Made by a program: the position numbers and the translations under genes. Positions 1 through 42,556 of a DNA stretch of 42,556 bases are shown here, one piece after another. The notes under the pieces were generated by a model. That model made no database searches, had not been told where the DNA came from, and was given only the letters and a program-made list of their open reading frames with translations. Each line of letters opens with the position of its first letter. Within the stretch, counting starts at the first letter, position 1. This stretch comes from Clostridiales bacterium (lineage in GTDB: Bacteria; Bacillota; Clostridia; Oscillospirales; Oscillospiraceae): NCBI GenBank assembly GCA_021202775.1, contig JAJQCJ010000056.1:1-42556 (forward strand). The letters are read 5' to 3'.

Positions 1-28
1 AAAAGTAGGCCATGCCCTGGCAAGGGCA

Positions 29-60
29 AACACCTATTTTCTTTCTCAATCCTTACCTAA
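29..60 (+). repeat. Short dispersed repeat, copy A
   Basis: This 32-base stretch, opening with AACACCTATTT and ending in CCTAA, matches the reverse complement of 5300-5331 at 28 of 32 positions by hand alignment. Both copies lie in intergenic DNA. I see no gene in 1-114; it only holds this repeat and the 3' flank of uppP. Confidence 0.45.
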
Positions 61-114
61 GAAAAGCAATGTTTTTAAGTTACTGACATCGGGTCAACTT
101 CCCTCTGAGCACCC

Positions 115-948
115 TCAGAGGACCACCGCCAGCAGGATGGCCAGGAGGCCCACCCCCCAGCAGTAGTAGGCGAAGCCGCCGAACCTGCCCTTATCGGTCA
201 GCAGGTTCACCAGCCGAATGGCGAAGTAGCCGGAGACGGCGGCGATCACCACCCCCACCCCGTAAATGGGCAGCAGGCTCAGGTCGATGCCTGCCTCCAC
301 CGCGTCGCCGATGCTGAGGATGTTGGCCCCGATGACGGCGGGCAGGCTCAGCAGGAAGGAGTAGCGGACGGCGAAGTCCCGGTCATAGCCCCGGAGCAGG
401 CCTACGGCGATGGTGGTGCCGGAGCGGGACAGGCCGGGGACGGTGGCCAGGGCCTGGCCGCAGCCCACCAGCAGGCAGTCCGCAATGGTGCAGCTCCGCT
501 CGTCCTTCCGGCCCTTTGCCAGCCGGTCTGAGACGAACAGCAGCGTACCGGTGGCCAGCAGAGCGAAGCCGATGGCCAGGGGGTAGTTGTTCAGCGCCTC
601 AATGCGGCTCTTGACGGGGAGGATCAGAAACAGGGGCAGCGTACCGATGATGAGCATCAGAATCAGCCGCCGGGCGGGGGGCACCTGGTCGGTGTGATGG
701 CCGGTAAACAGATCCCGGAGAAAACGGAAGAACTCCAGAATCATCTCCCAGATGTCGTTCCAATAATAGACGAATACGGAAATCAGGGTGCCCAGGTGGA
801 GCAGCACGTCAAAGAATACGTCTGTCTCCTCCGCGCTTTTCAGGTTGAACAGCTGCTGGAACAGGGCCAGGTGGCCGGAGCTGGAGATGGGCAGAAACTC
901 TGCCACCCCCTGAATCAGGCCCAGTATGGCGGAATAAAAGTATGTCAT
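115..948 (-). CDS. uppP: Undecaprenyl-diphosphatase (UppP/BacA)
   Basis: Integral membrane enzyme that dephosphorylates undecaprenyl diphosphate and so recycles the lipid carrier for peptidoglycan and other wall polymers; it also confers bacitracin tolerance. The 277-residue length is normal for the family. Both signature motifs are present: E17 followed by PISSSGH at 20-26, and PGLSRSGTT at 171-179 with its conserved Arg175. The rest is a series of hydrophobic helices. The ATG is preceded by GGGAGG at a good distance. The stop of the M18 aminopeptidase lies about 40 bases upstream, so the gene may end the leftward prfA transcript, although it could have its own promoter. Identification is by clear family motifs. 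Confidence 0.96.
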   Translation of the reverse strand: MTYFYSAILGLIQGVAEFLPISSSGHLALFQQLFNLKSAEETDVFFDVLLHLGTLISVFVYYWNDIWEMILEFFRFLRDLFTGHHTDQVPPARRLILMLIIGTLPLFLILPVKSRIEALNNYPLAIGFALLATGTLLFVSDRLAKGRKDERSCTIADCLLVGCGQALATVPGLSRSGTTIAVGLLRGYDRDFAVRYSFLLSLPAVIGANILSIGDAVEAGIDLSLLPIYGVGVVIAAVSGYFAIRLVNLLTDKGRFGGFAYYCWGVGLLAILLAVVL

Positions 949-986
949 TTCGGAATCCTCCCTTACACAAACTGTCGGCGGAACAC

Positions 987-2374
987 TCAGATACAGTATA
1001 CCGCTTTCATGCAGCGGTAGGTCATATAGCAGTCCAGCTTGCCTGTCAGCTCCAGAGGGGCGTGCATGGCAAGGACGGGGGTGCCTGCGTCAATGGTCTC
1101 GATATTGCGGTTGGCCATATACATGGCCACGGTGCCGCCGCCGCCCACGTCCACCTTGCCCAGCTCGGCCAGGTGCCAGATCACGCCGGCGTCGTCCAGC
1201 AGGCGGCGGAGCTTCGCCACCGTCTCCGCCCCGGCGTCGTTGCTCTCCCCCTTGCCCCGGGAGCCGGTGTACTTGGCGACGCCGACCCCCCAGTTCACCC
1301 GGGAGGCGTTTTGCAGCTCGTACACGCTGGCGTAGTTGGGGTCAAAGGCCGCCGTCACATCGGCGCTGAGGCAGAAGGAGTTTTCATAGCAGGTTTTCAG
1401 GGGGACGCCCTGGGTGTCGCACAGGTCGGACACGAAGGTGTCAAAGAACAGGCTCTGCATACCGCTGACCCCTCGGAGCCGATCTCCTCCTTGTCCACCA
1501 GCATGCAGATGCCGGTGCGCTTCAGGCTGTCCGCCGTATCCAGGAGGGCCCGGAGGGAGGCGTAGCCGCAGACCTTGTCGTCCTGACCGTAGGCCCCGAT
1601 GAGGGAGCGGTCCAGGCCGTAATCCCGCGCGTCGTAGGCGGGGACGGCGCACAGCTCGGCGGAGATGAAGTCCGCCTCGGTGATGCCGTACTTTTCGTGG
1701 AGCAGGTCCAGCACCAGCAGCTTGAACCGTTCCTTTTCCTCCCGGTCCGGGTAGGGTTTGGAACCCACCATAATGTTCAAATCCTCCCCGGAGAAGGCGG
1801 CGTACAGCGGCTCCTTGGCCTGTTTATCCGCCAGATGGGGCAGCAGGTCGGGGATGGTCAGCAGGGGGTCGGAGGGGTCCTTTCCGATGGAGACGGTGAC
1901 CGTCTCCCCGGTTTTCAGGCAGATGACGCCATGAAGCTCCAGCGGGATGGAGACCCAGTGGTACTTGCGGATGCCGCCGTAATAGCGGGTCTTTAAAATG
2001 GCAAACTCGCTGTCCTCGATCAGGGGGTTGGGCTTGATGTCCAGCCGGGGGGAGTCGATATGGGCGGCGCAGATGGAGACGCCTTTGTCCAGCGTCTCCC
2101 CGCCGATGACGGCCAGGAGGAGGGACTTGTTCCGGTTGATGCGGTAAACCCGGTCGCCGGGGCGGAGCGCCTCTCCCCGGACAAAGGGGCGGAAGCCGTT
2201 CTGCTCTGCCAGGGCCACGGCGTTGGAGACAAATTCCCGTTCCGTCTTGCTGGCGGTCAGGAAGGCTTTGTAGCCGTCGCAGTAGGTTTCCACGGCGGGC
2301 AGCTCGTCAGGGGCGATGCGGTCATAGCCGTTGCAGTGGTCGGTGTGAAAGAGGAGGTCGTGTTTGGTGCTCAT
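987..2374 (-). pseudogene. M18 family aminopeptidase, interrupted by a single-base frameshift
   Basis: Reads as a cytosolic dinuclear-zinc M18 (ApeB/aspartyl aminopeptidase-like) enzyme split over two frames. The first frame runs from ATG at 2374 and holds AAHIDSPRLD (first metal-ligand region) and DKEEIGSEG (catalytic glutamates). The second frame continues with SGMQSLFFDTFVSDLC, DVTAAFDPNY and AMHAPLELTGKLD, the C-terminal metal-site region, and stops at 987. The break lies at a run of four Cs at 1469-1472 (four Gs on the coding strand). Adding one G restores EGVSGMQS and a protein of about 462 residues, normal for M18. Either a real inactivating indel or a homopolymer sequencing error. Without repair, translation runs on in the first frame to a stop at 1397 and loses the C-terminal domain. 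It follows the tsaC-coaE fusion by about 60 bases. Confidence 0.88.
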
Positions 2375-2434
2375 GATGGTGATTGTGTCCTTTCCGTTGA
2401 GAGTGTATAGAGGTGACGGGGCAGCGTATGGGGG

Positions 2435-4072
2435 TCAGGCCAGCTGCTCCAGCAGCGCCTGGCACTGGGCCATTAACTGCTCCTTCGTGCCGCTGTTATC
2501 CAGTATAGCGTCGCAGGCGGCGCGGTAGACCTGCTGATCCGGCTGGGCCGCCAGCCGGGCGCGGGCGTAGTCCTCAGTGAGGCCGTCCCGGTCCATAATG
2601 CGCCGGAGGCGGAGGCTGTCGTCTGCCACCACGGCCACCAGCCGGTCGCAGTCGGCCTCCAGGGGGCTTCCCAGCAGGGCGGCGGCGTCCAGCACCACGC
2701 CGGGGAGGTGCTTCCGCTGCATCTCCGCCGTCTGTCGGCGGACCTCCAGGGTGATGAAGCGGAAGGTGATGCCGTTCAGGTCCTGCAAGGCGGCCCTGTC
2801 CCGGAACACGATGGCCCCCAGGGCCTTCCGGTCCAGCCGCTCGCCGTCAAAGACCCCGTCCCCGAAGCGGCTCCGCAGGGCGGCCCGAAGGGGAGCGCTG
2901 GTGTCCAGCAGGTCATGGTAGACCCGGTCGCAGTCGATGACGCCGAAGCCGCGGGCGGCGAAGATGTCCAGCACGGTGGACTTCCCCGCGCCGCTGCCCC
3001 CCACCAGGCCGAGGATGGGGATGGTATAGCCGTCCTCCCCCAGGTCCAGCACGTTGAACCCTGCGGCCTTTTTCAGCCGGTTGCCAATGGCCAGCCCCAG
3101 CCCAGCCGGGTCGGGGCACTGGGCGAAGATCTCCGTGACTCCGGTGCCGTCAAACCGCCGCAGGGCGGAAAAGACCCGTCGGGCCTGCTCCGTCTTGTCC
3201 CGGGCCGGCCCCAGGTCGTGGACCTCCAGCCCGGAGAACAGAGGGAGAAACTCGTGGAAGCAGATCACGCCGGTGGTGGGGGTCAGCCGCCTTTGAATAT
3301 AGGCGGCGCACTTGTCCGGCCTGCCGGCAACCACCGTCACCGGCGCCTTAGGCGCATAGTGGCGGTACTTCATTCCCGGTGCCCGGGGCCGCTCGCCGTC
3401 CTTTAAGAGGCCGGTCACAGCCTTGTCGATGGTGATGCTGCCGCAGACCGCCTCCAGCTCGTCCAGGGGCATCCCGCCGGGCCGGAGCAGCTGGGGCGGG
3501 GAGACCGTCAGGTCCAGAATGGTGGACTCCACCCCCACGGAGGAGGGGCCGCCGTCCACGACGCCCTGAATCTTCCCGTCCATGTCCTCCAGCACCTCGG
3601 CGGCGTTGGTGCAGCTGGGTCGGCCGGAGGTGTTGGCGCTGGGGGCGGCGATGGGCACCCCCGCCGCCTGAATGATGGCCAGGGTCACGGGATGGTCGGG
3701 GCAGCGCACCCCCACCGTGTCCAGCCCGCCGGTGGTGCGGTCTGGGACGATGGCCTTCCGGGGCAGGATCATGGTCAGCGGCCCCGGCCAGAACGCATCC
3801 GCCAGCCGATAGGCCAGGGGCGGCACGTCCCGGCAGTAGGTGTCCAGCCAGCTCTCATCGGGGATGTGGATGATCAGCGGGTTGTCGCTGGCCCGGCCCT
3901 TGGCCCGGTAGATGCTGGCCACGGCCTCCGCGTCCAGGGCGTTGGCCCCCAGGCCGTAGACCGTTTCCGTGGGGATGGCCAGCAGGCCGCCGGAGCGGAT
4001 GATCTCTGCCGCCTCCCGGATCTCCCCCTCGTGGCCGGAGACCTGGGGCAGATGATAAACCTTCGTGTTCAA
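2435..4072 (-). CDS. Fused threonylcarbamoyl-AMP synthase (Sua5/TsaC) and dephospho-CoA kinase (CoaE)
   Basis: One uninterrupted 545-residue frame carries two enzymes. Residues about 10-210 are a YrdC/Sua5 catalytic domain that makes threonylcarbamoyl-AMP for t6A37 of ANN-decoding tRNAs: PTETVYGLG at 34-42, K58/R60 in AKGRAS, and S145/N147 in APSANTSGRPS. Residues about 230-340 match the Sua5 C-terminal domain, starting at APGMKYRHYAP. From about 350 the chain becomes dephospho-CoA kinase, the last step of CoA synthesis, with P-loop GGSGAGKST at 358-366, DCDRVYHDLL and a typical CoaE C-terminal half. Sua5 and CoaE are normally separate proteins. The join is a short charged linker (near 343-350) with no internal stop. 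It lies 7 bases after prfA, so is probably cotranscribed with it; prfA-Sua5 proximity is common in Firmicutes. Confidence 0.93.
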   Translation of the reverse strand: MNTKVYHLPQVSGHEGEIREAAEIIRSGGLLAIPTETVYGLGANALDAEAVASIYRAKGRASDNPLIIHIPDESWLDTYCRDVPPLAYRLADAFWPGPLTMILPRKAIVPDRTTGGLDTVGVRCPDHPVTLAIIQAAGVPIAAPSANTSGRPSCTNAAEVLEDMDGKIQGVVDGGPSSVGVESTILDLTVSPPQLLRPGGMPLDELEAVCGSITIDKAVTGLLKDGERPRAPGMKYRHYAPKAPVTVVAGRPDKCAAYIQRRLTPTTGVICFHEFLPLFSGLEVHDLGPARDKTEQARRVFSALRRFDGTGVTEIFAQCPDPAGLGLAIGNRLKKAAGFNVLDLGEDGYTIPILGLVGGSGAGKSTVLDIFAARGFGVIDCDRVYHDLLDTSAPLRAALRSRFGDGVFDGERLDRKALGAIVFRDRAALQDLNGITFRFITLEVRRQTAEMQRKHLPGVVLDAAALLGSPLEADCDRLVAVVADDSLRLRRIMDRDGLTEDYARARLAAQPDQQVYRAACDAILDNSGTKEQLMAQCQALLEQLA

Positions 4073-4079
4073 GAAAACA

Positions 4080-5159
4080 TCAGCTTCTATCTTCCTTTGC
4101 TGCGTTTGCCAGCTTTTCCGCCTGGTCAGCGGCGGAGAGGGCGTCGATGAGCTCGTCCAAATCCCCGTCCATAATGCTGGCGATTTTGTACAGGGTCAGG
4201 CCGATGCGGTGATCGGTGACCCGGCCCTGGGGAAAGTTATAGGTGCGGATGCGCTCGTTGCGCATCCCGCTGCCCACCTGGCTGCGGCGCTGGGCGGAGA
4301 CGCTGTCCGCCTGGGACTGCACCATCTGCTCATAGAGCCGGGCCCGGAGGATTTCCATGGCCCTGTCCCGGTTCTGGAACTGGCTCCGCTCCTGCTGGCA
4401 CTCCACCACCATGCCGGTGGGCAGGTGGGTCAGCCGGACGGCGGAGGAGGTCTTGTTGATGTGCTGCCCCCCCGCACCGGAGGAACGGAACACATCCATC
4501 TTGATGTCCTCCTTGCGAATCTCCAGCTCCACCTCCTCCACCTCCGGGAGGACGGCCACCGTCACCGTGCTGGTGTGGACCCGGCCGCCGGACTCCGTCT
4601 CCGGCACCCGCTGCACCCGGTGGACGCCGCTCTCATATTTCAGGCGGCTATAAGCGCCGGAACCGGAGATGGTGAAGGAGACCTCCTTCATTCCCCCCAG
4701 CTCCGTCTCGTTGCAGCTGGCAAGCTCCAGCGTCCAGCCCCGGCGGACGCTGTACATCTCATACATCCGATAGAGGGAGTGGGCGAACAGGGCGGATTCC
4801 TCCCCGCCCACGCCGGCGCGAATCTCCACGATGACGCTGCGCTGGTCGTTGGGGTCCTTGGGCAGCAGGAGAATCTGGAGCTGCCGCTCCAGCCGGTCGG
4901 CATGCTCCTTCTCGGTGAGGAACTCCTCCCGGGCCAGCTCCCGCAGCTCCGGGTCAGGCTCATTCAGCATGGCCTCCGCTGTCTCGCTGGCCTCCCTGGC
5001 CGCCTCATAGTCCTGAAAGGCGGTGACGATGGGCTCCAGGTCGGCCAGCTCCTGATTCAGTTTGGCCACCTGGGCCGGGTCGTCATAGGTTTCCGGCTGG
5101 TTCAGTTTGGCCTGAATCACGCTGTATTGGGTTTGCAGTTGTCGAAGCTTGTCCAGCAT
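4080..5159 (-). CDS. prfA: Peptide chain release factor 1
   Basis: Class I release factor that reads UAA and UAG in the ribosomal A site and triggers peptidyl-tRNA hydrolysis. The 359-residue length is typical. The catalytic GGQ is in SSGAGGQHINKTSSAVR near residue 230. The stop-codon recognition region reads HRVQRVPETESGGRVHTS, in which PET is the PxT motif of RF1 (RF2 would have SPF). The ATG at 5159 follows CGGAGG with good spacing. No prmC (the GGQ methyltransferase, often adjacent) is found here; the next gene downstream is the Sua5-CoaE fusion. The upstream 286 bases are repeat-rich and contain a possible TATAAT on this strand at 5361-5366 without a convincing -35 box. Confidence 0.97.
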   Translation of the reverse strand: MLDKLRQLQTQYSVIQAKLNQPETYDDPAQVAKLNQELADLEPIVTAFQDYEAAREASETAEAMLNEPDPELRELAREEFLTEKEHADRLERQLQILLLPKDPNDQRSVIVEIRAGVGGEESALFAHSLYRMYEMYSVRRGWTLELASCNETELGGMKEVSFTISGSGAYSRLKYESGVHRVQRVPETESGGRVHTSTVTVAVLPEVEEVELEIRKEDIKMDVFRSSGAGGQHINKTSSAVRLTHLPTGMVVECQQERSQFQNRDRAMEILRARLYEQMVQSQADSVSAQRRSQVGSGMRNERIRTYNFPQGRVTDHRIGLTLYKIASIMDGDLDELIDALSAADQAEKLANAAKEDRS

Positions 5160-5445
5160 GGGAAACCTCCGGTGGAGTGTTAGTGGCTAGTGATTAGTGG
5201 CTGGTGGATAGAAGCTGTTAGCTGTTAGTGGTGGTTAAAACCGACGGGTTTTCCCTCATCCAGTAGGGGCGCACAGTGTGCGCCCGCCCCCTTTCCCCTT
5301 TAGGGAAGGATAGATAAAGGAAATAGGTGTTTTCCTGACTGGGGGTCTGATTCTTCTTAGATTATAGAGAATCTATCCGACCTTCGCCGTCAGCGAAGCT
5401 GACTGAGGGGTGACTAACAGCTAATCGCTAACAGCTACTAGCTGC
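5160..5445. repeat. Repeat-rich intergenic spacer with inverted TTAGCTGTTAG arms
   Basis: No gene is visible. The spacer starts with low-complexity repeats of GTTAG/GCTGTTAG (5180-5230) and ends with their inverse, CTAACAGCTAATCGCTAACAG (about 5413-5435 region), so the flanks form an imperfect inverted repeat. Inside are a perfect palindrome around 5268-5286 (GGGCGCAC, 3-base loop, GTGTGCGCCC), the 32-base repeat copy B at 5300-5331 (minus strand), and TTCGCCGTCAGCGAAGCTGAC near 5383-5403. The right end matches 10751-10809 in reverse complement. It looks like a decayed, non-coding MITE-like insertion or a mosaic of dispersed repeats. Confidence 0.5.
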
Positions 5446-6216
5446 TCACGGAAAATCCACAAAGAAGCTCTTCACCAGCGCAGCGGCCTCCCGCAGATAG
5501 AGATAGGCGCGATATTCTGTCCCGCCGGGGACGCCGGCGGCCAGACAGTCCGCCGTTACCCCGCAGCGCCCCGCCAGCAGCCGCACCCGCGCCAGGTGGG
5601 GCGCGCTGGACACCACCAGAAGATGGTCGGCGCTCAGCCCCTCCTCCTCCAGCAGTGCCATGGTGCAGGTCAGGTTCTCCAGGGTGTTGGTGGCCTGTTC
5701 CTCCAGATAGATGCGGTCAGGGTCGATGCCGTAGTCCTCCTCCAGCACCGCCGCCATCACTTCCGCTTCGGACACCGTCTCGCCGGTGTCCACCCCGCCG
5801 GTGACCACCACCGGCACGTCGGGACGCTCCGTCAGCCACGCCGCCCCGGCAGAGATCCGCCGGTTCAGCACCGGGGAGGGTTCCCCGTCCCAGACGGCGG
5901 CCCCCAGAATCACCACGGCGTCCGGCTCGGTGTCGGACAGGGTGCTCTGCGCGCCGTACACCACCACGCCCTCCAGGGCGCCGAAGGCCAGCACCCCGGC
6001 AGCCACCACGCCCAGGAGCCCCCGGCGGAGCCGCCGCCCCGCCTTCCCGCCAAAGCGGAAGGACAGGGCCAGCACCAGCAGCACGCAGCCGATGACCCCC
6101 AGGGCCAGCGCCCCAAAGAGCATGGGCCTGCCCCCTACAGCGAACACCCCAATGCCCGCCAGCAGGCACAGCACCCCGGCCAGGCTGGTGCAGAGCTCTG
6201 GAATCCGTTTCTTCAT
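5446..6216 (-). CDS. DUF218 (YdcF/ElyC/SanA-like) membrane protein
   Basis: 256 residues if started at the ATG at 6216, which overlaps the stop of the ABC-F gene as ATGA and so suggests translational coupling. An in-frame start 36 bases upstream would lie inside the ABC-F gene and is not preferred. Residues about 1-90 form two or three hydrophobic segments separated by a basic loop. The rest is a DUF218 domain with VVILGAAVWDGEPSPVLNRR, VVVTGG, SEAEVM, EEQATNTLENL and VVSSAPHLAR, all recognisable blocks of the family. Relatives such as SanA and ElyC in Enterobacteria are linked to envelope integrity and lipid-carrier metabolism, but no reaction is established for this subgroup. The active domain is probably extracytoplasmic or membrane-proximal. 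Confidence 0.88.
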   Translation of the reverse strand: MKKRIPELCTSLAGVLCLLAGIGVFAVGGRPMLFGALALGVIGCVLLVLALSFRFGGKAGRRLRRGLLGVVAAGVLAFGALEGVVVYGAQSTLSDTEPDAVVILGAAVWDGEPSPVLNRRISAGAAWLTERPDVPVVVTGGVDTGETVSEAEVMAAVLEEDYGIDPDRIYLEEQATNTLENLTCTMALLEEEGLSADHLLVVSSAPHLARVRLLAGRCGVTADCLAAGVPGGTEYRAYLYLREAAALVKSFFVDFP

Positions 6217-8114
6217 GCCTCTCCCTCCAGCTGCAGGGAAAGCGCCTCCCACGCCTCGTACAGCGCGGCCAGCTGCTCCTCCTGCCGCTCCTTCCGGGCG
6301 GTCAGGTCGGTGAGCTTTTCATAATCGGTGGCATAGGCCGCCATTTCAGCCTCCAGGTTGGCCCCGGCCTGTTCGGCGGCGGCGATCTCCCGCTCCAGCT
6401 GGGCCAGCTTCTTGGCCGCCAGCTTGGTGCCGCCGGGCTGCTTCGGTTTTTCCTTTTTGGGCTTTTTCGCCTCCGGCTTCAGGACCTCCCGCAGCTCCAG
6501 GTCCCGGGCCTTTTTGGCAAGCCAGCCCTCATAGTCTCCCCGGAAGTCGGTGATCTTCCCGTCCTCCAGGGTCCAGATGCGGCTGGCGAATTTTTTGATG
6601 AAGTACCGGTCATGGCTGACGAAGAGCAGCGCCCCGTCAAACCCCGCCACAGCGGACTCAATCCACTCCCGGCTGGCGATGTCCAGATGGTTGGTGGGCT
6701 CGTCCAGAATCAGCAGGTTGATGCGCTCGTCCATCAGCAGGCACAGCTTCAGCCGGCTCAGCTCCCCGCCGGACAGGGCGGAGACAGGCTTGAACACGTC
6801 CTCCCCCCGGAAGTGGAAGGCCCCCAGCCGGTCCCTGGCCTCCTGGGGGGTGCAGTTCTGCTCGTAGAGCATGGTGTCCACCAGGGAGCGCTCCATGTGG
6901 TCAAACCGGACGATCTGGGGCAGGTAGCCGGGGCGGACGGCGGGGCCGAAGTGGACATAGCCGCTGTCCGGCGCCTCCTCCCCCAGGAGGAGCTTCAGAA
7001 AGGTGGTCTTGCCGGTGCCGTTGTCCCCCAGAAGGGCGATGCGCTCCCCGCCGGTGACGGAGAGGGAGATATGGTCAAAGAGGGTGCGGCCCTCGTAGGA
7101 CTTTTTCAGGCCGTCCACGGTGAACACCTCGTCCCCCTGAAAGTCCAGGGAGGTGAAGCCCATGGTCATGGCTCGCTCCTTCCCCACAGGCTTCTCCACG
7201 GTTTGCAGCTTCTCCATCCGCTTTTCCATGGAGAAGGCCCGCTTGTACAGCTTGTCGTTGCCCATGAAGGCCCAGAGCTTCATCTTTTCCGCGGCCTCGG
7301 TGAGCTGGGCCACCTTGGCCTGCTCCTTTTCGTACTGCCGGAGCCGCTCCTGATAGCGGCGCTCCTTCTCCTCCACGTAGAAGGAGTAGTTGCCGGAGTA
7401 AAACTCCGCCCTGCCGTCCTGAATCTCCACGATGCGCTTCACCACCCGGTCCAGAAAGTACCGGTCGTGGGAGATGGCCAAAACGGTGCCCTTGAAGCTG
7501 TCCAGATAGCCCTCCAGCCACTCCACGGCGTGGAGGTCCAGGTGGTTGGTGGGCTCGTCCAGGAGCAAAATATCCGTGTCCTCCAGAATCAGGCGGCCCA
7601 GGTTCACCCGGGTCTTTTCTCCGCCGGACAGCTCCGAAAAGGGCTGCCGCCGCATGGCGGGGGAGATGCCCAGACCGTTGCAAACCTTGCCGATCTGCAC
7701 GTCCAAATCGTAGCCCCCTGCCAGCTGGAAGGCGGCGGAAAGGCTGTCGTAGCGCTGTAGGGTCTCTTTGGAGGAATCCCCGGCGGCCATTTTGGCGGTG
7801 AGGGCCTCCATCTCCCGCTCCATTTTGTGGACGCGGGCGAAGGCGGTGTCCAGCACGTCGTCCACCGTGTAGCCGGCGGGATAAACCGGTATCTGGGAGA
7901 TCAGCCCCATCCGCTTCCCGGGGGCCAGGAACACTTCCCCTTCATCATAGTCGTACTCACCGGTGAGGATTTTGAACAGCGTGGTCTTGCCGCAGCCGTT
8001 CTTGCCCAGCAGGCCCACCCGCTCGCCGGAGCTGACATGGAAGGTCAGCCCCCGGAGCACGTCCTCACCCACGGTGAAGGATTTTGTCAGATTGTTTACA
8101 GAGATGTCAATCAT
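6213..8114 (-). CDS. ABC-F family ATP-binding protein
   Basis: Cytosolic, membrane-domain-free ABC protein with two nucleotide-binding domains. Walker A motifs are GLLGKNGCGKTT and ALLGDNGTGKTT, signatures LSGGEKTRVNLG and LSGGELSRLKL, and both Walker B segments read LLDEPTNHLD or LILDEPTNHLD. Between the domains lies a long charged linker rich in Lys/Glu (the P-site tRNA interaction motif of ABC-F proteins), and the C-terminus has a Lys/Pro-rich stretch followed by a coiled coil. ABC-F proteins bind ribosomes to relieve stalling or give antibiotic protection; nothing here indicates resistance specifically. I chose the ATG at 8114; a TTG two codons upstream is possible. No strong ribosome binding site is seen. 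The gene is coupled to the DUF218 gene downstream. Confidence 0.95.
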   Translation of the reverse strand: MIDISVNNLTKSFTVGEDVLRGLTFHVSSGERVGLLGKNGCGKTTLFKILTGEYDYDEGEVFLAPGKRMGLISQIPVYPAGYTVDDVLDTAFARVHKMEREMEALTAKMAAGDSSKETLQRYDSLSAAFQLAGGYDLDVQIGKVCNGLGISPAMRRQPFSELSGGEKTRVNLGRLILEDTDILLLDEPTNHLDLHAVEWLEGYLDSFKGTVLAISHDRYFLDRVVKRIVEIQDGRAEFYSGNYSFYVEEKERRYQERLRQYEKEQAKVAQLTEAAEKMKLWAFMGNDKLYKRAFSMEKRMEKLQTVEKPVGKERAMTMGFTSLDFQGDEVFTVDGLKKSYEGRTLFDHISLSVTGGERIALLGDNGTGKTTFLKLLLGEEAPDSGYVHFGPAVRPGYLPQIVRFDHMERSLVDTMLYEQNCTPQEARDRLGAFHFRGEDVFKPVSALSGGELSRLKLCLLMDERINLLILDEPTNHLDIASREWIESAVAGFDGALLFVSHDRYFIKKFASRIWTLEDGKITDFRGDYEGWLAKKARDLELREVLKPEAKKPKKEKPKQPGGTKLAAKKLAQLEREIAAAEQAGANLEAEMAAYATDYEKLTDLTARKERQEEQLAALYEAWEALSLQLEGEA

Positions 8115-8174
8115 GGTCAACAGTCAGGTACACCACAGCGAGAGCGCCGCAGTGTACCGATAGAGAGAATATGG

Positions 8175-9575
<1,401 letters not shown>

Positions 9576-9580
9576 GCTGC

Positions 9581-10630
9581 TTAGCCCTTTCTAACCTCCA
9601 GCGAGGCGCGGATGATGGTTTCACACAGGTCGCCGTAGCTCAGCCCCGTTACGGCGGCCTCCTGGGGCACCAGGCTGGTGGGGGTCATGCCGGGGAGGGT
9701 GTTGATCTCCAGAAACCAAGGGGTGCCGTCCGGGGTGACGATGAAGTCCGCCCGGGCGTAGACCGCCATGCCCACCGCCTCAAAGACGGTTTTGGTGTCC
9801 TTTGCCAGCCGTTCCTCCCACTCCGGGGGGATGGGGGCGGGGGTGGTCTCAATGGCCGCGCCGGGCTGGTACTTGTTTTCATAGTCGTAGAAGCCCTGCT
9901 TGGGGACGATTTCAATGGAGGGCAGGGCGTGGTCCACCAGGTAGCCCACCTGAATCTCCCGGCCCGCCACATACTGCTCCAGCACCACGTCGCCTCCCAG
10001 GTCCAGACAGGAGGCCAGAGCGGCCTTTAGTTCCTCCTCCGTCTCCGCGATGGAGACGCCGATGGAGCTGCCGGAGGCCAGAGGCTTCACCACCACCGGC
10101 AGGGGGGTGCGCCCGGCGATGGCGGGAATGTCCTCTGCCGTATAGGAGACCTTTTCCCAGGCGGGGGTCCTGACGCCGGTGGGGGCCACCAGCTTCTTGG
10201 TCAGGTCCTTATCCATGGCGATGGCCGCCCCCACGAACCCGGAACCGGTGAAGGGGATGCCCAGGGTCTCCAGGGTGGCCTGCACCCGGCCGTCCTCTCC
10301 GCAGGCCCCGTGGAGGGCCAGAAAGACGATGTCCGCCATCCGGCACAGCTCCAGCACGCCCGCCCCAAAGAGGCTGTCGGACTGGAGCTTCCGCCCCCGT
10401 TTCAGGGCCTCCAGGTCAGGGGCCACGGAGGGCACCTTCCGCCAGCTCTCCGGAATGGGGGCGGAGAACAGGGCCTCCGGGGTGCAGTCCTGCTCCTCCA
10501 TACCCAGGTACATATCGATGAGTGCCACCTGATGGCCCCGCTCCCGCAGGGCGGCGGCGATCATGGTGCCGGAAGAGCGGGCCACGTCCCGCTCCGGGCT
10601 GAGCCCGCCGGTCAATACAACAATTTTCAT
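9581..10630 (-). CDS. ddl: D-alanine--D-alanine ligase
   Basis: ATP-grasp enzyme that joins two D-alanines for peptidoglycan synthesis. The start at MKIVVLTGGLSPERDVARSS (10630) follows TGGAGGTATCCTTC, an ideal ribosome binding site, and gives 349 residues; the frame is open for 39 more codons upstream but that part runs over the promoter. Family motifs: HGACGEDGRVQ, the AIAMDKDLTK segment, VVVKPLASGSSIGVS for ATP binding, and near the C-terminus ARADFIV and FLEINTLPGMTPTS with its metal-binding Glu and Asn. First gene of the ddl-murF operon. Confidence 0.97.
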   Translation of the reverse strand: MKIVVLTGGLSPERDVARSSGTMIAAALRERGHQVALIDMYLGMEEQDCTPEALFSAPIPESWRKVPSVAPDLEALKRGRKLQSDSLFGAGVLELCRMADIVFLALHGACGEDGRVQATLETLGIPFTGSGFVGAAIAMDKDLTKKLVAPTGVRTPAWEKVSYTAEDIPAIAGRTPLPVVVKPLASGSSIGVSIAETEEELKAALASCLDLGGDVVLEQYVAGREIQVGYLVDHALPSIEIVPKQGFYDYENKYQPGAAIETTPAPIPPEWEERLAKDTKTVFEAVGMAVYARADFIVTPDGTPWFLEINTLPGMTPTSLVPQEAAVTGLSYGDLCETIIRASLEVRKG

Positions 10631-10691
10631 GAAGGATACCTCCATCTGTGCGCCCGCTGAACCGGGGCAGGGCGCGGAAACATACAGTACT

Positions 10692-10720
10692 ACTATAGCA
10701 TATTCCGGGAAAAAGCACAA
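10692..10720 (-). promoter_or_regulatory. Sigma-A-type promoter of ddl-murF
   Basis: On the minus strand TTGTGC (-35), 17 bases, then TATAGT (-10), about 60 bases before the ddl start. Confidence 0.7.
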
Positions 10721-10750
10721 TAGTTTGAACGTTGAATTTCCGGGCAAAAG

Positions 10751-10809
10751 AGCTGTTAGCTATTAGCTGTTAGCTTTTAGTCACCTCTCCGTCAGCGTCG
10801 CTGAAAGCG
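10751..10809 (+). repeat. Dispersed repeat related to 5382-5440
   Basis: AGCTGTTAGCTATTAGCTG through GTCAGCGTCGCTGAAAGC matches the reverse complement of 5382-5440 with a few substitutions and a 7-base insertion. A half copy of the palindrome seen at 5268-5286 (ACAGTGTGCGCCCC) follows near 10844-10858. The surrounding 10631-11032 gap holds the two diverging promoters, these repeats and no gene. Confidence 0.5.
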
Positions 10810-10915
10810 GCGGGGGACCGGTGTTACCCATGGTTCACTTGACACAGTGTGCGCCCCTGCGGAGAAACCAAAACCGGTTTGAAATCCCGCTTTTCCAAAG
10901 AATCCGCTCTCCCCC

Positions 10916-10944
10916 TTGACAACGGCAGAGAGATGTGCTAAAAT
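10916..10944 (+). promoter_or_regulatory. Sigma-A-type promoter of the phage-tail-like gene
   Basis: TTGACA, 17 bases, TAAAAT; transcription would start near 10951, leaving a leader of about 80 bases before the ATG at 11033. Confidence 0.8.
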
Positions 10945-11032
10945 ACAATTATCACCAAACGGAGATACATAGAAACCGGACGGTGAATCATTAACATTCC
11001 AAGAAACCGAAAGGAGGAACCCCAGCAGAAGT

Positions 11033-11404
11033 ATGACAGTGACAGATTTGACCATCGGCGGCGTGACCATGCCCACCCCCGCACTGGAAGGGCTGACCAT
11101 CACCCGTGAAAAGATCTGGTCGTCCGACACAGGGCGCACCGCCACCGGGAAAATGGTGGGCACCATTGTGGCCGTCAAGACCAAGGTGGCCATCAAGTGG
11201 CCGGTGCTGACCATGGACGAGGTGGAGACCATTGAACGCGCCGTCAGCTCATCCACCCCCTTTGTGACCATGACCTACACCGACATGACCGGCGCAGCGT
11301 CCACAAAGACGGTGTACTTCGGCACGCCGTCCTACACCGTGTACAGCTATGCGGACGGCACGCAGTATGTGAAGGACGTGACGGTGGACGGCGTAGAGCA
11401 GTAG
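11033..11404 (+). CDS. Small phage-tail-like protein (resembles DUF6711), outside any prophage
   Basis: 123 residues, with no signal peptide or membrane segment. The layout, a short N-terminal beta strand with GGVTMPTPALEGLTITREKI, then GRTATGKMVGTIVAVKTKVAIKW, VLTMDEVETIERAV, and a Thr/Tyr/Val-rich beta half ending KDVTVDGVEQ, resembles small proteins in tail modules of Firmicutes prophages (DUF6711-type, from memory). No terminase, portal, capsid or integrase is nearby, so it is either a domesticated or leftover phage gene or an unrelated beta-rich protein. It has its own promoter (TTGACA-N17-TAAAAT) and a strong terminator, so is probably a monocistronic expressed gene. AAAGGAGG lies about 15 bases before the ATG, longer than usual. 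Function unknown. Confidence 0.8.
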   Translation: MTVTDLTIGGVTMPTPALEGLTITREKIWSSDTGRTATGKMVGTIVAVKTKVAIKWPVLTMDEVETIERAVSSSTPFVTMTYTDMTGAASTKTVYFGTPSYTVYSYADGTQYVKDVTVDGVEQ

Positions 11405-11427
11405 CCCGATCCTTCTCCGAAAACAGG

Positions 11428-11462
11428 CGCTGCCCGAAGGAGTTCCTTCGGGCAGCGTTTTT
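11428..11462 (+). terminator. Rho-independent terminator
   Basis: Perfect 14-base-pair stem CGCTGCCCGAAGGA / TCCTTCGGGCAGCG with a very short loop, followed by five Ts. Ends the gene at 11033-11404. Confidence 0.92.
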
Positions 11463-11474
11463 ATGGCCTGTGTA

Positions 11475-13739
11475 TTATAAATCCTGGGCGTAGTAGTTCA
11501 TCAGGCAGCCGGCCAGCACCACGTCCCGCTCCTCCCGGGTCATGCCGGGGAGCCGGAGGGTCAGGCTGGTGGCCTTGACGCCGTCCTCGCCGGGCTGGAG
11601 CAGAGTGGCCGGAACGGTTTCTGCGTCGCCCTCCAGGGCGGCCCTGATGCCGGGGATATACAGCCTGTCGCCGGGCTGGATGTTCAGCGCGGCCACATCG
11701 GGGACGATGAAGGGCAGCATGCCCCAGTTCACCACGTTGGAGCGGTAACGCTTGGTGGCGTACTCTGCCGCCACGTTGGCCACGCCGCCCAGCACCCGCT
11801 GGCAGGAGGCGGCCTGCTCACGGGCGGAGCCGTCGCCGGGCTTCAGGGCCATGACGAAGGAGCCCAGACCGGTGGTGGCGGGGTCGTGGCCCTCCAGGGC
11901 GGCCAGCACTTCCTCGTCATAGTCGCCCGCTCTGCGCTTCAGCTCTACAGCCTTGACCGCCTTGGCCCGGCCCACATAGGCGGGGTCCTTGCGGCTCAGG
12001 GCAAACTCGCTGAGGCGGAGGGGGTTGGAGCGGTAGGAGGAGGTGTCGCCGGAGGGGATCAGCTCATCGGTGGTGGTCACCGGGTCATAGATGGCGCTGG
12101 CGGCGGTCATCAGCAGGTTCTCCGGCAGGGCGATCTGCTCCGGCCAGTCGGTGATGTTGGGGCCAAAGACCAACTCCGTCTCCGGCTTGGGGTTGCCCAC
12201 GCCGAAGTAGACCCTGGCCTTGTAAGCGGAGTCGTCATACTCGTAGGGCTCCCAGGCGGGGTCGGCGGGGACGTCCGGCAGCTCGGTGGCGGCGGTCAGC
12301 GCGCCGCCGTTCAGCACAGTGGCGGCGATGGAGCGGGCATCCATCAGGCCCACATAGGAGATCTGGCCGTCGGCGGGCTTGGAGCCCTCCCGGTTGGGGA
12401 AGTTCCGGGTGGAGTGGCGGATGGAGAAGCCGCCGTTGGCGGGCACGTCCCCTGCGCCGAAGCAGGGCCCGCAGAAGCAGCTGCGGACGCTGACGCCGGC
12501 GGCCAGCAGGTCGGTGATTGCCCCGTTCTTGGACAGGGCCAGGAAGGCGGGCATGCTGCCGGGGTAGACGCTGAGCCACAGCCGGTCATTGTCCAGCGCA
12601 TGGCCCTGCAGCATCTCCCGCACCCGCATGATGTTCTGATAGGTGCCGCCGGAGCAGCCGGCCACCACGGCCTGGTCCACATAGAACTTGCCGTCCCGCA
12701 CCTTTTCCGTGAGGCTGGTGGGGGGTGTTTTCAGCTTGAACTGGCGGACGGTGGCCTGATCCACCTCGTGGAGGATGTCCATCATGTTGGCCTTGAAGTC
12801 GGCGATGGTGAAGGCGTTGGAGGGGTGGAAGGGCAGGGCGATCATGGGCTCCTCCGAGCTGAGGTCGATGGTGATGACATCGTCATAGTAGGCCCCATCC
12901 CGGGGGGCCAGCTCCTGATAATCCTCCGGGCGGCCCAGGGTGGTGAGGTACCGCTTCACCGTGTCATCGGTGGACCAGATGGAGCTGAGGCAGGAGGTTT
13001 CGGTGGTCATCACGTCGATGCCGCAGCGGTACTCCATGGCCAGGTTGGCCACGCCGGGGCCGAAGAACTCCATAACGCTGTTCTTTACGATGCCCTTGGC
13101 GAAGGTGGCCCCCACCAGATGGAGGGCGATGTCCTGGGGACCGACGCCGGGGCGGGGCTTGCCGGTGAGGTAGATGGCGATCACCCTGGGGTAAGAGATG
13201 TCATAGGTGCGGTTCAGAAGCTGCTTCACCAGCTCCGGGCCGCCCTCGCCCATGGCCATGGTGCCGAAGGCGCCGTAGCGGGTGTGGCTGTCGGAGCCGA
13301 GAATCATCTTGCCGCCGCCGGCATAGCGCTCCCGCATGTAGGAGTGAATGACGCTCTGGTGGGCGGGGACGAACTCGCCGCCGTACTTCTTGGCGGCGGA
13401 GAGGCCGAACACATGGTCGTCCTCATTGATGGTGCCGCCCACGGCGCACAGGCTGTTGTGGCAGTTGGTCAGGACGTAGGGGAGGGGGAACTCCTTCAGG
13501 CCGGAGGCCCGGGCGGTCTGGATGATGCCCACATAGGTGATGTCGTGGGAGGCCATGGCGTCGAAGCGGAGCTTCAGCGCCTCCATATCGTCCGTGGTGT
13601 TATGGCTTTTCAAAATGCCATAGGACATGGTGCCCTTTTTGGCCTCCTCCGGAGCGGGCAGCCCGGCGGCAGCCGCCTCCCGGGCGGGAATAAAGCGCCC
13701 GCCGGAATAGTAGGCGCCGGAATGCAAAACAGATAACAT
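11475..13739 (-). CDS. Aconitase-superfamily hydratase (YbhJ-like)
   Basis: 754 residues from the ATG at 13739, chosen because GGAGG lies 8 bases upstream (an ATG two codons earlier is only 2 bases from it); the open frame extends upstream without coding sense. It has the aconitase fold: GSDSHTRYGAFGTMAMGEGG in the N-terminal domains, AGCSGGTYQN for the first cluster cysteine, CFCGPCFGAGD for the CxxC pair of a [4Fe-4S] cluster, and a C-terminal swivel domain ending SLTLRLPGMTREERD. Length and motifs fit the uncharacterised YbhJ-like hydratases rather than citrate aconitase or isopropylmalate isomerase; the substrate is unknown. No TCA-cycle or leucine genes are adjacent. It stands alone between a promoter (13786-13814) and the terminator at 11428-11462, which may also serve this strand. 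Confidence 0.9.
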   Translation of the reverse strand: MLSVLHSGAYYSGGRFIPAREAAAAGLPAPEEAKKGTMSYGILKSHNTTDDMEALKLRFDAMASHDITYVGIIQTARASGLKEFPLPYVLTNCHNSLCAVGGTINEDDHVFGLSAAKKYGGEFVPAHQSVIHSYMRERYAGGGKMILGSDSHTRYGAFGTMAMGEGGPELVKQLLNRTYDISYPRVIAIYLTGKPRPGVGPQDIALHLVGATFAKGIVKNSVMEFFGPGVANLAMEYRCGIDVMTTETSCLSSIWSTDDTVKRYLTTLGRPEDYQELAPRDGAYYDDVITIDLSSEEPMIALPFHPSNAFTIADFKANMMDILHEVDQATVRQFKLKTPPTSLTEKVRDGKFYVDQAVVAGCSGGTYQNIMRVREMLQGHALDNDRLWLSVYPGSMPAFLALSKNGAITDLLAAGVSVRSCFCGPCFGAGDVPANGGFSIRHSTRNFPNREGSKPADGQISYVGLMDARSIAATVLNGGALTAATELPDVPADPAWEPYEYDDSAYKARVYFGVGNPKPETELVFGPNITDWPEQIALPENLLMTAASAIYDPVTTTDELIPSGDTSSYRSNPLRLSEFALSRKDPAYVGRAKAVKAVELKRRAGDYDEEVLAALEGHDPATTGLGSFVMALKPGDGSAREQAASCQRVLGGVANVAAEYATKRYRSNVVNWGMLPFIVPDVAALNIQPGDRLYIPGIRAALEGDAETVPATLLQPGEDGVKATSLTLRLPGMTREERDVVLAGCLMNYYAQDL

Positions 13740-13785
13740 GGTCATTACCTCCAAAGGGAATTCAGGATAAACATACTGCACCCTC

Positions 13786-13814
13786 AGTATAGCAAAAGAC
13801 GAGGAAAGTTGCAA
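13786..13814 (-). promoter_or_regulatory. Sigma-A-type promoter of the hydratase
   Basis: On the minus strand TTGCAA, 17 bases, TATACT, about 47 bases before the chosen ATG. Confidence 0.78.
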
Positions 13815-13833
13815 CTGCCAATGCTGCAAAAAA

Positions 13834-13866
13834 AGAAAAAATACCCCGGGATAACCCGTGGTATTT
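13834..13866 (-). terminator. Rho-independent terminator of the 13949-14611 gene
   Basis: Minus-strand stem AAATACCACGGG / CCCGGGGTATTT (one mismatch, loop TTAT) followed by a T-rich tail; it lies 83 bases after the stop codon of the upstream gene and just before the hydratase promoter. Confidence 0.75.
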
Positions 13867-13948
13867 GCACGAAATGCAGGCGGCGGCTGAGACGGCTGCA
13901 AACCCCTGCCGCCTGCCCCGCCGCCCGCGCCTCAGGTGCGGGCGGGGG

Positions 13949-14611
13949 TTACGCCGTCCATTCGCTGTGGATGACACCCACCAGATACCAGTCGCTGCCG
14001 GACAGCCGGAATACCAGCTTCAGGCTGGACCAATCCCGGTCGGTGCCGTCGGTGGCGGGGAGATAAAAGTCCACAAAATGGCAGTCCGGATAGGCGTCCG
14101 CCACGTTTTCCAGGCTGTTGCCGGAGTGCAGCACGGTGTCGATGCCGATCTCCGCCACATCCCAGTAGTTGGCATTCCACACATAGCTGTCAAAATACTC
14201 CGGGACGGTCATCTTGATGGGAGAGGAGTCGCTGCCAAATCCCCAGACGTAAGAGGTATCGTCCTCCCCGGCGGCGGCCAGATTGTCGGCGGAGAAGGTC
14301 AGGTTGGAGGTGGGGTCTACGGTAGAATAGGGGGTGAAGGTGACGCCTTCCTCCGGGTCAACAAAGGCGGCGAGGGCCTCAAAGTCCTGCTCGGCAACGG
14401 CCCGGACGGCCTTCATGGCGGTGATCACCAGCCGTCCCTTCTGGTCAGGAAGCTCCTCGGTATCCTGTTGGGAGACGCTGCCGTCCGCGGACGTGGCGCC
14501 GGTATGGACGGCGGGCTGCTGCCCTGAAACGACGCCGCGGAGCACGAAGCCCGCAGCCAGCCCCACAATCAGCGAAATGCAGCAAAAGAACACAATGACA
14601 CGCTGTTTCAC
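13949..14611 (-). CDS. Membrane-anchored extracytoplasmic protein of unknown function
   Basis: 220 residues from a GTG at 14611 that sits 8 bases after GGGAGG; the frame is open 21 codons further up but lacks a ribosome binding site. Residues about 5-27 (VIVFFCCISLIVGLAAGFVL) are a single N-terminal membrane anchor, followed by a Ser/Gln/Asp-rich linker. The remainder is a soluble domain with VITAMKAVRAVAEQDFEALAAFVDPEEG, YVWGFGSDSSPIKMT and a C-terminal LKLVFRLSGSDWYLVGVIHSEW. The pattern (helix with Phe/Ala, then strands ending in W-x-L-V-G-V) is reminiscent of NTF2-like lipoprotein or transcription-associated extracellular domains, but I do not recognise the family. Monocistronic, with its own terminator. 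Confidence 0.85.
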   Translation of the reverse strand: MKQRVIVFFCCISLIVGLAAGFVLRGVVSGQQPAVHTGATSADGSVSQQDTEELPDQKGRLVITAMKAVRAVAEQDFEALAAFVDPEEGVTFTPYSTVDPTSNLTFSADNLAAAGEDDTSYVWGFGSDSSPIKMTVPEYFDSYVWNANYWDVAEIGIDTVLHSGNSLENVADAYPDCHFVDFYLPATDGTDRDWSSLKLVFRLSGSDWYLVGVIHSEWTA

Positions 14612-14779
14612 AGCTGTCACCTCCCGGAAACAATAATACATGTTTATTGTACCAGAAAAAGAAGCGCATTGCAACCGCTGCTGAAAAATAAATGTTTTTC
14701 CGAGGGGGACATGGGGGCCTGCGGTGCAGCAGGCGCATCAAAAATTTTCCCAGAGCCTGAATTTTTTTGGGAATACCCC

Positions 14780-14807
14780 TTGACGAAATCCAGATTTCTG
14801 CTATAAT
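14780..14807 (+). promoter_or_regulatory. Promoter of tRNA-Ser
   Basis: TTGACG, 16 bases, TATAAT; the start of the tRNA is 51 bases downstream of the -10 box. Confidence 0.78.
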
Positions 14808-14857
14808 ATCCATTGTTGCGGGAAACGAGCGGTTTCGTGAGGCAACATCTTTTACAT

Positions 14858-14948
14858 GGAGTAGTATCGAAGCGGTCATAACGAGCACGATTGGAAATCG
14901 TGTAGCCGTGAACGCGGCTCGAGGGTTCGAATCCCTCCTACTCCGCCA
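14858..14948 (+). tRNA. tRNA-Ser (anticodon GGA)
   Basis: Seven-pair acceptor stem GGAGTAG / CTACTCC, anticodon stem CACGA / TCGTG with loop TTGGAAA (anticodon GGA at 14893-14895), a long class II variable arm (about 14901-14921) as required for serine, and T-arm GGGTTCGAATCCC. The discriminator is G14945 and CCA (14946-14948) is encoded. Reads UCC and UCU. Confidence 0.97.
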
Positions 14949-14950
14949 TG

Positions 14951-14992
14951 AAGCTGTCTTGAATTGTTGAGATTCAAGACAGCTTGTTTTTT
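14951..14992 (+). terminator. Terminator of tRNA-Ser
   Basis: Perfect 14-pair stem AAGCTGTCTTGAAT / ATTCAAGACAGCTT followed by G and six Ts. Confidence 0.92.
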
Positions 14993-15044
14993 GCAGGAAA
15001 GGGAAAGTCATTATGCTCCGGAGCCGGGGGGAGGCGGCGTGTCT

Positions 15045-15461
15045 ATGGAACACAGTGCAGGCGCGGTGGTGTACCGTCAGGAGGCGGGGACACGGCAGTA
15101 CATTTTGGTGCAGGAATACAACGGCGACACCGGGTTCCCCAAGGGCCATGTGGAGCCGGGGGAGACGGAGGAACAGGCCGCCCTCCGGGAGATCTGGGAG
15201 GAGGCCGGCGTCCATGCCGCGCTGGTCGGGCCGAAGCGGTTCCATGTGGAGTACACCCTGCATAGCGGCAGCCGGAAGCGGGTCACCTACTTTATCGCCT
15301 GCTGCACCGAGGCGGTGCGTCAGACGGGGGAGGTGCGCAGGGCGTTTTGCCTGCCCTATCGGCAGGCCCTGGTGCGGCTGACCTATCCCAGTTACAGGGC
15401 GATTTTGCAGGAGGCCCACCGCTATCTGGAGGAGCGGGAGGACGCAGCACACAAAGGATAA
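15045..15461 (+). CDS. NUDIX hydrolase
   Basis: 138 residues from ATG 15045, which follows GGGGGAGG by about 10 bases; the open frame continues upstream through the tRNA terminator, so the longer start is rejected. The Nudix box is complete: G-HVEPG-E-TEEQAAL-REIWEEAGV, matching Gx5Ex7REUxEExGU, so divalent-metal-dependent cleavage of a nucleoside diphosphate linked to another group is expected. N-terminal HSAGAVVYR and the strand RQYILVQE fit the bis(5'-nucleosyl)-tetraphosphatase / Ap4A-like subgroup, but the substrate cannot be fixed from sequence. The C-terminal half has a basic helix-rich tail. Convergent with the phosphatase gene across a shared terminator. Confidence 0.92.
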   Translation: MEHSAGAVVYRQEAGTRQYILVQEYNGDTGFPKGHVEPGETEEQAALREIWEEAGVHAALVGPKRFHVEYTLHSGSRKRVTYFIACCTEAVRQTGEVRRAFCLPYRQALVRLTYPSYRAILQEAHRYLEEREDAAHKG

Positions 15462-15468
15462 CGGTTAA

Positions 15469-15504
15469 GACAAACGGGAGGGGCCAAGGCCCCTCCCGTT
15501 TGTC
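15469..15504. terminator. Bidirectional terminator
   Basis: Perfect 17-pair stem GACAAACGGGAGGGGCC / GGCCCCTCCCGTTTGTC with loop AA, between convergent genes; A/T-rich ends on both sides allow function in both directions, though the T-tracts are short. Confidence 0.8.
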
Positions 15505-15513
15505 AGACTGCCG

Positions 15514-15978
15514 TTAAAGCGCGCCGCTCCCCCGCAGATACTCCAGCAGCCCATTACATCCCTCCAGCACATCCGCATAGGTGGCGTCGAAGTCCCCGGT
15601 GTACCAGGGGTCGGCGATGTCCCGGTCGGAGCCTGCGAAGGACAGCAGCTTGTAAACCTTACCCTCCGGGTCGCCCCGGAGCATTCTGCGGAGATTTTTC
15701 ATGTTCCAGTTATCCATGCCGATGATGAAGTCAAACCGCGCATAGTCCCGCCAGGCGATCTGTCTGGCCCGGTGGGGCACCAGTGGGATACCCACCTCCC
15801 GGAGCTTTTGGACGGTTCCCCAGTGGGGCGGGTTGCCGATCTCCTCCGTGCTGGTGGCCATGGAGTCGATGCAGCAGTCGTCAGAGAGGCCCGCCTCCTG
15901 CACCAGATATGCAAACACGCTCTGGGCCAGGGGGCTCCGGCAGATGTTGCCGTGACAGCAGAATACGATGCGAACCAT
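15514..15978 (-). CDS. Low-molecular-weight protein tyrosine phosphatase
   Basis: 154 residues from ATG 15978, preceded by AAAGGAGG at 8 or so bases; the frame extends 25 codons upstream into the end of the cardiolipin synthase gene and is rejected. The catalytic P-loop is C8-HGNIC-R14-S (Cx5RS), and the general-acid Asp lies in ADPWYTGDFD. Such small cytosolic phosphatases act on tyrosine- or arginine-phosphorylated proteins (YwlE/YfkJ/PtpA group); the residue after the catalytic Cys that would separate these types is not decisive here. It follows cls by about 40 bases on the same strand, so probably shares its transcript. Confidence 0.93.
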   Translation of the reverse strand: MVRIVFCCHGNICRSPLAQSVFAYLVQEAGLSDDCCIDSMATSTEEIGNPPHWGTVQKLREVGIPLVPHRARQIAWRDYARFDFIIGMDNWNMKNLRRMLRGDPEGKVYKLLSFAGSDRDIADPWYTGDFDATYADVLEGCNGLLEYLRGSGAL

Positions 15979-16019
15979 CGTTTTTCCTCCTTTTCGGATG
16001 TGACGTGGGGCGGCCCTGC

Positions 16020-17549
16020 CTACATCAGCGGGCCAAAGAGCCGGAACAGGCATTGCGTGACCCGCACCATGGCGTTGAGGCCCGTCCGGTACTGCTCCGT
16101 CACCTCCTGGGAGACCAGGAAGGTTTTCCGGAAGTCCGCCTCGATGTCCTGAATGGCGGGGCAGCCGTACAGCAGGACGCCGTTCTCAAAGTGATGGTAC
16201 AGGCTGCGGAAGTCGAAGTTGATGGTGCCCACCGTGGCGGCGACGCCGTCGCACAGCACCTGCTTTTCATGGGGAAAACCGGGGGTATACTCATAGATGC
16301 GCACCCCCCGGCGCACCAGCCCCGCGTAATAGGAGCGGGTCATGCGGTACACCAGCTTCTTGTCCGGGATGCCCGGGGTCAGGATGCGCACATCCACCCC
16401 CCGCTGGGCGGCCAGACACAGGGCGCGGGTCATCTCGTCGCTGATGATGAGGTAGGGCGTGGCGATATAGAGGCAGCGTTTGGCGCTCTGAATCAGGTTC
16501 AGATAGATGTTTTCCCCCATATACTCGTCGTCCAGCGGGCTGTCCGCATAGGGCTGGACGAAGCCCGGCCGGCTGGCCCGGTAAGTGACCTCCGGCAGGT
16601 AACGGGTGTAGCTGGCGTCGGTATCCTCCATGGCGTTCCACATCTCCAGGAACATCAGGGTCAGGCTCTGCACCGCGTCGCCGGTGAGCCGGAGGCCGGT
16701 GTCCTTCCAGTGGCCGAAGGGGTGGGTGATGCCGAAGTACTCGTCCGCCAGATTGTAGCCGCCGGTGTAGCCGATCTGTCCGTCAATGACGGTGATTTTC
16801 CGGTGGTCGCGGTTGTTCATAATGGGTTTCAGCAGCGGCACCACGGGGTTGAACACCCTGCACTGGATGCCGATCTCCTCCATCCGCTGAATGAAGCCCC
16901 GGTCAATGAAGCCGACGCTGCCCACCTCGTCGTAGAACATCCGCACCTCTACCCCGTGGGCCACCCGGTCCGCCAGCACGGCTTTCAGCCGGGCGAAGGC
17001 GGCCCCCTCCTGAATGGCGTGGTACTCCAGAAAGATGAACTGCTTCGCCTGCGCCAGGTCCTTCAGCTGGGCCTCCAGCCCCTCCGCCGCCTCGGCATAA
17101 AAGATGACGTCGGTGTTCCGGTAAAGGGGATAGTGGCCGTACCGGTAGATATACCGGCACTGACCGGCGAACAGGGGGTCCAGCTCCTCCAGGGCATCCA
17201 TGGTCTCCGGCTGCTGCCGCTGAAAGGGGCGGAGCTTGCCGTCGATGGCCTCAAAGCGTTTCCGGGTGCGCCGGGTGGTGCCGCTGCGGCCGAACAGGAG
17301 GTACAGGCACAGCCCCAGGAGGGGGAAGGCCATGATGAGGATGATCCAGGACAGCTTAAAGGCCGCGTTGTCCCGCTTCCCGGAGATATATACTGCCAGC
17401 AGGAAGGCCAGCAGGCTGATGGAGGTGGAGTATTCATTGAGCCGGACGGCCAGCAGCACGATCCACCCCACCTGAATCACCAGGGCCAGCAGGGTGACCA
17501 GCATTTTGGCGACGCCGTTTTTCACGTTTGCTTTCTCCTCTGTTCTCAT
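16020..17549 (-). CDS. cls: Cardiolipin synthase
   Basis: 509-residue membrane enzyme that condenses two phosphatidylglycerols into cardiolipin and glycerol. Two N-terminal membrane helices (residues about 15-36 and 68-86) with WIILIMAFPLLGLCLYLLFG are followed by two phospholipase D domains whose HKD motifs read HRKITVID (near 240) and HEKQVLCD (near 420), each with the usual downstream GYTGGYNL and GTINFDFRS. The C-terminal RLFGPLM is also typical. Probable first gene of a two-gene unit with the phosphatase. A TATAAT on this strand at 17583-17588 is suitably placed. Confidence 0.96.
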   Translation of the reverse strand: MRTEEKANVKNGVAKMLVTLLALVIQVGWIVLLAVRLNEYSTSISLLAFLLAVYISGKRDNAAFKLSWIILIMAFPLLGLCLYLLFGRSGTTRRTRKRFEAIDGKLRPFQRQQPETMDALEELDPLFAGQCRYIYRYGHYPLYRNTDVIFYAEAAEGLEAQLKDLAQAKQFIFLEYHAIQEGAAFARLKAVLADRVAHGVEVRMFYDEVGSVGFIDRGFIQRMEEIGIQCRVFNPVVPLLKPIMNNRDHRKITVIDGQIGYTGGYNLADEYFGITHPFGHWKDTGLRLTGDAVQSLTLMFLEMWNAMEDTDASYTRYLPEVTYRASRPGFVQPYADSPLDDEYMGENIYLNLIQSAKRCLYIATPYLIISDEMTRALCLAAQRGVDVRILTPGIPDKKLVYRMTRSYYAGLVRRGVRIYEYTPGFPHEKQVLCDGVAATVGTINFDFRSLYHHFENGVLLYGCPAIQDIEADFRKTFLVSQEVTEQYRTGLNAMVRVTQCLFRLFGPLM

Positions 17550-17582
17550 GGGACGGGGCGCTCCTTTCTGAATGACAGATTC

Positions 17583-17588
17583 ATTATA
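17583..17588 (-). promoter_or_regulatory. Probable -10 box of cls
   Basis: TATAAT on the minus strand, 34 bases before the cls start; no good -35 hexamer is seen at the right distance. Confidence 0.45.
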
Positions 17589-17817
17589 ACAGAAATAAAA
17601 GGGAAAATCTACCGACAGAAGAGGAAAAGTGGGGTAGAACCGTTGACAGCGGTATCATCAGTCACCGCAGCGCCGCCCCGGTCTCCGGCCCTTACTGCAA
17701 TCATCAGAAAAGACATCATCTATTTTCCCGGCTTTTGAGAAAAGAGGCAAAAAATTTGGCTGAATCTCGCTGAATGACATCAACAACAGGCAGAAAGCCG
17801 GCGATACCGGCATACCC

Positions 17818-17862
17818 AATCCGGGGCCCGCGGCTTGAAACACCGCAGGCTCCGGATTTTTT
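17818..17862 (+). terminator. Orphan rho-independent terminator upstream of the peptide islet
   Basis: Stem AATCCGGGGCCCGCGG / CCGCAGGCTCCGGATT (one mismatch, one G-U), loop CTTGAAACA, then six Ts. No plus-strand gene lies upstream, so it either ends an unrecognised RNA or cls-antisense transcript, or insulates the islet promoter. Apart from this and the cls -10 box, 17550-17948 shows no gene. Confidence 0.75.
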
Positions 17863-17948
17863 GCGTTCCGGCTGCCCGGCGGAAGCGGCTGTGCAGCGGC
17901 CATCAACCCCGGCTGAAGGAATACAACCGTTCATTGTAAAATATAAGC

Positions 17949-17977
17949 TTGACATATGCGGGGGGGGGTAGTAGAAT
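17949..17977 (+). promoter_or_regulatory. Promoter of the peptide islet with a G9 tract in its spacer
   Basis: TTGACA at 17949-17954, 17 bases, TAGAAT at 17972-17977. The spacer contains nine consecutive Gs (17960-17968). Gain or loss of a G would change the spacing from the optimum, a classic layout for slipped-strand phase variation. Predicted start is near 17984, about 43 bases before the first peptide gene. Confidence 0.75.
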
Positions 17978-18026
17978 AACAATTGGATCGGTATCGTCAT
18001 TTGCATAACAAGCGAGGGAGATAGTT

Positions 18027-18167
18027 GTGTACGAAAAACATAAGATGGATGTAATAGCATTCGATAGTGTGGATGTGTTTGCAGACCTTTCGATTGCCTC
18101 TGATGCAGATGAAAATGGTGGAGGAACGACTCTTCATTCAGTCAATCCGTATTCCAGCGATAAGTGA
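18027..18167 (+). CDS. Short peptide, member 1 of a tandem paralogous family
   Basis: 46 residues from GTG 18027, after GAGGGAG with 6-base spacing. The N-terminus VYEKHKMDVIAFD is shared with the three peptides downstream. It is followed by SVDVFADLSIAS and a divergent, polar, acidic/Gly-rich C-terminus with DADENGGG ending YSSDK. No Cys, no signal peptide, no membrane helix. The architecture of a conserved N-terminal segment and variable tail is what precursor (RiPP-type) peptides show, but no modifying enzyme or exporter is recognisable nearby. Similar 'YxKPxMxVVxFExxDVIxxS' short ORFs occur widely in Clostridia as hypothetical proteins, to my recollection. Coding status is supported by the paralogues rather than length. 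Confidence 0.72.
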   Translation: MYEKHKMDVIAFDSVDVFADLSIASDADENGGGTTLHSVNPYSSDK

Positions 18168-18182
18168 AGGGCAGAATAGATT

Positions 18183-18293
18183 ATGTACAATAAACACGAG
18201 ATGGAAGTCGTTCAGTATGAAGCGAACGTCTATGTTGTAGCATCATACCCTCCTGGAAAAGATGGTGGTGAGGAGGATTACCACGATTGGTAA
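18183..18293 (+). CDS. Short peptide, member 2 of a tandem paralogous family
   Basis: 36 residues from ATG 18183. N-terminus MYNKHEMEVVQYEANVYVV aligns with the other members (Y-x-K-H-x-M-x-V-V-x-Y/F-E). It is followed by ASYPPG and a short acidic, aromatic C-terminus, GGEEDYHDW. The 15 bases between the stop of member 1 and this start (GAAGGGCAGAATAGATT, overlapping the stop) closely match the junction before member 4 (AAAGGGCGATAGATT), so whole units including the ribosome binding region were duplicated. No Cys. Function unknown. Confidence 0.72.
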   Translation: MYNKHEMEVVQYEANVYVVASYPPGKDGGEEDYHDW

Positions 18294-18341
18294 GGCAGAT
18301 TCAAACGAGTAACCGGAAAATTTTTTATAAGGAATGAGCTT

Positions 18342-18596
18342 ATGCCGATGGGTGAGACAGAAAAGACGGAAAAAATGCGCGAACAGAAGCGGGCAGAACG
18401 CAGGCGTTACTACGGCAGAACCGCCAACCTTTATCCCATGAGGCCATGGACTCCGGAAGAGAGCCAACTTGTTCTTGAACACTCAATTCCTGACAGCGAG
18501 TTGTCTCAGAAGATTCAGCGTTCGCTGAAATCCATTCAGGGAAAACGCCGGAGGATGAAGAATAAAGAGGCTAAGCGTGTGGACGTAAAAGGATGA
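18342..18596 (+). CDS. Small SANT/Myb-like helix-turn-helix protein
   Basis: 84 residues from ATG 18342 (ATG 18348 also possible), with AAGGAA about 9 bases upstream. The first 25 residues are very basic and charged (EKMREQKRAERRRYYGR). The core RPWTPEESQLVLEHS, IPDSELSQKIQRS and LKSIQGKRRRMK has the three-helix spacing of the SANT/Myb-like domain found in small bacterial and phage proteins, with W-T-x-E-E in helix 1 and S-I-Q-x-K-R-R-R in the recognition helix. DNA binding is therefore likely. It lies between peptide members 2 and 3, suggesting it either regulates the cassette or moved with it. Base composition is AT-richer than flanking core genes. Confidence 0.8.
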   Translation: MPMGETEKTEKMREQKRAERRRYYGRTANLYPMRPWTPEESQLVLEHSIPDSELSQKIQRSLKSIQGKRRRMKNKEAKRVDVKG

Positions 18597-18602
18597 CGAA
18601 TT

Positions 18603-18740
18603 ATGTACGAAAAGTATGAGATGAATATAGTTAGCTTCGAAGAACGCGAACAGTTTGCCGGGGTTGTGTGTTGGTCAAATCAGGGGGATACATATGGCCC
18701 CGACAGTTATGGCGGGGATGCCCCCAGCAGTGATATGTGA
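18603..18740 (+). CDS. Short peptide, member 3 of a tandem paralogous family
   Basis: 45 residues from ATG 18603, just 6 bases after the SANT/Myb-like gene. N-terminus MYEKYEMNIVSFEE aligns with members 1 and 2. The remainder, QFAGVVCWSNQGDTYG and a C-terminus rich in Gly, Asp, Ser and Pro ending SSDM, has diverged. It holds the only Cys among the three full-length members. No membrane helix or signal peptide. AAAAGGAT lies about 9 bases before the ATG. Same interpretation and caveats as member 1. Confidence 0.72.
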   Translation: MYEKYEMNIVSFEEREQFAGVVCWSNQGDTYGPDSYGGDAPSSDM

Positions 18741-18754
18741 AAGGGCGATAGATT

Positions 18755-18790
18755 ATGTGCGAGAAACATGAGCTGGATATTATCCAATAG
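18755..18790 (+). pseudogene. Truncated short peptide, member 4
   Basis: Opens with MCEKHELDIIQ, clearly the shared N-terminus, then meets two successive TAG stops after 11 codons. The upstream AAAGGGCGATAGATT matches the region before member 2, so this is a fourth unit that has lost its tail, not a chance ORF. It could alternatively be a minimal peptide. Confidence 0.6.
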
Positions 18791-18840
18791 TAGCAGGGAA
18801 TACGTGAAAACTGAGTTCCGTGTTTTTCGCAAATTCCCCC

Positions 18841-18868
18841 TTGACAGAGATGGAAAACATGATAAAAT
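18841..18868 (+). promoter_or_regulatory. alaS: Promoter of the alaS T-box transcript
   Basis: TTGACA, 16 bases, TAAAAT, with the T-box leader beginning directly downstream. No terminator separates it from the peptide islet, so read-through from the islet into the leader is possible. Confidence 0.8.
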
Positions 18869-18881
18869 GAAAACGATAAAC

Positions 18882-19099
18882 TGGCGATGACGAAACGAGG
18901 CGGGTCAGCCCCGGCCAAAGCGAGTGGAGGACGGTGAAAGCTCCACACCCCCGGCCCCCGTTCAGCCACTTCGTCTGCCGTCCGGGAGGACCGGAACGCC
19001 CCATCCCCGTTACAGGATGAACTGAGCGGTGCGCATTGCGCATCATCAGGGTGGTACCGTGGAAATTTCCGCCCCTGAGTGAATCAGGGGCGTTTTTCT
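18882..19099 (+). promoter_or_regulatory. T-box riboswitch leader of alaS, specifier GCC (Ala)
   Basis: The antiterminator T-box AGGGTGGTACCGTGG is at 19048-19062 and is followed by a terminator, stem CGCCCCTGA / TCAGGGGCG with a T-tract (19070-19099). Stem I closes with GACGAA (18889-18894) and TTCGTC (18970-18975). Its distal part is GTGGAG / CTCCAC around a GGTGAAA loop, and the 3' side carries GCC followed by A at 18965-18967 in the specifier position, an alanine codon. Uncharged tRNA-Ala would pair with GCC and with the T-box bulge (GGTG region) and prevent termination, raising alaS expression when alanyl-tRNA is low. Confidence 0.93.
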
Positions 19100-19145
19100 T
19101 TTGTGCCACAGCGTTTGATGGTATTTTCATTGGAGGTTTGAGTTT

Positions 19146-21794
<2,649 letters not shown>

Positions 21795-21844
21795 GCCCGG
21801 CAGAAACGAAACACGAGCAAACACAACAGAAAGGAGCGAAGATA

Positions 21845-22180
21845 ATGGATTGTCTGTTCTGTGCCATTGCCAATGGCGAAATCCCCTCCAACAAGGTGTA
21901 TGAGGACGACCAGTGCCTTGCCTTTTACGACCTGGACCCCCAGGCCCCGGTGCACTTCCTGGTGATTCCCAAGACCCACATCGAGTCTGTGGGGGCCATT
22001 ACGCCGGAGAACTCCCCGGTGGTGGCCCACTGCTTTGAGGTGATCGCTCAGTGCGCCAAGCAGCTGGGCTTCACCGACTTCCGGGTGGTGTCCAACTGCG
22101 GTGAGCAGGCCGGGCAGAGCGTGAAGCATCTGCACTTCCACGTCCTGGCCGGACGGGATATGACCTGGCCTCCGGGCTGA
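21845..22180 (+). CDS. HIT family (HinT-like) protein
   Basis: 111 residues. Zinc-type CLFC at residues 3-6, with H44 in PKTHIES, and the histidine triad H95-L-H97-F-H99-V. HIT proteins of this branch hydrolyse purine nucleoside phosphoramidates and acyl- or aminoacyl-AMP. Position behind alaS fits turnover of misreleased aminoacyl-adenylates, but that is inference. AAAGGAG precedes the ATG, and a strong terminator follows. Confidence 0.94.
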   Translation: MDCLFCAIANGEIPSNKVYEDDQCLAFYDLDPQAPVHFLVIPKTHIESVGAITPENSPVVAHCFEVIAQCAKQLGFTDFRVVSNCGEQAGQSVKHLHFHVLAGRDMTWPPG

Positions 22181-22190
22181 GAAACAAATT

Positions 22191-22227
22191 ACGGCGATAT
22201 GCCCTTGCGGGCATATCGCCGTTTTTT
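22191..22227 (+). terminator. Terminator of the alaS-HIT transcript
   Basis: Perfect 14-pair stem ACGGCGATATGCCC / GGGCATATCGCCGT, loop TTGC, six Ts; could also stop the opposing gene at 22233-22526. Confidence 0.93.
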
Positions 22228-22232
22228 CTGTT

Positions 22233-22526
22233 TCAGTGTACCGCCAGCCAGTCGTCCACCACATTCTTCAAGGCGGAGGGGGTCACCAGCCCGGAGATCA
22301 GCCGCTCCATCAGTTCGTCAATGACCCTGGTGCTGGTGGTGATATTGGGGACGGCGGTGATCTCCTTGCCCCCGGTTCCCCGGCGGACGATTTGCACGCC
22401 GTAGCTTTCACAAAATTCGTCCTCAGCGCCCTGCTCCACATTGTCCACCAGGACAGAGTACAGCAGCATTTCCGGACGGCCATCGACTGCGGTGAGGGTG
22501 CGCTCCGCGGCAAACAGTTCTTTCAT
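22233..22526 (-). CDS. Small DUF6514-like protein of unknown function
   Basis: 97 residues from ATG 22526, 8 bases after GGAGG. It begins MKELFAAERTLTAVDGRPEML with a following YSVLVD strand, then YGVQIVRRGTGGKE, a TTSTRVIDELMERLI helix, and ends TPSALKNVVDDWLAVH. This arrangement matches what I recall of DUF6514, a short cytosolic family common in Oscillospiraceae; its function is unknown. TATAAT on this strand at 22561-22566 is a likely -10 box. Divergent from the XRE operon with about 300 bases between, a region which otherwise holds only the XRE operators and promoter. Confidence 0.83.
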   Translation of the reverse strand: MKELFAAERTLTAVDGRPEMLLYSVLVDNVEQGAEDEFCESYGVQIVRRGTGGKEITAVPNITTSTRVIDELMERLISGLVTPSALKNVVDDWLAVH

Positions 22527-22697
22527 GGTAAAACCTCCGATTCAGTGTGGGATGGTATTTATTATAAGACAGCTCGTCCGAGTTCGGAGGGGAATCCTGT
22601 CGCGCCGGTTTCGGGTTCTTTTGGCGGGGGCGGGGGAATCCGGCGGCAGTTTGCCGCAAACCGGAGAAACAGGCGGGAAGGCGGGGCAGCACTGGGA

Positions 22698-22715
22698 TGA
22701 CAACTTTTTTTGTCA
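22698..22715. promoter_or_regulatory. Operator palindrome 1 of the XRE operon
   Basis: TGACAA - six bases - TTGTCA. Same half-sites as the two palindromes at 22733-22752 and 22767-22784, about 35 bases apart centre to centre. Confidence 0.65.
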
Positions 22716-22732
22716 AAATCAGCGAAAAGGGG

Positions 22733-22784
22733 TTGACAAGGAAAGTTGTCAATGTTATACTGAGGATGACAACAAAAGTTGTCA
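22733..22784 (+). promoter_or_regulatory. XRE operon promoter with two overlapping operators
   Basis: -35 TTGACA (22733-22738), 17 bases, -10 TATACT (22756-22761). Operator 2, TTGACAA-N6-TTGTCAA (22733-22752), covers the -35 box and spacer; operator 3, TGACAAC-AAAA-GTTGTCA (22767-22784), covers the start region. This is the layout of a negatively autoregulated repressor promoter. Confidence 0.82.
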
Positions 22785-22827
22785 AATACCTGCACAGAGC
22801 GCTATGTGCGGAAAGGAGACGAGATGC

Positions 22828-23049
22828 TTGCCCCTTTACAATCAACTGAAAGCCTACCGCAGCAGGCTGGGGGTGAACCAGCAGGAGCTGGGGCGGCTGG
22901 CGGGGGTGTCCCGTCAGACCATCAGCCTGATCGAGCGGGGGGACTATTCCCCCTCCGTGACGCTGGCGCTGAAGCTGGCAAAGGTGTGTGACTGTACTGT
23001 AGAAGATATTTTTACCTATGAGGAGGATCAAGATGAAGAACAAGGATAG
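22828..23049 (+). CDS. XRE/Cro-type transcriptional regulator
   Basis: 73 residues. I place the start at TTG 22828, 9 bases after AAAGGAG; the open frame extends far upstream but through the promoter and operators. Residues about 5-60 are a complete HTH_3 domain: LGVNQQELGRLAGVSRQTISLIERGDYSPSV, with SRQTISLIE as the recognition helix, then LALKLAKVCDCTVEDIF. It is the minimal regulator type often paired with a small membrane protein. It likely binds the TTGACAA/TTGTCAA palindromes of its own promoter. Overlaps the next gene by 17 bases. Confidence 0.92.
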   Translation: MPLYNQLKAYRSRLGVNQQELGRLAGVSRQTISLIERGDYSPSVTLALKLAKVCDCTVEDIFTYEEDQDEEQG

Positions 23050-23812
23050 GGTTCAGCAGGAGAACCGGAAGGCGCTGCCCAAATTTCTGCTGATCTTGGC
23101 GGGCAGTGTGGCGGTCGGGCTGCTGTTCGCGGGGGTCATCATTGCGACCTGGGAGACCGGCACGGATTACACCCTTCAGGACATCCTCTATGAGGCGATG
23201 GGCCTGGTCAGCCCCTGGCTGACGGGGGCTGTGACGGTGGCTTGCATGCCGGTGGCGCTGTACTACTACTTCCACGGAAAGCACCGCTGGGAGAACTGGG
23301 ACGGGGAAGAAGAGGACGTCCTGGACCATGCGGAGCATGAGCTGTCCCTGGGGCTGATCATTAACAGCGTCAACATGGTGCTGACCATGCTGTTTTACGG
23401 CATGACCTGTACGCTGTGGTACAGCTGGATGGGCTTCCTGGCCGCCATGGTGGGGCTGATCGTTTCGCTGGCGGTTCTGGTGGTGTACCAGCAGAAGGCG
23501 GTGGATCTGTGCAAGCGGATGAATCCGGAGAAGCGGGGCAGCGTCTACGATGTCAACTTTCAGAAGAAGTGGCTGGAGTCCTGCGACGAGGCAGAGCGGA
23601 CAAACATCTATCGCGCCTCTTATCGGGCCTACCGGAACATGAGCATCACCCTGCCTGTACTGTGGTGTGTGGCGGTGGTGGCCGGGCTGTGGTTTGACGG
23701 CGTCGGGCCGCTGGCGGTGGTGCTGGTGTCCATCGCCTGGCTGGTGCAGACGCTAAGCTACGGCCTGGAGTCCCTGCGGCTGGAAGCGCCGAAGAAGCCA
23801 ACGAAAGAATAA
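23033..23812 (+). CDS. DUF3169 family membrane protein
   Basis: 259 residues from ATG 23033, 4-6 bases after GAGGAGG, inside the end of the XRE gene. There are about six membrane helices in pairs: residues about 17-41, 60-79, 106-128, 132-154, and two near the C-terminus (about 208-250). A cytosolic, charged loop with HGKHRWENWDGEEEDVLDHAEHELS sits between. This pattern, and cotranscription with a 70-residue XRE regulator, fits DUF3169 proteins of Firmicutes, whose function is unknown. No catalytic motif is visible. Confidence 0.87.
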   Translation: MKNKDRVQQENRKALPKFLLILAGSVAVGLLFAGVIIATWETGTDYTLQDILYEAMGLVSPWLTGAVTVACMPVALYYYFHGKHRWENWDGEEEDVLDHAEHELSLGLIINSVNMVLTMLFYGMTCTLWYSWMGFLAAMVGLIVSLAVLVVYQQKAVDLCKRMNPEKRGSVYDVNFQKKWLESCDEAERTNIYRASYRAYRNMSITLPVLWCVAVVAGLWFDGVGPLAVVLVSIAWLVQTLSYGLESLRLEAPKKPTKE

Positions 23813-23825
23813 GGAGGAACACAGC

Positions 23826-24034
23826 ATGGCAAAGAAGGAAAAACGGTTCGAGCGGGTCTACAAGGAGAACACTAACCTGACCACCGAGGTGAGCATCCTG
23901 GTGGACAAGACCACCCGCATCCAATACCTCCTGGTGAGCAGCGCCTACGGCACGGGGATGACCCCCTGCTGGACGGCGAGGGCAAGCCCCTCCTGTGGCG
24001 GCCGACGCCACAGGAGCCGTCCTGGAAGGATTGA
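23826..24034 (+). pseudogene. DUF6440-like small protein with a one-base frameshift
   Basis: ATG 23826 follows AAGGAGG. The frame gives MAKKEKRFERVYKENTNLT, then VSILVDKTTRIQYLLVSSAYGTGMTP and then becomes nonsense (CWTARASPSCGG). Adding one C to the five-C run at 23962-23966 restores TPLLDGEGKPLLWRPTP and a stop at 24034, giving 69 residues. The restored sequence matches my memory of DUF6440 (beginning KKEKRF, a VD-K-T-G-V-x-Y-L strand, and AYGxGLTPLLDxxGKP). Either a true loss of function or a homopolymer read error. The unrepaired frame runs to 24092. Third gene of the XRE operon. Confidence 0.8.
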
Positions 24035-24094
24035 CGGAGCGCCGCCGCAGGAAGTACCTGTCTCAAAAAACGAAATGCCCCCAAAATGCTGAAA

Positions 24095-24135
24095 ACGGGC
24101 AGATTGCCAACAGAAAGGCAATCTGCCTGTTTTTC
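24095..24135 (+). terminator. Terminator of the XRE operon
   Basis: Stem GGCAGATTGCC / GGCAATCTGCC with loop AACAGAAA, then G and five Ts. Confidence 0.85.
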
Positions 24136-24176
24136 ACAAAAAAGAGGTTTCAGCATAATATTTTGCGTTGAAACAA

Positions 24177-24286
24177 CGCTACACGCGGATTTTTGTGGAG
24201 GTAGCGAGTTCGAGATAAAAACCAAAAGAAAACGGACACCTGAAAACATTCAGATGTCCGTTTTATGGAGCGGAAGACGAGGCTCG
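24177..24286. repeat. 110-base direct repeat, copy 1 (tRNA-Gly tail and terminator)
   Basis: Identical to 24355-24464 except for one T/G change, offset 178 bases. On the minus strand it holds the last 21 or so bases of tRNA-Gly including CCA, the tRNA terminator hairpin (mirror of 24396-24442), then an inverted fragment of the tRNA (T-arm region, GGTAGCGAGTTCGAG on the plus strand). It lacks the rest of the tRNA. Confidence 0.9.
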
Positions 24287-24294
24287 CCCTCGCC

Positions 24295-24332
24295 CCCTGC
24301 CCCGGAAAAGCCGGGGCTTTTCCGGGGCAGGG
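24295..24332. repeat. Perfect 18-base inverted repeat between the direct repeats
   Basis: CCCTGCCCCGGAAAAGCC / GGCTTTTCCGGGGCAGGG with a GG loop. No T-tract follows on either strand, so it is not a standard terminator; it could be a recombination, replication or transcript-stability element. Confidence 0.8.
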
Positions 24333-24354
24333 CACCTCAGATTGCAAAAATCCG

Positions 24355-24464
24355 CGCTACACGCGGATTTTGGTGGAGGTAGCGAGTTCGAGATAAAAAC
24401 CAAAAGAAAACGGACACCTGAAAACATTCAGATGTCCGTTTTATGGAGCGGAAGACGAGGCTCG
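24355..24464. repeat. 110-base direct repeat, copy 2 (overlaps intact tRNA-Gly)
   Basis: Second copy of the repeat at 24177-24286; here its end runs on into the complete tRNA-Gly gene. Also forms a hairpin from the inverted tRNA arms GGTGGAGGTAGCGAGTTCGAG (24371 on) and its complement inside the tRNA (24461-24481). Confidence 0.9.
24396..24442 (-). terminator. Terminator of the tRNA-Phe/tRNA-Gly transcript
   Basis: Minus-strand stem AAAACGGACATCTGAA / TTCAGGTGTCCGTTTT (one mismatch) followed by CTTTTGG; duplicated at 24218-24264. Confidence 0.85.
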
Positions 24465-24519
24465 AACTCGCTACCTCCACCTTGGCAAGGTGGCGCTCTA
24501 CCAGATGAGCTACTCCCGC
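24444..24519 (-). tRNA. tRNA-Gly (anticodon GCC)
   Basis: Acceptor stem GCGGGAG / CTTCCGC (one G-T pair), D-arm AGCTCATCTGGTAGAGC, anticodon stem-loop CCACC TTGCCAA GGTGG giving GCC, T-arm GCGAGTTCGAGCCTCGT, discriminator T and encoded CCA. Cotranscribed after tRNA-Phe, 4 bases apart. Confidence 0.96.
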
Positions 24520-24523
24520 AAAA

Positions 24524-24599
24524 TGGTGCCTCCGATCGGAATCGAACCAATGACACGGGGATTTTCAGTCCCCTGCTCTACCAACTGAGCTACAGAGGC
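24524..24599 (-). tRNA. tRNA-Phe (anticodon GAA)
   Basis: Acceptor stem GCCTCTG / CGGAGGC, anticodon stem GGGGA / TCCCC with loop CTGAAAA (anticodon GAA), T-arm with GGTTCGATTCC, discriminator A and encoded CCA. Confidence 0.96.
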
Positions 24600-24630
24600 A
24601 TTTCCTGTCGCTCTCGCAACAACAAAAGAG

Positions 24631-24659
24631 ATTATAGCGAATCACAGTCGATTTGTCAA
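24631..24659 (-). promoter_or_regulatory. Promoter of tRNA-Phe/tRNA-Gly
   Basis: On the minus strand TTGACA, 17 bases, TATAAT, a full consensus promoter 31 bases from the mature tRNA 5' end. Confidence 0.93.
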
Positions 24660-24806
24660 CCCCCCAAATAAAAAAATGTGAGGTTCCTTTGGGGGCACGG
24701 CGCCGGAACACAGGCGCAGCCGGGCCGGGAGCGGGGAAAACCGCGATGCGGAGGCCCTTATATGTTGCACCGGAAGGAAATTCGTTAGAATTGCCCCCCT
24801 GGACCC

Positions 24807-24835
24807 TTGCAAAATGCGCTCGGATTCGCTATACT
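24807..24835 (+). promoter_or_regulatory. Promoter of the LCP gene
   Basis: TTGCAA, 17 bases, TATACT. The 24600-24990 gap contains this, the tRNA promoter on the other strand, and no credible gene. Confidence 0.78.
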
Positions 24836-24990
24836 GGTCACATCTGGCGCAGAGGCCGGATGGACGCGGAGGCCGGTGCCCCTGTACCCGGTTACGGCGG
24901 GCGAATTTGGGCAGTCCCGGGCAGATGCGTTCCTGACAATGAACCCTGGCAAAATCTCTGAGAAAAATAAAACGGGAAGGTTGACGATTT

Positions 24991-26490
24991 ATGGCTCATT
25001 CCAATCATAAGCAGGGGAACCCGCTGGGTTCCGCTATCCCCGGAGGCATCCTGACCGGCCTCCTCCTTGTCATTATGGCAGTTTTGGACGTGCTGCTGGT
25101 CCGAAGCGCTCTGCTTCCCATCAAGTATCTGGTGCCGGGAATGGTGCTGCTGCTGGCCCTGGTGGTGCTGCTGGGGGTCATGACCCACCGGACAGGGCGG
25201 ACGGGACGGTTCGCCTTCGGAACGGTGGTCAGCGTCCTGATCGGGGTCGTCATGGTCTATGGGATCATCGCCCTGTATATGCTCACCAACACGCTGAACA
25301 GCATCACCACAGTGACGACAGAGGTGAGCAATGTGGGCGTCTATGTTTTGACAGAGGATTCCGCGGAAACGCTGAACGACCTGGAGGAGGAGACCTTCGG
25401 CATCCTGTCCGAGCTGGACAGAGACAGCACGGACGGCGCAATCGAGCAGCTCAACGAGGATTTGGATACGGAGATCGCCACCGCAGAATATGACAGCCTG
25501 GTTCTGCTGGTGGAGGGTCTGTACAACCAGGAATGTCGGGCCATTCTCCTGAACAGCGCTTACCTCGACGTGATTGCGGAGATCGACGGGTATACGGATA
25601 TTGAGGACCGGATTCGTGAGGTCTCCGCCCTGGAGGTGGAAGTGGAGGTCGTGGTAGAGGAACCCGACACCGGGGAGACGGAGTCGGAGGTGTCGTCGGC
25701 GTCTGCCACCGCCTTTACCCTGTATATCAGCGGCATTGACAGCCGCAACGGTCTGAAGGCGAAGAGCCGCAGCGACGTCAACATTCTGGCCACCGTCAAC
25801 ACCCAGACCCATCAGATCCTCCTGGTTTCCACGCCCCGGGATTACTATGTGCCCCTGTCCATCTCCAACGGCGCGAAGGATAAGCTGACCCACGCAGGCA
25901 TCTACGGCGTTTCCGTCAGCATGGACACCCTGGCCATGCTCTATGGCATTGATGTGGACTACTACTTCCGCGTGAGCTTTGAGGGCTTTGAGGAAATCGT
26001 GGACGCCCTGGGCGGCGTGTCGGTGTACTCCGAATATGCTTTCACCAGCACCCACGGCGGTTATACCTTTGTGGAAGGGTACAACTACGTGAACGGCGCA
26101 CAGGCCCTGGGCTTTGCCCGGGAGCGGTACGCCTTCGCCTCCGGCGACCGGCAGCGGGGCAAGAACCAGATGGCGCTGATTCAGGCCATGGTCAAGAAAG
26201 CCCTCTCTCCGGAAATTCTGGTGAAATATGCCTCCATCCTGTCTGCTGTGGACGGGAACTTTGAGACCAGCCTGTCCTATGACCTGATTGCCGACCTGGT
26301 GAGCGATCAGCTCAGCACCGGCGCGGACTGGGAGATCATCTCCTACAGCGTGGACGGCAGCAACGGCTCCGCAGTGCCCTATTCCATGAGTACGACGGCA
26401 TATGTGATGATTCCGGACGAGGAGACCGTGGCCACCGCATCGGAGCTGATGCAGGCGGTGCTCGACGGAGAGGTGATTTCCCAGCCCTGA
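24991..26490 (+). CDS. LytR-CpsA-Psr (LCP) family cell-wall glycopolymer ligase
   Basis: 499-residue membrane enzyme expected to move undecaprenyl-phosphate-linked polymers onto peptidoglycan at the outer face. Three N-terminal helices (residues about 17-38, 45-64 and 74-100) are followed by an acidic spacer with VEVEVVVEEPD. The LCP domain starts near 240 with TLYISGIDSR, and keeps SRSDVNILATVN, LLVSTPRDYYVP, DALGGVSV, VEGYNYVNGAQALGFARER and DRQRGKNQMALIQAM, including the Asp/Arg residues that bind the lipid pyrophosphate. The roughly 140-residue region between helices and LCP domain (25300-25700) is longer than in many LCP proteins. GGAAGG lies 7 or so bases before the ATG. Confidence 0.94.
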   Translation: MAHSNHKQGNPLGSAIPGGILTGLLLVIMAVLDVLLVRSALLPIKYLVPGMVLLLALVVLLGVMTHRTGRTGRFAFGTVVSVLIGVVMVYGIIALYMLTNTLNSITTVTTEVSNVGVYVLTEDSAETLNDLEEETFGILSELDRDSTDGAIEQLNEDLDTEIATAEYDSLVLLVEGLYNQECRAILLNSAYLDVIAEIDGYTDIEDRIREVSALEVEVEVVVEEPDTGETESEVSSASATAFTLYISGIDSRNGLKAKSRSDVNILATVNTQTHQILLVSTPRDYYVPLSISNGAKDKLTHAGIYGVSVSMDTLAMLYGIDVDYYFRVSFEGFEEIVDALGGVSVYSEYAFTSTHGGYTFVEGYNYVNGAQALGFARERYAFASGDRQRGKNQMALIQAMVKKALSPEILVKYASILSAVDGNFETSLSYDLIADLVSDQLSTGADWEIISYSVDGSNGSAVPYSMSTTAYVMIPDEETVATASELMQAVLDGEVISQP

Positions 26491-26509
26491 GGCGGGCTGT
26501 GTCTGAGCC

Positions 26510-26538
26510 TTTACAATCCGTCCTGAACATGCTATGAT
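26510..26538 (+). promoter_or_regulatory. Promoter of trkA-trkH
   Basis: TTTACA, 17 bases, TATGAT, 84 bases before the trkA start. Confidence 0.75.
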
Positions 26539-26621
26539 GATGTGGAAGCGCCTGCCCGGCTCGCAGGCTGCGGCATAAAAACGGCTGTGCCATCGGCCCT
26601 TTCGCCATAGGAGAGAGAAGT

Positions 26622-27980
26622 ATGAAGATATTGGTGGTAGGTTGCGGCAATGTGGGCTATACCATTGCGGAAACCCTGAACAGGGAAAAACACAGTATTA
26701 CTGTCATTGACATTGATGAGGAAAAGGCGAGCACCCTTACCAATCGGCTGGACGTGGTGTCGGTGGCAGGCAACGGGGCGGCCTACAGCGTCCTCAGGGA
26801 GGGCGGAGTGGAGGACTGCGACGTGCTGATCGCCACCACGGGCCAGGACGAGATCAATATGCTCTGCTGCCTGATTGCCAAGAGAACGAGGAACTGCCGG
26901 ACGATTGCCCGGGTGCGCAACCCGGAGTACTACAGCGAAATCAAATCCCTCCAGGATATCCTGGGCATTGACCTGGTGATCAATCCGGAGTCCTCTGCGG
27001 CGGAAAGCTGTTACCAGCTGCTGTGGGCACCGGGGGCCTCCTATGTGGACTCCTTCGCCCAGGGCAAGGTGCTGGTGGTGACGGTGCGCCTGCCGGAGAA
27101 ATCCCCCTGGGTGTACAAGAGCCTGAATGAGATCAACCGTGGCTGCCGGGCGCAGTTCCTGATTGCCGTTGTGGAGTGCAAGGGGGAATCCTTTGTGCCC
27201 AACGGCTACAGCGTCATTCAGGAGGGGGACCAGCTGTCCCTGCTGGTGGACAAGGCGGATCTGAACCTGGTGCTGCGCAATATGGGCCTGGCGGTCAAGC
27301 CGATTAAGAGCGTCCTGATTGGCGGCTGCGGCACCATGGGGTACTATCTGGCCAAACGGCTGCTGGAGGAGCGGGTCAGCGTCAAAATTGTGGAGCCCAA
27401 TCTGAGCCGCTGCAACAAGCTGTGGGATGAGCTGCCGGGCGCAATCGTGTTAAACGGCAGCTTCAACAATGAGCTGTTCCTCCAGGAGGCGGGAATTTCC
27501 GATGTGGATGCCGTCGCCGCACTGTCCGGCAACGATTCGGATAACATTGTGCTGTCCCTCTATGCCAATAAGGTGACCAATGCCAAGCTCATCACCCGGG
27601 TCAACAAGATGACGATGGGGGGCGTGCTGTCGGAGATTCCCATCGGCGCCGTCGTCTCCCCCAAGGCGCTGACGGCGGAGTACATCCTGCGCTACGCCCG
27701 GGCCATCAGCAGCGACAAAAGCGACAGCAACATGGAGGCGATGCACTTCCTGGCGGACGGAAAGATCGAGGCCCTGTCCTTTACCGTGTACAGGGATTCC
27801 CCGCTGGTGGGGGTACAGTTCAAGTCGCTGCGCCTGCGCAAGGGCGTCCTGTTTGGGGCGATCATTCGGGGGACGTCTGTTATCATCCCCTCCGGCGCGG
27901 ACGCGATTCGGGCCGGCGATCTGGTGGTCGTCCTGACGGAGCATAAGGGGATGCGGAAGATTCGGGACGTATTGGCTTGA
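26622..27980 (+). CDS. trkA: Trk potassium uptake system peripheral protein TrkA
   Basis: 452 residues with two RCK (TrkA-N plus TrkA-C) repeats, as in the tandem TrkA proteins. The nucleotide-binding folds open with VVGCGNVGYTIAETL at 4-18 and LIGGCGTMGYYLAKRL near 228. Each is followed by an acidic residue ending strand 2 (ITVIDIDEEKA, VKIVEPNLSRC). TrkA-C domains end in VDKADLNLVL and VVVLTEHKGMRKI. It gates the TrkH channel in response to NAD(H)/ATP. GGAGAG precedes the ATG. trkH starts 16 bases after its stop. Confidence 0.96.
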   Translation: MKILVVGCGNVGYTIAETLNREKHSITVIDIDEEKASTLTNRLDVVSVAGNGAAYSVLREGGVEDCDVLIATTGQDEINMLCCLIAKRTRNCRTIARVRNPEYYSEIKSLQDILGIDLVINPESSAAESCYQLLWAPGASYVDSFAQGKVLVVTVRLPEKSPWVYKSLNEINRGCRAQFLIAVVECKGESFVPNGYSVIQEGDQLSLLVDKADLNLVLRNMGLAVKPIKSVLIGGCGTMGYYLAKRLLEERVSVKIVEPNLSRCNKLWDELPGAIVLNGSFNNELFLQEAGISDVDAVAALSGNDSDNIVLSLYANKVTNAKLITRVNKMTMGGVLSEIPIGAVVSPKALTAEYILRYARAISSDKSDSNMEAMHFLADGKIEALSFTVYRDSPLVGVQFKSLRLRKGVLFGAIIRGTSVIIPSGADAIRAGDLVVVLTEHKGMRKIRDVLA

Positions 27981-27996
27981 AAAGAGGCGCTCATCC

Positions 27997-29439
27997 GTGA
28001 ATTATATCAGTATTCTGAACATCCTGGGCTGGATATTCGGCGTAGAGGGGGCGCTGATGCTGCTGCCGGCCTTGGTGGCGCTGTTCTACGGGGAGGCACA
28101 GGGCTGGTACTTTGTGCTGTGTGGGCTGCTCTGCGGGTTGCTGGCCCTTGTCCTGACCCGAATCAAAAAGAAAAACGACCGTTTTTATGCCCGGGAGGGC
28201 AATGTGACGGTGACCCTGTCCTGGATTTTCATGTCCCTGGTGGGGGCGCTGCCCTTCACCCTCAGCGGTGAAATTCCCAACTATGTGGATGCGCTGTTTG
28301 AAATCGTCTCCGGCTTCACCACCACAGGGGCCAGTATTCTGGAGAACGTGGAGAGCCTCAGTCGCTGTATGCTGTTCTGGCGCAGCCTGTCCCACTGGAT
28401 CGGCGGCATGGGGGTGCTGGTGTTCGTGATGACCCTGATGCCCATGGCCAACGGCGGCTCCAGCTTTGCTCTGATGCAGGCGGAGAGTACCGGGCCCACA
28501 GTGTCCAAGCTGGTGCCCCACCTGAAGGCCACGGCCCGCAACCTCTACCTGATCTACCTGGGGCTGACGGTGCTGGAGATCCTGTTCCTGCTGGCCGGGG
28601 GCATGACCTTTTATGAGGCGTCCTGCTATACCTTTGGCACGGTGGGCACCGGCGGCTTCGGGCTGCTCAGTTCTTCCATCGCCAGCTACAGCACCTACAT
28701 TCAGGTGGTCATCACCGTGTTCATGGTGCTGTCCGGCATCAACTTCCAGTTCTTTTTCTTTCTGATTCTGCGGCGGTTTGGCGACGCGGTCAAACTGGAG
28801 GAGGTGCGCTGGTACCTGGCCATCTTCTTTGGCGCGACGGTGGCCATTGCCGTCGGTCTGACGGTGCAGCAGGGCGGGGGCTGGCTCTATAACCTCCAGC
28901 AGTCCGCCTTCCAGACCGCCAGCATCATGACCACCACCGGCTACGCCACCTGTGACTTTGACCTGTGGCCGGTGTTCTGCAAGGTGATTCTGCTGATGCT
29001 GATGTTCTGCGGGGCCTGCTCCGGGTCCACAGGCGGCGGCCTGAAGGTCTGCCGCATCATGATTTATTTCAGGGCGGGGATTCGTGAGGCGAAAGGCGTC
29101 ATCTTCCCCCGGCAGGTGCGCAACGTGCGCTTCAACGGCAAGGCAATCGACAACAAGGTGCTTCGGGCCACCATGATGTTCCTGGGCTGTTACCTGATGA
29201 TTTATGTGGTTTCCATGATCATCATTTCGGTGGACTGCGGGGATCTGACCACCTGCTTTACGGCGGTGGCCGCCACCATCAACAATATCGGCCCCGGCTT
29301 TGCCGCAGTGGGGCCCACCGCCAATTTCAGCTTTTTCAATCCGCTGTCCAAGCTGGTGCTGATTTTTGATATGCTGGCCGGGCGGCTGGAGGTGTTCCCC
29401 ATGCTGGTGCTGCTTTTCCCCTCCACCTGGCGGAAATAA
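27997..29439 (+). CDS. trkH: TrkH family potassium uptake protein
   Basis: 480-residue K+ channel-like transporter, partner of TrkA. All four pore-loop repeats have their selectivity glycine: TTTGAS, GTVGTGGFG, TTTGYA and NNIGPGF. About ten membrane helices are visible, beginning with ISILNILGWIFGVEGALML. Start is GTG 27997 (only a weak AGAGG upstream), so translation may be coupled to trkA. The Trk-type rather than Ktr-type assignment follows from length and the pairing with a two-RCK TrkA. No terminator is seen after it; the next gene has its own promoter. Confidence 0.95.
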   Translation: MNYISILNILGWIFGVEGALMLLPALVALFYGEAQGWYFVLCGLLCGLLALVLTRIKKKNDRFYAREGNVTVTLSWIFMSLVGALPFTLSGEIPNYVDALFEIVSGFTTTGASILENVESLSRCMLFWRSLSHWIGGMGVLVFVMTLMPMANGGSSFALMQAESTGPTVSKLVPHLKATARNLYLIYLGLTVLEILFLLAGGMTFYEASCYTFGTVGTGGFGLLSSSIASYSTYIQVVITVFMVLSGINFQFFFFLILRRFGDAVKLEEVRWYLAIFFGATVAIAVGLTVQQGGGWLYNLQQSAFQTASIMTTTGYATCDFDLWPVFCKVILLMLMFCGACSGSTGGGLKVCRIMIYFRAGIREAKGVIFPRQVRNVRFNGKAIDNKVLRATMMFLGCYLMIYVVSMIIISVDCGDLTTCFTAVAATINNIGPGFAAVGPTANFSFFNPLSKLVLIFDMLAGRLEVFPMLVLLFPSTWRK

Positions 29440-29442
29440 GTG

Positions 29443-29471
29443 TTGCAAAAAACGGGAGAAGTGGGTATAAT
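29443..29471 (+). promoter_or_regulatory. Promoter of the DUF1858 gene
   Basis: TTGCAA, 17 bases, TATAAT, 28 bases before the ATG at 29499, directly after the trkH stop. Confidence 0.9.
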
Positions 29472-29498
29472 AGAATATCATAAAGGAGGTATGTCAGA

Positions 29499-29699
29499 AT
29501 GCCTGAAATTACAAAAGACACCATTATCGGTGATGTGCTGCAGTATTCCCCCGACCTGATTCCGGTTTTCATGGAGGCGGGGATGCACTGCCTGTTCTGC
29601 GGCGCCGCCCAGGGCGAGACCATTGAAGAGGCCTGCGTGGTGCACGGCATCGATCCGGACGAAATGATGGAGCGCATCCATCAGGCGCTGAGCGCCTAA
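29499..29699 (+). CDS. DUF1858 domain protein
   Basis: 66 residues from ATG 29499 with AAAGGAGG upstream. MPEITKDTIIGDVLQYSPDL, FMEAGMHCLFCGAAQGETIEEA and CVVHGIDPDEMMERI are the hallmark of DUF1858, including the CxxC pair (HCLFCG). The helix-loop fold is often seen in redox-linked or hybrid-cluster-related proteins, but its role is not established. A terminator follows directly. Confidence 0.93.
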   Translation: MPEITKDTIIGDVLQYSPDLIPVFMEAGMHCLFCGAAQGETIEEACVVHGIDPDEMMERIHQALSA

Positions 29700-29707
29700 T
29701 AAGCGTT

Positions 29708-29739
29708 TTCCCGGAGGCTGTGCTTCCGGGAATTCTTTT
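29708..29739 (+). terminator. Terminator after the DUF1858 gene
   Basis: Stem TTCCCGGAGGC / GCTTCCGGGAA with one G-T pair, short loop, then TTCTTTT. Confidence 0.75.
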
Positions 29740-29745
29740 GCAGAG

Positions 29746-30462
29746 ATGATGGAACAGCTACAGTTGACGCCCCGCCTGCAGGTGGTGGCGAACCTTGTGC
29801 CGGAGGGCGCCCGGCTGGCGGACGTGGGCACAGACCATGCCCACCTCCCTGTCTGGCTGCTGCTGGAGGGCAGAATTTCCGGCGCCATTGCGTCCGACAT
29901 CCGCCCCGGCCCGCTGGAACGGGCAAAGGGGACGGTGGAGGCGTACTGTGTGGAGGAGCGGGTCTCCCTGCGGCTCTGCCCGGGGCTGGAGGGAATCGCC
30001 GCCCACGAGGTTGACACCGTGACCATCTGCGGCATGGGCGGCGATATGATGATGGACATTCTGGGGGCCGCCCCCTGGACCAGAGAGGGGGTCACCCTGA
30101 TTTTGCAGCCCCAGAGCGGCCAGCCACGGCTGCGGCGCTGGCTCACCGCCCACGGCTATGAAATTCAGCTGGAATGTCTGGCGAAGGAGGCCCATCGCTG
30201 GTATCCGGTGCTGCTGGTGCGGGGCGGCCGCTGCGCCGCCCTCACCGCCCCGGAGGCTCTGGCGGGGCCGGAACGGGCCTGGCGGGAGGAGCCTCTGCGG
30301 CTGCCCTATCTGCGGTTCCTGCGCCGGCAGTGCGGCAGACAACTGGAGGCGGTGCTTCACTCGGAGAAGGAAGCGGACCTTCCCCGCCGGGCGGAGCTGG
30401 CGGAGTGCGCAGCGGCGCTGGACCGTTGGATTCAGGCGCGGGAGGAGGACGCATCTACATGA
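29746..30462 (+). CDS. trmK: tRNA (adenine(22)-N1)-methyltransferase TrmK
   Basis: 238 residues. Methylates N1 of A22 in tRNA using S-adenosylmethionine. The N-terminal Rossmann domain reads LTPRLQVVANLVPEGARLADVGTDHAHLPVWL, with DVGTDHAHLP as the SAM-binding motif, then ASDIRPGPLERA, and the catalytic-side CGMGGDMMMDIL, followed by LILQPQSGQPRLRRWL. The C-terminal part is a helical coiled-coil region. The start ATG (29746, or the adjacent one at 29749) has no strong ribosome binding site. Its stop overlaps the NIF3 start as ATGA, a common pairing in Firmicutes. Confidence 0.95.
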   Translation: MMEQLQLTPRLQVVANLVPEGARLADVGTDHAHLPVWLLLEGRISGAIASDIRPGPLERAKGTVEAYCVEERVSLRLCPGLEGIAAHEVDTVTICGMGGDMMMDILGAAPWTREGVTLILQPQSGQPRLRRWLTAHGYEIQLECLAKEAHRWYPVLLVRGGRCAALTAPEALAGPERAWREEPLRLPYLRFLRRQCGRQLEAVLHSEKEADLPRRAELAECAAALDRWIQAREEDAST

Positions 30463-31259
30463 CAACCGTGAAGGATATTTATGACTTTCTGGACAACATG
30501 GCCCCGTTCTCATTACAGGAGAGCTGGGACAATTCCGGATTTTTGGTGGGACATGAGAGCCGGGAGGTGACCTCGGTTTTTGTCTCCCTGGACATCACGG
30601 AGAACACCGTTCAGGAGGCGGCGGCCTGCGGCGCGGAGCTGATGGTCTCCCACCACCCGGTGATCTTCCACCCGGCAAAGACGCTGACCGACCGGCGGCT
30701 GGACGGGGACGGGAAGATTTTGCTATCCCTGGCGGAGCATCATATGGCTGCCATCTGCTGCCACACCAATCTGGACAGCGTGGAGGGAGGCGTCAGCGAC
30801 GCCCTGGCCAAAGCGCTGGGGCTGGTGCGGGTGGAGCAGCTGCACCAGGCCGGGGTGGACTGCTACGACCGGCCCTACGGTATTGGCCGTATCGGGGAGC
30901 CGCCGGAGCCGGTGCCGGTGGAGAAGTTCCTGACCCTGGTGAAAGAGGCGCTGCACCCCAACGGCCTCCGCTATGTATCCGGCAGCCGGATGGTGCGGCG
31001 GGTGGCGGTAGGCGGCGGCGCCTGCGGCAGCATGATGGAGGACGCAGTGCGGGCCGGGTGCGACACCTTCGTCACCAGCGACCTGAAGTATAACGACTTT
31101 CTCTCCGCCGCCGCCCTGGGGCTGAACCTGATCGACGCGGGCCACTTCCCCACGGAAAATCCGGTGACGGAGGTGCTGGCCCGCTGGCTGACGGAGGCTT
31201 TTCCCGCAGTCAAAGTCACAAAATCCGCCGTAAAACGGGAAGTGATTTCCTACGCATAA
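30459..31259 (+). CDS. Nif3-like dinuclear metal centre hexameric protein (YqfO/YbgI family)
   Basis: 266 residues from ATG 30459, in the ATGA overlap with trmK and after GGAGGAGG. Metal-site motifs: VSHHPVIFH, CCHTNLDS, and near the end DAGHFPTENPVTE. The NIF3/YqfO family has a dinuclear metal site and a toroidal hexamer; GTP cyclohydrolase-like activity has been reported for some members but the cellular role is unsettled. The open frame runs 95 codons further upstream inside trmK and is rejected. The length lacks the extra PII-like domain present in longer members such as B. subtilis YqfO. Confidence 0.94.
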   Translation: MTTVKDIYDFLDNMAPFSLQESWDNSGFLVGHESREVTSVFVSLDITENTVQEAAACGAELMVSHHPVIFHPAKTLTDRRLDGDGKILLSLAEHHMAAICCHTNLDSVEGGVSDALAKALGLVRVEQLHQAGVDCYDRPYGIGRIGEPPEPVPVEKFLTLVKEALHPNGLRYVSGSRMVRRVAVGGGACGSMMEDAVRAGCDTFVTSDLKYNDFLSAAALGLNLIDAGHFPTENPVTEVLARWLTEAFPAVKVTKSAVKREVISYA

Positions 31260-31263
31260 GTAC

Positions 31264-31292
31264 TTGCGCAGGCAGGGACGCTATGCTATAAT
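31264..31292 (+). promoter_or_regulatory. Promoter of yebC
   Basis: TTGCGC, 17 bases, TATAAT, 67 bases before the yebC start. Confidence 0.85.
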
Positions 31293-31358
31293 CAGTTATT
31301 ATGATGTTTTTCGGGCTGCGCCTGAAAACAGATGATTTTTTTGAAGGGAAGATGAATC

Positions 31359-32099
31359 ATGTCCGGACATTCCAAGTGGCATAACATTCAGAAAACAAAG
31401 GGTGCTGCCGACGCAAAGCGCAGCGCGGCCTTTACGAAAATCGCGCGGGAAATCGTCATCGCCGTGAAGCAGGGCGGCGGCGGCGACCCCTCCTATAACT
31501 CCCAGCTGGCCACCGTTGTGGCCAAGGCCAAGGCCATCAATATGCCGAAGGACAACATCAAGCGCACCATCGACAAGGCCCTCTCCGCCGGCTCCGGCGA
31601 CAACTTCGAGAACCTGACCTTCGAGGGCTACGGCCCCTCCGGCGTGGCCGTCATCGTGGAGGCCGTCACCGACAACCGCAACCGCACCACCCCCGCCGTC
31701 CGCCATATCTTTGACAAGTACAACGGCAACCTGGGGGCCACGGGCTGCGTGTCCTGGTCCTTTGACAAGAAGGGCATGATCGTCATCAACAACGAGGACG
31801 AGGATCTGGACGAGGACGAGGTCATGATGGACGTGCTGGACGCCGGCGGCGACGACCTGAAGAACGAGGGCGACGTCTTTATCGTCTACACCGAGCCGGA
31901 CGCCCTGTCCGCCGTGGTGGACGCCCTGGAGAGCAAGGGCTACACCTTTGAGTCCGCCGACATCGCCATGGTGCCCCAGAACACCGTCAAGCTGGAGCGG
32001 GAAGGCGACATCAAGAACATGACCCGCATGATCGAGCTGCTGGAGGAGGACGACGACGTCCAGAACGTCTGGCACAACTGGGATCAGGAGGACGAATAA
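31359..32099 (+). CDS. yebC: YebC/PmpR family protein
   Basis: 246 residues, cytosolic. MSGHSKWHNIQKTKGAADAK is the classic opening, followed by NMPKDNIKRTIDKAL, EGYGPSGVAVIVEAVTDNRNRT, GNLGATGCVSWSFDKKG and the acidic C-terminus DVQNVWHNW. Family members have been described as DNA-binding regulators and, more recently, as factors that help ribosomes through proline-rich stretches; the sequence does not choose between these. Start supported by GAAGGGAAG upstream. Own promoter and terminator, so monocistronic. Confidence 0.96.
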   Translation: MSGHSKWHNIQKTKGAADAKRSAAFTKIAREIVIAVKQGGGGDPSYNSQLATVVAKAKAINMPKDNIKRTIDKALSAGSGDNFENLTFEGYGPSGVAVIVEAVTDNRNRTTPAVRHIFDKYNGNLGATGCVSWSFDKKGMIVINNEDEDLDEDEVMMDVLDAGGDDLKNEGDVFIVYTEPDALSAVVDALESKGYTFESADIAMVPQNTVKLEREGDIKNMTRMIELLEEDDDVQNVWHNWDQEDE

Positions 32100-32132
32100 T
32101 CCTCTGGGCCTGCTCAGAACCGATTTCAAAAG

Positions 32133-32169
32133 AAAAAGCGAGCTGCATGAGTCTGCAGCTCGCTTTTTT
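32133..32169 (+). terminator. Terminator of yebC
   Basis: Stem AAAAAGCGAGCTGCA / TGCAGCTCGCTTTTT, loop TGAGTC, and a six-T tail; the symmetrical A/T ends let it also terminate rnpB on the minus strand. Confidence 0.92.
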
Positions 32170-32172
32170 AAC

Positions 32173-32528
32173 GCAAGTAGGCCTGTAAGCCGGGTTCTGT
32201 TTTGACAGCCATCTATCTCGACCTGCTGTTGCCAACAGGCTCAAGCCACCTCCTGGGAACGGCCGGGCCGGCCATATGTTCCACCCACGGTGTTGCTCCG
32301 AATAGAGTTTACAGAGCCGAGCTGTTCCCAGTCGGCTGGTGCGCTCTTACCGCACCTTTCCACCCTTACCGGCGCGCCGGAAACCGGCGGCCGGCGGTAT
32401 CTCTCTGTTGCACTTGTCCTGAAGTCGCCTTCGGCGGGCGTTACCCGTTATTCTTGCCCTGTGGAGCCCGGACTTTCCTCACAGGTGGGCCTTTCGCCCC
32501 ACCCGCGCGGCTGTCCAGCCTGCTTGCA
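32173..32528 (-). ncRNA. rnpB: RNase P RNA (class A)
   Basis: Catalytic RNA that removes tRNA 5' leaders. On the minus strand it contains the diagnostic GAGGAAAGTCCGGGC (complement of 32466-32480), ACAGAGAGATACCGCC, GGTAAGGGTGGAAAGGTGCG with AAGAGCGCACC, and a terminal CCCGGCTTACAGGCC. P1 pairs GCAAGCAGGC at the 5' end with GCCTACTTGC at the 3' end, which fixes both boundaries closely. Plus-strand open frames across it are shadows. Confidence 0.97.
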
Positions 32529-32534
32529 GGGTAT

Positions 32535-32563
32535 ATTTTAGCGAATTTTCTTCGGATTGTCAA
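32535..32563 (-). promoter_or_regulatory. Promoter of rnpB
   Basis: On the minus strand TTGACA, 17 bases, TAAAAT; predicted start is at the 5' end of the P1 stem. Confidence 0.92.
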
Positions 32564-32571
32564 CTGGGGCG

Positions 32572-32600
32572 TTGAATTTCCGGAGAAGAACGGGTATAAT
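32572..32600 (+). promoter_or_regulatory. Promoter of the murD operon
   Basis: TTGAAT, 17 bases, TATAAT. It stands back to back with the rnpB promoter; the two -35 boxes are only 8 bases apart. Confidence 0.88.
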
Positions 32601-32702
32601 ATCCGTGATTGCAGCCTTCCAACGGGGCGGGCCGACTGCCGCTGGCGGTGCGCATTCCCGGAGGGCTACAGTGGTGCTGCAGCGGAAGATTGGAGATGCT
32701 TT

Positions 32703-34088
32703 ATGACCTTTGAAGAATATCTTGATGCGTTACAGGGGAAAACGGTGGCCATCATCGGCATCGGCGTCAGCAATACGCCGCTGATTCAGCTGCTGCTGCG
32801 GCAGGGGATCGCCGTGACAGCCTGCGACAGGGCCAGCCGGGCGCAGTTCGGCAATGAGGAGCTGCTTCAGGCGCTGGAGGCCCAGGGGGCCGTACTGAAG
32901 CTGGGGGAAGGCTACCTGGACGGACTGGATCAGGACGTGATTTTCCGCTCCCCCGGTATTCGGCCGGATATTCCCGCCTTTCAGCAGGCCAGGGCCAGAG
33001 GGAGCCTGATCACCTCGGAGATGGAGGTGTTCTTCCACGTCTGCCCCTGCAAACGCATCGCTGTCACCGGGTCTGACGGCAAGACCACCACCACCACCAT
33101 CATCGCCCGGCTGCTGGAGCGGGCAGGCTACACCGTCCACCTGGGGGGCAACATCGGCAAGCCTCTGCTGCCGGAGGTCGGAGACATGAAGCCGGAGGAC
33201 ATCGCCGTGCTGGAGCTCAGTTCCTTCCAGCTGATGACCATGGATGCCAGCCCGGAGATCGCCGTGGTGACCAACCTGGCCCCCAACCACCTGGATGTAC
33301 ACAAGGGCATGGAGGAGTATGTGGCGGCGAAGAAGAATATCTTCCTCCATCAGTCCCCGGAGGGGAAACTGGTGCTGAACCGGGACAATGCCATTACCAA
33401 CGGCTTCGCCCGGGAGGCCCCCGGCCAGGTGACCCTCTTTTCCCGGCAGAACCCGCTGGAGCGGGGCGTGGTCATCGAGGACGGGGTCGTCTGCGTGAAG
33501 CAGGACGGCATCCGTCGGGAGGTGCTGCCGGTGGAGGACATTCTGCTGCCCGGCGTCCATAACGTAGAAAACTATGAGGCGGCCATTGCCGCCGTGGACG
33601 GACTGGTGCCCGATGAGGTGATCCGCGCCTTCGCCAAAGAGTTCGGCGGGGTGGAGCATCGCATCGAGCTGGTGCGGGAGAAGGACGGTGTCCGGTATTA
33701 CAACGACTCCATCGCCTCCAGCCCCAGCCGCACCATGGCAGGGCTGCGCTCCTTCCGGCAGAAGGTGATTTTGATCGCCGGCGGCTATGACAAGCATCTG
33801 GACTACGAGGTGCTGGGGCCGGATCTGGTGGCCCATACGAAGCGTCTGGTGCTGACCGGGGCCACCGCCGGGGTCATCGAGGCCGCCGCCCGCCATGCGG
33901 AGGGATACAGCGAGGAAAGCCTCCCCATCACCGTCATTGACGATTTCGGGGAAGCGGTTCGCTTTGCGGCGTCGGTGGCGGAGCCGGGGGATGTGGTGAT
34001 TCTCTCCCCGGCCAGCGCATCCTTTGATAAGTTCAAGAACTTCATGGTGCGGGGCGACACGTTCAAGGAGCTTGTCCGCAGGCTGTAA
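32703..34088 (+). CDS. murD: UDP-N-acetylmuramoyl-L-alanine--D-glutamate ligase
   Basis: 461 residues from ATG 32703, after GGAGATG; the frame is open upstream through rnpB and is rejected there. Cytosolic Mur ligase adding D-Glu to UDP-MurNAc-L-Ala. N-terminal Rossmann segment VAIIGIGVSNTPLIQLLL, ATP loop AVTGSDGKTTTTTII near residue 120, ELSSFQL, VVTNLAPNHLDVH, VEHRIELVRE and YNDSIASSPSRTMAGL, then VILSPASASFDKF. All are diagnostic for MurD. A gap of 14 bases leads to the first M42 gene, so the peptidases may share its transcript. Confidence 0.97.
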   Translation: MTFEEYLDALQGKTVAIIGIGVSNTPLIQLLLRQGIAVTACDRASRAQFGNEELLQALEAQGAVLKLGEGYLDGLDQDVIFRSPGIRPDIPAFQQARARGSLITSEMEVFFHVCPCKRIAVTGSDGKTTTTTIIARLLERAGYTVHLGGNIGKPLLPEVGDMKPEDIAVLELSSFQLMTMDASPEIAVVTNLAPNHLDVHKGMEEYVAAKKNIFLHQSPEGKLVLNRDNAITNGFAREAPGQVTLFSRQNPLERGVVIEDGVVCVKQDGIRREVLPVEDILLPGVHNVENYEAAIAAVDGLVPDEVIRAFAKEFGGVEHRIELVREKDGVRYYNDSIASSPSRTMAGLRSFRQKVILIAGGYDKHLDYEVLGPDLVAHTKRLVLTGATAGVIEAAARHAEGYSEESLPITVIDDFGEAVRFAASVAEPGDVVILSPASASFDKFKNFMVRGDTFKELVRRL

Positions 34089-34102
34089 GGAGGTTCGCAG
34101 GT

Positions 34103-35140
34103 TTGAATACGTTTGAGATACTGGACACCCTGACCCAGGCGGTTGGCCCCTCCGGCTATGAGCTGTCAGGGGCGTCCCAGACTGCCGCGGCCCTGCTGGA
34201 GCCGCTGGTGGACACGGTGCGCATCGACCCCATGGGCAACGTCATCGGCGTCCGCCGCTGCGGGAAGAAGCACGCAAAGCGGCTGCTGCTGGACGCCCAC
34301 ATTGACGAGGTGGGCCTCATCGTCACCGGGTATGAGGAGGGCGGCTTCCTGCGGGTCACCCAGCTGGGGGGCATCGACCCCCGGGTGCTGCCCGGCCGTG
34401 AGGTGACGATTCTGGCGGAGCAGCCCCTGTTTGGGGTGGTCACGGCCCAGTCCGCCCACCTGTACGAGGGGGCTGACAGCGTGGCCCCCATGACGGAGCT
34501 GGCCATTGACACCGGCTACCCCACGGAAAAACTGAAAGGGCTGGTGCCCGTCGGCACGCCCGTCGTCTATCGGGAGCCCTGCTTTGCCCTGGGCAAAAAG
34601 CAGATCGCCTCCAAATCCATGGATGACCGCAGCTGTTTTGCCGTCATCCTGAAAGCCCTCCAGCTGCTGGCAGGGGAGACCCTGGACGTGGATTTGTACG
34701 TGGTCGGCTCCTGCTGTGAGGAAGTGGGGGGCCAGGGGGCCGTGGTCACGGCCTACGACATCGCCCCGGACTGGGCAGTGGCGCTGGATGTCACCTTCGC
34801 CACCACCCCGGACGCGCCGGGGAAGGGGTTCGCCCCGGGTTCCGGCCCGGCCATCGGCATCGGCCCCAACGTGGCCTGGTGGATGGCGGAACGGTTTATC
34901 TGTAAGGCAAAAGAACTTAACATCCAGTATAGCGAGGAAGTTATGGCGGGGAATACCGGCACCAACGGCTGGGAGCTGCAAATCTCCCGGGAAGGGGTGC
35001 CCACCGCCATCCTCAGCCTGCCGGAAAAGTATATGCACACCCCCATTGAAGTGATTCACCGGAAGGATTTCAAGAACTGCGCCAGGCTTTTGGCGGCCTT
35101 TGTGCGGGATTTGGGCGAGGAGGCAGAACTATGCTGCTGA
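34103..35140 (+). CDS. M42 family metallopeptidase (first of three)
   Basis: 345 residues from TTG 34103, after AAGGAGG. Cytosolic dinuclear-metal aminopeptidase or endoglucanase-M type; the family forms tetrahedral dodecamers that trim peptides. All five metal-ligand positions are present: H66 and D68 in DAHIDEVG, Asp in SKSMDDRSC, Glu pair in CCEEVGGQGA, Asp in VALDVTF, and His in KYMHTPIEV. The NTGTNGWELQISREGVPT segment corresponds to the GTDA region. The ATG of the next gene lies inside its last codons (10-base overlap), so translation is coupled. Confidence 0.94.
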   Translation: MNTFEILDTLTQAVGPSGYELSGASQTAAALLEPLVDTVRIDPMGNVIGVRRCGKKHAKRLLLDAHIDEVGLIVTGYEEGGFLRVTQLGGIDPRVLPGREVTILAEQPLFGVVTAQSAHLYEGADSVAPMTELAIDTGYPTEKLKGLVPVGTPVVYREPCFALGKKQIASKSMDDRSCFAVILKALQLLAGETLDVDLYVVGSCCEEVGGQGAVVTAYDIAPDWAVALDVTFATTPDAPGKGFAPGSGPAIGIGPNVAWWMAERFICKAKELNIQYSEEVMAGNTGTNGWELQISREGVPTAILSLPEKYMHTPIEVIHRKDFKNCARLLAAFVRDLGEEAELCC

Positions 35141-36162
35141 ATGAACTGAACTTGCTCTGCCTGCTCCCCGGCGTGGCCAGCAGGGAGGAGGCAGTGCGGG
35201 ACTATATCATCTCCGCCGCGAAGGGATATGCGGACGAGGTGCGGGTGGACCGGATGGGAAACGTCATCGCCTGCAAGGGGGGCAAATCCCACAAAACCCC
35301 CGTCATGCTCACCGCGCACATGGACGAAGTCGGTGTAATGGTAACTGACTTTACAGATTCTGGTCACGCCAAATTTGACTTTGTGGGGGAGGTGGACCGC
35401 CGCACCGTCATCGGGAAGCGGGTTTTCCTGGGAAAAACGGGGGTTCCCGGCGTGTTCGGCATGAAACCCATCCACCTGACCAGCCGAGAGGAACGCCAAT
35501 CCTACCCCAAAACCGGCAGCCTGTATATTGACATCGGCGCGAAGGACAAGGCGGAGGCCCAGAGCCTGGTCTCCAGAGGGGACGTGGGCGTGTTTGCCAG
35601 CGAGTTCCTGAGCTTCGGCGAAGGGCGCATCAAATCCCGGGCCATCAGCGGGCGTATCGGCTGCGCGGTGCTGCTGGAGCTGATGAAGCAGCCCCTGCCG
35701 GTGGACTGCACCTTCGTCTTTACGGTGCAGGAAGAAGTGGGCGCCCGGGGCGCCTTCGGCGCGGCCTTCGGGGTGAAACCGGAGCTGGCGCTGGTGATGG
35801 GCAGCGCGGCGGCCAACGACCTGCCCGACGTCCCGCCGGAGCGGCGGGGCTGCGCCCTGGGCAAGGGCGCGGTGATTCCCGCCATGGACGGGGGAACGGT
35901 CTATGACCGGGGCCTGTTCGCCCTCCTGCGGGACATGGCGGAGGTGGCCCAAATCCCCTGGCAGATGCCGGAGGATGCGGAAGGGAAAAACGACGCCATG
36001 GCGGTGCAGCGCAGCCGTTCCGGCGCGCGGGTGGCGGCCATCGCCGCCCCGGTGCGCTATGCCCGGACGCCGTCGGAGGTGGCGGCGGAGCGCGACCTGG
36101 AGGCCGTGCTGCATCTGGCAGAGGCGTTTCTGGACGCCGTTGGAAAGGAGCAGGAAGGATGA
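35131..36162 (+). CDS. M42 family protein lacking most metal ligands (second of three)
   Basis: 343 residues, same fold and length as its neighbours. The first metal pair is kept (H63 and D65 in TAHMDEVG) and so are E201-E202 in VQEEVGARGA. The bridging-Asp motif that reads DDR/DNR in both neighbours is S173-G174-R175 here. The next Asp ligand (VDVT in the neighbours) is G224 (ALVMGSAAAND), and the C-terminal His (RY-x-H) is R312 (RYARTPSEV). It is thus probably unable to hold the dinuclear centre. A structural or regulatory subunit of a mixed oligomer is my inference; loss of function by decay is the alternative, although the frame is intact and tightly coupled on both sides (10-base and 4-base overlaps). 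Confidence 0.9.
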   Translation: MLLNELNLLCLLPGVASREEAVRDYIISAAKGYADEVRVDRMGNVIACKGGKSHKTPVMLTAHMDEVGVMVTDFTDSGHAKFDFVGEVDRRTVIGKRVFLGKTGVPGVFGMKPIHLTSREERQSYPKTGSLYIDIGAKDKAEAQSLVSRGDVGVFASEFLSFGEGRIKSRAISGRIGCAVLLELMKQPLPVDCTFVFTVQEEVGARGAFGAAFGVKPELALVMGSAAANDLPDVPPERRGCALGKGAVIPAMDGGTVYDRGLFALLRDMAEVAQIPWQMPEDAEGKNDAMAVQRSRSGARVAAIAAPVRYARTPSEVAAERDLEAVLHLAEAFLDAVGKEQEG

Positions 36163-37163
36163 ATTTGACACTGTTGCAGTCGCTGACGGCGGCGTTTGGC
36201 GTCTCCGGCTGTGAGGACGAGATTCGCACGCTGATTTTACAGGAGGTCACGCCCCTGGCGGACGATGTGACCGTGGACGCCCTGGGCGACGTCATTGCCC
36301 ACAAACAGGGGAACGGGCCAAGACTGATGTTCTCCGCCCATATGGACAGCATTGGCCTGATGGTCGCCCATATCGACGAGAAGGGATACCTCCGGTTCTG
36401 CCAGGTGGGCGGGTTGGAGCCTGCCGCCATTTATCAGACCCCGGTGCGGTTTCAAAACGGCGTTTGCGGCGTTATCTCTGTCAATGAGGATAAGTCGGAC
36501 AAGCAGTTCAAGCTGACCGACCTCTTCGTGGACATCGGGGCAAAGGACCGGGCGGATGCGGCAACCATGGTGAAGGTGGGGGACGTGGCCGCCTATGAGG
36601 GCGTCTTCCTGACGAACCGCGGCCAGATCATCTCCTCCTATCTGGACAACCGGGCGGGCTGCTTTGTGCTGCTGGAGGCCCTGAGGCAGGTGGAGCGGCC
36701 CCAGAACGACCTGTACTTCGTCTTCTCCGTCCAGGAGGAGGTGGGCTGCCGGGGGGCCAGGACAGCGGCCTGGTCTGTCCACCCGGAGTACGGCATCGCC
36801 GTGGACGTGACCTGTCCGGACGATGTGCCCGGTGCGGCTCACGTTGGCAGCACCGCCGTAGGGAAGGGGGCCGCCGTCAAGGTGATGGACCGCAGCGTCA
36901 TCTGCACCCCGTCCCTGGTGAAGCGGCTCCGGGAGATCGCCGAGGCAAACCAAATCGCCGTTCAGGACGATATTCTCACCTGCGGCGGCACCGACGCCGG
37001 GCCGATGCAGGTTTCCCACAGCGGTGTGAAAACCGGGGGTATCTCCATCCCCTGCCGCTATACCCACGCCCCCGCCGAGGCGGCGGCCTGGGAGGATATC
37101 GAGGCCTGCATTGCGCTGGTGCGGGCAGTTTGTGAAAGTGAGCTGAATCCCCATGAATTTTGA
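36159..37163 (+). CDS. M42 family metallopeptidase (third of three)
   Basis: 334 residues from ATG 36159, in an ATGA overlap with the previous gene. All metal-site motifs are present: H61 and D63 in SAHMDSIG, Asp in SSYLDNRAGC, VQEEVGCRGART, AVDVTCPDD, and His in CRYTHAPAEA; the GGTDAGPMQVSHSG loop is also intact. Cytosolic aminopeptidase of the tetrahedral (TET) type is the likely product. Followed by the methionine gamma-lyase family gene with an 11-base overlap, so the M42 genes and that gene are translationally linked. Confidence 0.94.
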   Translation: MNLTLLQSLTAAFGVSGCEDEIRTLILQEVTPLADDVTVDALGDVIAHKQGNGPRLMFSAHMDSIGLMVAHIDEKGYLRFCQVGGLEPAAIYQTPVRFQNGVCGVISVNEDKSDKQFKLTDLFVDIGAKDRADAATMVKVGDVAAYEGVFLTNRGQIISSYLDNRAGCFVLLEALRQVERPQNDLYFVFSVQEEVGCRGARTAAWSVHPEYGIAVDVTCPDDVPGAAHVGSTAVGKGAAVKVMDRSVICTPSLVKRLREIAEANQIAVQDDILTCGGTDAGPMQVSHSGVKTGGISIPCRYTHAPAEAAAWEDIEACIALVRAVCESELNPHEF

Positions 37164-38415
37164 CGCGCCGCTGCCCTTTTCTCAGCGGGTGCTGGAGCTG
37201 AGCGAACAGGCCCAGCAGGACATAGCGGGGCAGTTTGCCTCCATCGACGCCATTGCGGAGTACAATACCCGGAAGGTGCTGTCCGCCTTCCAGAACCATC
37301 GGGTGGCGGAGGGCTACTTCGCCGGCACCACCGGCTACGGCTATGACGACCAGGGCCGGGACGAGCTGGAGAAGATTTACGCCGAGATTTTCGGCGCGGA
37401 GGACGCCCTGGTGCGCCTCCAGTTCGTCAACGGCACCCACGCCATTGCCTCCACCCTGTACGGCGCCCTGAAAACCGGGGATATTCTGGTCAGCGCCGTG
37501 GGGGCCCCCTATGACACGCTGCTCAGCGTCATCGGCGTCACCGGCAGCGAGCCGGGGAGCATGAAGGACTACGGCATCGGCTACCGACAGGTGGACATCA
37601 AGGACAACGCCCCAGACAAAGCAGGGCTTGCGGAGGCTGTGGAGGACCCCAGGGTGAAGGCGGTGCTGATTCAGCGCAGCAAGGGCTACTCCACCCGGGC
37701 CACCCTGTCCGTGGCGGAAATTGGCGAGCTGACCGCCATCGTGAAGGCACACAACCCCAACGCCGCCGTCATCGTGGACAACTGCTATGGGGAGTTTGTG
37801 GAGACGGTGGAGCCCACCCAGGTGGGGGCCGACCTGATTGTGGGCAGCCTGATTAAGAACCCCGGCGGGGGGCTGGCCCCCATGGGGGGCTATGTGGCGG
37901 GCCGCCACGACCTGGTGGAGGCCGCCGCCATGCGTTTGACGGTGCCCGGCATTGGACGGGAGTGCGGCGCCACCCTGGGTTACAACCGCCAGCTCTACCA
38001 GGGCCTGTTCCTGGCCCCCCACACCGTGGCCCAGGCGGTGAAAACCGCCGTCTTTGGCGCCCGGCTGATGGAGCTGATGGGCTACGAGACGGAGCCCCGC
38101 TCCAACGAGACCCGGCACGATATTATTCAGATGATCTCCCTGAACCAGCCGGAGGCGGTGGTGAAGTTCTGCAAGGGCATCCAGTCCGGCTCCCCGGTGG
38201 ACAGCTATGTGACCCCGCTGCCCTGGGATATGCCCGGCTATGAGGATCAGGTGATTATGGCGGCGGGGGCCTTCATTCAGGGGGCCTCTATCGAGCTGTC
38301 CGCCGACGCCCCCATGCGCCCGCCCTATACGGTCTACCTGCAAGGGGGGCTGACCTACGAGTCGGGGAAGACCGGCCTGATGCTGGCGGCGGAGGAGCTG
38401 CTGAAGGAATCATAA
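37153..38415 (+). CDS. Methionine gamma-lyase family (aluminium resistance-type) PLP protein
   Basis: 420 residues, pyridoxal-phosphate fold type I. Conserved blocks: GTTGYGYDDQGRDELE, ALVRLQFVNGTHAIA, VGAPYDTLLSVIG, VIVDNCYGEFVE, then the PLP lysine K235 in GSLIKNPGGG with LAPMGGYVAGR, and C-terminal LPWDMPGYEDQ and PPYTVYLQGGL. It matches the Cys/Met metabolism-related family often annotated as 'aluminium resistance protein' (YnbB-like); the substrate is not established. Overlap with the M42 operon suggests amino-acid or peptide catabolism. Confidence 0.93.
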   Translation: MNFDAPLPFSQRVLELSEQAQQDIAGQFASIDAIAEYNTRKVLSAFQNHRVAEGYFAGTTGYGYDDQGRDELEKIYAEIFGAEDALVRLQFVNGTHAIASTLYGALKTGDILVSAVGAPYDTLLSVIGVTGSEPGSMKDYGIGYRQVDIKDNAPDKAGLAEAVEDPRVKAVLIQRSKGYSTRATLSVAEIGELTAIVKAHNPNAAVIVDNCYGEFVETVEPTQVGADLIVGSLIKNPGGGLAPMGGYVAGRHDLVEAAAMRLTVPGIGRECGATLGYNRQLYQGLFLAPHTVAQAVKTAVFGARLMELMGYETEPRSNETRHDIIQMISLNQPEAVVKFCKGIQSGSPVDSYVTPLPWDMPGYEDQVIMAAGAFIQGASIELSADAPMRPPYTVYLQGGLTYESGKTGLMLAAEELLKES

Positions 38416-38456
38416 AATCGCCCCGGCGCGACTATCCTGCCTTTAGAGGTGGTGGT

Positions 38457-41128
<2,672 letters not shown>

Positions 41129-41167
41129 ATTGCCTGCCCGGTTCTTTGCAGAGAACGAAAAACGCCC

Positions 41168-41196
41168 TTGCATATTCGTGCAAGCTGTCGTATAAT
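41168..41196 (+). promoter_or_regulatory. Promoter of the aminotransferase gene
   Basis: TTGCAT, 17 bases, TATAAT, 60 bases before the GTG start. Confidence 0.83.
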
Positions 41197-41256
41197 AAAA
41201 AACAGATGGCTTTGGAAAGGCAAGCCCCTTCCGGAGCGGAATCAAGGTGAAGCAGC

Positions 41257-42432
41257 GTGAATATTCGTTTTGCCCAGCGCATGGATGCGTTTCAGCCGGG
41301 CATTTTCAACGTCCTGGACGAAAAGCGGAAGGAACTGGAGGCGGCAGGTCGGCAGGTCTACAACCTGTCCGTAGGCACGCCGGACTTCCCGCCGGACGAC
41401 CATGTGATGGCGGCGCTGGTGGGCAGGGCCTGCCAGCCTAAAGAATATCAGTACTCCCTGGGCGACCTGCCGGAGCTGCACACAGCGGTGCAGCACTGGT
41501 ATCAGCGCCGGTACGGCGTGGCGCTGGCGGCGGATGAGATCATGTCGGTGAACGGCAGCCAGGAGGGCCTGGCCCATATCGCCTGGGCGCTGTGCGACCC
41601 GGGGGACGTGGTGCTGTGTCCCAACCCCGGCTATCCCATCTTCGCCGTGGGGCCGGAGCTGTGCGGTGCGGAGATCGCCTACTACGACCTGCTGCCGGAG
41701 CGGCATTATCTGCCTGACCTGGACGCCATCGACCCGGAGCTGGCCCGGCGGGCGAAGATGATGGTGGTCTCCTACCCCCTGAACCCGGTCTGTGTGACGG
41801 CCCCCCAGTCCTTCTATGAGGAGCTGGTGGCCTTTGCCCGGCGGTACAACATCATCATCGTCCACGACAACGCCTATTCGGACATACTGTTCGACGGCAG
41901 GGAAGGGCGCTCCTTCCTGTCAACGCCCGGGGCGAAAGAGGTAGGCGTGGAGCTGAACAGCCTGTCGAAAACCTACTGTCTGACGGGATGCCGCGTCTCC
42001 TTCGTGGTGGGGAACCGGGACATTGTGAAGAAGTTCTCCACCCTCCGCAGCCAGATCGACTACGGCATCTTCTACCCCATCCAGTACGCGGCCATTGCGG
42101 CGCTGGAGGGGCCCCAGGACGGCGTGGCCCGGCGGCGGGCCAACTATCAGGCCCGGCGGGACGCCCTCTGCGGCGGTCTCCGGTCCATCGGCTGGAACGT
42201 GCCGGACAGCGAGGGCACCATGTTCGCCTGGGCCCCCATTCCCAAGGGGTTTGACAGCTCGGTGGACTTCTGCTTCCAGCTGCTGGATAAAACCGGCGTG
42301 CTCTGTACGCCGGGCAGCGCCTTCGGCAGTCTGGGGGAGGGCTATGTGCGGTTTGCACTGGTGCTGCCGCCGGAGCGTATTCAGGCGGCGGTGGCCGCCA
42401 TTCGGGACAGCGGAGTTTTAAGGAACCCCTGA
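41257..42432 (+). CDS. Class I/II PLP aminotransferase (LL-DAP/alanine aminotransferase-like)
   Basis: 391 residues from GTG 41257 (weak ribosome binding site). Typical class I blocks: LSVGTPDFPPD, YQYSLGDLPELHTAV, NGSQEGLAHIAWALCDPGD, NPGYPIF, HDNAYSDILFDG, and the PLP lysine K238 in LNSLSKTYCLTGCRV. The loop that in most class I enzymes reads NPTG is NPVC here (176-179), so the substrate-binding edge is changed. The substrate is not determined. Monocistronic, with a strong promoter. Confidence 0.9.
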   Translation: MNIRFAQRMDAFQPGIFNVLDEKRKELEAAGRQVYNLSVGTPDFPPDDHVMAALVGRACQPKEYQYSLGDLPELHTAVQHWYQRRYGVALAADEIMSVNGSQEGLAHIAWALCDPGDVVLCPNPGYPIFAVGPELCGAEIAYYDLLPERHYLPDLDAIDPELARRAKMMVVSYPLNPVCVTAPQSFYEELVAFARRYNIIIVHDNAYSDILFDGREGRSFLSTPGAKEVGVELNSLSKTYCLTGCRVSFVVGNRDIVKKFSTLRSQIDYGIFYPIQYAAIAALEGPQDGVARRRANYQARRDALCGGLRSIGWNVPDSEGTMFAWAPIPKGFDSSVDFCFQLLDKTGVLCTPGSAFGSLGEGYVRFALVLPPERIQAAVAAIRDSGVLRNP

Positions 42433-42556
42433 ACAAATGCACTTCGGCGCCTTGCGGTAAATTTGCGCCATAAATGCGTTGCAAAATCTTGAAATCCGTC
42501 AGGATTACCCTCAAGGGGTATGCCCGCGCCTAACGGCGCTCCTGATCCTGCGCGCT
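42433..42556. other. Window end, no gene recognised
   Basis: 124 bases with short inverted pieces (GGCGCC / GGCGC near 42446-42470 and GCGCG / CGCGC at the very end). It may be the start of a dispersed repeat or of the next gene, but nothing can be claimed. Confidence 0.3.

Follow-up and report, generated by a model that had tools for sequence, protein, structure and literature searches.

A patch of short peptide genes upstream of alaS in a Clostridiales genome: a probable orphaned fragment of a RiPP-type precursor array

Why does a Clostridiales genome carry several look-alike genes for very short peptides in one patch upstream of alaS? The window, meaning the whole stretch of 42,556 nucleotides that we analysed, is the entire contig C24 of a 2.52-Mb genome in 174 contigs that is 95% complete. 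Labels of the form L### denote loci or regions and G### genomes, with G000 for the window's own genome. Between positions 17900 and 18822 the GC content is 45.3%, compared with 61.9% for the whole window, and a 900-bp segment at this islet ranks second in AT-richness among 834 overlapping segments, bearing out what an initial annotation of this DNA had remarked. The islet probably derives from a RiPP-type precursor array, of which one piece, with a Myb-like companion gene, was acquired laterally and orphaned here.

Peptide genes and promoter region of the islet

The islet holds three intact reading frames, P1 to P3, and a cut-off copy, P4 (Table 1). All four begin with Y-x-[KE]-[HY]-E-M-x-[VI]-[VI]-x-F. 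The initial annotation had described four consecutive units with a shared N-terminus, each preceded by an ATTATG region. The shared start and the intact frames stand, but the units are not consecutive because an 84-aa Myb-like ORF, overlooked in that list, separates P2 from P3; likewise, ATTATG is found at P2, P3 and P4 but P1 has GTTGTG. For P4, positions 18741-18783 are 83.7% identical to the start region of unit 15 in the array locus L189.

Table 1 Features of the islet and its borders (positions in the window).
Feature	Position	Strand	Remarks
Promoter-like site TTGACA-N17-TAGAAT upstream of P1	17949..17977	+	11/12 consensus bases
P1, 46-aa peptide gene	18027..18167	+	GTG start; same type as unit 1 in both L189 and L202
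P2, 36-aa peptide gene	18183..18293	+	ATG start; weak tail matches to L202 unit 6 and L189 unit 12, z 3.4
84-aa Myb/SANT-like helix-turn-helix protein (predicted)	18342..18596	+	AlphaFold2 model; peptide-linked elsewhere
P3, 45-aa peptide gene	18603..18740	+	ATG start; type of L189 unit 8
P4, cut-off 11-residue copy	18755..18790	+	ATG at 18755, 10 further codons, TAG at 18788-18790
Right junction zone of the islet	18791..18830	.	Homology start in close same-genus genomes

Neither P1, P2 and P3 nor the 84-aa ORF matched Pfam or NCBIfam at E 1. A leader HMM of 38 peptides from outside the window, searched against 633 window ORFs, retrieved P1 (E 2.8e-9), P2 (4.2e-8) and P3 (1e-7), the next-best ORF scoring 4.3; these values are optimistic as the seed peptides themselves came from window-derived profiles or motifs. 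When the seed was split, a profile of the 18 peptides from loci with a Myb-like gene gave 2.5e-10, 1.2e-7, 5.2e-9 and 5.8e-4 for P1 to P4, and a profile of the remaining 20 gave 3.4e-5, 1.4e-4, 0.051 and 0.2. Both ranked P1-P3 first. Judged by these profiles, the leader similarity exceeds chance, and independent support for the family comes from shared tails and gene context.

The promoter-like site is one of four sigma-70-like sites in 17560-19160, where shuffled sequence gave a mean of 1.7 (sd 1.2). Its 17-nt spacer contains a G9 tract (17960-17968; tract length in the assembly is uncertain), the only G run of at least 7 in the window. If the putative promoter is functional, this tract is possibly a phase-variable element that switches by slippage. 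Among 28 other loci, runs of at least 8 occurred as G8 in L193 (4086-4093), G8 in L206 (4005-4012), the latter located between peptide and Myb-like gene, and C14 in L090. Further downstream, alaS has a T-box leader at 18878-19079, which matches Rfam RF00230 with 44.3 bits (E 1e-8), less than the gathering score of 93; a promoter-like site of its own lies at 18841-18868.

The Myb-like companion, the arrays and the origin of the islet

The AlphaFold2 model of the 84-aa protein (pLDDT 83, pTM 0.43) has helices at residues 5-27, 38-46, 51-58 and 62-83. Four predicted helices are consistent with a Myb/SANT-type helix-turn-helix; searching PDB sequences with a profile of the protein gave E 0.13 at best, to Myb chains. 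The ORF is rare, being found in 2/150 family genomes at E 0.01 (its own and one weak match) and in 4/391 class genomes at E 0.001, one of them weak. In the three strong class matches, a peptide adjoins the Myb-like ORF in the window and in G402 and is absent beside it in G482.

We also analysed 19 Myb loci, two of which overlap (L188 and L200), from six MAGs (isolates U.4_5, U.10_1, C.5_3, U.11_4, MI.11_1 and C.9_7). Fourteen of the 19 have a peptide that matches the leader profile on the strand of the Myb-like ORF and between -1200 and +1500 bp from it; the profile included peptides from these loci. This profile gave 29 hits in the 51 kb near the Myb-like ORFs and 8 in the 237 kb elsewhere; seven of the far hits are further units at the same Myb loci and one, in L201, is not. 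With a profile free of Myb-locus peptides the numbers were 8 of 19 loci, 11 hits near and 8 elsewhere. Myb-like ORFs without a peptide occur at five of the 19 loci, in G482 and in one faecal phage-collection record, the unannotated MT837596.1, which matched the protein at 44.7% identity (E 1e-13) and in which no family peptide was seen; a second record matched weakly (E 0.08). No carrier was found, as no viral contig encoded the Myb-like protein (tblastn) and no plasmid gave a match. Near a peptide-free Myb-like gene, L190 has a run of recombinase-like ORFs (9485-14645, named by eye). L192 contains two successive pairs of a Myb-like sequence and a peptide after it (8001-10238), with a radical SAM/SPASM gene and an NTP_transf_5 gene upstream of them.

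Homologs of the Myb-like ORF led to large peptide arrays in MAGs, with 15 tandem units in L189 and nine in L202 (counted by eye, after dropping three L189 rows, 2421, 3395 and 5100, as spurious). The tail of P1 is identical to that of L189 unit 1 at 19/29 positions (z 15.2 against shuffles) and to that of L202 unit 1 at 15/21 (z 11.6), and the P3 tail to that of L189 unit 8 at 19/27 (z 14.4). Two more tail types are common to L189 and L202 (z 13-20), with their order preserved. For the P2 tail only weak partners turned up (z about 3), and several array units are without a partner, with z values below 2. In 13 of 27 units the tail ends in P-x-x-[SEA]-[DA]-x, a pattern picked after looking at the tails that shuffled tails showed 0.06 times on average and twice at most. 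The leaders of these 27 units mostly end in D-V-F-A, compared with D-[VI]-[IV]-[TV]-x-S in the machinery-linked peptides described below.

In six orthologue pairs (P1 in two of them), pN was 0.20 and pS 0.66 over 154 tail codons, and pN 0.29 and pS 0.95 over 90 leader codons. As pairs were picked for protein similarity, pN is biased low and the near-saturated synonymous sites are the safer part of this comparison. Codon positions 1 and 2 differ from position 3 with Fisher p 2e-10 for tails and 4e-5 for leaders. Tail conservation, saturated synonymous sites and the shared end together indicate that many tails are constrained products rather than free variation. The divergent tails behind a conserved leader of the initial annotation thus hold for the leader and among paralogues, from which P1 and P3 differ, but not between orthologues, where P1, P3 and other units keep their tails.

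Where did the islet come from? Homology (blastn) of two close same-genus genomes to the window begins just past the cassette, at 18823 for G554 (92.1%) and at 18831 for G553 (90.6%); AlaS of G554 agrees with that of the window in each of the first 100 residues. Nine same-genus alaS regions had no match of at least 120 bp to the window left of 18823, and cassette DNA had no match in up to 1.5 kb upstream of alaS in the 26 other genomes in which alaS was found. That result and the cut-off P4 would also suit a neutral remnant, that is, chance ORFs or decayed copies without a present role anywhere. This is highly improbable in view of the conserved unit tails with their saturated synonymous sites, which already disfavour it for the family. 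The islet shares its GC content of 45% with L189, compared with 57-63% for three same-genus copies of the system; the DNA of the Myb gene shows 75-76% identity to L188 and L189. Stretches of 40-45 bp in start regions and the P3 tail are 82-84% identical to L189. The simplest reading is a lateral acquisition from an array-bearing lineage, in which both the transfer and its direction are deduced from these comparisons.

Two other leads were set aside. A phage origin was suggested by a match of P1 to phrog_4101 (E 0.003), which we treat as chance because none of six peptide relatives matches phrog_4101 and no phage record matches P1 at E 5. An early search with hits in 30/150 genomes at E 1 was mostly chance-like: after reading the ORFs of seven loci and scanning all fetched loci for the motif, only L005, L007 and L013 looked real besides the window. 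Separately, positions 1272-1493 of the faecal 4.8-kb phage record MT838913.1 are 68.6% identical to the alaS leader region of the window and look like chromosomal DNA.

Candidate maturation genes in relatives and the search in the window's own genome

Leader profiles matched 14/391 class genomes (E 0.1) and 27/400 family genomes (E 0.05), counts that include the own genome both times and some spurious hits. The typical relative leader reads Y-E-x-[PL]-E-M-E-V-I-x-F-x-x-E-D-V-I-T-x-S. We scanned 32 of 36 fetched regions (all except L093-L096) with profiles of neighbouring enzymes; as L177 has no peptide, 31 regions from 25 genomes remained. In these regions, which were picked because the leader profile matched them and from which the machinery profiles were partly built, PqqD lies within 3 kb of the peptide in 16, an HprK-like gene in 13 and a radical SAM gene in four; PqqD or radical SAM is present in 18. 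The gene order HprK-PqqD-S26 occurs in 12 and the full HprK-PqqD-S26-ABC-NTP order in six. Linkage to peptidases, radical SAM enzymes or ABC exporters had been proposed in the initial annotation as a check on a RiPP-like or signalling peptide family, and the linkage to PqqD or radical SAM argues for the RiPP-like part. At the level of sequence, both family membership and linkage are strongly supported.

Reference libraries recognized the neighbouring enzymes to different degrees. PF05402 (PqqD) was above cut-off in 14 of 16 genomes searched, and Pfam confirmed ABC transporter and NTP_transf_5 in both L085 and L162, and in L085 also PqqD and S24 peptidase. The stretch G-T-G-K-S-T-H is invariant in twelve HprK-like proteins. 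The HprK-like proteins scanned with Pfam matched no family at E 0.01; two matched ScmC/HprK-related kinases of NCBIfam weakly (E 2e-5 to 5e-3, below cut-offs), and the best PDB sequence hit of their profile was a PEP carboxykinase at only 0.03. Three radical SAM proteins match the peptide maturase family TIGR04463 (E 1e-35 to 7e-45) as well as CefB, Clo7bot and geopeptide maturases in NCBIfam, all below cut-off, and most S26-like proteins also fall below NCBIfam cut-offs. After HprK/PqqD/S26 there is a 317-327-aa protein with an N-terminal hydrophobic segment in L162 (10014-10982), L239 (5934-6899), L193 (6959-7942) and L228 (9453-10406). Of these, the three that were scanned (those other than L228) gave nothing above a Pfam cut-off, and NCBIfam likewise had no match for two of the three. 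A large secreted-type surface protein (named by eye) adjoins the peptide in many loci read, and those of L085 and L240 carry Listeria-Bacteroides-type repeats (Pfam).

A similar arrangement is found in other genomes of the window's genus. Cassette-type profile A6 matched three of 32 genus genomes, namely the own genome, G820 and G822; the broader profile A4 also matched G554 and G785, where a peptide was not confirmed in G785. In G820 (L239) the order is surface protein, a peptide with MNRAYEKHEMEVLLF.. (YEKHEM), HprK-like, PqqD and an S26/ABC fusion, the last being a single 714-aa ORF (6915-9059) that joins an S26-like peptidase and an ABC transporter. G822 (L240) has, on one strand, surface protein, a ..YQQHEMEIIDF.. 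peptide, HprK-like, PqqD and Myb-like protein, and G554 has surface protein, peptide, HprK-like, PqqD and S26. The YxxHEM leader is thus found beside PqqD, and the Myb-like gene can share the same run.

PqqD is also encoded in all five Myb-locus MAGs tested and in the sixth, G402. L228, L229, L231 and L232 each show an HprK-like, a PqqD and an S26-like gene in direct succession in the regions read; for L230 an HprK-like gene is listed in the region, and PqqD is known from the MAG-level search. A second locus of U.10_1 (L233) reads radical SAM, PqqD, HprK-like, 327-aa protein, Myb-like and surface protein. The array loci L189 and L202 had no machinery within the bases read. A small array with machinery is seen in L178, where four leader-profile hits (2851-3511) lie beside HprK-like, PqqD, S26 and NTP_transf_5.

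By analogy with lasso peptide clusters, we propose that in the related systems the N-terminal segment Y-x-x-[PLHY]-E-M-x-V-I-x-F would be recognized by a PqqD-type RRE. The bound peptide would thereby be presented to the HprK-like kinase and the NTP_transf_5 enzyme, as well as to a radical SAM/SPASM enzyme where a cluster has one. Kinase and transferase would then act on the tail, the S24/S26 peptidase may cut after the D-V-[FI]-[AT] segment, and the ABC transporter may export the tail. V-x-A in this region fits the signal-peptidase rule. Since array units have their own conserved tails, one machinery could make a fixed product set.

The peptides might instead be small acidic proteins that work unmodified, e.g. 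by partnering surface proteins or the Myb-like regulator, in which case linkage to PqqD clusters would reflect shared surface loci. Thirteen of the 31 regions lack both PqqD and radical SAM genes within 3 kb of the peptide, and only three of these (L170, L171 and L176) meet a contig end close downstream. In five such regions whose genes were read (L087 and L089-L092) a large secreted-type protein adjoins the peptide, and in L093, outside the 31, a peptide is present but, by eye, neither PqqD nor radical SAM. P1, P2 and P3 contain zero, zero and one Cys. Nevertheless, the HprK-PqqD-S26 order after the peptide in 12 of 31 regions is a layout like that of modified-peptide clusters, and we regard unmodified function as quite unlikely.

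What of the window's own genome? As the initial annotation had noted, no maturation enzyme or exporter lies nearby; a single distant ABC protein matched in the window. Genome-wide, neither PqqD (PF05402 at E 0.01) nor NTP_transf_5 was found, an absence from a 95% complete assembly in 174 contigs that falls short of proof. Two radical SAM proteins matched, the better on C172 and the other on C49 (E 3e-9). The former was rejected as a candidate maturase as it adjoins a six-Cys peptide that we take to be SCIFF-like from its motif. The initial annotation had offered two options, reliance on unlinked genes or no processing; with both markers missing and one of two radical SAMs SCIFF-linked, the first loses ground and the second fits better.

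Precursors P1-P3 could still be at work and be processed in trans, the cassette being transcribed from its near-consensus, possibly phase-variable promoter and the machinery lying in the missing 5% or being too divergent for our profiles. The intact frames, the 11/12 promoter and the MAGs with large arrays, where PqqD is on other contigs or far from the array, agree with this. Two independent markers that were not found, the cut-off P4 and the foreign-looking patch speak against it, and overall we consider trans-processing unlikely. We therefore favour the orphaned array fragment, in which the copies are most likely unprocessed precursors, as their machinery was not found in this genome.

Comparison with known peptide systems

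More broadly, we tentatively suggest that Clostridia have a non-lasso RiPP class whose precursor arrays, with up to about 15 members, might be served in trans by a single HprK-PqqD-S26(-radical SAM)-ABC-NTP machinery. Each precursor would have a conserved tail of its own, often with a P-x-x-S-D-x end in common. The arrays would be associated with large surface proteins and with a Myb-like regulator dedicated to them, and would move between species as cassettes, here with a possibly phase-variable promoter. If true, the prochlorosins would be joined by a second precursor system of the array type, one from Clostridia whose tails are conserved and not free-running, and precursor arrays would seem able to move without their enzymes. 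It would also provide a lead for HprK-like/PqqD/S26/NTP_transf_5 clusters left unnamed by the family libraries searched, and the small same-genus operons (peptide-HprK-PqqD-S26/ABC) would offer expressible, testable systems. We found no paper on such an array in searches limited to an open-access library.

The nearest likeness is to lasso clusters of the paeninodin/pseudomycoidin type. In PMC10368454, PMC7533575 and PMC8498205, these are described with a YxxPxL leader, a discrete PqqD-type B1, an HPr-kinase-like K and a nucleotidyltransferase N. The family shares with them a short precursor, whose leader partly resembles Y-x-x-P-x-L, discrete PqqD, HprK-like kinase, N and an ABC transporter. 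It differs in having an S24/S26 peptidase where B2 might stand, large arrays, and surface-protein and Myb-like partners. Lasso membership fails since neither the transglutaminase-like B2 (PF13471) nor the Asn-synthetase-like C (PF00733) was present among 28 Pfam-scanned proteins, a selection of the ORFs from L085, L086, L088, L162, L188, L189, L192, L193, L239 and L240. Within the leader, Y and the hydrophobic residue of YxxPxL are kept, and P at position 4 occurs in 5 of the 14 peptides taken from 14 of the 18 machinery-linked regions and in none of 27 array units, which have H (19) or Y (8). According to PMC10368454, one lasso system still removed its leader after one or two residues of YxxPxL had been changed to Ala; with all three changed, phosphorylation continued and cleavage became partial. 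The motif alone thus does not prove RRE binding. As in RRE-dependent RiPPs, precursors of the family are linked to a PqqD-like RRE (16/31 regions), and no such RRE was found in the window's own genome.

Other comparisons concern kinases, radical SAM enzymes and arrays. The HprK-like proteins resemble the ScmC/HprK-related kinases of SynChlorMet/HPr-rel systems, and the radical SAM proteins those of TIGR04463, CefB and Clo7bot systems, both at scores far below the curated cut-offs. Unlike SCIFF and other Cys-rich radical SAM peptides, P1-P3 are not Cys-rich and have no multiple-Cys core. Prochlorosins, as described in PMC10783134, have up to 16 consecutive precursors per cluster served by one promiscuous enzyme, and like these ProcA arrays ours consist of tandem separate precursor ORFs with a shared leader. 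Among the 27 array units, positions 12-20 held no conserved GG, the double-Gly leader end of class II lanthipeptides. Where prochlorosins have a Nif11-type leader, a double-Gly site and ProcM, the present family has a short Y..HEM leader and linkage to PqqD/HprK/S26 or radical SAM.
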